A stretch of 64,000 nucleotides of DNA from Jannaschia seohaensis (lineage in GTDB: Bacteria > Pseudomonadota > Alphaproteobacteria > Rhodobacterales > Rhodobacteraceae): assembly GCF_900116765.1 (NCBI RefSeq), contig NZ_UETC01000010.1:1-64000 (forward strand), read 5' to 3'. The position numbers and the translations under genes are program-made. This document shows positions 1 to 64,000 of the stretch, piece by piece (within the stretch, counting starts at the first letter, position 1; each line of letters begins with the position of its first letter). The notes beneath the pieces were generated by a model. It was not told the origin of the DNA. It did no database searches and saw only the letters and a program-made list of their open reading frames with translations.

Positions 1-226
1 CGATCTGCCGCACCTTCACCCCAAACGAATGCCGCAACTACCTCCGACACGCAGGCTATGCTCCAGAATTATGATCCGACGCTTTAAGGCCGCCATGGTG
101 CGTCCTTTCCGTAAGGGGGCGGGTCTGAGAAAACACCCGCGCGCGGGAGAGGTTCCGTCGGTGCGGGGACGTCTTGAAGCCCGCGCGCGGATGCCGTCAG
201 GTGGGGTCGCGAGACCCGGAGACCCC

Positions 227-1057
227 ATGACCCGATCCTATTACGCCCCGCCCGGCGGCCACCCGCCGCAGACCCAGCTCCTGACAGACCGGGCGGTGTT
301 CAAGACGGCCTATGCCGTGATCCCCAAAGGCACGCTGCGCGACATCACGGCCAGCGTCCTGCCGCATTGGCAGGAAACAAGGCTTTGGGTTCTGGCGCGG
401 CCAATGACCGGCTTTGCCGAGACCTTCAGCCAATATGTGATGGAAGTCGCGCCCGGCGGCGGCTCCGACCGGCCCGAGGCGGATGCGGGGGCGCAGGCCG
501 CGCTCTTCGTGGTCGAGGGCGCGGTGACGGTGACGCTGGACGGCACCGCGCACGCGCTGGGGCAGGGCGGCTATGCCTGGCTGCCGCCGGGGGCTGCCTG
601 GACCCTGCGCAACCAGGGCGACGTTCCCGCCCGCTTTCACTGGATCCGCAAGCGCTATGTGCCCGCCGAGGGCATCCCCGTCCCCGCGGCGGTCTTCACC
701 TCCGATGCGGAGGTCACGCCCTCGGTCATGCCGGACACGAACGGCGCCTGGGCCACGACGCGCTTCGTAGATCCGGCGGATCTGGGCCATGACATGCATG
801 TCACCATCGTCACCTTCCAGCCTGGCGGCGTGATCCCCTTCCTGGAGACCCATGTGATGGAGCATGGGCTCTATGTGCTTGAAGGGAAGGCGGTCTACCG
901 GCTCAACGACGATTGGGTCGAGGTGGAGGCGGGCGACTTCATGTGGCTGCGCGCCTTCTGCCCGCAGGCCTGCTACGCGGGCGGGCCGGGGCCGTTCCGC
1001 TATCTGCTCTACAAGGACGTGAACCGCCACGCGGCACTGGGCACGCCATGGACCTGA
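227..1057 (+). CDS. allE: (S)-ureidoglycine aminohydrolase (bicupin)
   Basis: This 276-residue cytoplasmic bicupin would release ammonia from (S)-ureidoglycine to give (S)-ureidoglycolate in allantoin/purine breakdown. Cupin folds lie at about residues 60-135 and 190-265. In the second cupin E207, H209, H213 and Q247 have the same spacing (+2, +4, +34) as the Mn ligands I recall for E. coli AllE (E235, H237, H241, Q275), which is strong evidence for this family rather than a generic cupin. The open frame extends further upstream, but the ATG at 227 begins the family-like N-terminus (MTRSYYAPPGG). The stop overlaps the next gene by 10 bases, so the two are co-transcribed. No other allantoin genes are in the window. 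Confidence 0.85.
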   Translation: MTRSYYAPPGGHPPQTQLLTDRAVFKTAYAVIPKGTLRDITASVLPHWQETRLWVLARPMTGFAETFSQYVMEVAPGGGSDRPEADAGAQAALFVVEGAVTVTLDGTAHALGQGGYAWLPPGAAWTLRNQGDVPARFHWIRKRYVPAEGIPVPAAVFTSDAEVTPSVMPDTNGAWATTRFVDPADLGHDMHVTIVTFQPGGVIPFLETHVMEHGLYVLEGKAVYRLNDDWVEVEAGDFMWLRAFCPQACYAGGPGPFRYLLYKDVNRHAALGTPWT

Positions 1058-2196
1058 CGGGACTGGAGCCGGGCTATGACATCCCCGCGCTGCCGGGCAT
1101 GGCGGAGGCGGAGATCCACACGCCCTGCCTGATCCTGGACCTCGACGCCTTGGAGCGGAACCTGCGGCGCATGGCGGGGATCGCGGCCGCCCATGGGGTC
1201 GCCCTGCGCACTCATGGCAAGATGCACAAGTCGGTCGACGTCCAGAAGCTCCAGCAGGAGATCGGCGGCGCCTGTGGCGTCTGCTGTCAGAAGGTCTCCG
1301 AAGCGGAGGCCTTCGTCCGTGGCGGCATCACGGATGTGCTGGTGTCCAACGAGGTCACGCATCCCGCCAAGATCGCGCGGCTGGCGGCGCTGCCCCGGCA
1401 GGGGGCGCGGGTGAGCGTCTGCGTGGATGACCTGGAAACTGTCGCGGCGCTGTCGGCGGCGGTGCAGGCGGCGGGGACCGAACTGGTCTGTCTGGTCGAG
1501 ATCGATTGCGGCGCGAACCGCTGCGGCGTGACGGAGCCCGCCGAGGCCGTCGCCCTGGCCCAGGCGGTCGCGGCGGCTCCGGGCCTGCGTTTTGAGGGCA
1601 TCCAGGCCTATCAAGGCGACGTGCAGCACATCCAAGATCACACTGACCGGGCGGAAGCCGCCCGCGCCTCGATCGCCAAAGCGCGCGCCGCGGTGGACGC
1701 GCTGAAGGACGCGGGCCTGCCCTGCGGCACCGTGACGGGCGGCGGGACGGGAAGCTTCCGCTTCGAGGCCGCTTCTGGCGTCTATACCGAGCTGCAATGC
1801 GGCTCCTACGCGTTCATGGACGCCGATTACGGGCGGATCGAGGATGCGGAGGGCCGGCGGCTGGACGCGGAGTGGGAGAACGCGCTTTTCGTGCTCACCT
1901 CAGTCATGTCCCACGTCAAACCGGACCGCGCCGTGGTCGATGCGGGCCACAAGAGCTACGCCATCGACAGCGGTCTGCCCGTCGTTTTCGGGCGCGACGA
2001 CCTGAGTTTCCTGGGCTGTTCCGATGAGCACGGGAAGGTCTTGGACCCGGAAGGCCGGTTGAAGATCAACGACCGGCTGCGGCTGGTCCCCGGCCATTGC
2101 GACCCGACCTGCAACCTGCACGACTGGTATGTCGGCCTGCGCGGCGGGCGGGTCGAGACCGTTTGGCCCGTCTCCGCCCGCGGCAAGGTGTTCTGA
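1048..2196 (+). CDS. bhcC: 3-hydroxy-D-aspartate / beta-hydroxyaspartate aldolase, DSD1-type PLP enzyme
   Basis: This 382-residue PLP enzyme of the D-threonine aldolase/DSD1 fold-III family would interconvert beta-hydroxyaspartate with glycine plus glyoxylate. The PLP-lysine region is THGKMHKS at residues 55-62, and the C-terminal metal site VPGHCDPTCN is typical of the family. The whole sequence (start YDIPALPGM, end VETVWPVSARGK) closely resembles the Paracoccus BhcC that I remember. The ATG at 1048 lies inside the end of the ureidoglycine gene, showing translational coupling. The other bhc genes (bhcA, bhcB, bhcD, bhcR) are not in the window. Another D-threo-3-hydroxyaspartate or D-threonine aldolase is possible. 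It ends 4 bases from a convergent gene. Confidence 0.75.
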   Translation: MDLTGLEPGYDIPALPGMAEAEIHTPCLILDLDALERNLRRMAGIAAAHGVALRTHGKMHKSVDVQKLQQEIGGACGVCCQKVSEAEAFVRGGITDVLVSNEVTHPAKIARLAALPRQGARVSVCVDDLETVAALSAAVQAAGTELVCLVEIDCGANRCGVTEPAEAVALAQAVAAAPGLRFEGIQAYQGDVQHIQDHTDRAEAARASIAKARAAVDALKDAGLPCGTVTGGGTGSFRFEAASGVYTELQCGSYAFMDADYGRIEDAEGRRLDAEWENALFVLTSVMSHVKPDRAVVDAGHKSYAIDSGLPVVFGRDDLSFLGCSDEHGKVLDPEGRLKINDRLRLVPGHCDPTCNLHDWYVGLRGGRVETVWPVSARGKVF

Positions 2197-2200
2197 GCGC

Positions 2201-5200
2201 TCAGCGCGTGACCGTGTAGAGCCGTCCGGTCTCGAACGGGCCATCATGCACGGTCTCGGTCCCGTCGGGCCAATGGACCCGCATCTCGGTCAGCGTCCGC
2301 CCCTCGGCCGGGGCGAAATGCGCGCGCGGCGCGTCGAAGGACATGTAGCCGCCGCCCAACTGGATCTCGCGCATCTGCGTGACGCCCGCATCGTCGGTCA
2401 TCTCGATCCGCGCGCCGATCCCGTCCGGCGTACCGCCCGCGTGCCGCAGCTCGACCGCGAGGCCGGGCGCCTGGGTCGCGTTCACGAAGACCGCGAGCGG
2501 CCCGTTCACGGGATGGGTGACGATGTCGAGATCGCCATCGCCGTCGATGTCGAACTGCGTGGCGGCGGCCGTCATCAGATAGTCCTCCAGCCCGAACGGC
2601 CCGGAGGCCTCCACGAAGGTCCCGTCGCCCTGGTTGTGGAAGAACAGATTGGACGGCGAGACCTCGTTCGGGACCCAGGTGCCGTTAACGATATAGATGT
2701 CCTGGAGCCCGTCATGGTCGTAATCCCCGACCTTCGTGTCCCAGGACCAGCCGCCGACATCGAGCCCCTGCAGCTCGGCCACGTCCGCCCAGCCCTCGCC
2801 CTCAGGCGTCAGCAGCACGTTGGAGCGCAGTATCTGCGGATGGGTCGGCGCGATCTCGGCCTCGCTGGGCTGGCGCGCGGGCTTGAAATGCAGGTCGCAA
2901 TAGGCGCGGGGCACGCGCTGGCCCGCCTCGATCAGCGCGCAGATCGACGGGTCGCGGCGCTGGATGGCCAGGTCCTTGACCAGCATGGCGCGGCATTCGC
3001 TGGCGTAGCGGCCGGTCATCTCCTCACAGCGAGCGGCATAGCCCGGGTCGAACTGATTGCCGGAGCGATACCAGGTCTTGATCTCCATGTTGCGGCTGCA
3101 GGTGGCGCGCGCTTCGGCGTCCTCGATGCCGTCGCAGTAGAGCTCCAGATCCTGCATCTTGAGGCGGCTGGACACGCCGGAGGAGCGGCCGGAGATCTGG
3201 GCGAAGTAGATATCGGTCCGGCCGCTATTGTGCAGGTCGGCGGTCTTGATCGCCATCGTGGTCGTCGTGGTGTGGGGGATGCGGCCGCTCTCATGGCCTA
3301 GCATCTCGAACCCGCCCGCCCCGTCGCCCAGATAGAAATAGTCGGGAATGTCGAAATCGTTGCCGACCAGCAGGTCTTGAGACCCGTCATCGTCGAAATC
3401 GGTGAACAGGATCGACAGGGTCTCGCCCGGGAGGCCGGGCAGGTCGGTGCGGCGCTCGAAGCTGCCGCCGTCGTTCCACAGGATCTGGTTGCGGGATTCC
3501 TCGCCCGGAATGCGGCGATACCAGCCGGCGGCCCAGTTGCCCGCCGCGATGTCGAGGTCTCCGTCCCGGTCGGGATCGCCGAGGCTGAGCGCCATGGCGA
3601 GCGGCGCGCCCTCGGTCCCGGGGATGGGCCGGGGCGGCGCGGCCCCGAAGGCGCCTCCGACATTGGGCCAGATATGCAGCCCGTCGAGATAGCTGGCGAG
3701 CAGCAGGTCGAGCAGCCCGTCGCCGTCCAGATCGGCCAGGACGGCGTTGAAGATATAGGCCCCGGTCAGCGGCCCGAGATCGGCGGGCAGGCGGGTGAAC
3801 TGCCCGGTGCCGTCATTGTCGTAGATGTAGACGCCCGCCTCGGTGGAGGCGACCACGAGGTCGAGATCTCCGTCCCGGTCGATATCGCCCGAGGCGAGGC
3901 TGCGCCCCTCCCAAAAGGGGGGCCACATGTCGCGCATGGTGAACTCGACCGGCTTGTCGATGCCGATCCGCGAGGCCTCTTGCCTCACGAAGCCCGTCTC
4001 GGCGGCGGGCGAGGGAGGGGCGAGCGGGGCTGAGGTCAGCACCGGGCCTTCGCCGCCGTAGAGCGGGCCGTCATGGCCGGCCTCGCCCAGCAACATCTCC
4101 AGCGCGCGCTCCTGCTGCCAGGTATGATAGGCTTGCACCCCCGCGCCCGCGACGACGCCCAGAATCAGGACCGCGCCTGCCAGCATGAAGGCCGCGCGGC
4201 GCCCGAGCGACTGCGCCACGATGAAGAAGGAGTAGACGGAGAACGTCCCCAGCGTGAAGAGCAGCGTCATCACATAGCCATGGGCCAAGCCCGCCCCGAG
4301 CAGCGCCCCGGTCACCACCACGTCAAAGGCGATCGGTACGGGCAGGAACAGGCCCACCACCCCGAGGAGGATCAGCGCCCAGATCGCGAAGTCCAGCCCG
4401 ACGATCAGATTCTGCGGCAGCAGCGTTGCCGCGATCGCGCCGAGGAAACCGGCAAGCAGCATCAGCGGGACGGTCATCTTGAGGATATACCAGAGGTTCG
4501 CGGCATAGGACCGGGCGACGCCCCAAAGCGCGGCGAGCACCCCTTCGCGCGGGGTATCGGGCGCGGAGGGGGGCAGGGGCATGGGGCAGACGACCTCCTC
4601 CTCGGGCAGGGAGGTCTGCGGCAGGAAGCGGCAAAGCAGCGGGACCGCGATCAGGATGATGGCGAGGCTCAACGCGATCTTGGTGATCGCGATATAGGCG
4701 GGCAGCAGGCTGAACGCCATCGTCAGCACCACGATGTTGAGCGTGGGCGAGGCGACCATCGCGGCCAATGTGGTCTCCGCCCGCATGCCCGACGAATACA
4801 TCCCCCGCGCGATCGGCGCCGCGCAGTTGACGCAGACGCCCAGAGGCGTGCCGATCACCAGACCCAGTGCGGCGTTGGACCAGCCGCCCTTGAAGCTGCG
4901 CTGCCGGAACAGCGGCGCCAGCGTCAGAAAGGCCGCGCCGAAGAGCACGCCGAAGGTCATGCCCTTCTTGTTGGTGTCGATCCAGTTGAGCGTGGACCAG
5001 AAGATCCGCTCCAGCGTGCCCATCGTCTCGGTCAAGGCAAAGCGGGCCTCGAAGCTGAGCGGATCCTCCAGCTGGATCGCGCCCGACATCATCGCCTTCT
5101 CGTCGAGCGACGGATAGCGCGAGCCGGTCCAGAACAGGTAGGCCAGCGTGACCACGAGCGCTGCTGCGAAGAAGAAGCGCAGCTCGTAGGGGTGACGAAT

Positions 5201-5212
5201 AAAGCGCTCCAT
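2201..5212 (-). CDS. Permease fused to FG-GAP/VCBS repeats and an ASPIC/UnbV domain
   Basis: This is a 1003-residue membrane protein. Residues 1 to about 370 form a polytopic permease of the COG0701/DUF318 type: after the first membrane segments comes GVCVNCAAPIARGMYSSG and then MVASPTLN, which match the family's cysteine motif and ASPxxN signature. Residues 420 to about 900 carry at least six calcium-blade FG-GAP/VCBS motifs (DIDRDGDLD, DLDGDGLLD, DPDRDGDLD, DFDDDGSQD, DYDHDGLQD, DIDGDGDLD). The last 90 residues resemble ASPIC/UnbV (GIGARIEM, HWPDGTE). The large C-terminal part is probably periplasmic. Substrate is unknown; relatives of the permease have been tied to metals or organoarsenicals. 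It follows the S74 gene on the same strand by 49 bases. Confidence 0.75.
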   Translation of the reverse strand: MERFIRHPYELRFFFAAALVVTLAYLFWTGSRYPSLDEKAMMSGAIQLEDPLSFEARFALTETMGTLERIFWSTLNWIDTNKKGMTFGVLFGAAFLTLAPLFRQRSFKGGWSNAALGLVIGTPLGVCVNCAAPIARGMYSSGMRAETTLAAMVASPTLNIVVLTMAFSLLPAYIAITKIALSLAIILIAVPLLCRFLPQTSLPEEEVVCPMPLPPSAPDTPREGVLAALWGVARSYAANLWYILKMTVPLMLLAGFLGAIAATLLPQNLIVGLDFAIWALILLGVVGLFLPVPIAFDVVVTGALLGAGLAHGYVMTLLFTLGTFSVYSFFIVAQSLGRRAAFMLAGAVLILGVVAGAGVQAYHTWQQERALEMLLGEAGHDGPLYGGEGPVLTSAPLAPPSPAAETGFVRQEASRIGIDKPVEFTMRDMWPPFWEGRSLASGDIDRDGDLDLVVASTEAGVYIYDNDGTGQFTRLPADLGPLTGAYIFNAVLADLDGDGLLDLLLASYLDGLHIWPNVGGAFGAAPPRPIPGTEGAPLAMALSLGDPDRDGDLDIAAGNWAAGWYRRIPGEESRNQILWNDGGSFERRTDLPGLPGETLSILFTDFDDDGSQDLLVGNDFDIPDYFYLGDGAGGFEMLGHESGRIPHTTTTTMAIKTADLHNSGRTDIYFAQISGRSSGVSSRLKMQDLELYCDGIEDAEARATCSRNMEIKTWYRSGNQFDPGYAARCEEMTGRYASECRAMLVKDLAIQRRDPSICALIEAGQRVPRAYCDLHFKPARQPSEAEIAPTHPQILRSNVLLTPEGEGWADVAELQGLDVGGWSWDTKVGDYDHDGLQDIYIVNGTWVPNEVSPSNLFFHNQGDGTFVEASGPFGLEDYLMTAAATQFDIDGDGDLDIVTHPVNGPLAVFVNATQAPGLAVELRHAGGTPDGIGARIEMTDDAGVTQMREIQLGGGYMSFDAPRAHFAPAEGRTLTEMRVHWPDGTETVHDGPFETGRLYTVTR

Positions 5213-5261
5213 GAAGCGGCCCTCTTGATTGACGTCCGCCGGTCGCGCAGACAGCTCGACC

Positions 5262-6428
5262 TTAGCGTGCCGATAGTTGTGTCTCTAGCGCCTCAATACG
5301 TGCCAGGAGCGCTTGAATCGCCGCGAGCGCGACACCGTTCCCGTCGAGGGACGCAATGCCCGTCTCGCTGGCACCGAGCCCGAAATTTGCATGGAAATCC
5401 TGCGCCATGGGTCCGATATGGCGCGTCCCTGCCTCGGCATCGTGGAGATATGTCCACTCGGCGATGTCGAGCGCCGCGACACCTGCGAGAATCTTGGCCG
5501 AATCGACCGGTTCCATCGCGGTCTTGCGTGTCCTGTCGGAGGATTCGACCACGACACCGTCGATCAGGATGTCACCTGTGTTCGAGAGTTCGAACACGCG
5601 GTCATGCGGGTTTTCGGTGGGCGAGAGCCACATCGACTGGCCCGCGCTGAACAGCCAGCTCGCATCCGATCTGGAGGTGTTGTTCATATAGATCTGCACC
5701 GCCCCGTCATTGCGCAGGTCGAGCATCCGCAAGGGCCCGGATCCCCCCGTGTCCTCCATTTTGAGATTGCCGGTGCCTTCGGTGCTGACGACGTGGAGCG
5801 CGGTATCGGGGTACTCGACCCCGACGCCCATGCGGCCGCCTCGGAAGGTGGCGATGCCGTCATTCGCCCCCGCCACGACCGAAAACGGGATGTCGCCCGT
5901 GACCGCGTCGCGCACGAAGAAGCTGCCGTCCGATCCGCCGATCTCCCAGGTATAGGCAGAAAACCCCCCGGCCGTGCTCTGCTCCAGGCGCAGCGTGGGC
6001 GTGTCCGGCTTGAGCAGATGCAGGTCCGCCTGAGGGGCGGAGACGCCTAGTCCGAGGCGTCCGGAACGCGCCAGATAAATGGCGTTCTGCGGGGCGCCCG
6101 CTTCGAGCAGGAGCAGATCGGCCCCGCCGGTCATGTCGGTGATCTTGAAGATGTCGCGGTCGTTCTGACCCGGCTCGTTCGCATAGACCCGCCAGTCATT
6201 CGCCGGAAAGCTGCCGCCAGAGGCCGATGTGTCGTCGAAATGGATCGACAGGGTCGTGGCCTTGAGCCTCAGCGGGTCGTTCCCGAAATTCTCCGTGCTG
6301 AGACAGCCATTCCCGACGCAGAGCGCGTCGCGGATTGTCGTATCGCTGTCGATCAAGTCCGCCCAGCCAGGGCCAGCCCCAAGGATCAGTGTTGCGGCGA
6401 GGCTGGCTCGGCTTGGCGATAACGGCAT
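5262..6428 (-). CDS. Secreted protein with C-terminal S74 self-cleaving chaperone domain (copy 1)
   Basis: A 388-residue protein; the ATG at 6428 is chosen because it opens a Sec signal peptide (LAATLILGAGPGWA). The body carries short LGLGVSAPQADLHLL- and GVGVEYPDTALHVV-type repeats, as in trimeric beta-prism fibres. The C-terminal 110 residues match the intramolecular chaperone auto-processing (peptidase S74) domain: ESSDRTRKTAMEPVD supplies the Ser/Lys-type cleavage site, followed by WTYLHD and HIGPMAQDFHANFGLG and a coiled-coil end. It is expected to trimerise and cut itself just before the conserved serine. It is the most diverged of three tandem copies. Phage tail spikes share the domain, but no phage genes are nearby. 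Confidence 0.75.
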   Translation of the reverse strand: MPLSPSRASLAATLILGAGPGWADLIDSDTTIRDALCVGNGCLSTENFGNDPLRLKATTLSIHFDDTSASGGSFPANDWRVYANEPGQNDRDIFKITDMTGGADLLLLEAGAPQNAIYLARSGRLGLGVSAPQADLHLLKPDTPTLRLEQSTAGGFSAYTWEIGGSDGSFFVRDAVTGDIPFSVVAGANDGIATFRGGRMGVGVEYPDTALHVVSTEGTGNLKMEDTGGSGPLRMLDLRNDGAVQIYMNNTSRSDASWLFSAGQSMWLSPTENPHDRVFELSNTGDILIDGVVVESSDRTRKTAMEPVDSAKILAGVAALDIAEWTYLHDAEAGTRHIGPMAQDFHANFGLGASETGIASLDGNGVALAAIQALLARIEALETQLSAR

Positions 6429-6534
6429 ATTGGACGCTCCAAACGGTCGGAAAACAAGACATTGCCCGTGCAGGGCGCGGACCCATGTCTCGACGTTACG
6501 GAGCGGGGCCGGATGCGGCAAATCCTATTGTCAC

Positions 6535-6561
6535 GGGGCGGCCCTTGGCTAGGGCCGCCCC
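6535..6561 (-). terminator. Hairpin downstream of S74 copy 2
   Basis: A perfect 11-bp GC stem (GGGGCGGCCCT) with a 5-base loop lies 9 bases past the stop codon of the gene ending at 6571. No T tract follows, so it may be a factor-assisted terminator or an RNA 3' end protector. Confidence 0.6.
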
Positions 6562-6570
6562 TGGAGCGTC

Positions 6571-7794
6571 TCAGTTCGCCGCGCGCAGCGCGTCGATCGC
6601 CTCCAAAGCGGCGTCCAGATCCGCACGAAGCGCGGCGTTTTGCGCATTCAGAGCCTGGATCGCGGCCAGCGCAACGCCGGTGCCGTCCAGCGACGAGATC
6701 CCGGTCTCGTCCGCGCCGACACCGAAGGCCGCATGGAAGTCCTGGGCCATCGGGCCGATATGGCGGATGCCTTCCTCAGCGTCGTGGATATAGGTCCATT
6801 CCGCGACGGGCAGTTGGCTCACCTTGGTGAGGATCGTGTCCGGGTCCACTGGCTCGATCGCCGTCTTGCGGTTCTTGTCCGACGATTCGGTCAGTGTGCC
6901 GTCAATGGTCAGGTTGCCGTTGGCGGCCAAATCGAATACCGCGTCCCCCGCGTTCTCGGTCGGGGACATCAGCATGCTGGCCCCGGCGCTGAACAGCCAG
7001 TCGTTGCCGTTCTTGGTGTTGAGCATGTAGAGTTGGGGCGCACCCTGGTTTTCAAGCCGCAGCATCTGCTCCGGGCCTTGATCCCCCGTGTCCTTGACGA
7101 GCACCTGCGTCGTGCCGTCGGCCCCTCGCACATCGAGCGACTGCGACGCGTTCTGAATCCCGATTCCGACGCCGACCGAGTTGACTGTCAGCGCGTTCGT
7201 TGGCGAGTTCGGGAGGATCTTGAAGGGCAGTTGGGACGAATTGGTCGCGTCGCGGACGAAGAAGTTCGCCTCGTTGCCGGCGATGTCCCAGGTCTGAGGG
7301 GTGAAGCCGCTCGACCCGTTCTGCTCCAGACGAAGGGTAGGGCTGTCGCCATCGACGATTTGGAGTTCGACGACTGGATTGTTCGTGCCCATGCCGATCT
7401 GTCCTGACGAATCGACAATCAGCGCGTTGGCGCCCGCACCTGCCTCGACGACGAACGGGCGGTTTCCGGCTGTCGCGTCCTCGATGGCCAGGAAGTTGGC
7501 GCCGCCGTTACTCGAGTCGTTGGCCACGAAGCGCCAGTCATTGCTGGGGAAGCTGGCGGAGCTGGATGTGTCGTTGAAGAAGATCCGGAGGTTGTTTTCC
7601 TTAAGGATCTGCGTGTCGAAGCCGAAGCTCTCGGAAGCCGTGCAGTCGACTCCGACGCAGAGGCTTCCGATGACGATCAAGTCGTCGTTGATGACCTGGG
7701 CCGCCATCGCGCCACCCGGAACCATCGCAAGCGCCAGCGCAGCGGCGCTGACCCGGCTTCTATAGGAAATGTCAAAAGGCGTGAATAAAGGCAT
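6571..7794 (-). CDS. Secreted protein with C-terminal S74 self-cleaving chaperone domain (copy 2)
   Basis: A 407-residue paralogue of the gene at 8014, with near-identical stretches along its whole length (QVINDDLI, KENNLRIFF, SGFTPQTWD, NDWLFSAGASM, HIGPMAQDFHAAFGVGADE). An N-terminal signal peptide (SAAALALAMVPGGAMA) is followed by fibre-like IGMGTNNPVVELQI repeats. The S74 domain has ESSDKNRKTAIEPVD at the predicted cleavage point and a heptad-rich tail (LNAQNAALRADLDAALEAI). No enzymatic domain is seen in the body. It has its own promoter-like sequence upstream and a hairpin downstream, so it is probably a single-gene transcript. It is likely an extracellular or cell-surface trimer; function unknown. 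Confidence 0.75.
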   Translation of the reverse strand: MPLFTPFDISYRSRVSAAALALAMVPGGAMAAQVINDDLIVIGSLCVGVDCTASESFGFDTQILKENNLRIFFNDTSSSASFPSNDWRFVANDSSNGGANFLAIEDATAGNRPFVVEAGAGANALIVDSSGQIGMGTNNPVVELQIVDGDSPTLRLEQNGSSGFTPQTWDIAGNEANFFVRDATNSSQLPFKILPNSPTNALTVNSVGVGIGIQNASQSLDVRGADGTTQVLVKDTGDQGPEQMLRLENQGAPQLYMLNTKNGNDWLFSAGASMLMSPTENAGDAVFDLAANGNLTIDGTLTESSDKNRKTAIEPVDPDTILTKVSQLPVAEWTYIHDAEEGIRHIGPMAQDFHAAFGVGADETGISSLDGTGVALAAIQALNAQNAALRADLDAALEAIDALRAAN

Positions 7795-7865
7795 TCATCC
7801 GGTCCCCCGTGCAGATGCGACGTCGCTCGCAGTGTACCGGCATGCTGTGGCCGATTTGTGTCGTG

Positions 7866-7894
7866 ACGCTAAGTTACGCGATTACCTTTCTCAA
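7866..7894 (-). promoter_or_regulatory. Candidate sigma-70 promoter for S74 copy 2
   Basis: TTGAGA at 7889-7894, a 17-bp spacer and TAGCGT at 7866-7871. The arrangement TTGAG-N13-TAACTTA recurs upstream of copy 3 although the surrounding DNA differs. Confidence 0.45.
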
Positions 7895-8013
7895 GACTTT
7901 GTTGGCCCGCCATGCTGCGGCGCGTCCGTCGGACGCAAATCTGCGCCGCGACGGCACGACGCCAGGCAGGAGGGCGCAAGATCCCCGCGGCGGTGACGGG
8001 TCCTAAGGACGGA

Positions 8014-9213
8014 TCAGTCCGCCGCGCGCAAGGCGTCGATCGTCGCGAGAGCGATGTCGAGATCCGCGCGCAATGCCGCGTCGCTCGCTTTAAGCGACTC
8101 GATGCGCGTGACCAGCGCCTGGATCGCGGCCAGTGCAACGCCCGTCCCGTCCAGCGACGAGATCCCGGTCTCATCCGCGCCGACGCCGAAGGCCGCATGG
8201 AAGTCCTGCGCCATCGGGCCGATATGGCGTGTGCCTTCCTCGGCGTCGTGGATATAGGTCCATTCCGCGACCGGCAGGGTCGAGACCTTGGCCAGGATGC
8301 TGTCCGCATCCACGGGCTCGATCGCCGTCTTGCGGTTCTTGTCAGACGATTCGGTCAGTGTGCCGTCAATGGTCAGGTTGCCGTTGGAGGCCAGATCGAA
8401 CACCGCGTCCGCCGCGTTGTCGGTCGGGGACAGCAGCATGCTGGCCCCGGCGCTGAACAACCAGTCGTTGCCGTTCTTGTTGTTGATCATGTAGATCTGC
8501 GGCGCGCCCTGGTTCTCCAGCCGGAGCATCTGCTGGGGCCCGTTATCCGTGGTATCCTCGACGTGAAGCTTCGCCGTCGGGCTCGCTAAGCCGACGCCGA
8601 CATTGCCGTCACGGATCGTCAGCATGTTGCTCGGGGCGTCCGGGAAAATCCTGAACGGCAGCTTCGACCCATTCGTGACGTCGCGCACAAAGAAGTTCGT
8701 CTCGTTCCCGGCGAGGTCCCAGGTCTGGGGGGTGAAGCCGCTCGAGCCGTCCTGCTCGAGACGCAGGGTCGGGGTATCCCCGCGAACGGCGTGCAACTCG
8801 ACGACCGGGTTGGCCGTGCCGATCCCGACATCGCCGTCCGACTCGACCACCAGCGCATTCGCTCGCGCCCCGGCTTCGACGATGAATGGACGTCTCCCGG
8901 CTGTCGCGTCCTCGATGGCGAGGAAGCTTGCGCCGCCGTTAGCCGAGTCGTTCGCGACGAGGCGCCAGTCATTGCTCGGGAAGCTGCCAGCGGTCGACGT
9001 GTCGTCGAAGAAGATCCGCAGGTTGTTTTCCTTCAGGATCTGCGTGTCGAAGCCGAAGCTGACGCCGTTGGCGCAGTCGAAGCCCACACAGAGGCTCCCG
9101 TCGACGATCAAGTCGTCGTTGATGACCTGGTCCGCCATAGCACTCGAGGGAAGAACGATCAGTGACAACGCGGCGGCGTTCAGGAGGCTTCTGTTGAATG
9201 AGCGAGTAGACAT
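8014..9213 (-). CDS. Secreted protein with C-terminal S74 self-cleaving chaperone domain (copy 3)
   Basis: A 399-residue protein with a clear signal peptide (NAAALSLIVLPSSAMADQ) and the same plan as copy 2: an N-terminal DDLIVDGSLCVG segment, beta-repeats around VGIGTANPVVELHAV, then the S74 domain with ESSDKNRKTAIEPVD, WTYIHDAEEGTRHIGP and a coiled-coil end. DNA identity with the gene at 6571 is high over long blocks, which points to a recent tandem duplication. The paired cysteines near residue 45 (LCVGFDCANG) are kept in all three copies and could form a disulfide after export. It lies downstream of the type II secretion genes and could be a substrate, but this is inference only. Confidence 0.75.
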   Translation of the reverse strand: MSTRSFNRSLLNAAALSLIVLPSSAMADQVINDDLIVDGSLCVGFDCANGVSFGFDTQILKENNLRIFFDDTSTAGSFPSNDWRLVANDSANGGASFLAIEDATAGRRPFIVEAGARANALVVESDGDVGIGTANPVVELHAVRGDTPTLRLEQDGSSGFTPQTWDLAGNETNFFVRDVTNGSKLPFRIFPDAPSNMLTIRDGNVGVGLASPTAKLHVEDTTDNGPQQMLRLENQGAPQIYMINNKNGNDWLFSAGASMLLSPTDNAADAVFDLASNGNLTIDGTLTESSDKNRKTAIEPVDADSILAKVSTLPVAEWTYIHDAEEGTRHIGPMAQDFHAAFGVGADETGISSLDGTGVALAAIQALVTRIESLKASDAALRADLDIALATIDALRAAD

Positions 9214-9285
9214 GGCGGTTGAGCCTCATGCGGAAGGGAACCGAGGCGCCGAGGACCGGCGCAAACTGGCCGACTTATGAAGGTT

Positions 9286-9314
9286 ACCGTAAGTTAATTT
9301 TTATTCACACTCAA
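9286..9314 (-). promoter_or_regulatory. Candidate sigma-70 promoter for S74 copy 3
   Basis: TTGAGT at 9309-9314, a 17-bp AT-rich spacer and TACGGT at 9286-9291. It shares TTGAG-N13-TAACTTA with the promoter of copy 2. Confidence 0.45.
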
Positions 9315-9341
9315 GATATTCTCGCCTCGGATATAGCCGGT

Positions 9342-9361
9342 CCGGGCGAGTCGCCGCCCGG
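9342..9361 (-). terminator. Hairpin downstream of the 9376-9789 gene
   Basis: A 7-bp CCGGGCG/CGCCCGG stem with a 6-base loop begins about 15 bases past the stop codon on the minus strand. No clear T run follows. Confidence 0.4.
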
Positions 9362-9375
9362 GCCGCGATGTCCGG

Positions 9376-9789
9376 TCACTCCTCGACGATCGTCTCCGGC
9401 TGCACGATCACGCCGCGCGAGACGACGAATTGCCCGCTGGTGTAGAACGGGACGGCGATGGTATCGCGCGCGTTCTCTCCCCGCCCGTTATCGATCGGGT
9501 TCTTGATCTTCTCTTCCTTGTCGGTGGCCGCACTCAACTCGTAGCGCCAGACGCCGTCCAGCACCTCCGTGCCGGTGAGTTGGAAGACCGGCGTTCCAGA
9601 CTCGGCCTCCACCAGGTGATAGGTCCCGTCGGGGGCGACGATCCGCATCTGGGCGTTTCTCAGACCGATCCAGTTCTCGAACCAGATCGCGTTCGAGTTG
9701 TTCTGCTGCACCGGCTGCGGCGCTTGCGCGGCGGCGGGCGCGACGAGCCCCAGGGCCAGAACGGCGGCGAGGGTCACGGCATGTCTCAT
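9376..9789 (-). CDS. Small periplasmic protein of unknown function
   Basis: A 137-residue protein starting with a Sec signal peptide (VTLAAVLALGLVAPAAAQA). The mature part has no cysteine and no motif I recognise; it is rich in beta-forming stretches (MRIVAPDGTYHLVEAE, VWRYELSAATDKEE) and ends in several acidic residues (PETIVEE). It follows the two SEL1-repeat genes on the same strand with a 51-base gap, so it may be the last gene of a gspO-SEL1-SEL1 transcript. A hairpin follows the stop. Function is not assigned. Confidence 0.6.
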   Translation of the reverse strand: MRHAVTLAAVLALGLVAPAAAQAPQPVQQNNSNAIWFENWIGLRNAQMRIVAPDGTYHLVEAESGTPVFQLTGTEVLDGVWRYELSAATDKEEKIKNPIDNGRGENARDTIAVPFYTSGQFVVSRGVIVQPETIVEE

Positions 9790-9840
9790 CGGTCTCTCCT
9801 CTCGTCTTCGGGTCGTCTCATCTGAGCACGCTTCGGCCGC

Positions 9841-10977
9841 TCACTCCAGCCGCGCCATCGCGCGCGACTGGGCCTCGGCGATCTGCTCGTTCGTGGGCCG
9901 CTTGCCGAAGGCCAGGGCCAGCGCGGCCGTGTCGGTCCCCGCCCGCTGCGCCAGAAGCAGCCACATCTGCCCCAGCACGAAGTCCTGCGGAACGCCGAGC
10001 CCAAGGAAATAGAGGCGCCCGAGATTTGCCATCGACGGCCCATGCCCGGCCTCGGCGGCGGCGCGGAACAGCGTCGCGGCCTCTCGCAGCGCCGCGAAGT
10101 CGCCTTGCTCCGCCAGCAGGAGCGCAAGCTGATATTCGGCGATCGGGTCCCCGGCCTGGGCGCTCTGCCGGAGGCTGTCCAGCGCGTCCGGCAGAACCGG
10201 CAGCAGGCGCGGATCCCGCGTGAGGCCCGGATCGGACCCGGCGACCGGGCCGGCGGCGCCCATCCGGTAGAGCTCCGCCGCGCGGGCCTCGTCGACGGCG
10301 GTGCCGAACCCGTTCTCATACATCACGCCGAGATTGGTCATGGCCTGGCGCGACCCGGCCTCGGCGGCTTCGGTGAACAGCGCGAACGCCTTGGCGTAGT
10401 CCTGCGCGACGCCGTCGCCACGGACATAGAGCAGTCCCAGATTGTTCGTCGCGCGCATGTCCCCGGCGGCCGAGGCGGCCTCATAGCGCAGACGGGCCGC
10501 CGCGGGATCCTGGGCCACGCCGCGCCCGTCCTGGAGCAATACGCCAAGGCTGGTCATCGAGGGGACGTGACCAGTCTCGGCGGCGCGCGCATAAAGCTCC
10601 GCCGCGCGGGCGGGGTCGTCTGCCTCCAGCACGGTCGCGTAATCGTGCAGATGCTCCGGCTGGCCCGCCTCGGCGGCGGAGGCAAACCAGCGCAGCGCCG
10701 CCGCCCGGTCCTGCGGGACGCCAAGCCCGTCATGCAGCATCTGTCCGAGGCGGTTCTGCGCCGCCGGATCGCCCGCGGCGGCCGCGGCGCGGAGCAACTC
10801 GGCGGCGCGGGCATAATTGGGCAGCAGACCGTCGCCGCTCAGCAGCCGCTCGGCCAAGGCACGCTGGGCGGCGGGAACCCCCTCGTCCGCGGCCCGCTCC
10901 AACTCCGACAGGCTGCCTTGCGCCAGGGCCGCGCCTCCGATCGAAAGGGCGGCGAGGCAGAGCGCCGCACGGATCAT
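9841..10977 (-). CDS. Periplasmic SEL1-repeat (TPR-like) protein
   Basis: A 378-residue protein with a signal peptide (ALCLAALSIGGAALAQG) followed by about eight SEL1 repeats of roughly 36 residues, each with the A..LG.(M/L)...G.GV.QD..A.A..(W/L)...AAEAG pattern (for example LGQMLHDGLGVPQDRAAALRW and LGVMYENGFGTAVDEARAAEL). SEL1 arrays are adaptor scaffolds; no catalytic domain is seen. The ATG at 10977 overlaps the stop of the preceding SEL1 gene (ATGA), so the pair is translationally coupled. The frame stays open further upstream, but only this start gives an export signal. The partner protein is unknown; its position next to the secretion genes suggests an envelope role. Confidence 0.75.
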   Translation of the reverse strand: MIRAALCLAALSIGGAALAQGSLSELERAADEGVPAAQRALAERLLSGDGLLPNYARAAELLRAAAAAGDPAAQNRLGQMLHDGLGVPQDRAAALRWFASAAEAGQPEHLHDYATVLEADDPARAAELYARAAETGHVPSMTSLGVLLQDGRGVAQDPAAARLRYEAASAAGDMRATNNLGLLYVRGDGVAQDYAKAFALFTEAAEAGSRQAMTNLGVMYENGFGTAVDEARAAELYRMGAAGPVAGSDPGLTRDPRLLPVLPDALDSLRQSAQAGDPIAEYQLALLLAEQGDFAALREAATLFRAAAEAGHGPSMANLGRLYFLGLGVPQDFVLGQMWLLLAQRAGTDTAALALAFGKRPTNEQIAEAQSRAMARLE

Positions 10978-12476
10978 TGCGAGGCCCCGCTCAGCCCCTC
11001 GGGCGGGGCGGCCGTCTGGAAGAACACGCGGGCGGCCGCCTGCGCCTCGGCGACCTGCTCGGGCGTCATCAGCGCCCCGAGCGTCTCGCGCAGCTGGGCC
11101 GCCTCCGCATGGCCGCTCGTGGCGGCGACGTTCAGCCATTTATGCGCGGCCACATAGTCGATCTCGACGCCTTCCCCGCGGGAAAAGGCGAGCGCCAGCA
11201 GATGCTGCGCGGCCACGTCCCCGGCCTCGGCCGCCGCCGTCAGCAGTGGCACCGCGCGCTCGGGCGTGCCGTCCTCCCGCAGCAGGCGCGCATAGGCCGT
11301 CTGCGCCGGGCGCAGGCCGTCCTCGGCCTGCCGGTCGAGCCAGGCGCGCGCGCCCGCATCGCCGTCCCGCGCCGCCATCAGCGTCCAGTCCACCGCGAGA
11401 TGCGGCGGCACCCAGGCATCGAGCGCGCCTTGGCCGGTCAGCACGCCGAGCCGGATCGCCCCGCGCGGGTCTCCCTGCTCGAAGGCCGTGCGATAGAGCT
11501 GCGCGGCGGTCTTGAGATCCGCTTCCACCCCGCGCCCGGCCTCGACGTAATTCGCGAGCGCATAGGTCGCGCGGGCCAGCCCGGCATCGGAGGCGCGGGA
11601 GTACCATTGCACCGCCAGCGCGTCGTTCCGGGGGGCATCCTGAAACCCGCCATAGGCCAGCGCGAGGTTCTGCATCGCGCTGCGATCCCCCGCCTCTGCG
11701 GCGGAGGTCAGCCATCGGATCGCCTCGGTGGGGTTGGGGGGCGTGTCCTCGCGGCCCATCAGCAGACGCGTCCCGAGTTCCCGCTGCGCCACGACGCCGC
11801 CCGCATCGGCCGCGCGGCGCAGCCAGCGCATGCCCTCCTCCGGCGTTCCCTCGATCAGAGCGAGGCCCAGGCGGGTCTGCGCTTCGGGGAGCCCGGCATC
11901 GGCCGCCCGCCGCAGCCAGCGCTCGGCTTCCGCCGGATCGGCGTCCGGCCCTTCGCTGAAGATGCGCCCCAACTCCAGGGCGGCGGGCGCATAGCCCCCC
12001 TCCGCCGCGCCGGTCAGCAACTCCAGCGCCCGCGCCCGGTCGGCCTCGACGCCGGTTCCACCGAGATAGAGCAGGCCCAGATAATAGGCGGCTTCGGTCC
12101 CACCGGCCTCGGCCACGGGGGCCAGGATCGCGGCGGCCCGCGCGGGGTCGCGGGCCACGCCGGCGCTTGGTCCGGTCAGCAGGATCCGGGCCAGCGTGGT
12201 CGCGGCGGGCTCCGACCCGGCGTCGGCCGCGCGAGCGATCCATTGCAGACCCTCCTCCCGTTGCAGCGCGCCACCCTGGCCCTGGTAGAGCAGGGCGCCG
12301 AAGCGGAACATGACGCCCGGGTCGTCCCCGCTCTCGGCCAAGGGGGCCAGCGCCGCGCGCGCCCCGGCGAAGTCTCCGCGGGTCAGCATGTCCGCGATCT
12401 CGGAGGGAAGGGTCTGCGCCGAAACCGGCGCCGCCAGCCACAAGGCCAGCAAGGCGGGCAGGGAAAGACGGGGCAT
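10974..12476 (-). CDS. Periplasmic SEL1-repeat protein (larger paralogue)
   Basis: A 500-residue protein with a signal peptide (PALLALWLAAPVSAQT) and ten or more SEL1 repeats through to the C-terminus (LGLLYLGGTGVEADRARALEL, LALAFSRGEGVEIDYVAAHKW). The last repeat is followed by a MTPEQVAEAQ helix, which is common at the end of SEL1 proteins. It overlaps the start of the second SEL1 gene by four bases and lies 53 bases downstream of the prepilin peptidase gene on the same strand, so gspO and both SEL1 genes may be one transcript. It likely acts as a protein-protein scaffold in the periplasm. No enzymatic motif is visible. Confidence 0.75.
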   Translation of the reverse strand: MPRLSLPALLALWLAAPVSAQTLPSEIADMLTRGDFAGARAALAPLAESGDDPGVMFRFGALLYQGQGGALQREEGLQWIARAADAGSEPAATTLARILLTGPSAGVARDPARAAAILAPVAEAGGTEAAYYLGLLYLGGTGVEADRARALELLTGAAEGGYAPAALELGRIFSEGPDADPAEAERWLRRAADAGLPEAQTRLGLALIEGTPEEGMRWLRRAADAGGVVAQRELGTRLLMGREDTPPNPTEAIRWLTSAAEAGDRSAMQNLALAYGGFQDAPRNDALAVQWYSRASDAGLARATYALANYVEAGRGVEADLKTAAQLYRTAFEQGDPRGAIRLGVLTGQGALDAWVPPHLAVDWTLMAARDGDAGARAWLDRQAEDGLRPAQTAYARLLREDGTPERAVPLLTAAAEAGDVAAQHLLALAFSRGEGVEIDYVAAHKWLNVAATSGHAEAAQLRETLGALMTPEQVAEAQAAARVFFQTAAPPEGLSGASQ

Positions 12477-12529
12477 GAAAACGGGTCCGGTCGGTCTGGA
12501 AGCGGGGCTTCATGAACCCGCATTCTCGC

Positions 12530-13282
12530 TCAGATCGCAAGGCCCCCCGCCCGCAAAAGCCAAAGAAGCGACCCGGCCGCACAAAGCGCGGCGCCGAAGG
12601 GCAGGGGCCGTGTCCCCTCCAGCGGCCCGCGCGTCAGTAGCACGGCCGCCAGGGCCAGCGCGGCCCCGATTAGCGTCAGCAGCGGCAAATCGAGCGGGCC
12701 GGAGAAGGCGCCGAGCCCCGCCATCAGCTTCACGTCCCCCAGGCCGAGCCCCTCGCGCCCCCGCAGGCGGGCATAGCCGGCTCGGAGCGCGAGGAACGCC
12801 CCGCTTCCCAGCAGCGCCCCGAGCAAGGCCGGGCCAAGGCCCAGCCCGCCAGGCAGCAGCGCGATGCCCAGCGCCACCACCAGCAGCAGCGCGGTCAGCG
12901 GGTCGGGCAGGCGCATCCAGGTGAGATCGGCCGCCGCCAACGCCAGCAGTAGCCAGAGCCAGAGCGCCGAGAGCCCCATCTGCGCGGCCCCTCCTCCGGC
13001 GAGCACGGCCAGCCCCGCGACCCCTAGCGCCCCGATCTCCAGCAGAAGCGTCGTGCCCGGGATCGCCGCGCCGCAGTGACGGCATCGCCCTCGCGCCGCG
13101 AGATAGGACAGGATCGGCACCAGATCCCGCCCGCTCAGGACGGTGCCGCAGGCGCGGCAGCGCGAGCGCGCCGCGACCACGTCCTCGCCGCGGGGCAGCC
13201 GGTCCACCAACACCGCCAGAAAAGATCCGATGGCAGGGCCAGCCAGGATCAACAGCGTTGCGAGGAAGACATCGGCTTGCAT
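12530..13282 (-). CDS. gspO: Type II secretion prepilin peptidase GspO (A24 family)
   Basis: A 250-residue inner-membrane aspartic protease that would cleave the leader peptides of GspG-K and methylate the new N-terminus. The cytosolic zinc loop has C42/C45 (CRAC) and C67/C70 (CRHC). The two catalytic aspartates are D119 (AADLTWMRLPD) and D183 (GLGDVKLM), both in the expected contexts. Six to eight hydrophobic segments fill the rest. It is divergent from gspG with 85 bases between them. All five pseudopilins that would be its substrates are encoded beside it, which supports the assignment over a general type IV PilD. Confidence 0.88.
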   Translation of the reverse strand: MQADVFLATLLILAGPAIGSFLAVLVDRLPRGEDVVAARSRCRACGTVLSGRDLVPILSYLAARGRCRHCGAAIPGTTLLLEIGALGVAGLAVLAGGGAAQMGLSALWLWLLLALAAADLTWMRLPDPLTALLLVVALGIALLPGGLGLGPALLGALLGSGAFLALRAGYARLRGREGLGLGDVKLMAGLGAFSGPLDLPLLTLIGAALALAAVLLTRGPLEGTRPLPFGAALCAAGSLLWLLRAGGLAI

Positions 13283-13310
13283 CCCCCGTGCCTCGCCCGG
13301 GCGGACGCGA

Positions 13311-13340
13311 TGGACAAGTCCGAAGACCGCGCCCTATCCT
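13311..13340 (+). promoter_or_regulatory. Candidate promoter of the gspGHIJKLM operon
   Basis: TGGACA at 13311-13316, an 18-bp spacer and TATCCT at 13335-13340, ending 27 bases before the gspG start. It matches sigma-70 only moderately. Confidence 0.3.
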
Positions 13341-13367
13341 TTACCCGCACCTGCGGAGCCGCCCCGA

Positions 13368-13820
13368 ATGACCGACCCGATGCGCCACGCCCGACCGTCC
13401 CGCGATGCCGGGTTTTCCTTGCTCGAACTGATGGTCGTGGTGGTCATCCTGTCGATCCTGGCCCTGGTCATCGTGCCGCGCGTGATCGACCGGCCTGATC
13501 AGGCGCGCGCCGCCCGGGCGCAATCGGACATCGCCGCCATCTCCAGCGCCCTGGAGCTCTACCGCCTGGACAACCTGCGCTATCCGACGACGGAGCAAGG
13601 GCTTTCCGCCCTGGTCACCCGCCCGAGCACCGACCCGATTCCCCCGAATTACGCCGCCAGCGGCTATCTCGATCGTTTGCCGGTCGATCCCTGGGGCACA
13701 CCTTACCAATACCTCTTCCCCGGCGTGCGGGGCCCCTACGACGTGTTCACCTACGGTGCGGACGGTGTGACCGGCGGGACAGGCGCGAACGCGGATCTTG
13801 GGTCATGGGCGGCGGAGTGA
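13368..13820 (+). CDS. gspG: Type II secretion major pseudopilin GspG
   Basis: A 150-residue major pseudopilin of the secretion piston. The leader ends at G15 and the mature protein starts FSLLELMVVVVILSIL, with glutamate at the +5 position. The C-terminal half has the family signature YPTTEQGLSALV...DPWGTPYQY...DVFTYGADG, including the usual calcium-loop region near the end. The ATG at 13368 is used; an in-frame ATG at 13380 is an alternative that leaves a shorter leader. First gene of the gspGHIJKLM operon; it overlaps gspH by 16 bases. Confidence 0.92.
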   Translation: MTDPMRHARPSRDAGFSLLELMVVVVILSILALVIVPRVIDRPDQARAARAQSDIAAISSALELYRLDNLRYPTTEQGLSALVTRPSTDPIPPNYAASGYLDRLPVDPWGTPYQYLFPGVRGPYDVFTYGADGVTGGTGANADLGSWAAE

Positions 13821-14269
13821 CCGGGCGCGAGGCCGGCTTCTCGCTGATCGAACTGGTCGTCGTCGTCGCCGTTCTGTCGGTCGTCGCCGTTGGTGCGGGG
13901 CTGGCGGTCGGGCGCGGCAGCGACGGGGCCACGGCCGACGCGCAGCGCTTCGCGCGCCTGGTCGAGGTGGCTCGCGCCAGCGCCGTGATCGGCCGCCAGC
14001 CCGAGGGCCTGTTCGTCACGGCGACGGAGCTGCGCCGGGCGGCCTGGGTCGACGGGGCCTGGCAGCCCTCCGAGCGGGGCTTGCGCTGGCGCGACGACGT
14101 ATTGCTGCGGCTGGAGACGCCCCGGCCGGGGCCGGCTGTGCCTCATCTGGTCTTTCTGCCGGACGGGAGCGGCACCGCATTCGAGATCGCCTTCGCCCCG
14201 CAACCCACGGGCCGCCGCGCCCGTTGCCGCGGCGATGGGGCCGGGCCGATGAGATGCGACGCGGGCTAG
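13805..14269 (+). CDS. gspH: Type II secretion minor pseudopilin GspH
   Basis: A 154-residue minor pseudopilin. The prepilin leader is MGGGVTGREAG, and the mature end FSLIELVVVVAVLSVV has Glu at +5. The globular part shows the GspH-like order (ARLVEVARASAVIGRQPEGLFV, then WRDDVLLRLE and VPHLVFLPDGSGTAFEI). The coding region starts inside the end of gspG. The next good pseudopilin start (gspI) is 83 bases past the stop, the only real gap in this operon. Confidence 0.82.
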   Translation: MGGGVTGREAGFSLIELVVVVAVLSVVAVGAGLAVGRGSDGATADAQRFARLVEVARASAVIGRQPEGLFVTATELRRAAWVDGAWQPSERGLRWRDDVLLRLETPRPGPAVPHLVFLPDGSGTAFEIAFAPQPTGRRARCRGDGAGPMRCDAG

Positions 14270-14352
14270 TGCGCGCCGCCGATCCCCGGCGCTTTTGGGG
14301 GCCCAGGCGTCCTATGCGCGGCGAAGAGGGCGGCCCGCTTCGGGCAGACGGC

Positions 14353-14718
14353 ATGACGCGGCGGCAGCGGCTAGGGAGCGACGCCGGCCTGACCCTGCTG
14401 GAACTGGCCGTTGCCGTGCTGATTCTGTCGCTCGCCAGCCTCGCCGCCTTGCGCGCCGCCGATCAGGCGCGCCTGTCCATCGGCGGCGCGCAGGAGCGGA
14501 CGCTGGCGCAGCTGGCCGCCGACAACCGAGCCGAGATTCTGGGCCTGCCCGGGGCGGGCGCGCTGCCCGACCGGGTGCGGCTCGGCGGCCGGGATATCCT
14601 GCTGGAGGTGACGCGGCTGCCCACGGCAGGCGGTCTGATCGAGGCGACCGTGACCGCCCGCATCCCGGGCGGCGCAGGCGCGCAGGCGGTCGCCTATCTT
14701 CTGCCCGGCCTGCCGTGA
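14353..14718 (+). CDS. gspI: Type II secretion minor pseudopilin GspI
   Basis: A 121-residue minor pseudopilin. Upstream ATGs at 14254 and 14314 are in frame, but the ATG at 14353 gives a normal 12-residue leader ending in G, followed by LTLLELAVAVLILSLAS with Glu at +5. The body contains ERTLAQLAADNRAEI, typical of GspI (the QxxAxxxAxxxxE region). It caps the pseudopilus with GspJ and GspK. It overlaps gspJ by one base (TGATG). Confidence 0.83.
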   Translation: MTRRQRLGSDAGLTLLELAVAVLILSLASLAALRAADQARLSIGGAQERTLAQLAADNRAEILGLPGAGALPDRVRLGGRDILLEVTRLPTAGGLIEATVTARIPGGAGAQAVAYLLPGLP

Positions 14719-15359
14719 TGCGGCGGGATGCGGGCCTGACGCTGATCGAGTTGGTCGTCGCGATGGCGCTCTTCTCGCTCGTCGCCGTGATGGGCTTGCA
14801 GGCGCTGACCGGAACCCTGCGCCTGTCGGAGCGGCTCACCGAGATCGACGAGGGAACGGGCGAGATCGCCCTCGCCGTCGCGCTGATCCGGGGGGATCTG
14901 GAGCATCTCGTGCCCATCGCCTTCTCCGCGCCCGAAGGCGGTCCGCGCGCGCCCGTTGATCTGGTCCGGGGCGTCATCGGGCTGTCGCTCGCGGGACAGG
15001 CGGCGCTCAGCCCGTCCCACACCGACCGCCGCCGCGCGGAATGGGGGCTGCGCCCCGATGGTGTGCTGACCCGCGCGGCCTGGCCGACCCTGGTCCCGGC
15101 CGAGGCCGCGCAGCGCGGCCCGGAGGCGGCGGTTCTGGCCGATGTCACGGCGCTGCGGCTGCGGACTTTCTGGCCGGAGGTCGGCTGGGTCGAGGGCGCG
15201 GCGCCGCCGCTGGCTGGCGCCCCACCCCCGCCCGAACGGGACGGGGACAACAGCGGACCCGCCCCGGCCTTCCTCGCCGCGGATCTGCCGCTGGCGGTCG
15301 AGATCGTCATCGAAAGCCCGCGCCACGGAACCTTACGCGTCGTGGAGCGCTTGCGATGA
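14718..15359 (+). CDS. gspJ: Type II secretion minor pseudopilin GspJ
   Basis: A 213-residue minor pseudopilin with a very short leader (MRRDAG) and mature start LTLIELVVAMALFSLVAV with Glu at +5. Family features include LIRGDLEHLVP and LRTFWPEVGW; the C-terminal PLAVEIVIE...GTLRVVERL strand pair is also GspJ-like. A proline-rich loop (PPLAGAPPPPERDGD) is inserted before it. It forms the tip complex with GspI and GspK. The start overlaps the gspI stop and its own stop overlaps the gspK start, so translation is coupled. Confidence 0.85.
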   Translation: MRRDAGLTLIELVVAMALFSLVAVMGLQALTGTLRLSERLTEIDEGTGEIALAVALIRGDLEHLVPIAFSAPEGGPRAPVDLVRGVIGLSLAGQAALSPSHTDRRRAEWGLRPDGVLTRAAWPTLVPAEAAQRGPEAAVLADVTALRLRTFWPEVGWVEGAAPPLAGAPPPPERDGDNSGPAPAFLAADLPLAVEIVIESPRHGTLRVVERLR

Positions 15360-16279
15360 GGCGCGACGCGGGCTTTGTCCTCATCAACGCGCTGATCCTG
15401 GTGGCGGCCATGTCCGCCGCCGCCGTCCTGCTGCTGTCGCGCGCCGAGAGCAGCCGCATGCGCCTCGACGCCGCCCGCGAGGCGCGGGTTCTGACCGCCA
15501 ATCTCGACGCCTTCGAGGCGCTGGCCCGCGCACGTCTGCAAGCCGACCGCAGCGAGGGGGCGCTCGACACGCCCCGCGACAGTTGGGCGCAGCCGGTCGC
15601 GGAGGCGCCCTTGGCGCAAGGCACCGTCTCGGGCGGGATCGAGGACATGCAGGGGCGGTTCGACCTGAACCGCCTCGCCGCGCCAGACGATACCGAGGCG
15701 CCCGAAGTGCTGCGCCGCCTCTTCGCGCGGCTCGCCCTCTCGCCGCTCCAGGCCGACGCGGTGCAGGCCTTCCTCTCGCCTGCCGGCCCGTCCAATAGCG
15801 CAGTCTATGCGCGGCTGGAGCCGCCCGTCTATCCCACCGGCGGCAGCCTCGTGCTGCTGGACCAGCTGGCCACCCTGCCGGAGCTAGACGCCGAGTCGCT
15901 GGACCGTCTCCGCCCCTATGTCACCGTGCTGCCCAGCGGCGGGCCGGTGAACGTGAACACGGCCGAGCCGCTCCTGCTGGAGGTGCTGTTCCCGCAGGTC
16001 GCACCCGCTCTGATCGACCGCATCGCCGCGCGCCGCCGGACCGAGCCTTTCGCCTCGGTCGAGGCGTTCTTTGCCGCGCTCGGGCTTCCGATCGACCCGG
16101 AGATCGAAGGCGCCGTGGATCCGGCGGGCTTTGCCGTGTCGTCGACGATGTTCCTTGCCCAGGGCGTCGCGCGCCTGGAGGACCGGTCCGCCGAACGGCG
16201 CACCGTGCTAGAACGCAGGCGCCCGGGCTTTCCGCCCGAGATCGCCTGGCGCGTCACCCGCTTCGAGGCGCCGCGGTGA
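15356..16279 (+). CDS. gspK: Type II secretion minor pseudopilin GspK
   Basis: A 307-residue tip pseudopilin. The leader MRRDAG is followed by FVLINALILVAAMSAAAV; the +5 residue is Asn instead of Glu, as expected for GspK, which normally lacks that glutamate. The large globular domain contains the signature GGIEDMQGRFDLNRL and a later VNVNTAEPLLLEVLFP with a helix-hairpin-helix-like region, both diagnostic of GspK. Overlaps on both sides (ATGA with gspJ, GTGA with gspL) place it in the middle of a tight operon. Confidence 0.9.
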   Translation: MRRDAGFVLINALILVAAMSAAAVLLLSRAESSRMRLDAAREARVLTANLDAFEALARARLQADRSEGALDTPRDSWAQPVAEAPLAQGTVSGGIEDMQGRFDLNRLAAPDDTEAPEVLRRLFARLALSPLQADAVQAFLSPAGPSNSAVYARLEPPVYPTGGSLVLLDQLATLPELDAESLDRLRPYVTVLPSGGPVNVNTAEPLLLEVLFPQVAPALIDRIAARRRTEPFASVEAFFAALGLPIDPEIEGAVDPAGFAVSSTMFLAQGVARLEDRSAERRTVLERRRPGFPPEIAWRVTRFEAPR

Positions 16280-17529
16280 GGGCGGGGGCATTGAACCCGG
16301 ACGCCGCGGGCGTCATGCTCCCCCGAGGCCAGCCGGACGGAGCCGTGACCGACCAGACCGATCCCTTCTTCGGCCTTTCGCCCGATTTCGTCCATGCGGA
16401 GGCGGCGACCGCAGCGCTGGGCCGGCGGCAGATCCTGCTCGTGCCTGGGGCGGAGGTCGCCGTTCTGACGCTGGATCTTCCGCCGAAATTGCGGGGCCAG
16501 GCGCGGGAGCAGGTGGCCCGCCGACAACTCCGCGACCGGCTGGGGCCGGGAGCGGATCGGATCGAGATGCGCCCCTTCCCCGAAGGCGACGGCGCCGCCT
16601 GGACGCGGGTTCTGGTCGCGGCGCGCGCGCATGTGGACGGGTGGCGCGCGCAGGCGGGGCAGGGGGGACGCGCCGTCCTGCCGGATTACCTCGCGCTGCC
16701 CACGGCCCCGGGGGTCTGGACGGTGACGCGGGGGCCGTCCGGGCTTGCCGTCCGGCTGGGGCCTTGGGACGGATTCGGCGGCTCGGACGAGGTCGCGCTG
16801 GCGCTTTTCGAGCGCGCGCTGAGGGACGTGTCGCCGCTGCCTTCGGCCGTCCTTGCCCTGGGACCCGGCCTGTCGCGCCTGACGGCCCTGGCTACCGCGC
16901 GCGGGATCCCGGTCGAGACCTCGCCGGCCGCCATCGCCGCGCGCGGCCTGCCCGCGCCCGCCCTTCTGGCGCATGGGGAAGAGGCGCTGGACCTGCGCCG
17001 CGACCCGCAGGTCGCGCGCAGCCGTCTCGCGCGGCGCGTGCTGGTCTGGCGCTGGCCGATGGTGCTCGGCCTGTTGGCTGCGGGGCTTTGGGCCGCGTCG
17101 CAGATCCTTCTGTATCAGCGGCTTGAGGCGGAAACCGCCCGGCTGACCGCCGAGACGACGGCCCTCGTGCGGGAGAGTTTCGTGCCCACGGGGCCGATTC
17201 TGGACGTGCGGATTCAGGTCAGTCGCGCCTTGGCCGAGCGGCGCGCGGCCACCGAGACGGGCCCCGAGGCCGCCGCGCCCCTGGCCCTGCTGAACCGCGC
17301 CGCGATCGTGCTGGCTGCGCGCGGCGCGCGGCCCGAGTCGCTGCGCTATACCGAAGACGGGGTTCTGGTCGTCGCCGCCGAGGTCGCGGATTTCGCCGAA
17401 GCCGAGGCCCTTGCCCAGGCGCTCCGCGACGATGGCTTGCAAGTGGAGCCCGTGGATACGAGCGCCCGTGACGGCGTGGCCGGCGTCCGCACCGAGCTGC
17501 GCCTGCGCGCCGGGGAGGGGCCGCGATGA
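16276..17529 (+). CDS. gspL: Type II secretion inner-membrane platform protein GspL
   Basis: A 417-residue bitopic protein starting with GTG that overlaps the gspK stop. The cytoplasmic part (about residues 1-255) has the actin-like GspL fold (FFGLSPDFVHAEAATAA, QILLVPGAEVAVLTLDLP) and would bind the GspE ATPase. One membrane segment (about 257-280, LVWRWPMVLGLLAAGLWAAS) is followed by a periplasmic coiled coil and a ferredoxin-like end. Sequence identity within the family is low; order and topology carry much of the call. It overlaps gspM by four bases. Confidence 0.82.
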   Translation: MRAGALNPDAAGVMLPRGQPDGAVTDQTDPFFGLSPDFVHAEAATAALGRRQILLVPGAEVAVLTLDLPPKLRGQAREQVARRQLRDRLGPGADRIEMRPFPEGDGAAWTRVLVAARAHVDGWRAQAGQGGRAVLPDYLALPTAPGVWTVTRGPSGLAVRLGPWDGFGGSDEVALALFERALRDVSPLPSAVLALGPGLSRLTALATARGIPVETSPAAIAARGLPAPALLAHGEEALDLRRDPQVARSRLARRVLVWRWPMVLGLLAAGLWAASQILLYQRLEAETARLTAETTALVRESFVPTGPILDVRIQVSRALAERRAATETGPEAAAPLALLNRAAIVLAARGARPESLRYTEDGVLVVAAEVADFAEAEALAQALRDDGLQVEPVDTSARDGVAGVRTELRLRAGEGPR

Positions 17530-18023
17530 GCGCCAGGTTGATCGACGCCTTGCTAGCCCTGTCGGGGCGGGAACGGGTGGGCCTGGCCATTCTGGTGCTG
17601 GTCGCGCTGCCTCTCGGGCTGGGTTTCGGCGTGCTCCTGCCGTTGGAGGAGCGGGCGCAGGCCGCGCGGGCGGCGCGGGTCGAGGCGGTCGCGCTGCAGG
17701 TCTGGGTGCGGGAGCGGGCCGCCGAGATGGCGGCGTTGGGTCCGGCTCGTGCGCCGCGCGCGGCGGCCGAACCGATCGGGACCGGGGGGATCGAACAGCG
17801 CCTGATTGCCGCCGGTCTGCGCGGTGCGATCAGCCAGCTCAGCGCCGATGCGCAGGGACGGGTTCAACTGCGGTTCGACGTGGTGGGGTTCGAGCGCTTT
17901 GCGCGCTGGCTCAGCGACACGGATCCGCATTGGGGCTACGAGATCGCCGCCTTCCGGCTGGAGGCGCTGGACCGTCCGGGCATGGTCGCGGCCAGTCTGA
18001 TTCTGGCCCCGCCGCAAGACTAG
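17526..18023 (+). CDS. gspM: Type II secretion inner-membrane platform protein GspM
   Basis: A 165-residue bitopic protein: a short cytoplasmic N-terminus (ALLALSGRERVGLAIL, the usual GspM 'L..RER' opening), one membrane helix at about residues 20-40, a short coiled coil and a small periplasmic ferredoxin-like domain (GRVQLRFDVVGFERFARWLSD). Such small proteins partner GspL. It is the last gene of the gspG-M operon and converges on a lipoprotein gene 13 bases away. Identification rests on topology and gene order. Confidence 0.78.
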   Translation: MSARLIDALLALSGRERVGLAILVLVALPLGLGFGVLLPLEERAQAARAARVEAVALQVWVRERAAEMAALGPARAPRAAAEPIGTGGIEQRLIAAGLRGAISQLSADAQGRVQLRFDVVGFERFARWLSDTDPHWGYEIAAFRLEALDRPGMVAASLILAPPQD

Positions 18024-18036
18024 CCCCCAGGGCCCG

Positions 18037-18558
18037 TCACTCCATCGCGGCAAGCCGCGCGTCGATGGCCGCGACCCGTCCCGCGAGCGAGCCGAGCGGG
18101 TCCATCTCGGGATGGTCGCGGAGCACCTCGCGCAGGGCGGCCCGGGCTTCGGTGAGGCGCGCCGCCCCGGCGGCGGGATCGCCCGCACCCAGGATGGCCA
18201 GCGCCATTTCGTGATGCGCCGTGCCCCGCACCGCCAGCGCGGCCGCCCGCGCGTCGCCCGTCGTGTCCGAGGCCACACGATCCGCCATGTCGGCCGCCGC
18301 CGCGAAGTCGCCCGCGCGCAGCACCGTATGGGAATATTCGAGCCGTATCCTGTCCCCCAGCGGCCCCGCCTTGGGCATCAGCCGCCGATAGAGCGTCTCG
18401 GCCCGGTCGTAATCGCCCGTCTCCAGCGCCGTGCGGGCGCTCATGTATTGGGCCTGAAAGGCGCCCTCGGCCAGGCGTCCCTCGGTCGGTGTGCAACTCG
18501 CCGTGGCGATGAGAAGAAGGGCCGCTCCAACGGCGCCCGTTACGCGTCCTGCCTTCAT
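18037..18558 (-). CDS. TPR-like lipoprotein inside the gsp cluster (possible pilotin)
   Basis: A 173-residue lipoprotein: signal peptide with lipobox ATASC (Cys22). The mature part is almost all helical with TPR-like repeats (ARTALETGDYDRAETLYRRL, YSHTVLRAGDFAAAADMADR, ALAVRGTAHHEMALAIL). It sits on the opposite strand between gspM and gspC and shares an upstream region with gspC. Type IV pilus pilotins of the PilF/PilW kind are TPR lipoproteins that carry the secretin to the outer membrane. No other pilotin candidate is visible here, so this role is plausible but not shown. Confidence 0.65.
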   Translation of the reverse strand: MKAGRVTGAVGAALLLIATASCTPTEGRLAEGAFQAQYMSARTALETGDYDRAETLYRRLMPKAGPLGDRIRLEYSHTVLRAGDFAAAADMADRVASDTTGDARAAALAVRGTAHHEMALAILGAGDPAAGAARLTEARAALREVLRDHPEMDPLGSLAGRVAAIDARLAAME

Positions 18559-18586
18559 GTTCCGCTCGTTTTTTCCTCTATTTTGC

Positions 18587-18595
18587 TGTTATGAT
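18587..18595 (+). promoter_or_regulatory. Extended -10 promoter for gspCDEF
   Basis: TGTTATGAT matches an extended -10 (TGnTATAAT) and lies in the only AT-rich part of the intergenic region, 62 bases before the gspC start. No good -35 is seen. The lipoprotein gene is transcribed the other way from the same region. Confidence 0.45.
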
Positions 18596-18657
18596 ACAGA
18601 CGGCGATCCGGCGGGACCAAGCACGGATCGCGGAAACGGGACCGGACGGGACAATTC

Positions 18658-19131
18658 ATGCGCCTGGCTGCGGCTTTCATAACACTCGTTGCGCTCGGCG
18701 CGACGGCACTCGCCGGTGTCGAGCTGGGCGAGGTGTTGTCCGAGCCGGACGCGCAGGTGCTCCCGGCGGCTGCCACGCCCGCGGCTGACGTCGCGGCCCC
18801 GGCCCCGGCCGCGCCCATGGTCTGGCCCGCGCTTTTCGGAGAACCCGCGCCGCCCGCGCCCCCGGCGCCGCCACCCCCGCCCATGGCCGCCGCCGAGCCT
18901 CAGCCGCCCGCGCCGCCGCGCCCGCCGCTCTCGGCGATGGGCTATGAGCTGAAGGGGCTGGTGGCGGCGGGAGACGACGCCTGGGGGCTCGTGTCTCATC
19001 CGACCGGCCAGAGGCTTCTCCGCGTGGGCGACAGCCTGGAGGAGGGGCGCGTCGTCGCGCGGATCGAGGCGGCGGGGCTCTGGATCTCGACCGATGGCGG
19101 TGCGCCGGAGCTTTTGGGCTTTCTGGACTGA
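18658..19131 (+). CDS. gspC: Type II secretion inner-membrane protein GspC
   Basis: A 157-residue bitopic protein: an N-terminal membrane helix (AAAFITLVALGATALAGV), a long Pro/Ala linker (about residues 40-95, PPAPPAPPPPP) and a C-terminal homology region (YELKGLVAAGDDAWGLVSH...LRVGDSLEEGRVVARIE) that in GspC docks on the N0 domain of the secretin. There is no C-terminal PDZ domain, a shorter form than in enteric bacteria. It is separated from gspM by the reverse-strand lipoprotein gene and is followed by gspD after 135 bases. Confidence 0.83.
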   Translation: MRLAAAFITLVALGATALAGVELGEVLSEPDAQVLPAAATPAADVAAPAPAAPMVWPALFGEPAPPAPPAPPPPPMAAAEPQPPAPPRPPLSAMGYELKGLVAAGDDAWGLVSHPTGQRLLRVGDSLEEGRVVARIEAAGLWISTDGGAPELLGFLD

Positions 19132-19266
19132 ACCCTGCACGCCACACAAACCGGTCCGCCGTCGTCCCCGGGGATGGAATCTTGCGCCGTCTCGACTAGG
19201 CTGGCCGCGACTGGCCCCATCAATGACGGCGGAACCGCCGCGCCGGGGCATGAGGCGGGGCAGGAC

Positions 19267-21219
19267 ATGAAGACATCGGGCATTCTCCGTGCGGCCTGGA
19301 TCGCGGCCGTTCTGGCCGTGGCGCAGTTGCCCGCGCCCCAGGCGGCAGCGCAGGTGCAGCTGGACCTGCGCGACGCGGATCTGCGCAGCTTCGTCGAGAT
19401 CGTATCAGAGGCGACGGGCCGCAACTTCCTGATCGACCCGGGCGTGCGCGGCACCGTCACCGTGCTCGCCCCGCAGGAGCTGAGCGCCGCCGACCTCTAC
19501 GACGTGTTCCTGAACGTGCTGGAGCTCAACCGCCTGACCCTCATCACCGGCAACGGCGCCGACCGGATCGTGCCGATGAATGTCGCGCGGGAGCTGTCCT
19601 CCGGCGCGCCCCAGGGCGGGATCGGCGACTTCCAGACCCGCGTGATCGAAGTGCGCAACGTCCCGCTCTCCGAGATCATCGAGGTCGTGCGGCCCCTGCT
19701 GCCCGCCGAGGCCGTCATCACGCCCGTCCCGCGGTCAAACCTGCTGATCCTGTCGGATCGGGGGCGCAATTTCGGGCGGATCGCCGATCTGATCGAACGG
19801 CTCGACCGGCCGAGCGACCGACCCATCGAGATGATCCGCCTGCGCAATGCCGATGCGCGCGACGTGCTCGACGTGATCCAGTCGATGGACATCGTGCCGC
19901 CGGGCGCCGCCGTCTCGGTCGACCGCCGCTCCAACGCGCTGGTGGTGACGGGACCGGAGGATCTGCGCCAGCAGCTGCGCCGCCTCGCTGCCCGGCTCGA
20001 CACCCAGCAGAGCAATGTGGTCTCGACCGCCATCGAGTTGAGCTACGCGGATGCGGCGGCCCTCGCCGATGTGGTGCTGCGCGCGATCAGCAACCAGACC
20101 GCAGATAGCGCCAGCCCCCAGGGTGAAATCCGCATCGTCCCCGAGCCGCAGACCAACGCGCTGCTCATCACCGCGCCCCAGGACCGGATCGACGACATCG
20201 CCGAGATGGTCCAATTCCTCGACCGCCGCCCGTCCCAGGTGCTGGTCGAGGCGGTGATCTTCGAGATGTCGGTCGAAGGGTTCTCGGATCTCTCGGTCCA
20301 GTTCGCCGGGCTGCTCGACGATGCCATCGTCGGCGGGGTCGAGTTCGCGCTGACCGGGCGGCCGAGCCTGACGAACCTCGTCGCCGCCGTGGCAAACGAC
20401 GCCCCGATCTCGCCCGGCTCCGGCGGCACGTTCGGCGTCGGACGCCGGACCGGCGGGGACGGGATCGTCGGGCTGATCAGCGCCATCGCCACCTCGAACT
20501 CCACCCGGCTGCTTTCGACGCCCTCGATCATGACGCTCAACAACGAGGAAGCCGAGATCGTCGTCGCGCAGAACGTGCCCTTCCTAACCGGCTCCTTCGC
20601 GACGGTGGGCGAAGACGCGGTGCCCGAGAACCCGTTCCAGACCATCGAGCGCCAGGATGTGGGCCTGACCCTGCGCGTCACGCCTCAGATCAATGTCGAT
20701 CGAACGGTCAAGATGGCCATCGAGCAAGAGGTGTCGAGCCTCACCAACTCCAATGCCTCCACCGGGGGCGAAATCACGGCGCGGCGTGCCCTGACGACCA
20801 ACGTGCTGGTGCGCGACGGGAACGTGATCCTGCTTGGCGGTCTGTTGGAGAACGGCTCCGGCGCGGTGACGCAGCGGGTGCCGGGCCTGTCGCGCCTGCC
20901 ACTGGTCGGCGGGCTCTTCCGTGGAAAGAACGCCAGCCAGAGCCAGAGCGTGCTTCTGATCCTGCTGCGCCCCCGCGTGGTCGAATCCGAGAGCGAAGGC
21001 ACTCGCCTCACCCGCGAGATCGCACGGGAGGCCAAGGCCGCCAGCCTTGCCATCGCGGCCGAGAGCGACGACATTCCTCCGCGCACCAGACAGGTCGTGC
21101 TGCCCTTCGACGGCGCGGATCTGAACCAACCTTTCGATGCGGGGTTCGTGGACGATGCGGCGCAGATCCGGGATTATCCCCCCTTGCCCAGCCGGCTGCG
21201 CTTCGATCAGAAGAACTAG
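19267..21219 (+). CDS. gspD: Type II secretion outer-membrane secretin GspD
   Basis: A 650-residue secretin. The ATG at 19267 opens a signal peptide (AAWIAAVLAVAQLPAPQAAAQ). Domains in order: N0 (VQLDLRDADLRSFVEIVSEA), three N-domain repeats (N1-N3, including VRPLLPAEAVITPVPRSNLL and SYADAAALADVVLRAI), then the beta-barrel secretin core with RLLSTPSIMTLNNEEAEI and the VGLTLRVTPQI and VPGLSRLPLVGGLFRG hallmarks. The tail after about residue 585 is short, so a distinct S domain for a pilotin is not obvious. It forms the outer-membrane pore for folded proteins. Confidence 0.93.
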   Translation: MKTSGILRAAWIAAVLAVAQLPAPQAAAQVQLDLRDADLRSFVEIVSEATGRNFLIDPGVRGTVTVLAPQELSAADLYDVFLNVLELNRLTLITGNGADRIVPMNVARELSSGAPQGGIGDFQTRVIEVRNVPLSEIIEVVRPLLPAEAVITPVPRSNLLILSDRGRNFGRIADLIERLDRPSDRPIEMIRLRNADARDVLDVIQSMDIVPPGAAVSVDRRSNALVVTGPEDLRQQLRRLAARLDTQQSNVVSTAIELSYADAAALADVVLRAISNQTADSASPQGEIRIVPEPQTNALLITAPQDRIDDIAEMVQFLDRRPSQVLVEAVIFEMSVEGFSDLSVQFAGLLDDAIVGGVEFALTGRPSLTNLVAAVANDAPISPGSGGTFGVGRRTGGDGIVGLISAIATSNSTRLLSTPSIMTLNNEEAEIVVAQNVPFLTGSFATVGEDAVPENPFQTIERQDVGLTLRVTPQINVDRTVKMAIEQEVSSLTNSNASTGGEITARRALTTNVLVRDGNVILLGGLLENGSGAVTQRVPGLSRLPLVGGLFRGKNASQSQSVLLILLRPRVVESESEGTRLTREIAREAKAASLAIAAESDDIPPRTRQVVLPFDGADLNQPFDAGFVDDAAQIRDYPPLPSRLRFDQKN

Positions 21220-21222
21220 GCC

Positions 21223-22671
21223 GTGACCGCGCCCGAGCGTCTCCCCTTCGCCTTCGCCCGCGACGAGCAGGTCGTGCTCGATGGGCGGGCGGTCTTGCTG
21301 GGGCCGGGCTTTACCCAGACGGGCCTGCGCGAGGCCCAGCGCCGGGCCGGGCCCGACGCCCGCCTGAGTATCGAGAGCGACGAAGGCTTCGACGCGGCCC
21401 TCGCCCGGGTCTACCAGTCTCGCGACGACACCGAGACGGATGACGGCCCCGTCTTCGACCTGGAGGGCGCCGCCGCCAGCGGCCCGCGCGATCTGCTGGA
21501 GGATGTCGAGGAGGCGCCGGTGATCCGCCTCGTCAACATGCTGCTGCTCAGGGCCGTGCAGGCCGGCGCTTCGGATCTGCACGTGGAGCCGGTCGAGGGC
21601 GGGCTGCGGGTGCGCCAGCGCATCGACGGGTTCCTGCAGCCGGTCATGCTGCGCTCCGACGTGCCGGTGAAGCGGATCGTCTCGCGGCTCAAGGTCATGG
21701 CCGGGCTCGACATCGCCGAGACGCGCTTGCCGCAGGACGGGCGCATTCCGCTGACGCTGGGCGGGCGCACGATCGACACGCGCGTCTCCTCGTTGCCGGG
21801 CCATTACGGCGAGCGGATCGTGCTGCGGATCCTCGACCGGTCCTCGGGCCTGCGCCCGCTCGACCAGCTGGGGCTGAGCCCCGCGCAGATCGCCCTGCTC
21901 GAACGCCTGTCGGCCATGCCCAACGGCATCATCCTGGCGACCGGACCCACCGGCGCGGGCAAGACGACGACGCTCTATTCGCTGCTGCAACTCGCCGACC
22001 GGGACGAGCGCAACATCGTTACCGTCGAGGATCCGATCGAATACGACCTGCCGGGGATCAGCCAGAGCCAGATCAACGCCGAGATCGGCATGACCTTCGC
22101 CGCCGGGCTGCGCGCCACGCTGCGCCAGGATCCGGATGTCATTTTGGTGGGCGAGATCCGCGACGGCGAGACGGCGGGGGTCGCGGCCCAGGCGGCGCTG
22201 ACCGGGCATCTGGTGTTCTCCTCGCTCCATGCCAACGGCGCGGCGGGGGCCGTGGTGCGTCTGCGGGATCTGGGGGTTCAGGACTTCCTGATCGCGGCCA
22301 CCCTGCGCGGCGTGATCGCGCAGCGCCTGCTGCGTCGCCTCTGCCTCGACTGCCGCAGACCCCGCCAGCCCTCCGATGATGAGGCGGCGGCGTTCCGGCG
22401 GCACCGGCTGGAGGTGCCGCCCGCCGTGTTCGACGCGGTGGGGTGCAAGGCCTGCAACGGCTCCGGCTATTCGGGGCGCGTGGGCGTGTTCGAGATGATC
22501 GAAGTCGGGGATGCGCTGCGCGCCGCCATCGAACGGGGCGCCAACGAGTCCGAACTGACGGCCCAGGCGCTCGACGCGCGCGAGACGCTGGCGGGGCAGG
22601 GGCTGGGCGAGGCGGCGGCCGGCCGCACGACCGTCGCCGAGGTGCTGCGCGTCGTCGGCGACGTGGCGTGA
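21223..22671 (+). CDS. gspE: Type II secretion ATPase GspE
   Basis: A 482-residue hexameric ATPase with a GTG start just after the gspD stop. The N1E domain is short. Seen in order: Walker A GPTGAGKTTTLYS, Asp box TVEDPIEYD, Walker B DPDVILVGEIRD, His box LTGHLVFSSLHANGA, and the tetracysteine zinc module CLDC...CKAC, which separates GspE from most pilus retraction ATPases. It drives pseudopilus assembly from the cytoplasmic face through GspL. It overlaps gspF by four bases (GTGA). Confidence 0.93.
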   Translation: MTAPERLPFAFARDEQVVLDGRAVLLGPGFTQTGLREAQRRAGPDARLSIESDEGFDAALARVYQSRDDTETDDGPVFDLEGAAASGPRDLLEDVEEAPVIRLVNMLLLRAVQAGASDLHVEPVEGGLRVRQRIDGFLQPVMLRSDVPVKRIVSRLKVMAGLDIAETRLPQDGRIPLTLGGRTIDTRVSSLPGHYGERIVLRILDRSSGLRPLDQLGLSPAQIALLERLSAMPNGIILATGPTGAGKTTTLYSLLQLADRDERNIVTVEDPIEYDLPGISQSQINAEIGMTFAAGLRATLRQDPDVILVGEIRDGETAGVAAQAALTGHLVFSSLHANGAAGAVVRLRDLGVQDFLIAATLRGVIAQRLLRRLCLDCRRPRQPSDDEAAAFRRHRLEVPPAVFDAVGCKACNGSGYSGRVGVFEMIEVGDALRAAIERGANESELTAQALDARETLAGQGLGEAAAGRTTVAEVLRVVGDVA

Positions 22672-23867
22672 ACGTCTACGGCTACACCGCCTTCACCGCC
22701 GACGGGAAGCGGCGCCGGGGCACCGTGCTGGCCGAGACCGAGAGCCATGCGTCGGATCAGTTGCGCCGCGAAGGGCTGTTCGTCTCGGAGTTGGAGGCAA
22801 GAGGCGCGCGCGCGCCCCGGCGTCTTGGCCGCGCCCGTCTCTCGCCCGATCTGAGGGCGGTGATGACGCGGCAGATGGCGGTCCTGCTGGCCGCCGAACT
22901 GCCGGCCGAGGCGGCGCTGGAGGCCGTCCGGCAGGGCGAAGGCGCGCTCGACGCCGTCGCCGCCCGCGCCCGCGCCGCGCTGATGGAGGGCGCGAGCCTG
23001 TCGGAGGCGCTGGCCGGCTCCGGCGGCGGCTTCGCGCCCTATTACCTCGCCTCGGTGCGGGCGGGCGAGACGGCGGGCGACCTCGCCGCCGTGTTCGAGG
23101 AACTGGCCGAGCATCTGGAGACCCAGCGCATCGACCGGGCGCAGATCGCCAGCGCGCTGATCTACCCCGCCTTCGTCGCCGCCGTCAGCCTGCTCGTCTG
23201 CGCGATCCTGATGGTCTCGGTTGCACCCGAGATCGTCGCCATGTTCGAAATCTCGGGCCGTCCCTTGCCCGTGCTTACGCAATATGTGCTGGCGGTCAGC
23301 GACTGGGTGCAGGCCCATCTGCTGTGGGTCGGCGTGGGCGCGGCGGCGCTGGTGGCGCTCTGGCTCGGCAGCACCTGGTTGCCCGGCCCGCGCGCCGTCC
23401 GCGACCGTCTGTTCTTACGCATTCCCCTTGTCGGCCGCTTCCTGCGGCTGGCCGAGGCGGTCCAATATCTGCGCACGCTCGCCCTGGTGCTGAGCAGCCG
23501 CCACACCGCGCTTTCCGCCGTGGAGAACGCGGCGCAGGTTCTGACCATCGCGCGATTTCGCACCGAGGCGGAAGCGGTCGCGACGGCCATCCGCCAGGGC
23601 GAGACCCTTTCGGACGCGCTGCGCCGGATCAGCTTCGTGCCCCCGGTGGCCCGCCAGCTGATCGGCGCGGGCGAGGCCTCCGCCCGGCTCGCGCGCATGA
23701 CGGAGCGCGCCGCTGTGCTGGTGGAAACCGGGCTCAGCACCGAGCGCAAGCGGATCGCCGCGCTGCTGGAGCCCATCCTCATGATGCTGGTCGGCGTCTT
23801 CGTCCTGGTGATCGTGCTGGCGGTCCTGCTGCCGATCTTCGACCTGCAGGCGGTCGTGGCCGGCTAG
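22668..23867 (+). CDS. gspF: Type II secretion polytopic platform protein GspF
   Basis: A 399-residue inner-membrane protein; the GTG at 22668 overlaps the gspE stop and gives the standard N-terminus (VYGYTAFTADGKRRRGTV). Two homologous cytoplasmic helical domains (about 60-165, LTRQMAVLLAAELP-like, and 270-365, ALVLSSRHTALSAVENAA) alternate with three membrane helices, the last at the C-terminus (LMMLVGVFVLVIVLAVLLPI). It is the last gene of the gspCDEF run, so core components C-M and O are all present in this window. Confidence 0.92.
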   Translation: MNVYGYTAFTADGKRRRGTVLAETESHASDQLRREGLFVSELEARGARAPRRLGRARLSPDLRAVMTRQMAVLLAAELPAEAALEAVRQGEGALDAVAARARAALMEGASLSEALAGSGGGFAPYYLASVRAGETAGDLAAVFEELAEHLETQRIDRAQIASALIYPAFVAAVSLLVCAILMVSVAPEIVAMFEISGRPLPVLTQYVLAVSDWVQAHLLWVGVGAAALVALWLGSTWLPGPRAVRDRLFLRIPLVGRFLRLAEAVQYLRTLALVLSSRHTALSAVENAAQVLTIARFRTEAEAVATAIRQGETLSDALRRISFVPPVARQLIGAGEASARLARMTERAAVLVETGLSTERKRIAALLEPILMMLVGVFVLVIVLAVLLPIFDLQAVVAG

Positions 23868-23871
23868 CGCG

Positions 23872-24177
23872 TCAGACGACCGGATAGACGAAGATGCTGC
23901 CGCGCACGGTTTCCTCGGGCGTGATGTCGACGTCGAGCGAGCCGTCCCGGATCGCGGCGTCGAGGTCGCGACAGGTCCGGGCCAGCCCCGGCTCCGCGTC
24001 CCCGGCCACTGCCAGGAGCGGGCGCCCCTCGGGCCCGAGCGCGTGGGTCATCTCCTGGACCCCGTCGTCGCTTGGTGGTTGGAGGCCGCCTTCGGGCAGC
24101 GGGCCGGCCTCCGCATGCGCGGGGGCAAGGATGGCATGGACACGGTCCAGGAAGGTCGGGTGGTCAATCTTCGGCAA
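23872..24177 (-). CDS. Small protein coupled to a carbamoyltransferase
   Basis: A 101-residue protein of unknown function. I place the start at a TTG (24177) because it follows a GGAAAGG ribosome site by 6 bases and overlaps the carbamoyltransferase stop by 14 bases. The protein (PKIDHPTFLDRVHAILAP... VRGSIFVYPVV) has no signal peptide or membrane segment. The first half is helical and the second half acidic (SLDVDITPEE). A longer upstream extension in the same frame only repeats the carbamoyltransferase region in another frame and looks spurious. No family recognised. Confidence 0.5.
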   Translation of the reverse strand: MPKIDHPTFLDRVHAILAPAHAEAGPLPEGGLQPPSDDGVQEMTHALGPEGRPLLAVAGDAEPGLARTCRDLDAAIRDGSLDVDITPEETVRGSIFVYPVV

Positions 24178-25996
24178 AGCGCACCTTTCCGAGCTTGTCG
24201 TCGATCCAGTCCGGTTGCGCGTCGCGCCGCACCAGGAAGGGGCCGAGCGCGAGCAGGTCCAGACCCATGTGCAAAAAGCCGTCCACCGCATCCTCGGCGG
24301 AGCAGATGATCGGCTCGCCGCGGACGTTGAACGACGAGTTCAGCAGCATCGGACAGCCGGTCAGCGCGTGGAACGCCGTCAGGATCGCCGCGGCGCGCGG
24401 CTCCGCCCCGCGCTCGATCGTCTGCAAGCGCGCGCCGTGGTCGACATGGGTCACGGCGTCGAACTGGCTATGCACGGCCTGCCCCATGGCGGCGGGGGTG
24501 ATCTTGCCCGACGCCCGGGCGGCGGTGACGTCGCCCTTGAGGCGATACGCTTTCTTCAGCGTCGCCACATGCAGCATGTAGGGGCTCTCGGTCGGTCCGT
24601 CGAAAAGCTCGGGCGCGGCATCGGCCAGGACGAGCGGGGCGAAGGGGCGCCAGCCTTCGCGGAACTTGATGCGCCGATTGACATGGGACAGCACGCTCTC
24701 GCCGCGTGGATCGGCCAGGACGGAGCGGTTCCCCAGCGCGCGCGGCCCGAACTCCATCGGTCCGTCGGCATGGCCAACGATCTCGCCGGCGGCCAGCGAT
24801 TGGGCGACGCGCTCGGCATAGGCGGCGGGATCGGGGACATGATCATAGGTCAGGCCGGCCGCGTCCAGAGCCGCGCGGCAGTCATCCTCGGTCAGGCGCG
24901 GGCCGAGCAGGGCGCGGGACATGCCGTCGCCCACCGGCGCCGGGCGCGGACCGGCCTCCGCGCGCGCGACCTCCAGCGCCGCGCCCAGCGCGCCGCCCGC
25001 ATCCCCCGCCGCGGGCTGGACCCAAAGCCCGCGGAGCCCGTCCAATTCCCGCCGAAGCCGCCCATTGGCGACGCAGTTGAGCGCCACGCCGCCCGCGAGG
25101 CAAAGATCCTTCTGCCCCGTCCGCGCCAAGGCGGCGGCGGCGAGCGACAGCACGGCGCGTTCCAGCACGCGCTGCGCCGAGGCGGCGATATTCATGTAAA
25201 ATGGCGTGATCGGGTCCTGCGGCCGCCGGGCGGGCTGCCTGAACAGCATCTCGAAGAGCGGAGACGTGACCGAGGGCCCGCGATGATGGTCGAAGAAATC
25301 GAGGTTCAGGCTGAATCCGCCATCCTCATGCAGGTCGATCAGGCGGTTGCGGATCGTCGCAGTGAAGCTGGGCGCGCCGAAGGGGGCAAGGCCCATCAGC
25401 TTGTATTCGCCGGAATTCACCTTGAAGCCGCAATATTGCGTGAAGGCGCTGTAGAAGAGGCCCAGCGAATGGGGGAAGCGGATCTCGGCAACGGGTTCCA
25501 GCCCGGTTGGCGTGCCGTTCCAGATCGTCGTCGTCGCCACTTCGCCCACGCCGTCCATCACCAGCACGGCCGCGCTCTCGAACGGGGACGGGTAGAAGGC
25601 AGAGGCCGCGTGGGAGCGGTGGTGCGGCACGAAAGACACCGGGGCCGCACCCGCCGCGTCGGTCAGTTGCCGGGGCAAGTCGTCGCTCAGGGTGCCCAGC
25701 CTTTCCACAAGACGCGGCCAGAGCCGCGCCCCGCGTGGCGCGGTGATCGCGGCGGTCTCGACCATGCGCCGCACCTTGCGGACCGGGTTCTCGAAATAGG
25801 CGACGCGGTCCGGTTTGCGCCCTTCGGGCAGGCAGGAGAGGCAGTAGGCGATGGCCGCCTCCGGGAAACGCCAGTCGGCCTTGACGCGGCTGAAGCGCTC
25901 CTCCTGCGCGGCGGCGAGGATGCGGTCGCCGTCCACCAGCGCGGCGGCGGAGTCGTGGAAATGGGACGAGATCCCCAGGACGAGCGGCGCGCTCAT
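24164..25996 (-). CDS. O-carbamoyltransferase (NodU/CmcH family)
   Basis: A 610-residue cytoplasmic enzyme that would transfer a carbamoyl group from carbamoyl phosphate to a hydroxyl, usually of a sugar or antibiotic. The N-terminal Kae1-like domain (about 1-360) opens with LGISSHFHDSAAALV and has the metal-binding HHRSHAASAF and GVGEVATT. The C-terminal carbamoyltransferase domain (about 380-600) contains GPMEFGPRALGNRSVLADP and LNSSFNVRGEPI, both diagnostic. It is flanked by an SGNH hydrolase (4-base overlap) and a small protein, which together suggest modification of a surface glycan. The acceptor is not known. Confidence 0.85.
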   Translation of the reverse strand: MSAPLVLGISSHFHDSAAALVDGDRILAAAQEERFSRVKADWRFPEAAIAYCLSCLPEGRKPDRVAYFENPVRKVRRMVETAAITAPRGARLWPRLVERLGTLSDDLPRQLTDAAGAAPVSFVPHHRSHAASAFYPSPFESAAVLVMDGVGEVATTTIWNGTPTGLEPVAEIRFPHSLGLFYSAFTQYCGFKVNSGEYKLMGLAPFGAPSFTATIRNRLIDLHEDGGFSLNLDFFDHHRGPSVTSPLFEMLFRQPARRPQDPITPFYMNIAASAQRVLERAVLSLAAAALARTGQKDLCLAGGVALNCVANGRLRRELDGLRGLWVQPAAGDAGGALGAALEVARAEAGPRPAPVGDGMSRALLGPRLTEDDCRAALDAAGLTYDHVPDPAAYAERVAQSLAAGEIVGHADGPMEFGPRALGNRSVLADPRGESVLSHVNRRIKFREGWRPFAPLVLADAAPELFDGPTESPYMLHVATLKKAYRLKGDVTAARASGKITPAAMGQAVHSQFDAVTHVDHGARLQTIERGAEPRAAAILTAFHALTGCPMLLNSSFNVRGEPIICSAEDAVDGFLHMGLDLLALGPFLVRRDAQPDWIDDKLGKVRFAED

Positions 25997-26868
25997 GGCG
26001 TCACCCGATCGACCAGCGAGAGCAGCCGGTCCGCGATCTTCTCGGCGCCGAGTGGCGCCGGGTGGGCATCTCTCGGTAAGAGGTGATGGGTCTCGTCATA
26101 GGGCACAGTCGCGTCCAGCAGGTCCGGTGTGGCGGCCAGCATCGCCTCCGAGACTTCTGGCTGCACCCGGTCCAGCAGGGCGGCGGCGAAAGACAGACCG
26201 GCCGCCGTCGCGTCCGCCCGGGCCTGGGCGATCACATCCGTATAGGTGCGGATCAGCAGGAAATCGTCCGGCAGGAAGACCGAAACATCGGCCACGCCAA
26301 GCGCCGGTTGCCAGATCGGCACATAGACGATCCGCAGCCGGCCATCGGGCGCATGACGCGCGACCGGCACGTGTTCCACACCGAGCCGATACCACTCGCC
26401 GTTCTGAAAGGCGCGCATCCGGGAAGGATGGGGCACGATCCGAAATCTGTGATCGGCGATCGAGCAGAAGATCACCCCGTCCACGGCCCCGGCGGCGATG
26501 TCCCGGCGCATCTGGAGCAGGTTCTGAACGGTTCCCTGGCCGCCGATTCCCCGGTTCAGGATGCGCAGCCCGGGCCGGGCCGCCTGAAGACGGCCACAGA
26601 CCGTCTCTTCGTCGGTCAGCCCCGTGCCGTAGACGAACGAACACCCGTAGACCCCGATCCGCGGGCCTGTCGATGGCCGGTTCGGCACGCGCCGCCAGCC
26701 CTCTGCGTCGATCGTCTGCAGCACGCCGCTTCGTATCTTGGGCCGAACGGCATGGCCCGGGCTCAGCGCCCAGCCAAGCACGGGATCCGGCCGGAACAGC
26801 AGCCGCGGACGAGTGACGACCCGTCTTGCTTGGACGGGCTCTCCGGGGGTGGTCGCAGTCTGAGGCAT
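25993..26868 (-). CDS. SGNH/GDSL-type hydrolase
   Basis: A 291-residue protein with the SGNH esterase layout: block I YGCSFVYGTGL (nucleophile Ser), block II-like GIGGQGTVQNLL, and a C-terminal DAHPAPLGAEKIAD supplying the Asp-x-x-His pair. No signal peptide is seen, so it appears cytosolic, matching sugar-modifying rather than secreted esterases. Its stop overlaps the carbamoyltransferase start (ATGA), so the two work in one transcript. It may remove or transfer an acyl group on the same glycan or metabolite; the substrate is unknown. Confidence 0.7.
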   Translation of the reverse strand: MPQTATTPGEPVQARRVVTRPRLLFRPDPVLGWALSPGHAVRPKIRSGVLQTIDAEGWRRVPNRPSTGPRIGVYGCSFVYGTGLTDEETVCGRLQAARPGLRILNRGIGGQGTVQNLLQMRRDIAAGAVDGVIFCSIADHRFRIVPHPSRMRAFQNGEWYRLGVEHVPVARHAPDGRLRIVYVPIWQPALGVADVSVFLPDDFLLIRTYTDVIAQARADATAAGLSFAAALLDRVQPEVSEAMLAATPDLLDATVPYDETHHLLPRDAHPAPLGAEKIADRLLSLVDRVTP

Positions 26869-26980
26869 CCCAGCTCGAAGCGTAGTTACGCGGCACTTCC
26901 TTGCGGGAGTAGGTCCGCCGCAGGGGGGAGCGCAAGGGCAGTGAGCGGAGGAATGGCCATCTCAGCCCGCCCGGGCGGCG

Positions 26981-28480
26981 TCAGGACGGCGCTTCCGGCA
27001 CCAGATCCGCGATCTTCAATCGCTGGATCTTGCCCGATGGTCCTTTGGGAAGTTCCGGCAGGAAATGGATCGCGTCCGGCGTCTTGAAGTCTCCCAACTT
27101 GCTCCGGCAGAGCTCGATCAGCGTCGTGTCGTCCAGGGATGATCCATCGCGCACGCGCACGGCCGCCTCGACTGCTTCGCCATAGCGCGCGCATTTCCGT
27201 GGGAAAGCCGCCGCCTCCACCACATCGGGATGGGCATAGAGCGCCTCGTCCACCTCGCGCGGGGCGATGTTCTCGCCGCCCTTGATGATGAGTTCCTTGA
27301 GGCGTCCGGTCACGAAGACATATCCCTCCGCGTCCATCCGCGCCAGGTCTCCGGTCCGCAGCCAGCCGTCGCGGAACGTGGCCTCCGTCGCCTCCGGGTT
27401 CTTGAGGTAGCCGCGCATCACGTTGGGTCCGCGCACGACGATCTCACCCTCGACCTCCGGTGGCAGAGATGCGCCCTTCGTGTCCTGTATCTCCACCTCG
27501 CAGCCATAGGCGATGCCGGGCGAGCCGATCTTTCGGGGGCCCGGGGGCAGGGGGTTCGACAGGATCTGCGCGGCCGTCTCCGTCAGACCCATGGTCTCGA
27601 CCAGGGGGACATCGAACCGCGCCTCGAAGGCTTGCTGCGTCTCCACCGCCAAGGCCGAGGACGCAGAGCGCCCGAAGCGGAGCCGCGCGCGACAGGCGGC
27701 GTCCGGCTCCCCCTTGCCGTGCAGCAGATGCGAGATGATCGTCGGCACCGCCGAGAACCAGGTCGCGCCGTTTTCCCCCGCCTGCTCCCAGAAGCGAGAG
27801 GCGGAGAAGCGCGAGGTCATCGTCAGCGATCCGCCTGAAACGAGCGCCCCCATCACCGTCACGCACAGGCCGTTGATGTGGTAGATCGGCAGGATGCAGA
27901 AGCCCCGGTCCTCGGGCCTGAGCGCATGGGCGATGGCCGTCGTCCATCCGCCAGCCAGCAGGCTGGAATGGGCGTGGACCACGCCCTTTGGCCGACCCGT
28001 CGTGCCGGACGTATACATCAGCAGCGCGTCGTCCTCGGGCGAGACGTCATAGAGGTCGGCCTGCGCCTCCGCGCCGAGCGCCAGGGCCGAGACCCCGCTC
28101 TCGTTCGCGGCGTCGAACAGGGCGCGCGCATCGTCATGGACGAAGGCGAAGCGGGCCTCCGAATGGGAGAGCGCATAGGCGATGGCGTCCCGGCCCGCGG
28201 CGAGATTGATCATCGTCGAGCGAAATCCGCCCACAAGCGCGCCATAGAGCGCGATCAGGACCTCCCGGCCGTTGGGTGACACGATGGCGATGCTTTCCCC
28301 CTTCGCCGCGCCCCGTGCCGTCAGGTCGCGCGCGAAGGCCCGCGCGGCGTCCCGCAACTCCGTCCATGCAAGCCTGTCCTGGGTCTCGGGAAAGACCACC
28401 GCGATGCCTCCATCGGCCGCGCGATGCTCCAGCCAATCGCGCACCGTCCCCTCGGGCGGTCGGTCGGGCGAAAGCTTCAT
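26981..28480 (-). CDS. sauT: Sulfoacetate-CoA ligase-like AMP-forming acyl-CoA synthetase
   Basis: A 499-residue ANL-family ligase: P-loop LLMYTSGTTGRPKGVVH, A5-type ETMGLTETAAQI, A7 WLRTGDLARMD, and the C-terminal KGGENIAPREVDEAL and PKGPSGKIQR lysine. It would activate sulfoacetate to sulfoacetyl-CoA. The specificity is taken from context: the ATG at 28480 overlaps the stop of a SauS-type dehydrogenase, the same gene pair as in Cupriavidus necator. On sequence alone it could be any short-chain or malonate-type ligase. The frame stays open far upstream, but that part belongs to sauS in another frame. Confidence 0.68.
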   Translation of the reverse strand: MKLSPDRPPEGTVRDWLEHRAADGGIAVVFPETQDRLAWTELRDAARAFARDLTARGAAKGESIAIVSPNGREVLIALYGALVGGFRSTMINLAAGRDAIAYALSHSEARFAFVHDDARALFDAANESGVSALALGAEAQADLYDVSPEDDALLMYTSGTTGRPKGVVHAHSSLLAGGWTTAIAHALRPEDRGFCILPIYHINGLCVTVMGALVSGGSLTMTSRFSASRFWEQAGENGATWFSAVPTIISHLLHGKGEPDAACRARLRFGRSASSALAVETQQAFEARFDVPLVETMGLTETAAQILSNPLPPGPRKIGSPGIAYGCEVEIQDTKGASLPPEVEGEIVVRGPNVMRGYLKNPEATEATFRDGWLRTGDLARMDAEGYVFVTGRLKELIIKGGENIAPREVDEALYAHPDVVEAAAFPRKCARYGEAVEAAVRVRDGSSLDDTTLIELCRSKLGDFKTPDAIHFLPELPKGPSGKIQRLKIADLVPEAPS

Positions 28481-29880
28481 TTGCCGGCATCCTTCCAGTA
28501 GTCGGCGAAGATGTCCTCCAAGGTCGGCTCTCGCGCCGGGATCTCCCGGACGATTGTCGTCGACTGCAGGAAGTGCTTCCAATGCACGTTCTCGTCCACG
28601 GCGTTGCCGCCCCAGGTCCCGCAGCCCATGGAGAGCGAGAACGGCATCCCGTTGGTGAAAGACCCGCCCGTGGCGAAGGTATGGGCTTGGTTCACGATCA
28701 CCCGGCTGGTCGGGATCGCCCGCGCCAGCGCCATGGGGCGATCCGGATCCGTGCTGTGCAGACCTACCGAATGTCCCGCCCCCTGGTAGCGTTGGATCTC
28801 GTCGGTGATCCGCATGGCCTCCTCGAAGTCCGCTGCGGCATAGAGAGCCAGGACGCGGCTCAGCTTTTCGCCAGAGAGCGGGTGATCCGGCCCGATCCCC
28901 GAGGTTGGCACCGCGATATATTCGGTCCCGGGCGGCACCTTGCCGGTAAGCCCCAGGGCCGCGATCGTCGCGTCGGCATCCTGCGCGATGACCTGGCGGC
29001 TCAGATGCCCGTCGGGCCAGAGCGCCGCGACGACCGCCGCCTCGTCCTCGACCACGGCGCCGCCCGCCCGCGCCATTGCCGCCAGGAACGCGTCCCGGAC
29101 GGCATCCACCACGACCACCGCGTTCTCCGACGAACAGGAGGTCGCGTTGTCGAAGGTCTTGGAGGCTCGGATCTTTTCGGCGGCGGCGTCCAGATCCGCC
29201 GTCTCGTCGACGATCACCGTGACGTTGCCCGCGCCCACCGCCACGGCGGGCGTGCCCGCCGTCTGCGCGCGGTGGACATTGTTCTGGCTGCCGGTGGCGA
29301 CGATCATGTCGCAACTCTCCATCAGCCGCTGGGTCTTGGCCTTGGAGCCGGGCGCGGGGACCATGCTCACCAGATCCGGATCCTCGCCGATCTTTGCGAA
29401 CTCGACATGGATGAACTCCAGCAGCCGTTCACAGCAGGCCACGCCCTTGGGCGAGGGCGCCACCACGATGGCGTTGCCGCATTTGAGCGCGTTGATGATG
29501 TTGTTGGCCGGTGTCGCCGCCGGGTTGGTGGAGGGCACGATGGCGGCGATCACCCCCTTGGGCCGCGCGATCTCGGTGATGCCGGTGGCCGGGTCGTCAC
29601 GGATCACGCCATGGGTCGTGACGCCTGCGATATCGCGCATCAGGCCCAGCGTCTTGCGGTGGTTCTTGGTGATCTTGTCCGGGACGTTGCCCAATCCCGT
29701 CGTCCGGACGGCCAGCTCGGCGAGGTCGCGGTTGCGGCCGGGCTCCATGATCGCCCAAGCGGCGGCCTGCGCGGCGCGGTCATAGCGCGTCTGGCTGCCC
29801 TCTGTCTCGTAGCGGCGCTGCGCCGCGCGCGCCCGCGCCACGATGGCGTCGACTTCCCCGACCGGATCGGTCCTGTCCAT
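28477..29880 (-). CDS. sauS: CoA-acylating sulfoacetaldehyde dehydrogenase
   Basis: A 467-residue CoA-acylating aldehyde dehydrogenase that would reduce sulfoacetyl-CoA to sulfoacetaldehyde with NAD(P)H. The nucleophile is Cys249 in NATSCSSENAV. The N-terminus (DPVGEVDAIVARARAAQRRYE) and the GAGHSVGLHS, FATGGSFTNGMPFSLSMGCG end closely match the SauS proteins I remember. It is co-transcribed with the ligase gene. Sulfoacetaldehyde would then go to Xsc, which is not in this window. Other CoA-acylating dehydrogenases, such as EutE-like ones, are less similar. Confidence 0.75.
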   Translation of the reverse strand: MDRTDPVGEVDAIVARARAAQRRYETEGSQTRYDRAAQAAAWAIMEPGRNRDLAELAVRTTGLGNVPDKITKNHRKTLGLMRDIAGVTTHGVIRDDPATGITEIARPKGVIAAIVPSTNPAATPANNIINALKCGNAIVVAPSPKGVACCERLLEFIHVEFAKIGEDPDLVSMVPAPGSKAKTQRLMESCDMIVATGSQNNVHRAQTAGTPAVAVGAGNVTVIVDETADLDAAAEKIRASKTFDNATSCSSENAVVVVDAVRDAFLAAMARAGGAVVEDEAAVVAALWPDGHLSRQVIAQDADATIAALGLTGKVPPGTEYIAVPTSGIGPDHPLSGEKLSRVLALYAAADFEEAMRITDEIQRYQGAGHSVGLHSTDPDRPMALARAIPTSRVIVNQAHTFATGGSFTNGMPFSLSMGCGTWGGNAVDENVHWKHFLQSTTIVREIPAREPTLEDIFADYWKDAGK

Positions 29881-29920
29881 TGGTCCACCCTCTTCTTCCC
29901 TGTCGAAATATCCCGGGGGT

Positions 29921-29966
29921 GCGGGGGCAGAGCCCCCGCCGGGTCGGCCCCAACGGGGCCGACCCG
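29921..29966 (-). repeat. Double hairpin between tctC and sauS
   Basis: Two perfect back-to-back hairpins start 2 bases after the tctC stop on the minus strand: a 12-bp stem (CGGGTCGGCCCC, 3-base loop, 29940-29966) and an 8-bp stem (GCGGGGGC, 3-base loop, 29921-29939). They are followed by ACCCCCGGGATATTT. I recall this G/C hairpin plus ATATTT arrangement as a frequent intergenic element in Rhodobacteraceae. It may end or protect the tctC message and so lower sauST expression relative to the binding protein. Confidence 0.65.
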
Positions 29967-29968
29967 TC

Positions 29969-30934
29969 TCACAGACCGGCCAGAAGCTCCGTCAGCGTCT
30001 CCTGCCGCGCGGCCCACATCTCGATCACCTCGTGGCGGGTCATGACGTGCATCGGACTGCCGCCCGCCTCCATGCGGCTGGCCACGCTGCCGTTCTCGAA
30101 CATGGTCGGCACGATCTCGGCCAGCTTGTCGATGATTGGCTGCGGGGTGCCCTTGGGTACCATGATGCCGCGATAGTTCACGCTCGCGTTGTCGATGTCG
30201 AAGCCCTGTTCCATCATCGTCGGCACATCGGGCGGGAAGGAATTCCGCTCTAGGTCGAACACGCCGAGGCTCTTGACGTTCCCGGCCTCCTGCGGGCGGA
30301 AGGCGTCCGAGAGGTTGTTCAAACCGCCCATCACTTCGCCCGCGATCACCGCGCGCATCGCGCCCGCGCCGCCCGCATTGTTGGGGATGTAGGCCAGCTG
30401 CACGTCGGCGGCCTTCTCCAATTGCAGCGCCGCGATGTGGTGGCCCACAAAGAGGCCCGCGCCCGAGAAGGTGAAGCCGCCTGGGTTCTCCTTGGCCCAG
30501 TCGACGACCTCCTGCATCGAGTCGAACTCGCTATCGGCGCCGACGACGAAGACCGCCGGGTCGGCGCCCCAGTTGGCTATGGGCTCGAAGCTATCGACGC
30601 TGTATTGCACGCCGCCTTCGATGGACTGCGCGACGAAATGCGAGACGTTATAGGCGCCCAGTGTGTAGCCGTCCGCGTCGGCCTGGGTCGCCAGCCAGTT
30701 CCAGCCCACGCGCCCGCCCGCGCCGGGGCGGTTGACGATGGCGATGGGCATGCCGAGCGCGTCCTCGTTGCCCGCAGTCATAGTCACGATGCGCGCCTGG
30801 AAGTCGGTAGCGCCGCCCGCCCCGTAGCTCACCATCATCACCGGGCGCGCGGGGTTATTCTCGTGCCCGTCGGCCAGCGCTGCGGTGCCGAGGCCGCTGA
30901 TGGCAAGTGCCGCGGCTGCGATCAAAGTCTTCAT
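29969..30934 (-). CDS. tctC: Tripartite tricarboxylate transporter (TTT) substrate-binding protein
   Basis: A 321-residue periplasmic protein: signal peptide (LIAAAALAISGLGTAALAD), then the Bug/TctC fold with ARPVMMVSYGAGGATDFQAR, VNRPGAGGRVGW, the pocket loop SGAGLFVGHH and PPDVPTMMEQGFDI. The ribosome site GGGAGGACC precedes the ATG. TctC-type proteins bind carboxylates; given sauST downstream, sulfoacetate is the likely ligand (inference). It is followed by a double hairpin before sauS. The tctB and tctA genes just upstream both carry lesions. Confidence 0.85.
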   Translation of the reverse strand: MKTLIAAAALAISGLGTAALADGHENNPARPVMMVSYGAGGATDFQARIVTMTAGNEDALGMPIAIVNRPGAGGRVGWNWLATQADADGYTLGAYNVSHFVAQSIEGGVQYSVDSFEPIANWGADPAVFVVGADSEFDSMQEVVDWAKENPGGFTFSGAGLFVGHHIAALQLEKAADVQLAYIPNNAGGAGAMRAVIAGEVMGGLNNLSDAFRPQEAGNVKSLGVFDLERNSFPPDVPTMMEQGFDIDNASVNYRGIMVPKGTPQPIIDKLAEIVPTMFENGSVASRMEAGGSPMHVMTRHEVIEMWAARQETLTELLAGL

Positions 30935-31048
30935 TTTTCGGTCCTCCCTGGGGTTTGGGTCTGCCGCCCTTGCGGTTCAGAACAGGATCTCCCGCGGGGT
31001 GAAGACCCCGAGGAGCATGGCGAAGAGTCCGTCCATCACCGCCAGGAA

Positions 31049-31441
31049 TCAGGCGGTGATGACCACGCGCTTGATCCAGCTCCGCACCTCCCCATGCGGG
31101 GCCGGATCGTAGAGCGTCAGCAGGATAAAGAAGGCGACGGTCGAGGCCGTGTAGACGCCGAGCGCCGCCGCCGCCCAGAAGACGTAGACCAGCATCACCG
31201 CGAGGCCCGGCAGGATGGCGAGGATCGCGTTCCGGCTGAGCCCGGCGCCGACCTTCGTCTTTCCGATCAGCGCCTTCCCGAATGTCCAGAGCGCGAGCAC
31301 GACGAAGACGGTCGAGATGATGCGCGGGAAGAGGAAGGCCGCCGCCGACTCCTGGGTCCAGCTGATCCAGGCGACCGTGATGCCGACCAGAGCGACCGCG
31401 CCGCTGGCGACGATGTGCTGTGAGCGGGGCAGGTCGGTCAT
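31049..31441 (-). CDS. tctB: TTT transporter small membrane subunit, C-terminus cut by a premature TGA
   Basis: A 130-residue TctB with three membrane helices (VASGAVALVGITVAWIS, IISTVFVVLALWTFG, LAVMLVYVFWAAAALGVYTAS). The TGA at 31049-31051 falls at the start of what should be the last helix. In the same frame, codons beyond it read FLAVMDGLFAMLLGVFTP to a second stop at 30977, giving 154 residues, the usual TctB length. A TGG to TGA change would explain this. Truncation leaves a 114-base gap to tctC instead of 42. The start overlaps the tctA stop (ATGA). Either a real nonsense mutation or a base error. Confidence 0.75.
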   Translation of the reverse strand: MTDLPRSQHIVASGAVALVGITVAWISWTQESAAAFLFPRIISTVFVVLALWTFGKALIGKTKVGAGLSRNAILAILPGLAVMLVYVFWAAAALGVYTASTVAFFILLTLYDPAPHGEVRSWIKRVVITA

Positions 31442-32966
31442 GTCAGCGCCTCCTCTTTCTCGATGGCGTCCTCCTTGGTGGTGAAGCGGCGGTAACGCAG
31501 CTCCATCCAGACCGAATAGGCGATCGAGGCCACCACGACGGCGATCATCGTCAGGTTCAGCGCGCCGGTGAAGAAGTAGGGGCCGATGCCGACGGTCGCG
31601 TTCGCGATCATGGAGCCTTGGACGAAATTCGCCTCGGCGATGGGGCCCAGGATCAGGCCCAGCACCAGCGGCGCCGCCGATAAGCCGAAGCGCTCCAGGA
31701 AATACATCCCCGTCCCGAGCGCGGCCATGATGTAGACATCGCCCATGGAGGTCTGCACCGAATAGCTGCCGAAGATCGCCAGCGCCAGGACGACCGCCGC
31801 CATCACGGCATTCGGGACCTGCGCCACGCGAGCGGCGAGCCCCGCGATATAGAGGCCGAAGACGCACATCAGGATCTGCCCGATCAGCATCGAGTTGATG
31901 AAGGTCCAGGCGACGTCGGGGTGGTTGTCGAAAAGGTCGGTCCCCGGGAAGATCCCATGGATCAGCAGACCGCCCAGCAGGACCGCCGCGGTAGGCGAGC
32001 CGGGGATCGACAGCGGCAGCAGCGGCACCAGCGAGGGGCCGACCGTGGCGTTGTTCGCGCTCTCGGCGGCGATGACGCCTTCGCTGTGGCCGGTGCCGAA
32101 CTTTTCGCGCTCGGGGCTCATCTTTCTCGACTGGTCATAGGCGACCAGGCCCGCGATCTGCCCGCCCACGCCGGGGATCAGGCCGATGATCGAGCCGGTC
32201 GCCGTTCGGATCGTCAAGGCCCGGCCGCGCCGCAGCACCTCGCGGATGGCGTCTCCGACGGGATGGCGCTCGACCTCCAGGACCTCGGCGTCGAGCCGCT
32301 TGCGGCCCTTGGCGAACATGTTGATGACCTGCGGGATGGCGAAGAGGCCGATCAGTGCGGGGATCACGTTGATCCCGCCCGCGAGGCTGTCATGGAAGAT
32401 GAAGCGCTGCGCGCCCATGATGTCGTCGAAGCCGATGGTGGCCAGCCACAACCCGATGCAGCCCGAGAGCAGCCCCTTCACAACCGAGCTTCCGTCGAGC
32501 GAGCCGATGATCGTCACCCCCAGGATCGCCAGCCAGAACAGGTGCGACGGGCCGAAGGCCAGCGCCCATTGCGCCAGGACCGGCGTGAGGAAGATCAGCA
32601 GCAGCACCCCGAAGACTCCGCCGATGGCCGAGGACACGAAGCTGAGTTGCAGCGCCTTCGCCCCATGGCCCTTGCGCGCCATCGTGTGGCCGTCGAGCGT
32701 GGTTGCGATGTTCGCCGGAGCGCCCGGGATCTTGAGCAGGATCGCGCTGACCGCGCCGCCCGCCACGGTCGAGGTATAGGCCGCCCCCAACAGGATCAGG
32801 CCCGATGCGGGCTCCAGCTGGAAGGTGAAGGGAATGAGCAAGGCGACCGCCATGGTCGGTGAGAGGCCGGGCGTCGCGCCCAGAATCAGCCCCCCACCGT
32901 TCCGAGCAGAAGCAGCATGAAGTTGAACGGCGTGAAGACGTCGCCAAAGTGAAAAAGAAACTCCAA
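31438..32966 (-). pseudogene. tctA: TTT transporter large membrane subunit, frameshifted near the N-terminus
   Basis: A TctA of about 509 residues when repaired. The TTG at 32966 follows GGGAGGGGA and opens EFLFHFGDVFTPFNFMLLL and LGTVGG; the frame then hits TGA. The remainder (LILGATPGLSPTMAVALL onwards) lies in the +1 frame and runs uninterrupted to 31438. The break is in the C6 run at 32890-32895, where seven bases would restore the family motif. An internal ATG at 32853 could start a 471-residue product lacking the first helix and part of the TctA signature. Many membrane helices and the GATPGLSPT and GVGGQIAGLVAYD motifs confirm the family. Confidence 0.8.
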
Positions 32967-33014
32967 CGCGTCCCCTCCCAAAGACTTGTTGCGTTCGGAT
33001 TCTGACGGTAGGTC

Positions 33015-33042
33015 ATGAAAACAGTTTTGCAAATGTTTTCAT
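33015..33042. promoter_or_regulatory. Palindromic operator between tctA and the LacI-type regulator
   Basis: A perfect 9-bp inverted repeat (ATGAAAACA ... TGTTTTCAT) with a 10-base spacer, itself containing GTTTTGCAAA, lies between the divergent starts at 32966 and 33068. Each arm also pairs with the spacer to give overlapping TGAAAAC/GTTTTGCA sites, as expected for a LacI-family protein with AT-rich half sites. Confidence 0.6.
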
Positions 33043-33067
33043 TTTGTGACCGGGGGAGTGGGGTTAA

Positions 33068-34093
33068 GTGGTTAAGAGTACGACTAAAAAGTCCGATATT
33101 TTCGCGGTTGCAAAGGCCGCACGCGTGTCCCCATCCACGGTTTCGCGCAGCTTCAACCACCCCGATCTGGTCAAGCCCGAGACCCGCCGCCGGATCGAAA
33201 AGGCGATCCGGAAACTGGGCTATATCCGCAACCGCGCGGCCCAGACGATGCATGGAATCCGCAGCGGAACGATCGGTCTGATCGTGCCGACGGTCGACCA
33301 GGCGATCTTTGCCGAGCTCATCCAGAGCTTCTCGGAAGCGATCGAGGAGCTGGGCTTCACGATCCTGCTCGCCTCCCATGGATACAGCCTTGACCGGGAA
33401 TATGCGCTGGCCCGCAAGATGCTGGAACATCGGGTGGACGGCATGGCCCTGATCGGGACGGAGCACATGGCCGAGACCTACGATCTGCTGGTGGAACAGG
33501 CCACGCCGACGCTCCTGCTTTGGAACTACGCGGCGGACACGCCCTTCGCCTGCGTCGGCTGCGATAATTTCGAGGCGGGACGGCTTATCGGCGGCCATGT
33601 CGCGGCGCTCGGACACCAAGAGATCGCGACGATCTTTCCCCCGATGGGTGGCAATGACCGAGCGTCACGCCGGCAGGATGGCGCGCTGAGCGCGTTGCGG
33701 GCGGCGGGGCGGGACGTGCCGGAGGCCTGGCGGCTGGAGACCCCCTACGAGGTCGGCGCGGCCAAGGCCGCCGTCGAGGCGCTGGTCGCCTCCGGACGCC
33801 TGCCCACCGCGATCCTCTGCGGAAATGACGTGCTGGCCGTGGGCGCGCTGCACGCGCTCCGCCACCGGGGGATCGACGTGCCGGGCGCGATCACGGTGAC
33901 CGGGATCGGCGATTTCAACGGCTCGGCCGAGTTCGAGCCGGGGCTCACGACCGTTCGCATCCCTGCCCGCACCATTGGGTCCCGGGCGGCGGCGGCGATG
34001 GTCCGCCTCACCGGGGGCGAGGCGGAGCCGGGTGCGCGAATCCCGCCGGAGTTGATGGTGCGGGGCACCTGCGCGCCGCCGCGCGCAGGCTGA
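33068..34093 (+). CDS. LacI-family transcriptional regulator of the tct-sau operon
   Basis: A 341-residue repressor-type protein with a GTG start. The N-terminal helix-turn-helix (about residues 11-32, IFAVAKAARVSPSTVSRSFN) and hinge (VKPETRRRIEKAIRKLGY) are classic LacI. The periplasmic-binding-like effector domain follows (GTIGLIVPTVDQAIFAELI, DGMALIGTEH, GNDVLAVGALHALRHRG). It is divergent from tctA with an inverted repeat between, so it most likely controls tctABC-sauST and its own gene. The inducer is presumably sulfoacetate or a product, by context only. It ends 4 bases from the convergent glycoside-hydrolase gene. Confidence 0.87.
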   Translation: MVKSTTKKSDIFAVAKAARVSPSTVSRSFNHPDLVKPETRRRIEKAIRKLGYIRNRAAQTMHGIRSGTIGLIVPTVDQAIFAELIQSFSEAIEELGFTILLASHGYSLDREYALARKMLEHRVDGMALIGTEHMAETYDLLVEQATPTLLLWNYAADTPFACVGCDNFEAGRLIGGHVAALGHQEIATIFPPMGGNDRASRRQDGALSALRAAGRDVPEAWRLETPYEVGAAKAAVEALVASGRLPTAILCGNDVLAVGALHALRHRGIDVPGAITVTGIGDFNGSAEFEPGLTTVRIPARTIGSRAAAAMVRLTGGEAEPGARIPPELMVRGTCAPPRAG

Positions 34094-34097
34094 CGCG

Positions 34098-36467
34098 TCA
34101 GGCGGCGTCCCGCACGTAGACCAAGGCCATGGAATCCTTCAGCACGATCGGCCCGCCCATATAGTCCGACCCGATGGACGGCGTGCGCAGCGCCAGTCTC
34201 CAGCCCATCCCCTTGATGCCTTCCACCGGGAGGGTCAGCGGGTCGAGGTCGTCGGTCGGTTTGCCCTCCAGGTGGCAGACGGAGAACACCTGCTCCCCGT
34301 CCGGACCATGGCGGAGGGAGGTGAAGACCGTGCGCCCGGCGATCGGATGCACGTAGTCGAACCGGTCCTTCGGCCCGTAATTGTCCCGCAGCCAAGGACG
34401 CGCCCGCCGGAAGTTGCGCACATCCAGGCAGAAGGACGCCTGATCGTGGTCGAGCGACGCCAAGGAGTTCGAAACATTGCTGTATTCGTGCATGTCGTTC
34501 ATCCAGGCCCGGGCGAATTCCTTCAATGCGGCAACGCTGTATTCCGGCCCGGCCAGCGGCGGCTCGGAGGCGTTGAGCAGGCGCGCGATCTCTTCCAGGT
34601 CGTATTCGGTGACGTCCACCAGAGCGGGCAGGAATTCCAGGAAACGGGCCAGTTCTTCGCGGGTGGTGAAGCCCATCTCCTTGAGGCGGCGGAAATTGCC
34701 GGGGATCGAGTAGCTGTATTCGTCCACCTGCCACTTGAGGCTGATCGCCTCTTCGGCGACGACCTTGACGCCGTAGCGGTCGTCCTGATTTCGGATGAAG
34801 CCCCAGCTGGCCCGCGCCATCGCGTTGAGGAAGTCCATCGGAACGCCCGGCATGCCGACATAGGTCAGAACGTGGACGGCCGGGTTGTCATAGGCCTTGT
34901 CCAGGATCTCCATCCGGGTGCGGCCAAGGCGGGTGTTCACGTTCAAACGCGTGTCGACCTGCGTGCCTCGGCGCAGCGTGTCGTGGTTGCTGGTCCCCGA
35001 GATCCAGTTGGCGCCGACCGAGACCATCTCCTGGATGCGCCAGAACTTGGACAGCCAGAACGTGTAAAGGAACGGCGTGTTATGGGCGAAGGTCAGCGGC
35101 CCCCATTGAAACACGTCGTCGTCGCGCTGCTGCTCGATCACGGAGCGATAGGTCGAGCTGAGCTCCCAATCGGGCTCGGGCCAGGGGCGGCCGTCCTCGA
35201 AGATGAACCAAGGGCGGTAGCGGGTGCCCGCCACCTCCTGCACGATATCGGACATGGATTGCAGGTAGTCGTCGTCATGGCGCAGCACCTGGGCGCTGGC
35301 GTCCCACCATTTGAAGTCCTGCGCGCCATCGACCCGCACGGCGTCGGCGCCGAAATCGACCTTTCGCCGCTGTATCTCCAGCAGGATCGCCCGAACGGCC
35401 GGGTTCTGATAGTCGAGGTTCTGGCCGTACATGTTGGGCCCGGCGAAGTAATGCCCGCTCAGCGCGCGCAGGCCCTGGTTGTCGGAATGGCCGAAAACCA
35501 CGTCCAGGATCAGCTTTTTGGGCTTGGACGGGAAGTTGTGGAGCACCGAGATCAGGTCGATCAGCTCGTCCGGGCGGCCGGATTCGAGCAGGACCGGGTT
35601 CACCGTCGCCATGCCCGAGATGACGATGTCATAGCCCCAATTGGTCGTGTCGGGCCGCAGCAGCTCGACACTTACCTCCTCCGAGTCGCCGTCGCCCTCC
35701 TGCCAGAAATCGGGTCCGGCCTCGTAGACGGTGGTGGGTTCGACGGGCAGCAATTGCACCGCGTCATAGCCCAGGAAGAGCTTGTCCGAGGGTTCCAAGG
35801 GCAGGTCGCGGGCCACGCGCTCGGCGAGGCGGGCATAATGACGCGTCAGGCTGGCCAGAGTGCCGCCGGCGGTGGCGGTGGGAACGTGGATTTGCAGGAT
35901 GTTGGTCGGCGGGCCGAACTTATGCGGCTCGCCCCCGGCCAGCGCCTCGAAATAGGCGGTGTCGCCCCGCGCCGCCTGCATCGCGCCCACGTCATAGAGC
36001 TCCGCCGGGGCCATCACGCCGAAGGGCAGGGACATGGCGAGCGGGTCCAGGATGCGGTGCCATTTGTCCTCCGCGTCACGCCAGGCCAGCGCATAGAAGT
36101 CGCCGATCTGGTCCCGGGTGCCCGCCTTCAGCCCCTTGACGGCGGTAAAGCAATGCGCCTCCTCCCGGATGACCGGGATCCAGGCGCGCTCGAAGCGCAC
36201 GTTCTGATGGGCGCGGGTCAGGTCCAGCGGTTCGATCGGGCGCAGGATCTCCAGGAAGACATCGCTGGAGGGCACCCGCGCATCCAGGATCTCCGGCGTC
36301 CAGAAGCCGAAGACGGCCACGTCTCCCTCGTGCCGCGCGCCGAGCCTGGGGGCAATCGCCCGCTCACCGTCGAAACTGGTCTCGGCTGTGATGAGCGCGT
36401 CGCGTGCGGCCAGGGCCTCTGCGCGGGCGGTCTCTTCGACGAAGGTGACGGTGTCTTTCAGCGGCAT
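34098..36467 (-). CDS. gghA: GH13-like glucosylglycerol hydrolase
   Basis: A 789-residue cytoplasmic glycosidase; the ATG at 36467 has a good AGAGGA ribosome site. The central (beta/alpha)8 domain shows the GH13 residues in variant contexts: nucleophile Asp in GADAVRVDGAQDFK, acid/base Glu in FIFEDGRPWPEP and the SGTSNHDTLRRG His-Asp pair. LFLGYDAVQLLPVEPTTVYE and HYFAGPNMYGQNLDYQNP agree with GghA-type proteins I recall from Synechocystis, which split the osmolyte glucosylglycerol into glucose and glycerol. It lies 64 bases downstream of glgB on the same strand. A sucrose- or trehalose-active GH13 is less likely. Confidence 0.65.
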   Translation of the reverse strand: MPLKDTVTFVEETARAEALAARDALITAETSFDGERAIAPRLGARHEGDVAVFGFWTPEILDARVPSSDVFLEILRPIEPLDLTRAHQNVRFERAWIPVIREEAHCFTAVKGLKAGTRDQIGDFYALAWRDAEDKWHRILDPLAMSLPFGVMAPAELYDVGAMQAARGDTAYFEALAGGEPHKFGPPTNILQIHVPTATAGGTLASLTRHYARLAERVARDLPLEPSDKLFLGYDAVQLLPVEPTTVYEAGPDFWQEGDGDSEEVSVELLRPDTTNWGYDIVISGMATVNPVLLESGRPDELIDLISVLHNFPSKPKKLILDVVFGHSDNQGLRALSGHYFAGPNMYGQNLDYQNPAVRAILLEIQRRKVDFGADAVRVDGAQDFKWWDASAQVLRHDDDYLQSMSDIVQEVAGTRYRPWFIFEDGRPWPEPDWELSSTYRSVIEQQRDDDVFQWGPLTFAHNTPFLYTFWLSKFWRIQEMVSVGANWISGTSNHDTLRRGTQVDTRLNVNTRLGRTRMEILDKAYDNPAVHVLTYVGMPGVPMDFLNAMARASWGFIRNQDDRYGVKVVAEEAISLKWQVDEYSYSIPGNFRRLKEMGFTTREELARFLEFLPALVDVTEYDLEEIARLLNASEPPLAGPEYSVAALKEFARAWMNDMHEYSNVSNSLASLDHDQASFCLDVRNFRRARPWLRDNYGPKDRFDYVHPIAGRTVFTSLRHGPDGEQVFSVCHLEGKPTDDLDPLTLPVEGIKGMGWRLALRTPSIGSDYMGGPIVLKDSMALVYVRDAA

Positions 36468-36531
36468 GGATGGTCCTCTTGTATCCGCAGGAAGGTGGGG
36501 CGCGGACGCGCGCCCCACGGATTGGTTCAAG

Positions 36532-38721
36532 TCAGGGTTCGCGAATTAGAAAGATCGCCGAGAACGGAGGCAGCATGACCTCCGTGCTGGCGGGTTGGCC
36601 CTGATGCGGGTGCGGCTCTGCATGGACCGCCCCAAGATTGCCCAGGCCGCTGCCGCCATAGATGTCGGCATCGGTGTTGAGCGCCTCGCGCCAGCGCCCG
36701 GCCTGGGGAAGGCCGGTGCGCCAATTGGGCTGCGCCGAGGCGCCGAAATTGCACAGGACCGCGACCTCTGCGTCGTCCGGCCCGCCCCGGCGGAGCCAGG
36801 AATAGACCGATGGTCCGGTCGCGTCCGCCTCGATCCACTGAAACCCGCCGGGATCGGCGTCGCGATAGTGCAGGGCGGGCGTTTCGCGATAGAGCGCGTT
36901 CAGGTCGCGGATCAGGCGCCGCACGCCGTCATGAGCGGGCATTTCGGCCACGTCCCAGTCGAGCGCGCCGTCATGGTTCCATTCCTCCGGCTGCGCGAAT
37001 TCCTGGCCCATGAACAACAGCTTCTTGCCCGGATGGCCCCACATGAACGCGTAATAGGCGCGCAGATTGGCGAAGCGCGCCGCGCCGTCGCCGGGCATCC
37101 GGCCCAGCATCGAGCCTCTGCCGGGCGACACCTCGTCATGACTGATCGGCAGGACGAAGGTCTCGTCGAAAGCGTAGGTCAGGCCGAAGGTCACCGTATG
37201 GTGGCGCTCGGGGCGGCGCGCCGGGTCCGTCTTCATGTATTCCAACGTGTCGTGCATCCAGCCCATGTTCCATTTGTAGCCGAAGCCGAGGCCCCCCTGG
37301 TCCTGCGCCTTCGTCACGCCCGGAAAGGCCGTGCTTTCTTCTGCCAGGGTCTGCGCGCCCGGGGGCAGGGCCCGGTTGACGCGCTTTAGGAAATCGATCG
37401 CCTCGTAGTTCTCCCGCCCGCCATCGGCATTGGGCACCCACTCGCCCGCGGGGCGGGCGTAATCTCGGTAGAGCATCGAGGCCACGGCATCCACACGCAG
37501 CCCGTCGACATGGAATTCCTCCAGCCAATAGAGGGCGTTGGAGGTTAAAAAGCCGGTCACCTGCGGGCTGCCATAGTCATAGATCAGCGTGTTCCACTCC
37601 GGGTGGAAGCCCTGGCGGGGGTCGTCATATTCATAGAGCGGCGTGCCGTCGAACCGGCCCAGCCCGTGCGGATCGGTCGGGAAATGTCCCGGCACCCAGT
37701 CCAGGATGACACCCAGCCCCGCCCGGTGCGCCGCATCCACCAGCGCCCGCAGCCCGTCCGGTTCCCCATGCCGCGCGGTCGGCGCGAAGAGGCCCACCGG
37801 CTGATAGCCCCAGGAGCCGTCGAACGGATGCTCGGCGATCGGCATCAGTTCCAGATGGGTAAAGCCCATCTCCACCGCATAGGGCACGAGCTGGTCCGCC
37901 GCTTCGGCCCAGCTGAGCGGGCGTCCGTCCGCACCCCGCCGCCAAGATGGCAGATGCACCTCGTAGATCGAGATCGGCGTCGTCCGGGCGTTGCGTCCGG
38001 CCCGCGTCTCCATCCAGTGATCGTCGGCCCAGGCATGGCCGCTCGGTTCAGCGATGACGGACGCATTCGCGGGCGGCCGCTCCGAGGCGAAGCCCACCGG
38101 GTCCGCCTTGGGCGGCAAGAGCGCGCCATCCGCGCCGATCAGCTCGTATTTGTAAGTCTCGCCCGCGCCGACGCCCGGCAGGAAAATCTCCCAGACGCCG
38201 CCGGTCCGCCGCCGCATGACGTGGCGCCGCCCGTCCCAGAAGTTGAACGGCCCCACTACCGAGACGCGGCGTGCATGCGGCGCCCAGACGGCGAAGCGGG
38301 TTCCGTCGACGCCCTCATGGGTGATCGGATGGGCGCCAAGACACTGCCAAAGGCGCTCCGGCGCGCCGGTCTCGAACTGTGCCAGCACCGCCTCGTCGAG
38401 GCTGGGACCGAAGCGGTAGGGATCGTCCACCGTCCAGCGCGCACCGTCCGCGCCATGCGCTTCGAGACGGTAGGGGCCGGTCTGCTCGAACGGACCGGCA
38501 AAGATGCCCGGGCGCTCCGCGTCCGGGATCAGTTCGGCCCGCGCGTCCGCTGCCGTGACGGTCAGGCGCGCGGCGCCGGGAACGAAGGCCGTCACATGGC
38601 CCGCGCCATCCAGCGGATGTGGCCCGAGAATGGAAAAGGGCGCGTCGTGGGTTCCGGCTAGGACGCGATCAAGTGACGCGCTCCGGCCGGAGGCGGTCTG
38701 AGGGTCGGGGTCTGTCGTCAT
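36532..38721 (-). CDS. glgB: 1,4-alpha-glucan branching enzyme
   Basis: A 729-residue GH13 enzyme that makes alpha-1,6 branches in glycogen. A duplicated N-terminal carbohydrate-binding/early-set region (about 15-110 and 125-220, FAVWAPHARRVSVVGPFNFWDGR) precedes the catalytic barrel: HLELMPIAEHPFDGSWGYQ, VDGLRVDAVASML (nucleophile Asp), LAEESTAFPGV (acid/base Glu), LPISHDEV and the C-terminal beta domain. The normally conserved VVHGKGSM after SHDEV reads VSPGRGSM. No glgA, glgC, glgP or glgX lies in the window; the partner gene is a probable glucosylglycerol hydrolase. Confidence 0.93.
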   Translation of the reverse strand: MTTDPDPQTASGRSASLDRVLAGTHDAPFSILGPHPLDGAGHVTAFVPGAARLTVTAADARAELIPDAERPGIFAGPFEQTGPYRLEAHGADGARWTVDDPYRFGPSLDEAVLAQFETGAPERLWQCLGAHPITHEGVDGTRFAVWAPHARRVSVVGPFNFWDGRRHVMRRRTGGVWEIFLPGVGAGETYKYELIGADGALLPPKADPVGFASERPPANASVIAEPSGHAWADDHWMETRAGRNARTTPISIYEVHLPSWRRGADGRPLSWAEAADQLVPYAVEMGFTHLELMPIAEHPFDGSWGYQPVGLFAPTARHGEPDGLRALVDAAHRAGLGVILDWVPGHFPTDPHGLGRFDGTPLYEYDDPRQGFHPEWNTLIYDYGSPQVTGFLTSNALYWLEEFHVDGLRVDAVASMLYRDYARPAGEWVPNADGGRENYEAIDFLKRVNRALPPGAQTLAEESTAFPGVTKAQDQGGLGFGYKWNMGWMHDTLEYMKTDPARRPERHHTVTFGLTYAFDETFVLPISHDEVSPGRGSMLGRMPGDGAARFANLRAYYAFMWGHPGKKLLFMGQEFAQPEEWNHDGALDWDVAEMPAHDGVRRLIRDLNALYRETPALHYRDADPGGFQWIEADATGPSVYSWLRRGGPDDAEVAVLCNFGASAQPNWRTGLPQAGRWREALNTDADIYGGSGLGNLGAVHAEPHPHQGQPASTEVMLPPFSAIFLIREP

Positions 38722-39074
38722 ACTCCAAGCCTAAGGTTCCTCAGAAGGACTTCAACCGGGCGCCAAGTTCCGCGCTCGGACTGGTCGGACCCTGCCTGAG
38801 ATCGCCTCCGAAAGCGCCATGTGCCGCAACAATCGACAGGATGCGGCCTCGCCGCCCAGTCCCCACGGCGCCCTCCTCGCGTCGAATCGATCCCGCTCTG
38901 CTCAGGCTGTGGCCAGCCGTGCCGCGGCGGGCTTGGATCGCGCGGGCTTTGCCGTCCGCTCCATCCGCGCCGCCGCGCGGATGACGCGCGGGCCGCCTGC
39001 GCCCCGGTAACGCGGGGGGATAGGGGCAGTCCGCTGTCTGGGTATGAACGCGGACGCCGTGCGCGCGGCCAGGT
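38722..39074. other. Intergenic region without a convincing gene
   Basis: About 350 bases upstream of glgB. Several short open frames exist on both strands but lack ribosome sites and have the composition of random GC-rich DNA. It presumably holds the glgB promoter; no clear -35/-10 pair was found. Confidence 0.4.
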
Positions 39075-39212
39075 TCATGCGGGTCGCGGGGCTCGATCCA
39101 GCTTTCTCCATTCGGCCCAGAGCAGCTGCGCATCCTCCCGAGTCCCCCCGGACACGACCTCAACCTGGGAGAGAGTGTCGACAACATCCGCATAGTCGGG
39201 CTGCTCGGCCAT
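39075..39212 (-). CDS. Possible 45-residue small protein
   Basis: An open frame of 45 codons starting at ATG 39212 behind a GTAGGAGATT ribosome site with good spacing. It encodes MAEQPDYADVVDTLSQVEVV and then SGGTREDAQLLWAEWRKLDR, an acidic, probably helical peptide without membrane segment. The codon choice looks coding, unlike the overlapping longer frames. No family recognised. Confidence 0.35.
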   Translation of the reverse strand: MAEQPDYADVVDTLSQVEVVSGGTREDAQLLWAEWRKLDRAPRPA

Positions 39213-39273
39213 AATCTCCTACACACGGTAACGGTCGGGGCGCGCCGCAATCCGCCGATGCCGGCCGGCCGCG

Positions 39274-40599
39274 CTACCGAGGTGTCGGGTCCTCCGAGGC
39301 GGCGGCGTTCTCGATTTCCTCCGCTTCCGCCTGTGCTTCTGCCTCCGCCGCCGCTTCCGCCTCGGCTTCTGCGTTTTCAGCTGCCCAGACGGAGGCAGCT
39401 TCCACCGCCACCGTGGTCGCGCCGGGAACGACGGCGATGTAGCTGTCCGTCGCTTCGGCCGGGATCATCGCGCGCTGCGTCATGCGGTAGAGCGCATAGA
39501 CCGCGATCGTGGCGAAGGTCGCGCCGAGCACCGACCAGAAGGCGAAGGGCCCGGTCGCTTCCATCGTCCAACCGGTGATGAGCGGCCCGACGATCGCGCC
39601 GCAGCCGAACACGAAGACCAGCCCGCCCGACGCGCCGGGCATGTCGTCCGAGGATAGAAAGTCGTTCGTGTAGGCCAGGAACAACGCGTAGAGCGGCGTC
39701 GTCATGCCGCCCGCGATGAGGGCCGCGCCGAGAAGGAACGTCTCGCTGTCGCGCGCGAAATAACCAAAGCCGCAGAAGACCGCGCCCACGAGGGCCGTGC
39801 CGCAAATCACCTTGCGGCGGTCGATGCGGTCCGAAAGCCAGCCGATCGGGAACTGGAAGAGAAGCGCGCCCGCGAACAAGGCCGCCACGAAAAGCGCGAT
39901 CGCGTCCGTCGTCATGCCGGTCTGGGCTCCGAACACGGCACCCATGCCGGATTGGGTCGCGTAGATGCTGCCAAGCAGGAAGATTCCGACCGTCCCGAGC
40001 GGTGAGCTCTCGAAAAGGGCTTTCAGGGACATCGGAGGGGACACGCTCGTGGCCGGCACGGGCGTCGCGGAGAGCAGGATCGGCGCGAAAGAGATCGAAA
40101 CCAGGATCGATGCGCCGATGAACAGGACCGATGTCGTCGCATCGCCCAGCGTCAGCAACCACTGGCCGCCGATGATGCCGATCGTCTGGCAGATCATGTA
40201 GGCCGCCAGCACTGTGCCCCGAGACTCGTTGGTCGACTGGGCGTTCAGCCAGCTTTCGGCCGTGACATAGATGCCGGACATGCACAGGCCGATGAGGATC
40301 CGCAGAGCCGTCCAGGACCAGGGATCGGACAGCAGCGGAAAGGCGATCAAGGCGGCGGACATCAACCCGCCCAATGCGCCAAAGACCCGAACATGCCCGA
40401 CCCGCCGGATCAGGAGCGGCGTCAGGCGGGCGCCGGACAGAAACCCCGCGAAGTAACCCGAGGTGATGATGCCGAGTTCGGGTGCCGAGAACCCCTCGAT
40501 ATCGCCACGGAGGCCCATCAGGGTGAACTGCATGCCGTTGCCCAGCATGATCAGAACGATCCCGATGAGAAGGGCTCCAATTCCAGCGAATGCGTTCAT
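39274..40599 (-). CDS. MFS transporter with an acidic Ala/Glu-rich tail
   Basis: A 441-residue inner-membrane carrier of the YcaD/CynX-like MFS group with 12 predicted helices (GIGALLIGIVLIMLGNGMQF, QFPIGWLSDRIDRRKVICG, the conserved loop 2-3 like motif). The ATG at 40599 gives the first helix directly. After the last helix comes a tail of about 70 residues ending in a run made almost only of Ala and Glu (AENAEAEAEAAAEAEAQAEA), likely cytoplasmic and helical. It lies downstream of the sugar-acid genes on the same strand after a 196-base gap; whether it is part of that operon is uncertain. Substrate unknown. Confidence 0.75.
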   Translation of the reverse strand: MNAFAGIGALLIGIVLIMLGNGMQFTLMGLRGDIEGFSAPELGIITSGYFAGFLSGARLTPLLIRRVGHVRVFGALGGLMSAALIAFPLLSDPWSWTALRILIGLCMSGIYVTAESWLNAQSTNESRGTVLAAYMICQTIGIIGGQWLLTLGDATTSVLFIGASILVSISFAPILLSATPVPATSVSPPMSLKALFESSPLGTVGIFLLGSIYATQSGMGAVFGAQTGMTTDAIALFVAALFAGALLFQFPIGWLSDRIDRRKVICGTALVGAVFCGFGYFARDSETFLLGAALIAGGMTTPLYALFLAYTNDFLSSDDMPGASGGLVFVFGCGAIVGPLITGWTMEATGPFAFWSVLGATFATIAVYALYRMTQRAMIPAEATDSYIAVVPGATTVAVEAASVWAAENAEAEAEAAAEAEAQAEAEEIENAAASEDPTPR

Positions 40600-40795
40600 C
40601 TGTGCCCCCTCAGGTCTCGGACAGCCTGTGCTCGCGAGAGGGTATCGCGCCCGCGTGCCGGGTCCATGTCGATCTCGGGCAGGAATGTCACAACGGCGGG
40701 CGGATGACCAATCGACCGGCGCAATCCGGCGATTTGGCGCCAAATAGGGCAGGGGCGGGCGACGCAGCCGGTCCGCGCCGCCCGCCCGCTGTGTT

Positions 40796-41656
40796 TTAGC
40801 CTGCCGCGGGCAAGACCTTCGAGGCTTGCTGGCCGAGGCGATCGATGCCGAGCGTTACCGTCTCGCCGCCCTTGAGGAAGCGCGGCGGCTTGTAGCCCAT
40901 GCCGACCCCCGGAGGCGTGCCTGTCGAGATCACGTCGCCGGGCTGCAGGCTCATGAACTGGCTGCAATAGGACACGATGTGGGGCACCTTGAAGATCAGG
41001 GTGGATGTCGATCCCGACTGCATGCGCTCTCCGTCGACATCGAGCCACATCCCGAGCCCGTTCACGTCCCCGACCTCATCCGGCGTGACCAGCCAGGGCC
41101 CCGTGGGTCCGAACGTGTCGCAGCCCTTGCCCTTGTCCCAGGTGCCCGCGCGGTCCAGCTGGAACTCGCGCTCCGAGACGTCGTTGATGACGCAGTAGCC
41201 CGCGACGTGATCCAGCGCGTCGGCCTCGTCGATATAGACGCCCGGCTTGCCGATCACGACGCCCAGCTCGACCTCCCAATCCGTCTTGACCGAGCCGCGG
41301 GGGATCTGGATCGGGTCGTTGGGGCCGCAGATAGCCGAGGTCCATTTGTTGAAGATGATCGGCTCCGCCGGGATCGGCATGCCGGCCTCTTCGGCGTGGT
41401 CGGCATAGTTCAGGCCGATGCAGATGAACTTGCCGATGTTGCCGACGCAGGGACCGAGGCGCAGATCCTCCTGCGGCGTGCCGTCGACCAGCGGGAGCGA
41501 GTCCGGGTCCAGCTCTTGCAGAGCCTTCAGGCCGGCGGGGAGCAGCGTGTCGCCGCCGATATCGGGAACGATGGCCGACAGGTCACGCACCCGCCCGGCC
41601 TGGTCGAGCAGGCCCGGCTTTTCGGCGCCGGGCGCACCATGGCGCAGAAGCTTCAT
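40796..41656 (-). CDS. FAH-family hydrolase, probable 2,4-diketo-3-deoxy-L-fuconate/rhamnonate hydrolase
   Basis: A 286-residue enzyme of the fumarylacetoacetate hydrolase superfamily. Metal ligands and the core are seen in CIGLNYADHAEEAGMP, DWEVELGVVIGK, VINDVSERE, KGCDTFGPTGPWLVTPDE and DVISTGTPPGVGMGY. The N-terminus (MKLLRHGAPGAEKPGLLD) is the one typical of the subgroup that cuts 2,4-diketo-3-deoxy acids to pyruvate plus L-lactate. This fits the keto-deoxy-sugar dehydrogenase and lactate dehydrogenase in the other arm of the locus. It lies 72 bases after the ABC ATPase gene on the same strand. Confidence 0.72.
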   Translation of the reverse strand: MKLLRHGAPGAEKPGLLDQAGRVRDLSAIVPDIGGDTLLPAGLKALQELDPDSLPLVDGTPQEDLRLGPCVGNIGKFICIGLNYADHAEEAGMPIPAEPIIFNKWTSAICGPNDPIQIPRGSVKTDWEVELGVVIGKPGVYIDEADALDHVAGYCVINDVSEREFQLDRAGTWDKGKGCDTFGPTGPWLVTPDEVGDVNGLGMWLDVDGERMQSGSTSTLIFKVPHIVSYCSQFMSLQPGDVISTGTPPGVGMGYKPPRFLKGGETVTLGIDRLGQQASKVLPAAG

Positions 41657-41728
41657 GGGATCTCCAGATTTGATTTGTGGAATGCCGCCGCGCGCGGGCG
41701 CGACGACACGGGAACGGTCAGGCGTCGG

Positions 41729-43240
41729 TCAGGCGGCGCGGTCGTCCGTCAGACCCGAAATCGCCTGAATCAGGTTATCCTCCGTGACCTCCTCGGAGGT
41801 AAAGGTCCGCATCACACGGCCGGAATACATCGCGACGATCCGGTCGGAGACGTGCAGGACCTCGGGCATCTCGGAGCTGATGACGATCACGGCATAGCCC
41901 TGCGCGGCCAGGCCGCGCAGCAGCTTGTGGATCTCGGATTTCGAGCCCACGTCGATGCCGCGCGTGGGCTCGTCCACGATCAGCACGTTGGGATGCATCG
42001 ACAGCCACTTGCCGATGACGATCTTCTGCTGGTTGCCGCCCGAGAGGTTGCCCACGCGCTGCTTCCAGCCCGGCGTGCGGATGTCGAGCTTGTCGCGATA
42101 TTGATCGAAGATCGCGACTTCCGCGCCCTCGGCCATGAACGGCCCGGCCTTCAGATCGTCGACCTGGGGCAGGGTCATGTTGTCCCGGCAGTTCATGCCG
42201 AGCACGAGGCCCTGGCCCTTGCGGTCTTCGGGCACGAGGCTGATTCCCCGGGCGATGGCATCGGCGGGGGATGAGATCCGGACCTCCTCCCCATCGAGCA
42301 GGATCTGGCCCGCCGAGGGTTCGCGCAGTCCGAACAGCGTCTCGGCGATTTCGGTCCGGCCCGCACCGACAAGGCCGTAAAAGCCCAGAACCTCGCCGCG
42401 CCGCACCTCGAAGCTCACGTCGGAATAGAGCTTGCCGCAGCTCAGCCCCCGCACCTCCAGCGCGACATTGCCCAACTCGTGATGCGAGACGTTCCGGCTG
42501 AGGTCGAGCTTGCGCCCGATCATCATCTGCGTGACGCGCTCCTCGTCGGTGTTCTTGGTCTCGACCGTGCCCACATATTGCCCGTCGCGCAGAACGGTGA
42601 TGCGGTCGGTGATCTTGAAGATCTCCTCCATACGGTGGGAGATGTAGATGATCCCCACGCCTTCCGCCTGAAGATCCGCGATCACATCGAACAGCACGAC
42701 CTTTTCGGCATCGGTGAGCGAGGCGGTGGGCTCGTCGAAGATCACCGCCTTGGCGTCGACGGTGAGGGCGCGCGCGATCTCGACCATCTGCTGGTTGGCG
42801 ATCGACAGATCGCCGACCCGGGTGCGGGCGTTGAAGCCAACTTTGAGCTTCTTCAGGATCGCGTCGGTCCGCTCATAGAGCAGCGCCCAGTCCACCCGGC
42901 CGAAGCTTTTGCGGGGCAATTCGCCGAGATAGATGTTCTCGGCGACGCTCAGCTCCTCGGCGAGGCTCAGCTCCTGGTGGATGAAGACGATGCCCTTGGC
43001 CTTGGCTTCGAGCGGGCCGTTCATCACCACCTGCTCGTCGCCCATGATGATCGCGCCTTCGTCGGGCTGATAGATCCCGCCCAGGACTTTCATGGAGGTC
43101 GACTTTCCGGCGCCATTCTCGCCCATCAAGGCGTGGACCTCGCCGGGAAGGACGTCGAACGACAGGCCGTCCAGCGCCCGCACGCCGGGGAAGGTCTTGA
43201 CGATTCCCTCCAGGCGCAGAACCGGTTTCACGTCGGTCAT
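41729..43240 (-). CDS. Sugar ABC transporter ATP-binding protein (RbsA/MglA type)
   Basis: A 503-residue double ATPase. The first half has Walker A GENGAGKST, the Q-loop HQELSL, a signature-like LSIANQQMVEIARAL and Walker B VIFDEPTASL. The second half has a degenerate P-loop (GLVGAGRTE), LSGGNQQKIVIGKWL and LIVDEPTRGIDVG. The duplication and the degenerate second Walker A are normal for the CUT2 sugar family. The ATG at 43240 overlaps the stop of the permease gene (ATGA). It energises import with the two permeases and the binding protein at 46234. Confidence 0.92.
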   Translation of the reverse strand: MTDVKPVLRLEGIVKTFPGVRALDGLSFDVLPGEVHALMGENGAGKSTSMKVLGGIYQPDEGAIIMGDEQVVMNGPLEAKAKGIVFIHQELSLAEELSVAENIYLGELPRKSFGRVDWALLYERTDAILKKLKVGFNARTRVGDLSIANQQMVEIARALTVDAKAVIFDEPTASLTDAEKVVLFDVIADLQAEGVGIIYISHRMEEIFKITDRITVLRDGQYVGTVETKNTDEERVTQMMIGRKLDLSRNVSHHELGNVALEVRGLSCGKLYSDVSFEVRRGEVLGFYGLVGAGRTEIAETLFGLREPSAGQILLDGEEVRISSPADAIARGISLVPEDRKGQGLVLGMNCRDNMTLPQVDDLKAGPFMAEGAEVAIFDQYRDKLDIRTPGWKQRVGNLSGGNQQKIVIGKWLSMHPNVLIVDEPTRGIDVGSKSEIHKLLRGLAAQGYAVIVISSEMPEVLHVSDRIVAMYSGRVMRTFTSEEVTEDNLIQAISGLTDDRAA

Positions 43241-44238
43241 ATCTTCAGCTCCTCCTTGCCCTTCACGTTCAGCTGCCGGTCGAGGAACAGCACCGCGATC
43301 AGGATCAGGCCGATCACCAGGTTCACCGTCGACGTGTCCGCGCCGATATGGCCGAGGCCCTTGCGCAGAAGCTGGATCGCGATCACGCCGCCGAGCGTGC
43401 CGATGACACTGCCTGCGCCTCCGGTAATCCGCGTCCCGCCAAGCACGACGGCGGTAATGACCCACAGCTCGTAGAGCTGCCCGTCATTGGGATTGACCGA
43501 GCCGCTTTCGGAGTAGAACACGACCGCAGACAGCGCCGCCAGAAAGCCGATGATCGCGAAGTTGATCATCATGTGCGGGCCCACACGGATACCGGCATTT
43601 ACGGCCGCTTCACGGTTGTTGCCGATGGCGTAGGCGTTGCGGCCATGCACGGTGCGGGTCATCACAAACCACAGAACCAGCGTCACGCCCGCAAGGAACC
43701 ATGTCGCCGTGTGAAGCCCCAGGAACTGCGCTTCGGCATAGTCGACCAGCGTCCAGTTCAGATGGCTCGTCGGGTTTTCGCCGTTGAACATGAAGACGAT
43801 GCCGCGATAGCCCAGCATCGCCCCCAGCGTGACGATGAAGGCGTCCACCCCCGTCTTCCACACGATCAGCCCGTTGAGCGCACCCAGAAGGGTGCCGACC
43901 GCAAGCGCCAGGAACCACGCCACCGGGATCACCATCACGTCGCCCAGCGTCCCGGTCAGCATGTCCATGCTGCCCAGCAGGATGATCGCGGCGATGGCGA
44001 AGGTCGCGCCGACCGAAAGGTCGATATTGCCGTTCACCATCACGATGGTCATGCCCATGGCGATGATGCCGATGGGGGCTGACTGCTTGAGCAGCAGCAG
44101 CATGTTTTCGTAATCCATGAACGCCTTGTCAGAGAGCGCGAGGAACTCGCCGGCGATGCTGAAGAAGATCAGCTGCAGGACGATGAAGCCCCAGATCGCG
44201 CCGCCTTTCAGCGCTTTGGAGAGTGCTCCGGGTTGCAT
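43237..44238 (-). CDS. Sugar ABC transporter permease (RbsC type) 1
   Basis: A 333-residue inner-membrane permease with about ten helices and the CUT2/RbsC motifs VNGNIDLSVGATFAIAAI, GALNGLIVWKTGVDAFIVTLG, GNNREAAVNAGIRV and VLGGTRITGGAGSVIGTLGG. It lies between the ATPase gene (4-base overlap) and a second, different permease gene, so the transporter is likely a heterodimer rather than the homodimer typical of ribose systems. Confidence 0.9.
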   Translation of the reverse strand: MQPGALSKALKGGAIWGFIVLQLIFFSIAGEFLALSDKAFMDYENMLLLLKQSAPIGIIAMGMTIVMVNGNIDLSVGATFAIAAIILLGSMDMLTGTLGDVMVIPVAWFLALAVGTLLGALNGLIVWKTGVDAFIVTLGAMLGYRGIVFMFNGENPTSHLNWTLVDYAEAQFLGLHTATWFLAGVTLVLWFVMTRTVHGRNAYAIGNNREAAVNAGIRVGPHMMINFAIIGFLAALSAVVFYSESGSVNPNDGQLYELWVITAVVLGGTRITGGAGSVIGTLGGVIAIQLLRKGLGHIGADTSTVNLVIGLILIAVLFLDRQLNVKGKEELKI

Positions 44239-44253
44239 GGGCTGCCTCCTCCC

Positions 44254-45273
44254 TTAAGCGAACGACGACCAGAGCTTGCCGCGCTTGGCTGCGATATCGA
44301 GCCAGACAGCAAGGATGATGATGATCCAGGTGACGACGAACTGGGCGTAGAACTGGAGACCCATCAGCAGCAGGCCGTTCTGGATGAAGCCCAGGATCAG
44401 CACGCCGATCACCGTCTTGAAGATCGTGCCCGAGCCGCCCAGCAGCGACGCGCCGCCCAGGATCACGGCTGCAAGCACTTCAAGCTCGAGCCCCTGGCCC
44501 ACGGTGTTCTGCGACCCCAGGCTGCGGCTCGCCTGGATCAGGCCCGCCGTGGCCACGCAGGCGGCCGAGATCAGGTAACAATAAAACACGGTCCGCGCCC
44601 GGGGGATGCCCGAGAAGGTCGCCGCCGTCCCGTTGCCGCCCACCGCATAGACCTTCCGCCCGAACGGCGTCCGCGAGAGGGTCATGCCCAGCCCCGCCGC
44701 AAGGGCGATGAAGAGCAGGATCGGCACGGGAATGCCAAGAATGTCGCCCTGGCCGAAGAAGCCGAACCAGGTGCCCTCCTTATCGGCGATATCCATGTTC
44801 TTGCCGCCGGAATAGGTGAGCGTCAGGCCGTGGATGGCCGAGAGCATGCCCAGCGTCACGATCAGGGAATTGAGCTTCAGATAGCCGACCAGAAACCCGA
44901 TGACCGCGCCGAGGCAAAGCGTCATGGCGAACATGGTGGGGATCGCCAGGAGTGGCCCTATCTTGTCGTGCAGATCCAGCACGACGATCGTCGAGAAGGA
45001 CATCATCGACCCGACCGAGAGGTCGAGGTTCCCGCTGATCACCACGAAGGTGACGCCCAGCGCCATGACGCCGATGATGGCGGAGGACCGCACGACGCTC
45101 AGCAGATTGTCGGGCGAAAGGAATTTCGGGTTCGCGATGGTGAATGCGACGATGAAGATCACAAAGGCGATCAGGATGCCCTGTTTCGCCAGGACCGTGC
45201 CGATCTGCTGTCTGCTCAAGCTCGACATCTTTCCCTCCCGCTTGGCGCCTTCGCGCTGTGATACATCCGACAT
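44254..45273 (-). CDS. Sugar ABC transporter permease (RbsC type) 2
   Basis: A 339-residue inner-membrane permease, paralogous to its neighbour: VVISGNLDLSVGSMMSFSTI, GYLKLNSLIVTLGMLSAIHG, GGNGTAATFSGIPRARTV and ILGGASLLGGSGTIFKTVIG. About ten helices. The N-terminal 15 residues (SDVSQREGAKREGK) are hydrophilic and could be skipped by a start at the Met near residue 16. It is separated by 15 bases from permease 1 and by 75 from the upstream SDR gene. Confidence 0.9.
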   Translation of the reverse strand: MSDVSQREGAKREGKMSSLSRQQIGTVLAKQGILIAFVIFIVAFTIANPKFLSPDNLLSVVRSSAIIGVMALGVTFVVISGNLDLSVGSMMSFSTIVVLDLHDKIGPLLAIPTMFAMTLCLGAVIGFLVGYLKLNSLIVTLGMLSAIHGLTLTYSGGKNMDIADKEGTWFGFFGQGDILGIPVPILLFIALAAGLGMTLSRTPFGRKVYAVGGNGTAATFSGIPRARTVFYCYLISAACVATAGLIQASRSLGSQNTVGQGLELEVLAAVILGGASLLGGSGTIFKTVIGVLILGFIQNGLLLMGLQFYAQFVVTWIIIILAVWLDIAAKRGKLWSSFA

Positions 45274-45348
45274 CGGACCCTCCCTGTCCCGTCGCCTCTT
45301 CTGCCGGGCCGTGGGCGCAGCCCTGCGCCCGCACGCCCGGATCGTTCG

Positions 45349-46146
45349 TCACACGAGCGTCATGCCACCGTCGATCATCACGATCTGACCGGTCATGTAG
45401 TCGCTGTCCCTGGAGGCGAGGAACGTCGTGGTGCCGGTGATGTCCGACGGCTTGGCGACCCGGCCCCGGATGATCCCGGCCGAAAACGCCTCCATGGCCT
45501 CGCCCGGCTTTTCGGCGGCGCCGATTTCGACCAGATCCTTGTCGACCTGATCCCACATCTCGGTCGCCACCACGCCCGGGGCGAAGCCCGTCACGGTGAT
45601 GTCATGCTTGGCCAGATCGCGCGCGCCCGACTGGGTCAGCGACACGACGGCCCATTTCGACGCGCAATAGGGCGCGACGTTGTCGAATCCCTGCCGGCTG
45701 GCGATGGAGGCCGTGTTGACGATCTTGCCGCCATGGCCCTGCGCGATCATCTGACGGGCGGCTTCCTGCATGCCGATCATGCAGCCCAAGCCGTTGACGC
45801 TCATGATGAAATTCCAATTGTCCTCGGTCACGTCCATGAAGTTCATAGGCTTGTTCACGCCGGCATTGTTGAACTTCACGTCCAGGCGGCCGAACCGCTC
45901 GACGGTATGCGCGATCATCTCGCGAACTTGCGCGCGGTCGGTCACGTCCACGCGCGCCGACGTCACGGCGTCCGCACCCCCGTTCAACCTGGACCGGTTC
46001 GCTTCGGCGACCTCAGCGACCTTGTCGCCGTTGATGTCAGCGAAGCAAACCATCGCGCCCTCGTCCAGAAGGGCCTCCCCGATGGCGCGGCCTATGCCCT
46101 GCGCGGCACCTGTCACGATGCAAACCCGGTCGGATACACGTCCCAA
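45349..46146 (-). CDS. SDR-family dehydrogenase in the sugar ABC operon
   Basis: A 265-residue classical short-chain dehydrogenase: cofactor motif TGAAQGIG, NNAG (here NNAGVNKP), catalytic Ser in VNTASIAS, YCASK and an IDGG end. The Asp after beta-strand 2 (CFADINGD) predicts NAD preference. It resembles sorbitol/acetoin/sugar 1-dehydrogenases. It shares the unusual AGxNKP...FMDV-TEDNWNFIM segment with the SDR at 49279, so the two are paralogues on either side of the regulator. It likely oxidises the imported sugar or polyol; substrate not identified. Confidence 0.78.
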   Translation of the reverse strand: MGRVSDRVCIVTGAAQGIGRAIGEALLDEGAMVCFADINGDKVAEVAEANRSRLNGGADAVTSARVDVTDRAQVREMIAHTVERFGRLDVKFNNAGVNKPMNFMDVTEDNWNFIMSVNGLGCMIGMQEAARQMIAQGHGGKIVNTASIASRQGFDNVAPYCASKWAVVSLTQSGARDLAKHDITVTGFAPGVVATEMWDQVDKDLVEIGAAEKPGEAMEAFSAGIIRGRVAKPSDITGTTTFLASRDSDYMTGQIVMIDGGMTLV

Positions 46147-46233
46147 AACACGCCTCCCGTCGTCTTTAAGGAAACCAAAGAAATGCGCGGGGCGCTCGGA
46201 CCAGGTCCGCGCGCCCCGCCGTCGAGAGCGTCC

Positions 46234-47184
46234 TCAGAAGACGGGCTTGGAGAACTCGCCCATGTTGTCCTGAGTGATCTTCGGCGTGTCGAAGTAGTTC
46301 AGGAACGGCACGTCCTTGCCTTCGAGCACGTCGATGGCCGTCTGCAGCGCGGCCTCGGCGTCGTCGACCGGGGACTGGTAGATCGAGCCCCAGTAGTCGC
46401 CCGCTTCCATCGCCTCGTAGCCGACGGAGAAGTTGGTGGCGCCGACGAAGATGATCCCTTCGCGGCCCGCGGCCTTGGCGGCGTTCAGCGCGCCCACGCC
46501 CATGTTGTCGTCGCCAGCATAGACGCCGTCGATGTCGTCATACTTCACCAGGAAGGCTTCCATGACCTGCTGCGACTTCTCGCGGTTCCAGTCGCCCGGC
46601 TGCGTCTCAAGGAGGGTCACGTTCGGGCAGACCTCGGGCAGACGATCCTCGAATCCCTTGGCGCGCTCGATGGCGGTGGTGTAGCCCGGCTGACCGGAGA
46701 TCTGAACGATCTGGGCTTCGTCCTGGATGCCCATCTCGGTGAACTTCTCGCACATGATCTCGGCCGAGCGCGCGCCCTGCGTGATGTTGTCGGGGCCCGA
46801 GAACGAGGCCACGAAGTCGAAGCCCGGCTCCGCGATGTTGGAGTTGGTCACGATGACCGGGATACCGGCCTGGTGCGCCTTGCGGACGGCGGGGATGACC
46901 GCTTCGCCATTGGTCGGCCAGATGATGATAGCGTCGACCTCCTGCTGGATCAGGTCCTCCATCTGAGCGATCTGCCGGGCCACGTCGCCGCCGGCGTCCA
47001 GAACGACCGACTCGACATTGTCGTTGGCTTCGGCGGCCGCGATGAACGCCTGCTCGTAGGTGGTCTGGTAACTGTCGACGCCGACGTTGTTCTGGGTGAT
47101 CCCGATCTTGAACGTGTCGGCGGACGCTGCGCCGGCCAGCGCGATGAGCGCGGTGCTTGCAGCAAGGATCTTGCGAGTTTGCAT
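46234..47184 (-). CDS. Sugar-binding periplasmic protein (RbsB-like, peripBP_4)
   Basis: A 316-residue family-4 periplasmic protein. The ATG at 47184 has ribosome site GGGAGGAAA and opens a signal peptide (ILAASTALIALAGAASAD). The mature sequence has ITQNNVGVDSYQTTYEQAFI, DLIQQEVDAIIIWPTNGEAV, VTNSNIAEPGFDFVASFSGP, GDDNMGVGALNAAKAAG and the closing VGATNFSVGYEAM. It is the first gene of the leftward operon, divergent from the HTH-binding-protein regulator at 47406. Ligand presumably a hexose, deoxyhexose or polyol. Confidence 0.88.
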   Translation of the reverse strand: MQTRKILAASTALIALAGAASADTFKIGITQNNVGVDSYQTTYEQAFIAAAEANDNVESVVLDAGGDVARQIAQMEDLIQQEVDAIIIWPTNGEAVIPAVRKAHQAGIPVIVTNSNIAEPGFDFVASFSGPDNITQGARSAEIMCEKFTEMGIQDEAQIVQISGQPGYTTAIERAKGFEDRLPEVCPNVTLLETQPGDWNREKSQQVMEAFLVKYDDIDGVYAGDDNMGVGALNAAKAAGREGIIFVGATNFSVGYEAMEAGDYWGSIYQSPVDDAEAALQTAIDVLEGKDVPFLNYFDTPKITQDNMGEFSKPVF

Positions 47185-47317
47185 GTGTCGTTTCCTCCCG
47201 GTGGGTCTTCGTTCTGGCCTGTTCGGCAAAACCTTCGCCGCGTGATTGCCCTCTGTCGGGTGCACCACTGCGACCCCCTGAGTGTTGCCGCGTCCATCCG
47301 ATCCTGGTTTTAAAAAA

Positions 47318-47355
47318 ATATCCGAATACGACTTTTTGATATCCAGTATGGATAT
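47318..47355. promoter_or_regulatory. ATATCC half-site cluster between the divergent sugar operons
   Basis: In the AT-rich part of the 221-base divergent region, ATATCC occurs at 47318-47323 and 47339-47344 (21 bases apart, two helical turns) and its complement GGATAT at 47350-47355, giving an ATATCC-N5-GGATAT inverted repeat. This is the natural operator candidate for the adjacent regulator. Confidence 0.5.
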
Positions 47356-47405
47356 TTTGTCGATACGTTACGGTTCCCTTTCCCTGCACACAAGAGAGAC
47401 GCCTC

Positions 47406-49256
47406 ATGGCGAACCAAAAGCCGTCCAGGCCGATATCCAGATCGGATACCCCGGCGGACAAAGTCGAGACAGCCCCGCCGGTCACGAAAGCCGCCCCCCG
47501 CATCATGAACGCATTGACAGGAAAAGCCACGCTGCCGAACGCGCCGCCCGAATCCCGGGGCGAGATGCAGGCCATGGTGGCGTTCCTGGAGGGTCTGACC
47601 AACGAATTGGAAGACACGTTCGACCTCAGGCAGCCGAACGCGCATCTTCGGATGATCATGCACCTGCTGCGTGGTCACTTCGAGGCGAAGACGGTCACCC
47701 CGACGGCTCTGATCGGCGCGAGCAACGCGCCTTATGCCACCGCGACCCGGCGTCTGAAGGAACTGGTCGATTACGGGCTGATCGAGCAGCGCCCCCGCAC
47801 GAAGACGGGCAAGACCTTCTCGATGCATCCCAGCGACGCGCTTCTGTCGTCTTGGAGCCAACTCGCCGGGCGCGTGCGCCGTCTGGCCGAGCCTCATTTC
47901 GGGGCTGTCGATGGCTCCGGAAGGGAACAAGACTACTATTTCGGCGGCAGCTATACCACGCGCACCCATGCCATCCCTCCACTCAGCGTACGCCCGGAGC
48001 CTTTGCGCCTGCCCGGGGGCGTCCGCGTGCTGGTGCACGGAGATCCGACCTTCATGGTCATGGATCAGCTCAAGCGCCAGTTCGAGCAAGTGATCGGCAC
48101 CGAGATCCGGCAGCGGGCCTTTTCGATCGACCGCCTGCGCGAAGAGGCGCTGCGTAACGCGGAACGCACCATGTCCCGCTATGACATCATCGCGGTCGAT
48201 CTGCCCTGGATCGGGGAATTCGCCGAGCGCGGCGTGCTCTTGGCGCTCGATAGCGTGATGGATGTGGAAAGGCTCGACCCGGCCGATTTCCACACCGCTG
48301 GCTGGATGGGCACGCATTGGGGCGGGCGTGCCTATGGTGTGCCGGCACAGACGACGCCCGAGCTTCTGTTCTACCGCCGGGACCTTCTGGCCGCCGCCGG
48401 GCTGGAGCCGCCGGCGACGACTGACGCCCTGCTTCGCGCGGCAAAAGCCCTGCACGACCCGCGCCACGGCCGCTATGGCATCGCCTGGAACGCGGCCCGA
48501 GGCACGGCGCTGGGGCACACGGTTCTGATGGCGTTGGCGGATTTCGGTCAGCCGGTCGTGGACCTCCCGCGGATCGCCGGCGGCTATGACGCGAGCCGGC
48601 TGGCCTATGGCCGCTACAGGATCACCATCGACACGGAGGCAGGGTTGCGCGCGGCGGAGTTCCTGATGGAGCTTCTGAACTATTCCCCGCCCGACATCCT
48701 GTCGATGTCCTGGTTCGAGCGCATCCGGCCCTATGCCGCTGGCAAGGTCGCCCTGGCCTATGGATACACGCTGCTCGCCCCGTATTTCGAGTTGGACGAG
48801 AGCGCGCCGGCCCATGGACAGACCGGATTTCTGCCCCACCCGGCCGGCCCCGGCGGCAGCAGGATCGCCCCGGTCGGCGGCTATGTCATGGGCATCCCCG
48901 CCAATCTCGCGCCCGAGCGCATCCCGGACGCCGTCGAGGCGCTGACGGTGTTCACCTCGCGCGAGGCGCAGAAGCTTTATGTCCAGAACGGCAGCCGCAC
49001 GAATGCGCGCTACTCCGTCGGGGCCGATCCGGAGGTGCGGCGGCTGTCGTCGATCTTCGAGGCGGTCGACGGCATGTCCTGGCGTGACGAGCTGCAATTC
49101 TGGCCGCGCCCGCCCATCCCTGAGATCACCGGGATCACGCAGATTCTGGGTGAGGAATTCCACGACATGCTGCGCGGGATCATCTCGCCGGGCCAGGCCC
49201 TGCGCCGGTCCCAGCACCGCGCCGACGCGCTCATCGAAATGAGACCACAGGTCTGA
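47406..49256 (+). CDS. Winged-helix regulator fused to a family-1 solute-binding-protein domain
   Basis: A 616-residue protein with no signal peptide. Residues 55-160 form a winged-helix DNA-binding domain (LRMIMHLLRGHFEAKTVT, then ASNAPYATATRRLKELVDYG and LIEQRPRTKTGKTFSM, a clear recognition helix and wing). Residues about 185-600 are an extracellular solute-binding protein type 1 fold (MalE cluster): VRVLVHGDPTFMVMDQLKRQ, VPAQTTPELLFYRRDLLAAA, GKVALAYGYTLLAPYF and the end DAVEALTVFTSREAQKLY. The binding domain would therefore sense a sugar inside the cell. It is divergent from the RbsB-like gene and leads the rightward operon, so it probably controls both. The architecture is uncommon to my knowledge. 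Confidence 0.78.
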   Translation: MANQKPSRPISRSDTPADKVETAPPVTKAAPRIMNALTGKATLPNAPPESRGEMQAMVAFLEGLTNELEDTFDLRQPNAHLRMIMHLLRGHFEAKTVTPTALIGASNAPYATATRRLKELVDYGLIEQRPRTKTGKTFSMHPSDALLSSWSQLAGRVRRLAEPHFGAVDGSGREQDYYFGGSYTTRTHAIPPLSVRPEPLRLPGGVRVLVHGDPTFMVMDQLKRQFEQVIGTEIRQRAFSIDRLREEALRNAERTMSRYDIIAVDLPWIGEFAERGVLLALDSVMDVERLDPADFHTAGWMGTHWGGRAYGVPAQTTPELLFYRRDLLAAAGLEPPATTDALLRAAKALHDPRHGRYGIAWNAARGTALGHTVLMALADFGQPVVDLPRIAGGYDASRLAYGRYRITIDTEAGLRAAEFLMELLNYSPPDILSMSWFERIRPYAAGKVALAYGYTLLAPYFELDESAPAHGQTGFLPHPAGPGGSRIAPVGGYVMGIPANLAPERIPDAVEALTVFTSREAQKLYVQNGSRTNARYSVGADPEVRRLSSIFEAVDGMSWRDELQFWPRPPIPEITGITQILGEEFHDMLRGIISPGQALRRSQHRADALIEMRPQV

Positions 49257-49278
49257 CTGAGACAGAGGAGGAGACGAC

Positions 49279-50088
49279 ATGGACCCCAATCGCCTCAAGG
49301 GCAAGAACATCCTGATCACCGGTGCCGCGCGCGGAATGGGCGCGGCCAATGCCGAGGCGTTCGCCGCTCAAGGCGCCAATGTTTGCCTCGGCGACCTGGA
49401 CCTCGACGCGGCCCAGGCCGTGGCGGAGAAGATCAACGCCGCGGGCAACGGCAAGGCCGTCGCGGTGAAGATGGACGTCACCAAGCGCGAGGACAACGCG
49501 GCCGCCGTCGCCAAGACGGTCGAGGCCTTCGGCTCGATCAATGTCGGCCTGTTCAACGCCGGTCTGAACAAGCCCCGGTTCTTCATGGACATCGACGAGG
49601 ACAATTGGGACCTCATCATGAACGTGAACACCAAGGCGATGTGGCTTGGCATGCAGGAGACGGCCAAGCAGATGATCGCCCAGGGCCCGATGGAGGATCA
49701 CCCCTACAAGCTGATCAATGTCGGCTCGATCGCCTCGCGCAAGCCCCTGATCGACGTGACGGTCTACTGCACCTCGAAATACGGCTGTCTGGCGCTTACC
49801 GAATGCGGCGCGCTCGGCCTCGCCGAGCACAACATCACCGTGAACGGCTACGCGCCCGGTGTCGTCGTCACCCCGCTCTGGGAACAGCTCGACAAGGACC
49901 TTGTCGAGATCGGCTTCAAGGAGCGCGAAGGCCAAGCCTATGACGACATCGTGCAGAACAACCTCGTCATCAAGCGCGTGTCCTATCCCGACGACATCAC
50001 CGGCACGGCCTCGTTCCTGGCGTCGGACGACAGCGACTATATGACCGGCCAGATGATCTCGATCGATGGCGGCTGGGTCACGAAGTAA
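49279..50088 (+). CDS. SDR-family dehydrogenase
   Basis: A 269-residue short-chain dehydrogenase: TGAARGMG cofactor loop, Asp in CLGDLDLD (NAD type), NAGLNKP, VGSIAS with the catalytic Ser, YCTSK and IDGGW. It is the paralogue of the SDR at 45349. An extra segment (PMEDHPYKL) precedes the catalytic strand. It starts 22 bases after the regulator gene behind GAGGAGG. Probably a sugar or polyol dehydrogenase of the same pathway; the substrate is unknown. Confidence 0.78.
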   Translation: MDPNRLKGKNILITGAARGMGAANAEAFAAQGANVCLGDLDLDAAQAVAEKINAAGNGKAVAVKMDVTKREDNAAAVAKTVEAFGSINVGLFNAGLNKPRFFMDIDEDNWDLIMNVNTKAMWLGMQETAKQMIAQGPMEDHPYKLINVGSIASRKPLIDVTVYCTSKYGCLALTECGALGLAEHNITVNGYAPGVVVTPLWEQLDKDLVEIGFKEREGQAYDDIVQNNLVIKRVSYPDDITGTASFLASDDSDYMTGQMISIDGGWVTK

Positions 50089-50118
50089 GCCGCCCTTTCC
50101 CTCATTCAAAACGACACT

Positions 50119-50138
50119 CGGGTGCGCACTCGCACCCG
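50119..50138 (+). repeat. Hairpin between the SDR and M24 genes
   Basis: A perfect 8-bp stem (CGGGTGCG, loop CACT) ends just before the GGAAGGAG ribosome site of the M24-fold gene. It could stabilise the downstream message or limit access to the ribosome site. Confidence 0.4.
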
Positions 50139-50151
50139 GAAGGAGCCTTTC

Positions 50152-51450
50152 ATGTCACGCGCCCTGATGCCGAACATGCTCACCCCCCAGGACCTGGAGC
50201 CCAATTGGGAATGGCGCGAACGCCTTCCTGCCTGGGGTCATACGTCGGTCGATTTCGAGCGCCGGATCGACCATGACCGTCTGCGCCGCTACCGTCTCGC
50301 GCGGACGCGCCAGTCGCTGCAGAACTCGCAGGCCGGCTCGCTGCTGCTCTTCGACGTGAACAACATCCGCTACGTCACCGCGACCAAGATCGGCGAGTGG
50401 GAGCGGGACAAGATGTGCCGCTTCTGTCTGCTGACCGGCGATGACAGCCCCTATGTCTGGGACTTCGGCTCGGCCGCCGTGCACCACAAGCGCTATTCCG
50501 ATTGGCTGGAGCCCGATCACTGCCTCGCAGGCGTCGTCGGCATGCGCGGCACGATTCCGCCCGATTTCGGCCTGATGCAGAAATACGCCAAGATGATCGC
50601 GCAGCTTATCAAAGACGCGGGCATGGCCGACATGCCGGTGGGCGTGGACTATGCAGAGACCGCGATGTTCCACGCGCTTCAGGCCGAAGGCATCAAGGTC
50701 GTGGACGGTCAGCAGATCATGCTGGCGGCGCGCGAGATCAAGAACTGGGACGAGATCCAGCTGCTGACGCAGGCGGCCACCATGGTCGATGGCGTCTACC
50801 ACATGATCTACGAAGAGCTGAAGCCGGGGGTGCGCGAGAACGACATCGTCGCGCTGTCGAACAAGATGCTCTACGAGATGGGCTCGGACGACGTCGAGGC
50901 GATCAACGCGATCTCTGGCGAGCGCTGCAACCCGCACCCGCACAACTTCACCGACCGTCTGATCCGGCCGGGCGACCAGTGCTTCTTCGACATTCTCCAG
51001 TCGTATCAGGGCTACCGGACCTGCTATTACCGGACGTTCAACGTGGGCCGGGCGACCCCGTCCCAGACCGACGCCTATATCCGGGCTCGGGAATGGATCG
51101 ACGCTTCGATCGAGATGATCCGGCCGGGCGTGACGACGGACAAGGTGGCCGAAGTCTGGCCGACCGCCGAATCCCTTGGCTTCCCCAACGAGGACGCCGC
51201 CTTCGGCCTGCAATTCGGTCACGGCCTGGGCCTCGCGCTGCACGAACGCCCGATCATCAGCCGCGCGATCAGCCTCGATCACCCGATGGAGATCCAGACC
51301 GGCATGGTCTTCGCGCTGGAGACCTACTGCCCGGCAAGCGACGGCTATTCGGCCGCGCGCATCGAGGAAGAGGTGGTAGTCACCGAGACCGGCTGCGAGG
51401 TCATCTCGCTCTTCCCGGCCGAAGAGCTGCCGATCGCGAACCGGTACTGA
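50152..51450 (+). CDS. M24-fold (pita-bread) hydrolase or lyase with one metal ligand replaced
   Basis: A 432-residue protein of the creatinase/prolidase superfamily. The N-terminal creatinase domain (about 50-190, LLLFDVNNIRYVTATKIGEW) and catalytic domain (about 200-425) are both present. Compared with the usual five ligands, the first Asp (CFFDILQ), His (FGHGLGLALHE), Glu (FALETY) and last Glu (RIEEEVVVT) are kept, but the second Asp is Cys (GYRTCYYRTF). Activity as a plain metallopeptidase is therefore doubtful; creatinase and DddP show that this fold also serves C-N hydrolysis and C-S elimination. It lies between sugar dehydrogenases, 2 bases from the next gene. True substrate unknown. 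Confidence 0.75.
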   Translation: MSRALMPNMLTPQDLEPNWEWRERLPAWGHTSVDFERRIDHDRLRRYRLARTRQSLQNSQAGSLLLFDVNNIRYVTATKIGEWERDKMCRFCLLTGDDSPYVWDFGSAAVHHKRYSDWLEPDHCLAGVVGMRGTIPPDFGLMQKYAKMIAQLIKDAGMADMPVGVDYAETAMFHALQAEGIKVVDGQQIMLAAREIKNWDEIQLLTQAATMVDGVYHMIYEELKPGVRENDIVALSNKMLYEMGSDDVEAINAISGERCNPHPHNFTDRLIRPGDQCFFDILQSYQGYRTCYYRTFNVGRATPSQTDAYIRAREWIDASIEMIRPGVTTDKVAEVWPTAESLGFPNEDAAFGLQFGHGLGLALHERPIISRAISLDHPMEIQTGMVFALETYCPASDGYSAARIEEEVVVTETGCEVISLFPAEELPIANRY

Positions 51451-51452
51451 CC

Positions 51453-52217
51453 ATGGCCAATCCGTTCGACTTGACGGGCCGTCGCGCGCTCGTCACCGGC
51501 GGCGCGACGGGCATCGGCGAGGGCATTGCCCTCGGCCTTGCCGCCGCCGGGGCAGACGTGGCGCTGACCTATCGCAGCCATGCGCCCGAGGAGACGCTGG
51601 CCAAGATCGAGGCCGCGGGCCGCAAGGGCGCGGCCGTCCAGGCCGATTTCACCGGCATGGACGAGGCCGCGGCGGCCGAGGTCACGGGCTTCGCCGCCGA
51701 TGCGCTGGGCGGGCTCGACATCCTGGTGAACAATGCGGGCATCATCTACCGGGAGGAGTCGGTGGACATGCCGCTCTCCGAGTGGCGGCGCGTGCTCCAG
51801 GTCAACCTCGATTCCGTTTGGCTGCTGAGCCAGGCGGCGGGCAAGCGGATGGTCGAGCGAGGCTCGGGCAAGATCGTCATCGTCAGCTCCGTCCTGGGCA
51901 GCCAGGGCGGGCTGCGGGTGCCGGCCTACACATCCAGCAAGCACGCGGTGATCGGCCTGACCCGCGCGCTCTGCAACGAATGGGCGCCCCATGGCGTCAA
52001 CGTCAACGCGATCGCGCCGGGCTATACCGCGACCGACAACACCCAGGCGCTACGCGACGACCCCGAGCGGTCGCGCGCGCTGCTCGACCGGATTCCGGCC
52101 GGGCGCTTCGCCGACTCGTCCGAGATGGCGGGCGCTGCCGTCTTCCTCGCCTCCGACGCGGCCTCCTATTGCCATGGCAGCGTCGTGACCGTGGATGGCG
52201 GCTGGCTGGCCCGCTAA
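51453..52217 (+). CDS. SDR-family dehydrogenase (KduD-like)
   Basis: A 254-residue short-chain dehydrogenase with TGGATGIG, NNAGIIYREESVDMP, IVSSVLG (catalytic Ser), YTSSK and VDGGWLAR. It resembles 2-deoxy-D-gluconate 3-dehydrogenase/KduD proteins and sugar 1-dehydrogenases. The residue after beta-2 is YRS rather than Asp, so NADP may be accepted. It starts 2 bases after the M24 gene and is followed after 10 bases by another SDR, so translation is tightly linked. It could be the entry sugar dehydrogenase of the pathway (inference). Confidence 0.78.
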   Translation: MANPFDLTGRRALVTGGATGIGEGIALGLAAAGADVALTYRSHAPEETLAKIEAAGRKGAAVQADFTGMDEAAAAEVTGFAADALGGLDILVNNAGIIYREESVDMPLSEWRRVLQVNLDSVWLLSQAAGKRMVERGSGKIVIVSSVLGSQGGLRVPAYTSSKHAVIGLTRALCNEWAPHGVNVNAIAPGYTATDNTQALRDDPERSRALLDRIPAGRFADSSEMAGAAVFLASDAASYCHGSVVTVDGGWLAR

Positions 52218-52227
52218 GGGAGAAGAC

Positions 52228-52971
52228 ATGACCGAGACACTCAAGGGAAAGACGGCGCTGGTCACGGCCGCCGGGGCAGGGATCGGCGCGGCCTCCGCGA
52301 CGGCCCTCGCCGAGCGCGGCGCCACCGTGATCGCGACCGATATCGACGGCGACGCGGTGGCGCGTCTGGCAGAGACTTCCGACCGGATCACCGCCGAGCG
52401 ACTCGACGTTCTGGACGCCGCCGCCGTGCAGGCGCTGGTGGATGCCGCGCCGCCCATCGACATTTTGGTGAACTGCGCGGGCTGGGTCCATAGCGGCAGC
52501 ATTCTCGACTGCGACGAGGCCGCCTGGGATCGCTCCTTCGATCTGAACGCCAAGGCGATGTATCGGATCACCAAGGCCGTCCTGCCGGGCATGGTGGAGC
52601 GCGGCGCGGGCTCTGTCGTCAACATCGCCTCGGTCGTCTCCAGCCTGAAGGGGGTGCCCAACCGCTTCGCCTATGGCGCCTCCAAGGCCGCGATCATCGG
52701 CATGACCAAGGCCATCGCCGCCGATTTCGTCCAGCAGGGCATCCGCTGCAACGCGATCTGCCCGGGCACGGTGGAGAGCCCCTCCCTCAAGGAGCGGCTG
52801 GCGGCCACGGGCGATTTCGAGGCCGCCCACAAGGCGTTCACCGCGCGCCAGCCCATGGGCCGGTTCGGCACGCCGGAAGAGATCGCCGAGATGGTTGCCT
52901 ATCTCGCCGGAGACCTGTCCGCCTTCACCACCGGCCAGACCTTCGCCATCGATGGCGGGATGACGATCTGA
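52228..52971 (+). CDS. SDR, probable 2-keto-3-deoxy-L-fuconate (or rhamnonate) 4-dehydrogenase
   Basis: A 247-residue NAD-type SDR of the DHRS6/BDH2 subgroup: TAAGAGIG, DIDGDAVARL, NCAGWVHSGSILDCDE, IASVVSSLKGVPNRFAYGAS and CPGTVESPSLKERL. These stretches agree with the Xanthomonas 2-keto-3-deoxy-L-fuconate dehydrogenase I recall, and with cytosolic R-3-hydroxybutyrate dehydrogenases of the same group. Context favours the first: an FAH-type hydrolase for the diketo product is in the facing operon and an L-lactate-type dehydrogenase follows directly (one-base TGATG overlap). Confidence 0.7.
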   Translation: MTETLKGKTALVTAAGAGIGAASATALAERGATVIATDIDGDAVARLAETSDRITAERLDVLDAAAVQALVDAAPPIDILVNCAGWVHSGSILDCDEAAWDRSFDLNAKAMYRITKAVLPGMVERGAGSVVNIASVVSSLKGVPNRFAYGASKAAIIGMTKAIAADFVQQGIRCNAICPGTVESPSLKERLAATGDFEAAHKAFTARQPMGRFGTPEEIAEMVAYLAGDLSAFTTGQTFAIDGGMTI

Positions 52972-54122
52972 TGGGGTTGGACCGCGCGGCCTCCATTGCG
53001 GATCTGCGGCTGAAGGCAAAACGGCGCATCCCGCGCTTCGCCTTCGATCTCGTCGATGGCGGGGCCGAAGCCGAAGTGAACCTCCGCCGCAACGAGGAGG
53101 CCTTCGAGGAGGTGTTGCTCACCCCGCGCTACATGGTGGACGTGTCGCGGATCGACACCGGGACGGAGGTCTTCGGCGAGAGCTTCGCCGCGCCGTTCGG
53201 CATGGCGCCCATCGGGATGCTGAACGCGTTCTGGCCCGATGCGGATCTGACGCTCGCGCGGCTCTGCAAGCGGCAGAACGTGCCCTATGTAGCCAGCTCC
53301 GCGGCCTCGACGACGCTGGAGGCCCTGGCCGAGGCCGCCGACGGCAATGGCTGGTTTCAGCTCTATGTCTCCAGCGACGACACGGTGACCGAGGGGCTGA
53401 TCGCCCGGGCCGAGGCGGCGGGCTATGAGGTGATGATGGTCACGGCGGATGTGCCTGCCGCAGGCAAGCGCGACCGCGACATCCGAAACCAGCTTTCGGT
53501 GCCGTTCCGCTTCACGCCCGAGGTCGTCCTGCAATGCGCGCTCAACCCGCGCTGGGCGCTGACCAGCCTGAAACACGGCACGCCCAATGTCGCAAATTAT
53601 GCGGACCTTCTGCAAAGCGCGACAAGCTATGCCGATGTGCAAAAGACGCTGATCACGCCCAGCTTCGACTGGGAGAGCCTGCGGCGTCTGCGCGACCGCT
53701 GGAAGGGCAAGCTGCTGGTCAAGGGCATCCTCCATCCGCAGGACGCGCTGCGCTGCGCGGAGATGGGCTGCGACGGGGTCGTCGTCTCGAACCATGGGGG
53801 CAGACAGGTCGCCTTCGGCCCGCCGACCATCGAGGCTTTGCCCGCCATCGCCGAAGCCCTTGGCGGGCGGATCCCGATCCTGCTCGACAGCGGCGTGCGC
53901 CGGGGGGCCGATTTCGTGCGGGCAAAGGCGCGCGGCGCGGATTTCGTACTCGCGGGCCGGGCGCTGGCCTATGGGGTGGGCGCGGGCGGGCGCGCGGGCG
54001 CAGAGCGCGCGATGGAGATCCTGCTCCTTGAATTGCAGCGCGCCCTGGGACAGTTGGGAGTGCCGCGCTTCGCCGATGTCACCCGCTCCGCGCTGAGCGA
54101 CATGCCTGCGAGCCAGGACTAG
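52971..54122 (+). CDS. lldD: FMN-dependent alpha-hydroxy-acid (L-lactate type) dehydrogenase
   Basis: A 383-residue FMN TIM-barrel enzyme of the lactate dehydrogenase/glycolate oxidase family. N-terminus IADLRLKAKRRIPRFAFD, FMN site PIGMLNAFWPDAD and SSAASTTLEALAEA, GWFQLYVS, the lysine strand KLLVKGILHPQDA, and the catalytic base in VVVSNHGGRQ. It would oxidise L-lactate to pyruvate, passing electrons to the respiratory chain or oxygen. After a diketo-deoxy-sugar pathway that yields L-lactate this is the natural last step. Specificity for mandelate or glycolate cannot be ruled out. Last gene of the rightward operon. Confidence 0.8.
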   Translation: MGLDRAASIADLRLKAKRRIPRFAFDLVDGGAEAEVNLRRNEEAFEEVLLTPRYMVDVSRIDTGTEVFGESFAAPFGMAPIGMLNAFWPDADLTLARLCKRQNVPYVASSAASTTLEALAEAADGNGWFQLYVSSDDTVTEGLIARAEAAGYEVMMVTADVPAAGKRDRDIRNQLSVPFRFTPEVVLQCALNPRWALTSLKHGTPNVANYADLLQSATSYADVQKTLITPSFDWESLRRLRDRWKGKLLVKGILHPQDALRCAEMGCDGVVVSNHGGRQVAFGPPTIEALPAIAEALGGRIPILLDSGVRRGADFVRAKARGADFVLAGRALAYGVGAGGRAGAERAMEILLLELQRALGQLGVPRFADVTRSALSDMPASQD

Positions 54123-54341
54123 GGTCGCGTTCACCGCCTTATGGTCGACGCGCGCCGGTTTGGTGTGTCGCGGAGAAGGAAAGCGCGCGTCCTCTCGACC
54201 CCCGGTCGGACTCTGGCCGACCTTGCCTCCGCGCGGCGCGTTCGCGATTGAGGCCGAAAACGATTGCCAGGACCGGATCGCGACCGCAATCTGAGGTCGG
54301 CTCGCTCGCAATCGGGGCGGCGCCCGTTGGGAGGCCGTGCG

Positions 54342-55826
54342 ATGACGAAGACAGACCTTGACGTTGTGATCGTCGGCGCGGGGATCTCCGGGATCGACGC
54401 GGCCTATCATCTTCGGCAGCGTCACCCGGACCGGAGCCTCGCCATCCTGGAACAGCAGGACAACTTCGGTGGGACGTGGCATACGCACCGCTATCCGGGG
54501 GCGCGGTCCGACAGCGATCTTTATACGTTCGGCTTCGGCTGGAAGCCCTGGACGGGGACGCCAATCGCGACGGCCGAGGAGATCCGCGCCTATCTCGACG
54601 AGGCGTTGTCGGAGAACGACCTGCACCGGCATATCCGCTATCGCCACCGGGTCCTGTCCGCCGATTGGGAGGGCGATCATTGGCGTGTCCGCGTCCAGGG
54701 GCCGGAGGGGCCTGTCGCGCCGATCACCTGCCGCTTTCTCTGGATGTGCCAGGGCTACTACCGCCACGAGGCCGGCTATGTCCCCGACTTCGCGGGCAAG
54801 GGAGATTTCGACGGCTTGCTCGTCCATCCTCAGACTTGGCCCAAGGACCTGGATTACAGCGGCAAGCGGGTGGTGGTGATCGGCTCCGGCGCGACGGCGG
54901 CGACGCTCGTCCCGGCCATGGCGGGGACGGCGGCGCATGTCACGATGCTTCAGCGCTCGCCGACCTATTTCTATCCGCGGCCCAAAGTCTCCCCCCTGGA
55001 GGCTCTGCTCGCGCCGCTCGGGCTGCCGCCTGAATGGACGCATGAGATCCTGCGCCGGCGCTATTTGCTGGAGAGCGGCGTCACCGCCCGCCGCGCGCGC
55101 GAAGAGCCGGAGGCGTTGCGCGCCGATCTGCTCGCCGGGGCCAGGGCTTATCTGGGCGAGGACTTCCCGATCGATCCGCATTTCACCCCGCGCTATGCGC
55201 CTTGGCGTCAGAGGATCGCGGTGGTGCCCGATGGCGACCTCTTCGCGGCGATCGCCCGCGGGGAGGCCTCGGTCGTCACGGATGAAATCGAGCGGTTCAC
55301 GCCGACCGGCATCGCCCTGGCCTCCGGGGGCGCGCTCGAGGCCGACATCATCGTGACGGCCACGGGATTCAACCTGTCCATGATGGGCGGCATCCCCTTC
55401 ACGGTCGACGGCGACCCGGTCGACTGGCCCCAGACCTGGGCCCATCGCGGAATCATGTATTCCGGTGTGCCGAACCTCGCCTGGGTGTTCGGATACCTGC
55501 GGTCGAGCTGGACCCTGCGCGCCGACATGATCTCCGATTTCGTCTGTCGGCTGCTCGCGCATATGGACGCAAGCGGGTCCACCGTCGTTACGCCGCAGCT
55601 CCGTCCCGAGGACGCGGACATGCCCCCGCTGCCTTTCATTGACCCAGAGAACTTCAACGCGGGGTATATCGTGCGACAAGCTCATATTTTGCCGAAGCAG
55701 GGGGATCGCGCGCCCTGGATCTTCAGCCAGGACTACTACCGGGAGCGCGAGGAGATCCCCTGCGCCGACCTGGAGGACGGCACGCTGATCTACGGGCGCA
55801 GGACGGGACCGGCCGCGGTGGCGTGA
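54342..55826 (+). CDS. EthA-like flavin monooxygenase (Baeyer-Villiger type)
   Basis: A 494-residue FAD/NADPH enzyme; the ATG at 54342 follows TTGGGAGG. The first dinucleotide motif is VVIVGAGISGIDAAYHL, followed by GTWHTHRYPGARSDSDLYTF; the second is VVVIGSGATAATLVPAMA. The fingerprint between them reads FAGKGDFDGLLVHPQTWP, as in the EthA/MymA branch of Baeyer-Villiger monooxygenases, and ATGFNLSMMGG closes the fold. It would insert oxygen into ketones or oxidise sulfides. It begins 219 bases after the lactate dehydrogenase gene, so it is probably a separate unit; no nearby gene hints at the substrate. Confidence 0.83.
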   Translation: MTKTDLDVVIVGAGISGIDAAYHLRQRHPDRSLAILEQQDNFGGTWHTHRYPGARSDSDLYTFGFGWKPWTGTPIATAEEIRAYLDEALSENDLHRHIRYRHRVLSADWEGDHWRVRVQGPEGPVAPITCRFLWMCQGYYRHEAGYVPDFAGKGDFDGLLVHPQTWPKDLDYSGKRVVVIGSGATAATLVPAMAGTAAHVTMLQRSPTYFYPRPKVSPLEALLAPLGLPPEWTHEILRRRYLLESGVTARRAREEPEALRADLLAGARAYLGEDFPIDPHFTPRYAPWRQRIAVVPDGDLFAAIARGEASVVTDEIERFTPTGIALASGGALEADIIVTATGFNLSMMGGIPFTVDGDPVDWPQTWAHRGIMYSGVPNLAWVFGYLRSSWTLRADMISDFVCRLLAHMDASGSTVVTPQLRPEDADMPPLPFIDPENFNAGYIVRQAHILPKQGDRAPWIFSQDYYREREEIPCADLEDGTLIYGRRTGPAAVA

Positions 55827-55851
55827 CCCGCCCCTCCGGCGGCGCGGCCAG

Positions 55852-57327
55852 TCAGCGATATCCCACCCAGCCGCGATCGTCGGTGAAGGCGCGGCCTGGG
55901 GTGATCCGCGCCCGTTCATACTCTTCCGGCAGCGTCGGCAATGCCTCCAGCGGCCGCGAGGACGCGGCCATGACCACGTTCCCGGTCCCGCGGGAACTCA
56001 GCGGGCCGCGCACCGTGACCACGTGCGGATAGAGGCGGCTCAGGATTGCATGTGTCCCGCGGGCGAGCGGGCCGTCAGGAGCGTCGATCAGGTTGACATA
56101 GACGGGACCGTGCACAACCCGGCGGACCTGCTCGAAGGTTTCGAGCGTGACCAGATGGGCGGGCACCGAAGCCGAGGAAAAGGCGTCCATGACGGCGGCG
56201 TCGAAGCGGTGGCCCGTCTCGTTCAGATAGACCCGGCCATCCGCATGCACGATACCCAGCTGGCCGGGCTGCGGCGCTTCGGACGAGGCGTCATAGCCCA
56301 CCCGCTCGATCATATCCCCGGCCCAGGGCATATTCTGGCGCACGACATCGGTGATCAACGGGTCGATCTCGACCGCGATGGCCGCCGCCTCTGGCCGGGA
56401 CGACAAAAGCTGCGTGGGCAGGCTATAGCCGCCGCCGCCGATGAACAGCACCGAGGGCGCGGGGCCGAGATCCATCACCATGCGGTCCCAGATCCAGTCC
56501 GTGTAGGGCAGGACCAGCCGCTCCGACCCGTCGTCCGGCGCCCCGTCGGGTCCGACCCGTTCCGCGGCCTGACGGATCCCGTCGGAGTAGAGAGAGACCT
56601 CGCCCCCGCGCCGCGCGACATCGATGCAGGAGAGGCCGGACTCAAAGCGGCAGACCGGGCCGATGATGCTGGTCGCGGCCAGGATGAGGCCGAGCGGCAG
56701 GAGCGCCGAAACGAACGTCCGGGTGGCTTCGCGGTGGCCCGGCCCACCCTTGTCGCCGGAGCGCAGGAAGGGAACGCAAAGTAGCGCCAGCACGGCGCAG
56801 CCCGCGAAGGTCGCCGCCGACCCGATCAGCGGCAGGGCGACGAAACCGGCCAGCACAGCCCCCAGGATCGCGCCGAGCGAGCCTGCCGCGAGCACCAGGC
56901 CCAGCGAGGACGCTTCGCGGCCCGGGCGCGCTTCGACGGCCAGCGTCGCCAGCAGGGGCGACGGCGCGCTGACGAGGACCGAGGCGGGAAAGAAGGCCAG
57001 GAAGACGGCGAGCAGCATCCCTCCGGTGCCACGCGCCCCCAAGGCATAGACCAGCCCGAGGATCGTCGGAGACAAGGCCGCCAGCACCGCCGTCGCGATC
57101 AGCGCCGCGCGCACGGTGCGCAGGGCCTGGCCTCTCTCGCGCTCGGCGATGAGGCCGCCCAGCGCATTCCCGAGCGAGAAGCCCGCCAGCACGATCGCGA
57201 TCACCGCCGTCCAGGTCAGCAGCGACGTCCCGAAGAAGGGCGCGAGCACGCGGCCCGCGGCGATCTCATAGGTCAGGCCGGTCGCGGAGAGCACCAAGAT
57301 CAGGCCGATCGCCGTCCAGAAACGCAT
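55852..57327 (-). CDS. Membrane protein fused to a spermidine-synthase-like domain
   Basis: A 491-residue protein: about seven membrane helices (residues 1-230, IGLILVLSATGLTYEIAAGR, VIAIVLAGFSLGNALGGLI) followed by a spermidine-synthase-like Rossmann methyltransferase domain (VLFIGGGGYSLPTQLLS, AVEIDPLITDV, DAAVMDAFSS). The combination is the known 'fused MFS/spermidine synthase' family, whose reaction is not settled. A short periplasmic-looking loop with Cys pairs (PVCRFESGLSCIDVA) lies between the parts. It converges with the monooxygenase gene and is divergent from the binding-protein gene at 57620. Confidence 0.8.
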   Translation of the reverse strand: MRFWTAIGLILVLSATGLTYEIAAGRVLAPFFGTSLLTWTAVIAIVLAGFSLGNALGGLIAERERGQALRTVRAALIATAVLAALSPTILGLVYALGARGTGGMLLAVFLAFFPASVLVSAPSPLLATLAVEARPGREASSLGLVLAAGSLGAILGAVLAGFVALPLIGSAATFAGCAVLALLCVPFLRSGDKGGPGHREATRTFVSALLPLGLILAATSIIGPVCRFESGLSCIDVARRGGEVSLYSDGIRQAAERVGPDGAPDDGSERLVLPYTDWIWDRMVMDLGPAPSVLFIGGGGYSLPTQLLSSRPEAAAIAVEIDPLITDVVRQNMPWAGDMIERVGYDASSEAPQPGQLGIVHADGRVYLNETGHRFDAAVMDAFSSASVPAHLVTLETFEQVRRVVHGPVYVNLIDAPDGPLARGTHAILSRLYPHVVTVRGPLSSRGTGNVVMAASSRPLEALPTLPEEYERARITPGRAFTDDRGWVGYR

Positions 57328-57619
57328 GGTTCACTCCTTGTCCCGCAACCTTTTGCCTCTCGCGGGCACATAATGCGCGCGCGGGCCCTGGCACCCGTCA
57401 AGCGAAAGCGCGGCAGGGCAGGGGCGACGTCCGGGATCGGCGCGGTGAGGTCAAGGGGCGTCGGCCCGCCGACGCCGCCAGCCCGGAGAGGAGGCACAGT
57501 TGGGAAGATTGAGGCCCTCTGCGCTCTGCGACGATTGGGACCAGGCCGCGCCCCGCCTCCATACTTGACGAAGGCGGTCGGGCTAAGCTGTCCTCGCGGC
57601 AACCGTCTGGAGGGCCCCC

Positions 57620-59455
57620 GTGAAGCCATTTGTCCCCGTCTTGATCACCTGCGCGTTGACCGGCCCGGCCTGGGCGGAGGTCACGGTCAGCCACGGCTAC
57701 TCCGCCTTCGGCGGTCTGAAATACGGGCCCGATTTCACGCATTTCGACTATGCCAACCCGGACGCGCCCCAGGGCGGCACCATGAGCCAGCGCCAGCTCT
57801 ACGGCACGCCGACCTTCAACAGTCTGAACGCTTTCATCATCAAGGGCGACAGCGCGCCCGAGGTCACCCACCACGTCTATGACACCCTGATGGTGCGGGC
57901 CAATGACGAGCCGGACGCGGTCTATGGCCTGATTGCGGAGACGATCGAATATACCGACGACCTGTCCTACATCGCCTTCGAGATGCGCCCCGAGGCGCGG
58001 TTCCATGACGGCTCTCCGGTCGAAGCCTCCGACGTGGTTTTCACGATCGACGCCCTCAAGACGGACGGGCATCCTTACTACCGCAACCTGCTGGGCAACG
58101 TGGAAGCCGTGGTCGCCGAGGGACCCCATCGCGTGCGCTTCGACCTCGCTCCGGGCGCGGGCAGCGCCCTGCCGGCCGATATCGCGACCCTGCCGGTGCT
58201 GCCGGAGCATTTCTACGACGAGAACCCGTTCACCGAGACCTGGCTCACCGCGCCGCTGGGCTCGGGGCCCTATGTTCTCGATAGAGTCGACGCGCCCCGG
58301 ACGGTCCGGTTCTGCAAGGATCCGGACTACTGGGCCGAGGACTTGCCCGTGAACGCGGGCAAGAACAATTTCGAGTGTATCGCTTACGAATATTTCGCCG
58401 ACGATCTCGTCGGGCTGGAGGCCTTTTCCGCCGGCGAATACATGTTCCGGGTCGAGTATCGCTCCGCCTCCTGGGCCGAGGGCTACGACTTTCCGGCGGT
58501 GCGGAATGGCTGGGTCAAGAAGATGGAACTGCCCGACGGTCGCCCCGCCAACGCCCAAGGCATCTGGATGAACATGCGGCGGCCCGTGTTGCAGGACATC
58601 CGGGTGCGGCAGGCGCTGGACTATGCGTTCAACTTCGAATGGACGAACGAGACGCTGTTCTTTGGAGCCTACAAGCGCACCGACAGCTTCTTCGAGAACA
58701 CGTCGATGCAGGCTGAGGGCGTGCCTGCGGGCGCGGAACTCGCCCTGCTGGAGCCGTTCCGCGACCAGCTTCCGCAGGAGGTCTTCACCGAGCCGCCGCA
58801 CATCCCCTATGCCGGAACCGCGACGCTGCGCGACCGCGCGGCTCTGCGCCGGGCGGGCCAGCTTCTCGACGCGGCCGGGTGGACGGTGGGCAAGGACGGG
58901 CGGCGCCGGAACGCGGCGGGCGAGGTCCTGACCCTCGACCTGCCCGAGGACAGCCGGAGCATGCAGCGCGTGCTCGTCCCCTTTGCGGAGAACGCCGAGG
59001 CCCTCGGCATCGACCTCAGGGTGAACCTGATCGATCCCGCCACCCAGGCCGAGCGGCGCCGGCAGTTCGATTTCGATCTGGTCGTCGGCGCCTGGAGCGT
59101 GAAAGTGACCCCGGGCGCGGAGTTGCGCGCCTTCTACGGCTCAGCCGCCGCCGAGGCCGAGGGCTCAAACAATCTCAGCGGTCTCGCCGATCCCGTGGTC
59201 GATGCGCTGATCGAGGCCGTCGTCGAAGCCGAGAGCCGCGACCAGCTGGAGCTGGCCGCCCGCGCGCTGGATCGTGTGCTCCGCTCCAAGCAGATCTGGG
59301 TGCCGAACTGGCATTCCGCCACGCATCGGATCGCCGTCTGGGACATCTTTGGCATCCCCGAGACGCCTGCGCCCTACGATTTCCTGCGCAATGTCGAGTT
59401 CTGGTGGCTCGATCAGGAAAAGCTGGACGCGCTGGAGGCCCAAGGGGCGCTTTGA
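57620..59455 (+). CDS. ABC transporter family-5 solute-binding protein (YejA-like)
   Basis: A 611-residue periplasmic protein. GTG start at 57620 behind TGGAGGG; signal peptide VPVLITCALTGPAWAE. The family-5 (oligopeptide) pattern is clear, with the YejA-type opening FTHFDYANPDAPQGGTM, FNSLNAFIIKGDSAP and EPDAVYGLIAETIEY, then FHDGSPVEASDVVFTIDAL and LGSGPYVLDRVDAPRTV. No permease or ATPase genes follow within the window: the next genes are on the other strand after a short hairpin at the stop. It is therefore an orphan binding protein or serves a transporter elsewhere. Ligand probably a peptide. Confidence 0.85.
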   Translation: MKPFVPVLITCALTGPAWAEVTVSHGYSAFGGLKYGPDFTHFDYANPDAPQGGTMSQRQLYGTPTFNSLNAFIIKGDSAPEVTHHVYDTLMVRANDEPDAVYGLIAETIEYTDDLSYIAFEMRPEARFHDGSPVEASDVVFTIDALKTDGHPYYRNLLGNVEAVVAEGPHRVRFDLAPGAGSALPADIATLPVLPEHFYDENPFTETWLTAPLGSGPYVLDRVDAPRTVRFCKDPDYWAEDLPVNAGKNNFECIAYEYFADDLVGLEAFSAGEYMFRVEYRSASWAEGYDFPAVRNGWVKKMELPDGRPANAQGIWMNMRRPVLQDIRVRQALDYAFNFEWTNETLFFGAYKRTDSFFENTSMQAEGVPAGAELALLEPFRDQLPQEVFTEPPHIPYAGTATLRDRAALRRAGQLLDAAGWTVGKDGRRRNAAGEVLTLDLPEDSRSMQRVLVPFAENAEALGIDLRVNLIDPATQAERRRQFDFDLVVGAWSVKVTPGAELRAFYGSAAAEAEGSNNLSGLADPVVDALIEAVVEAESRDQLELAARALDRVLRSKQIWVPNWHSATHRIAVWDIFGIPETPAPYDFLRNVEFWWLDQEKLDALEAQGAL

Positions 59456-59567
59456 GCGCCGCCGTGCGGGACGCGGAGCGCGCGGGCGATGATGAGGGTG
59501 CGGCGTGGCCAGGAGCTTCGCGCCGTGGGGCGGCCGATCGCGCAGATTCCCTGGCGTCCGAGCGCCC

Positions 59568-60365
59568 TCACACCCGGCACACGGGCGGCGGGCCCTCCCG
59601 CCGCTCTTGGTCCAGAAGGGCAGCGAGGACGGGCTCCGAGACGGCGCCGACCACGACCGTCCGTCCCACGACCAGAGCCGGCGTCCCGACGAAGCCGAAA
59701 AGCCGCGCGAGGGCGCTCGTGATGCGCAGACGCTGCGAGACGGCGTCGCTCTCCATATCGGCCCGCAACCGATCGCCGTCCACGCCGATCTCCCGGGCCA
59801 GCGCCTGGAGGTATTCGGGCGTCGGAACGAACCGGCTCCGCATCAGCCGCCTGTGGAACGCCGCGTAAGCGCCCTGCATGTCGGCGGCGAGCGCGGCGCG
59901 GGCGGCGGCGACCGATGCCGTCCCCAGCCTCGGCCACTCATGCCAGGTGACCCGGACGCCGCTTTCGGAGCGGGCCTGGAGATCCGAGAGACGCTCGGTC
60001 AGAACGCGGCAGAACGGGCAATTGTAGTCCGAGAAGGCCGCGATCGGCACGGCCCCGGCGGGGGACGGACCGCCGAACAGGCTTCCGCAAAGATTGGCGC
60101 GCAGTTCCGCCGGGGGGAGGGGGCTGTCTGCCGCGCCTGGCGCCTCCAACCCGATAAAGGGCTGTGCGATGCCGCTGGTCTCGCCTGCCGCGATGCGGCG
60201 GAAGCCTGGGGGATCGTCCAAAGGTTCGAAATCGAAAACGCCGACGAAATGAGGCGCGATCCTCGGCCAAGCCCACCAGGCCCCGACCGCCGCCGCCGCG
60301 ATTGCGAGCAGCGCGCCACGACGGGGCAGGGGGCGCGGCGTGTCTCCCGCCGGGTCCACGCTCAT
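59568..60365 (-). CDS. Membrane-anchored DsbA/thioredoxin-fold thiol protein
   Basis: A 265-residue protein: an N-terminal signal anchor (RRGALLAIAAAAVGAWWAWP) and a periplasmic DsbA-type domain with active site NCPFC (in AFSDYNCPFCRVLTERL) and the cis-Pro loop GTPALVVG. Extra cysteines (LRANLCGSL, PPVCRV at the end) could form a second pair. The ATG at 60365 overlaps the stop of the cytochrome gene. In this operon it may reduce or load cysteines on copper proteins or the cytochrome haem site. The two genes before it carry stop codons, but this one is intact. Confidence 0.8.
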   Translation of the reverse strand: MSVDPAGDTPRPLPRRGALLAIAAAAVGAWWAWPRIAPHFVGVFDFEPLDDPPGFRRIAAGETSGIAQPFIGLEAPGAADSPLPPAELRANLCGSLFGGPSPAGAVPIAAFSDYNCPFCRVLTERLSDLQARSESGVRVTWHEWPRLGTASVAAARAALAADMQGAYAAFHRRLMRSRFVPTPEYLQALAREIGVDGDRLRADMESDAVSQRLRITSALARLFGFVGTPALVVGRTVVVGAVSEPVLAALLDQERREGPPPVCRV

Positions 60366-60829
60366 TGGGACGCTTCGTCTTGTGCGGTGACAAAGCGCTG
60401 ATGGGCCCGCTCGCGCTCCGGCCATTGCGTCTTGATCCATTCGAGAACGTCGCGGAGTTCGGCTTCGGAATAGCTCTCGCCGAAGCCGGGCATGTTGCTC
60501 TGGTAGCCGCCGCCGACAACCGCCGCCGTGCCGCGCATGGTGATCTCCAGAAGGACGCGGTCGGAATGGTGCCATGTATGGCCCGTCGCATCGTGGGGCG
60601 GAGCCGGCAGCTTTCCGTCGGGGCCGGGAAAGCGCCAGTCCGGTTGCCCTGCGAGATCAGCGCCGTGGCAGGCGGCGCAGGCCTCGGCGTAGATCGCTTC
60701 GCCGCGGGCAAGGTCGGCGGTGGGGAGCGGGGGGCCATCGGCCCCGCGCGTCGCGCCGCTCCAAAACCAGACCGCCGTGGCCGCCCCGGCCAGGAGGCCG
60801 AGCGCCGCAAGAGACTATCGTTGATTCAC
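60362..60829 (-). pseudogene. Cytochrome c with an amber codon at position 5
   Basis: An intact 150-codon frame (60362-60814) encodes a class I cytochrome c: haem site CAACH in AEACAACHGADLAGQP, axial Met in SNMPGF and a helical end ELRDVLEWIKTQWPERE. The only suitable start is GTG at 60829, which overlaps the ATPase stop (GTGA) and reads M-N-Q-R-TAG-S-L-A-A-L-G-L-L-A-G. The TAG at 60815-60817 therefore sits just before the signal anchor. No ATG, GTG or TTG lies between it and the haem domain in this frame. Either one base (for example CAG to TAG) has inactivated the gene, or an unusual start such as CTG is used. Confidence 0.65.
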
Positions 60830-63273
60830 AGTTTCATTGCCCGTAGCCGCAAGGAATTTCCGATCACCGACACCGAGGAGAGGCTCATGGCCGCCGCCGC
60901 GATCATCGGCGACAGAAGGACGCCGAAGATCGGGAACAGGATGCCTGCCGCCACCGGGACGCCGGCCGTGTTGTAGATGAAGGCGAAAAACAGGCTCTCG
61001 CATATATTGCGCATCGTGGCCTGCGCCAGCAAGCGGGCGCGGAGGATGCCGCGCAGATCGCCCTTCACCAGCGTCACGCCTACGCTTTCGACTGCGACAT
61101 CCGCGCCGGTGCCCATGGCGATGCCCACATCGGCGGCGGCAAGCGCTGGCGCGTCGTTGACGCCGTCCCCGGCCATGGCCACCGAAAGGCCCTTGTCCTT
61201 CAGACCCGTGATCAGGTCCGCCTTGTCCTCTGGCGACACGCCTGCGCGCAGCTCGTCGATGCCCAGTTCGCGGGCGACCGCTTCGGCGGTGCGCTGGCTG
61301 TCGCCGGTGACCAAGACGATGCGCAGACCAGCGGCGTGCAGGTCGCGGATCGCGTCGGGTGTCGTCTCCTTGATGCGATCTGCGACGGCGACGATCCCCG
61401 CCAGTAGGCCCTCGACGGAGAGCAGCATCGCCGTCTTCCCCGCGTCTTGAAGATCTGAGACCTGCGCCGCCGCCGCGGCCATGTCGATGCCGAGCTCTTC
61501 CATCAGCCGTGCGTTGCCCAGGGCGACCGCGGCGCCGTCGACCGTGCCGCGCACGCCTTTGCCTGTCACGGCATCGAAGTCGCGCGCGTCGAGCCGGGGC
61601 GCGCCGCGGTCTTCGGCGCCCGCCAGGATCGCTTCGGCCAGCGGATGCTCCGAGCCCCGCTCCAACGCCGCCGCGATGGCTAGGATGCGGGCTTCGTCCT
61701 GCGCGCCGAAGGCCACCACGTCGGTCAGGCTGGGTCGTCCCTCGGTCAGCGTGCCGGTCTTGTCGAGCACCAGCACATCGACCTTGGCGAAGCGCTCCAG
61801 CGCCTGCGCGTCGCGGATCAGCACGCCCGCCCGTGCCCCGCGCCCCGTGGCCACCATGATCGACATGGGCGTGGCCAGCCCAAGCGCGCAGGAGCAGGCG
61901 ATGATGAGCACGCTGACAGCCGCGACGACGGCATAGCCGAGCGCGGGCGACGGCCCGAAGGCCAGCCAGAGGACGAAGGCCAGAGCGGCGATGCCGATCA
62001 CGGTCGGGAGGAAATAGCCGGCCACCCGGTCGGCCAGCGCCTGGATTGGCGCGCGCGACCGCTGCGCCTGCGCCACCATCGACACGATGCGGCTGAGCAC
62101 CGTATCGCTTCCCACCGCCTCGGCTGTCATCACGAAGGAGCCGGCCTTGTTCAGCGTGCCGCCGGTCACGGCATCGCCCGATGTCTTTTCGACCGGGACC
62201 GGCTCCCCCGTGATCATGCTTTCGTCGACCGAGAATCGGCGCTCGGCGACGGTGCCATCAACGGGAGCGGCCTCTCCGGGCCGCACGCGCAGGCGGTCGC
62301 CGGCTTTGACGGCCTCCAGAGGCACGTCTTCCTCGCCCGTCTCGGTCACGCGCCGCGCGGTCTTGGGCGCAAGGTCCATGAGCGCCCGGATCGCGTCGCC
62401 GGTGCGGTCGCGGGCGGTGAGTTCCATGACCTGGCCGACCAGCACCAGGATCAGGATGACCGCCGAAGCCTAGAAATGGAGCGGCGGGCCGTGATGCCCC
62501 TGCAATTCCGCCGGAAAGATGCCGGGCAGCAGCAGCGACACCAAGCTGAAGCCATAGGCGGCGCCGGTCCCGATCGCGATAAGGGTCCACATGTTGAGAT
62601 TGCCGGTCACGATCGAGGTCCAGCCGCGCTTGAAGAACGGCTGGGCCACCCAGACCACGACCGGCGTGGCCAGCAGGAATTGCAGCCATCGCACCGTTGC
62701 GCCCCCGAACCACTCGGCCCAGGGCTGGCCCATCATGCCGGCCATCTCCAGCAGCAGAACGGCAAGCGCCAGGGGGCCGCCGATCCAGAGCCGTCTGCGA
62801 AAATCGACGAGCTCGGGGTTCGGGCCCGCATCGGCCGTTGGCAGCATCGGCTCCCGCGCCATGCCGCAGATCGGGAAGTCGCCCGGTCCCTCCTGCACGA
62901 TCTCGGGATCCATCGGGCAAGTGTAGAGCGTCCCCTCGGGCATCGGTTCGGGCGCGGGCCGGTCGCCGAGATAGTCTTCGGGCGCAGCCTCGAACTTCTC
63001 CCGGCAGCGGCCAGAGCAGAAGTAGAACCGGTCGCCCGCATGCTTGGTCATATGGCGCGCGGTGGCGCGGGTGACGGTCATGCCGCAGACCGGGTCCTCC
63101 GCCTCAATATAAGCGCCTGGATCGGCGGCGAACTTCTCCCGGCAGCCGTCGCTACAGAAATGATAGAGATGGCCGCCATGGTCGAGGCGCGGCTTGCCGG
63201 CCTCTGGGTCGACGATCATACCGCAAACGGGGTCGCGGGTGATGACCTCGGCCTCTTGCGGTCTCTCGGGCAT
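60826..63273 (-). pseudogene. YHS-containing copper-type P1B-ATPase interrupted by an amber codon
   Basis: Repaired length 815 residues. In order: two YHS metal domains (DPVCGMIVD, YHFCSDGCREKF; DPVCGMTVT, YFCSGRCREKF), a zinc/copper-binding segment (YTCPMDPEIVQEG, ICGMAREPM), first membrane helices, then TAG at 62470-62472 where relatives have FEAxAVI (here HF[17 protein letters not shown]). The rest holds [11 protein letters not shown], the phosphorylation site [19 protein letters not shown] and [10 protein letters not shown]. The transport motif normally CPC reads CSC ([11 protein letters not shown]). GTG at 63282 is an alternative start; ATG 63273 has GGAAGGG upstream. Likely copper exporter ancestry, now probably inactive unless the stop is an error. 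Confidence 0.8.
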
Positions 63274-63297
63274 GGGTATCACCCTTCCATCGGTAAG

Positions 63298-63328
63298 ATG
63301 GTAGGGCTTCGAGTTACTGGAAGGTCAA
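63298..63328 (-). promoter_or_regulatory. MerR/CueR-type promoter with 19-bp spacer
   Basis: On the minus strand TTGACC (63323-63328), a 19-bp spacer and TACCAT (63298-63303). The spacer holds the dyad CTTCCAGT-A-ACTCGAAG. Over-long spacers with a dyad between -35 and -10 are typical of MerR-family activation; CTTCC..GGAAG-like arms suit CueR. It lies 25 bases before the ATPase start. No merR-type gene is in the window. Confidence 0.65.
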
Positions 63329-63329
63329 G

Positions 63330-63803
63330 GGTGTCTCGGCTCTCGGTCCAGCCGATCGGCGTCCTGTCCCTCGAACGGGCTTCAAGGCGGAAGCTTCGCG
63401 CTGCCCTCCGGCGACGTCAGGACCGGCAGCGGGCCACCCTGGACATCCGCTCCTTCGATTTCTGGGTGCCGAGTGATGTTAGCAACGGGCGCAATGCCGC
63501 CTGTCAAAGGGACGTGGACGCCTTGATCTGACGGCTAGCCCGACGTGACGCAACCGTCCGAGGGCAGCGAAAGATGGCCCGCGCCCGCCGGACCCGCCTG
63601 GGCTTGGCGGCTGGGCCGACCCGACTGCGGTGCGGAGCCTCAGGGACCGAAGACGCCCTGAGCGCCTGGGCAATCCTGGACGGGGTCAAGGCCCGGCCCT
63701 CCCTTTCTGGTGAAGCGATCCAGATGCCGTTTGCATCCGTCTGACACGAGCGGGTAAGGCCGGCAGACTAACCGGGCAGAATGCCCCTATTGCATTGGGA
63801 AAA
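63330..63803. other. Intergenic region without a convincing gene
   Basis: About 470 bases between the divergent ATPase promoter and the last gene. A plus-strand GTG frame (63330-63531, 66 codons, arginine-rich start) ends in TGA but shows no ribosome site or recognisable domain. Short minus-strand frames look random. It must contain the promoter of the right-edge gene; none stood out. Confidence 0.35.
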
Positions 63804-64000
63804 ATGACATTGAAAGCAGGACGACATATCCTCATCGCCGCTCTCTTGGTGATTTCGGCGCAGGCCGCGTTTGCGGAGACGCGCAGTCTCGATCCGGACG
63901 CCCTCAGCCCCGCTCTCGAAGGGCGAACCTCGGATTTCCTGGCGGTCGATCTTGGCGATGGCACGCGTTGCGAGCTTGCCGGGAGCGATCTGACGCGCCG
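63804..64000 (+). CDS. Secreted protein, cut by the window edge
   Basis: The first 65 codons of a gene running off the right edge. ATG at 63804 after GGGAAAA. The N-terminus is a clear Sec signal peptide (RHILIAALLVISAQAAFAET), followed by RSLDPDALSPALEGRTSDFL and a VDLGDGTRCELAG segment that puts one cysteine in the mature part. Nothing more can be said without the rest of the gene. Confidence 0.55.
   Translation, partial: MTLKAGRHILIAALLVISAQAAFAETRSLDPDALSPALEGRTSDFLAVDLGDGTRCELAGSDLTR

Follow-up and report, generated by a model that had tools for sequence, protein, structure and literature searches.

In the window, i.e., the whole stretch of 64,000 nucleotides of Jannaschia seohaensis analysed here, the ORF at 47406-49256 of the forward strand starts with ATG and encodes 616 amino acids, as a preliminary description of this DNA had given it. 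The encoded protein is a MarR-type winged helix joined to a complete family-1 MalE-type (type II) solute-binding domain. The gene and its surroundings contain the following features:

40796-41656 (-), hydrolase near 2,4-didehydro-3-deoxy-L-rhamnonate hydrolase (401 bits, below the 500-bit cut-off)
41729-43300 (-), RbsA-like ABC ATPase
43237-45231 (-), two CUT2 permeases (BPD_transp_2)
45349-46146 (-), SDR dehydrogenase, acetoin reductase / L-iditol dehydrogenase-like (below those cut-offs)
46234-47184 (-), exported RbsB-like substrate-binding protein (Peripla_BP_4, type I fold), encoded at the head of the divergent CUT2-type transporter operon
47185-47405 (no strand), divergent intergenic region common to the two operons
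47318-47334 (no strand), degenerate tandem half-site exactly 21 bp from O1, with the left arm TATCC only (PWM score 1.1)
47339-47355 (no strand), candidate operator O1, ATATCCAGTATGGATAT, perfect palindromic arms with a 5-base spacer (PWM score 25.3)
47406-49256 (+), gene of the putative HTH-SBP regulator, 616 aa, with an alternative start, Met34, at 47505 (ORF, domain matches)
47433-47449 (no strand), candidate operator O2, ATATCCAGATCGGATAC, 94 bp from O1 at the 5' end of the regulator ORF (PWM score 20.8)
47556-47900 (+), MarR-type winged-helix domain, residues about 51-165, core 79-142 (MarR_2 in the family, models, PDB matches)
47994-49253 (+), SBP_bac_1 (MalE-type, type II) putative sensor domain, residues about 197-616 (Pfam, PDB, structure alignment)
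49279-50088 (+), SDR dehydrogenase directly downstream of the regulator gene (80/80 loci)
50152-51450 (+), M24 / creatinase-like enzyme (next gene in 75/80 loci)

Beyond the M24 gene, further SDRs and an LldD-like oxidase were named by eye. The position between two divergent operons, which the preliminary description had pointed out, is conserved: besides the SDR, the divergent RbsB-like SBP is found in 79 of 80 ortholog loci from Rhodobacterales and some neighbouring groups, the exception (L041) starting about 370 bases before the gene match. Within the fetched stretch, an FAH gene is present in 26 and LldD in 31 of these 80 loci. In Phaeobacter and Marinovum (L150 and L153), a TPP-dependent 2-oxo-acid-dehydrogenase-like set is annotated after M24 and replaces SDR/LldD; this set also includes an aldehyde dehydrogenase annotated as of the succinate-semialdehyde type. 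Downstream of one shared core, a keto intermediate would be split in either of two ways, which suggests that the flanking pathway is an oxidative sugar or polyol route. Elsewhere in the window, two ORFs in 60826-63282 (-) look by eye like the parts of one heavy-metal P-type ATPase whose N-terminal part would bind metal.

Upstream of 47406, no in-frame ATG, GTG or TTG was found before a stop. Many ortholog alignments begin at Met34, and the true start may be this residue (47505). The objection that an internal start could yield an exported binding protein alone was checked, and the winged helix is retained with either start.

The solute-binding part is recognised by Pfam in the window protein itself, with SBP_bac_1 at residues 259-523 (E 6e-23; 82.7 bits versus a cut-off of 26) and SBP_bac_8 also over its cut-off (E 4.5e-17). 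All 63 aligned orthologs match SBP_bac_1 at E<=0.01. A PDB sequence search gave a profile E of 1.9e-33 to 5IAI, and VIA aligned the predicted structure with the same entry over 354 residues (Z 30.4, rmsd 3.1), 4QRZ, 6DTQ and 1EU8 being close behind. The whole family-1 type II fold is therefore present at residues about 197-616, and the claim of a full solute-binding protein in the same ORF stands.

An export signal was judged by a simple hydropathy measure, not by a signal-peptide program. The highest 15-residue Kyte-Doolittle mean in the first 60 amino acids of the window protein is 0.39 (0.71 counting from Met34), versus 2.07 in the adjoining exported SBP, so that none is recognisable, as had been proposed, and the protein does not look like an exported ABC receptor. 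When 80 orthologs were read from the longest possible start, the median of the maxima was 0.74 and the top four were 1.30, 1.44, 1.61 and 2.15 (L063), where the longest start is probably too early. Without a recognisable signal peptide, the sensor would read a cytoplasmic ligand. The transporter receptor has the other (type I) fold, and sensor and receptor are thus unrelated proteins. An origin of the sensor as a copy of an adjoining transporter SBP was also considered and is argued against by the two paralog loci compared, where its similarity to the nearby CUT1 SBP is negligible (E 0.32 and 0.002). SBP_bac_1 genes occupy 20 places in the genome; the N-termini of 12 other loci (L001-L004, L006-L008, L164-L166, L168 and L169) were viewed by eye in a non-systematic way, L163 being unreadable, and no second HTH fusion was noticed among them, most having signal-like starts and some no assignable start.

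The preliminary description expected Pfam to return an HTH together with SBP_bac_1/8; the second half of this expectation held, and the HTH half did not, since the best winged-helix match in the window protein alone has an E of 0.09-0.2, below every cut-off. NCBIfam and PDB sequence searches of this protein alone did not bring the HTH to cut-off either, so a family alignment was needed to see it. At E<=1, MarR_2 recognises the N-terminal domain in 62 of 63 orthologs (best 2.3e-7, with the window member below the cut-off), and at E<=0.01 it recognises 24 of 63 full-length orthologs. Modelled alone, residues 51-174 gave a pLDDT of 84.2 and the order four helices, two strands and a helix, i.e., the wHTH core, beta wing and flanking helices of the MarR fold. 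Foldseek matches of this model in the PDB are modest (best E 1.4e-4; 14 at E<=0.001; TM 0.45-0.67 by query length). The best 50 matches listed (MexR, HcaR, BpsR, PefR, NadR, HucR and others) are ones that we take, by title or name, to be MarR family members, and a family missing from the Foldseek and VIA lists is not thereby excluded. The full-length model is moderate (mean pLDDT 69.6, pTM 0.60), with low confidence in the N-terminal 58 residues and in most of the linker that follows the domain. It places a helix at 48-71, the wHTH at about 79-142 as the DNA-binding core and another helix at 144-165, in agreement with the winged helix proposed earlier at about 55-160.

The winged-helix segment is kept as protein in 63/63 aligned orthologs. 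Five of its residues, R115, R129, R131, H141 and P142, are shared by at least 95% of 136 aligned rows, of which 116 are orthologs and 20 more distant members; the members of 33% identity shown depart at positions 129 and 141. The HTH evolves faster than the whole protein (identity 50-66% versus 66-76% overall). Of 256 pairs kept for dN/dS, the 25 shown all have an HTH value under 1, which was set aside as evidence because strong codon bias makes dS unreliable.

The genomic survey of the architecture that had been proposed was run for the order, for a draw of genomes from the phylum and for plasmid records. Within Rhodobacterales, 83 of 390 genomes (52 of 139 genera) have a match at E<=1e-20, and by hand count the match reaches into the HTH in 79 of these 83; those of G066, G084, G308 and G369 cover the SBP part only. 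A draw from the whole phylum gave matches in 8 of 398 genomes, two of them (G478 and G493) in the SBP part only, and one genome from another class (G526) has a full-length match of 53% identity. The contig scan yielded 319 encoding stretches, the best 80 of which were kept and are 66-76% identical. Paralogs of 33-47% identity were also found, several of them in genomes that carry the ortholog as well. Of 728 plasmid records with a match, 34 span 80% of the query or more; they come from Rhodobacterales, Rhizobiaceae, Skermanella, Aminobacter and Paraburkholderia. Product names were given for 28 of these 34 best records, 26 being 'extracellular solute-binding protein' and the other two 'ABC-type sugar transport system, periplasmic component' and 'hypothetical protein'. 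Eight distant members were scanned with Pfam: SBP_bac_1 is over its cut-off in all eight, and an HTH is weak in six, absent in L161 and over the cut-off in one, the betaproteobacterial member from Paraburkholderia (HTH_IclR, 31 versus 22 bits).

Some single copies deserve mention. At G359:C1:1513461-1515208, the regulator lies in two overlapping pieces (residues 28-430 and 422-611) and is apparently broken. In the Skermanella rosea plasmid pSR-2 (L156), the paralog stands beside recombinase, TniB, TniQ and Mu-type transposase genes, and this locus may have moved with a transposon. Five paralogs of 32-35% identity from Rhizobiaceae and Aminobacter (L152, L155, L158, L159 and L160) all adjoin an intradiol dioxygenase gene and four of them a maleylacetate reductase gene as well, with sugar-type dehydrogenases, a hint that in those loci the regulator family governs a route from a cyclitol or sugar to hydroxyquinol.

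The divergent region 47185-47405, named in the preliminary description as the place to look for DNA binding, contains a strong and conserved candidate operator, the 17-base palindrome TATCC-RnWnY-GGATA. Counting the window, 61 of 86 divergent regions contain the form ATCC-N5-GGAT, with 86 occurrences in all, versus 1.75 expected as the mean of 20 rounds of first-order shuffles (maximum 5); ten other spacers (2-4 and 6-12) are at chance in the same regions. By a symmetric leave-one-out PWM, 81 of 82 non-redundant regions have a score >8, as do 20 of 410 shuffles, and the L067 ortholog has no site at all. All these regions share descent, so the loci do not count as independent cases. A PWM trained on the 80 ortholog loci gave 152 positions scoring >12 over their 1.29 Mb, and 143 of these fall at the 5' region of the regulator gene. 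Four of the nine positions outside are coding coincidences: there, about 3,000-3,060 bp upstream of the regulator match (L020, L061, L067 and L080), the site is spelled by the codons of FIQNG, a peptide conserved in a CUT2 permease (perm1). The 17-base pattern, with one mismatch tolerated at most, has only two places in the 4.84-Mb genome, 47339-47355 and 47433-47449, and a reversed control pattern has one at that tolerance. A 15-base pattern with two mismatches allowed has 3 matches in the window, a number that 10 of 100 shuffles also reached and that is not unusual. O2 is less certain than O1, because its bases also read as codons if 47406 is the start, and it could partly be a coding coincidence; if Met34 is the start, it lies in the 5' UTR.

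A second site stands exactly 21 bp away in 62 of the 82 non-redundant regions and at 20 bp in one. Seen from the best site, a second site scoring >4 lies 21 bp to one side (-21) in 33 regions and 21 bp to the other (+21) in 30, and any other offset of 8 to 60 bp is found in at most 2. The distance from the tandem pair to a distal site, available in 35 cases, is 82-86 bp in 33 and 95 and 103 bp in one each. Helical phasing of this distance is not claimed, since the concentration is high at every period tried, through shared ancestry. Ortholog regions also show a conserved element, about TCAnnTTGAACATnTT, about +34 bp from the downstream tandem site and just upstream of a G-rich stretch before the regulator start, that resembles a weak half-site.

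Versions of the core accompany part of the family into more distant loci, where they stand at or close to promoters beside some of the distant paralogs and are missing beside others. The exact core TCCA-N3-TGGA lies near the start of 8 of 23 paralogs (27-47% identity), versus 0.5% of shuffled regions, in a comparison devised after viewing the matrix sites and thus partly post hoc. Its flanks are mostly GTCC on one side and GGAA or GGAC on the other, instead of ATCC/GGAT. With one mismatch allowed, spacer 3 is found in 10 of 23 paralog regions and the other spacers (1-8) in 0 to 6, spacer 8 reaching 6; thirteen regions have no core within one mismatch. With the ortholog-trained matrix, 6 of 19 paralogs have a site >9 close to the start; there are 6 such sites in 8.4 kb near starts versus 14 in 246 kb away from them. 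Eleven distant plasmid loci, picked by hand, gave 12 sites >10 with the ortholog-trained PWM, versus 2.2 in shuffles. Eleven of these sites are in annotated records, and, by PLSDB gene tables that are incomplete, 10 of the 11 fall between listed genes, 7 of them in divergent gaps (L152, L155, L156 with three sites, L158 and L159) and the others in other gaps (L151, L155 and L159). Four of the 11 loci (L154, L160, L161 and L162), including both betaproteobacterial ones, have no site >10. Of the order's genomes that carry the gene, 26 of 83 contain the exact 15-mer and 57 lack it; of those that do not carry the gene, 44 of 307 contain it. It is therefore position, not bare sequence, that marks the carriers: by hand count, 19 of 26 places listed in carriers are within 250 bp of the gene match, a list that leaves out the matches of G084, G271, G319, G350 and G359. 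We read the palindrome as the putative operator of this regulator family, with flanks that drift, a reading that remains a correlation.

The domain layout, the conserved position, the conserved local palindrome and the lack of a recognisable signal peptide are computational observations. With them at hand, the protein is very probably a local one-component regulator, and we consider it likely that it works in the cytoplasm as a MarR-type dimer on the palindrome whose clamp binds a ligand and that thereby switches both operons. The putative binding of TATCC-RnWnY-GGATA in the divergent region (O1 at 47339-47355) would be made by the winged helices of a dimer or higher oligomer, and a 17-bp palindrome fits a MarR-like dimer. 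In most relatives, the two palindromes 21 bp apart, i.e., two helical turns, would place two dimers on one face of the DNA. The C-terminal MalE-type clamp would bind a small molecule that the flanking pathway imports or produces (to judge from the fold and the neighbours, probably a sugar, a polyol or a sugar acid), and closure of the clamp would alter the seating of the paired winged helices on the DNA. Two operons would be under this control, the leftward one for the CUT2 transporter and the rightward one with the regulator, SDR and M24 genes. As to the sign, our first choice is that the protein represses itself and the transporter without ligand and is released by it, because MarR proteins mostly repress until a ligand binds and because O1 and O2 flank the ORF start.

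The sign could also be the opposite for the transporter. If the regulator binds this site, a serious although tentative alternative is that the protein, with ligand bound, sits on the tandem sites and brings RNA polymerase to the transporter promoter while repressing its own gene. The usual behaviour of MarR-type domains speaks against it, and the scan of 47100-47500 for sigma-70 promoters and terminators found none, so it located no promoter element for such an activator and repression and activation cannot be told apart. SgrR, a comparable regulator, reportedly activates its target sgrS. The geometry would allow activation, since the centre of the upstream tandem site precedes the start codon of the transporter operon by 123-167 bp (37 loci with a full SBP N-terminus), leaving room for a downstream promoter. 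Negative autoregulation, the other half of this alternative, is described for SgrR (PMC13060122).

The assignment of the palindrome and the nature of the protein can be questioned as well. That the protein is a regulator and the palindrome belongs to another factor, e.g., an unlinked regulator controlling these operons, would account for the 15-mer in 44 of 307 genomes without the gene and for the 13 paralog regions without the core; we regard it as unlikely, given that in 81 of 82 regions the palindrome stands at the 5' region of the regulator gene itself, that core versions follow part of the family into loci with different operons, and that two places in the whole genome fit a global factor badly. 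It is still less probable, indeed quite improbable, that the HTH-like segment is non-functional and the protein a cytoplasmic or otherwise non-classical binding protein. Its failure to reach any Pfam cut-off in the window and its faster evolution point that way, against which stand the five residues kept in at least 95% of rows, the HTH_IclR match over the cut-off in the betaproteobacterial member and the palindrome that accompanies the gene. Hardly credible, finally, and largely contradicted already is an ordinary exported SBP with an artefactual N-terminal extension: the product names of the 26 plasmid records agree with it, but the winged-helix segment is kept as protein in every aligned ortholog and the window protein starts without a hydrophobic stretch.

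Returning to the preferred reading of a cytoplasmic one-component regulator, we give about an even chance to its extension to the family at large, i.e., a so far undescribed one-component sensor family of MarR-type HTH and MalE-type clamp that would be common in Alphaproteobacteria and present in at least one betaproteobacterial genus. Its members would have kept the TCCA-N3-TGGA code in much of the family with variable flanks, their clamps would have diversified (sugars, polyols, cyclitols), and in many loci two dimers 21 bp apart and a distal site 82-86 bp away might allow the paired clamps to maintain a small repression loop. The copies whose product names were seen are called transport binding proteins or hypothetical, none of them regulator. 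A regulator family recorded as exported binding proteins would be hidden from the regulon maps of marine and root-associated Alphaproteobacteria. Since it pairs a well-understood MalE-type clamp with a small DNA-binding domain and a predicted operator, it is directly testable, and it could supply sugar-responsive switches.

Compared with known systems, the protein shares with MarR regulators (MexR, HcaR and others) the winged-helix fold with flanking helices and a 17-bp palindrome that suits such a dimer. Stand-alone MarR proteins have about 140 amino acids and sense ligands within the winged-helix dimer, whereas here a solute-binding domain of 420 amino acids is attached. The whole type II fold is common to MalE and other family-1 receptors (5IAI, 1EU8 for trehalose/maltose, 4QRZ and 6DTQ; Z 25.7-30.4 and 16-25% identity in the rows shown), but these are exported, while the window protein has no recognisable signal peptide, is fused to an HTH and adjoins a CUT2 transporter with its own type I SBP. 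LacI also joins a binding-protein-like sensor to an HTH beside sugar operons; it differs in its type I fold and its LacI HTH, and Pfam matched neither in the window protein. TrmB, the archaeal maltose/trehalose regulator, has a winged helix and a sugar-binding C-terminal part as well, with a sensor domain of another fold, and the window protein has a weak match to PF01978 (12 bits versus 25.6) and no listed match to the sensor domain. Neither the LysR HTH nor the LysR effector domain was listed at E<=1. The effector domain of LysR-type regulators also has the type II fold, so the preliminary description was too strong in calling this fold unusual in itself for a cytoplasmic sensor.

The same statement was overstated in view of SgrR (E. 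coli) and DsvR (V. cholerae), which have an N-terminal HTH and a C-terminal SBP_bac_5 domain, SgrR repressing itself (PMC13060122). They are the closest known systems in kind: they share with the window protein an N-terminal HTH fused to a C-terminal type II solute-binding domain, and they regulate sugar-related genes. The window protein differs by its SBP_bac_1 domain, its MarR-type winged helix and its place in a sugar transporter/dehydrogenase locus. In it, neither SBP_bac_5 nor SgrR_N (PF12793), presumably the Pfam name of the N-terminal domain of SgrR and DsvR, was found at E<=1; SgrR_N appears in one of the 8 distant members at E 0.16, under the cut-off. A literature search, covering few subscription journals, gave no paper on a MarR-SBP_bac_1 regulator among the matches listed. 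The window protein lies outside the SgrR, LacI, LysR and TrmB families, and it is not a categorically new kind among HTH-SBP one-component regulators. What is unusual here is the combination of a MarR-type HTH with a MalE-type SBP_bac_1 domain.
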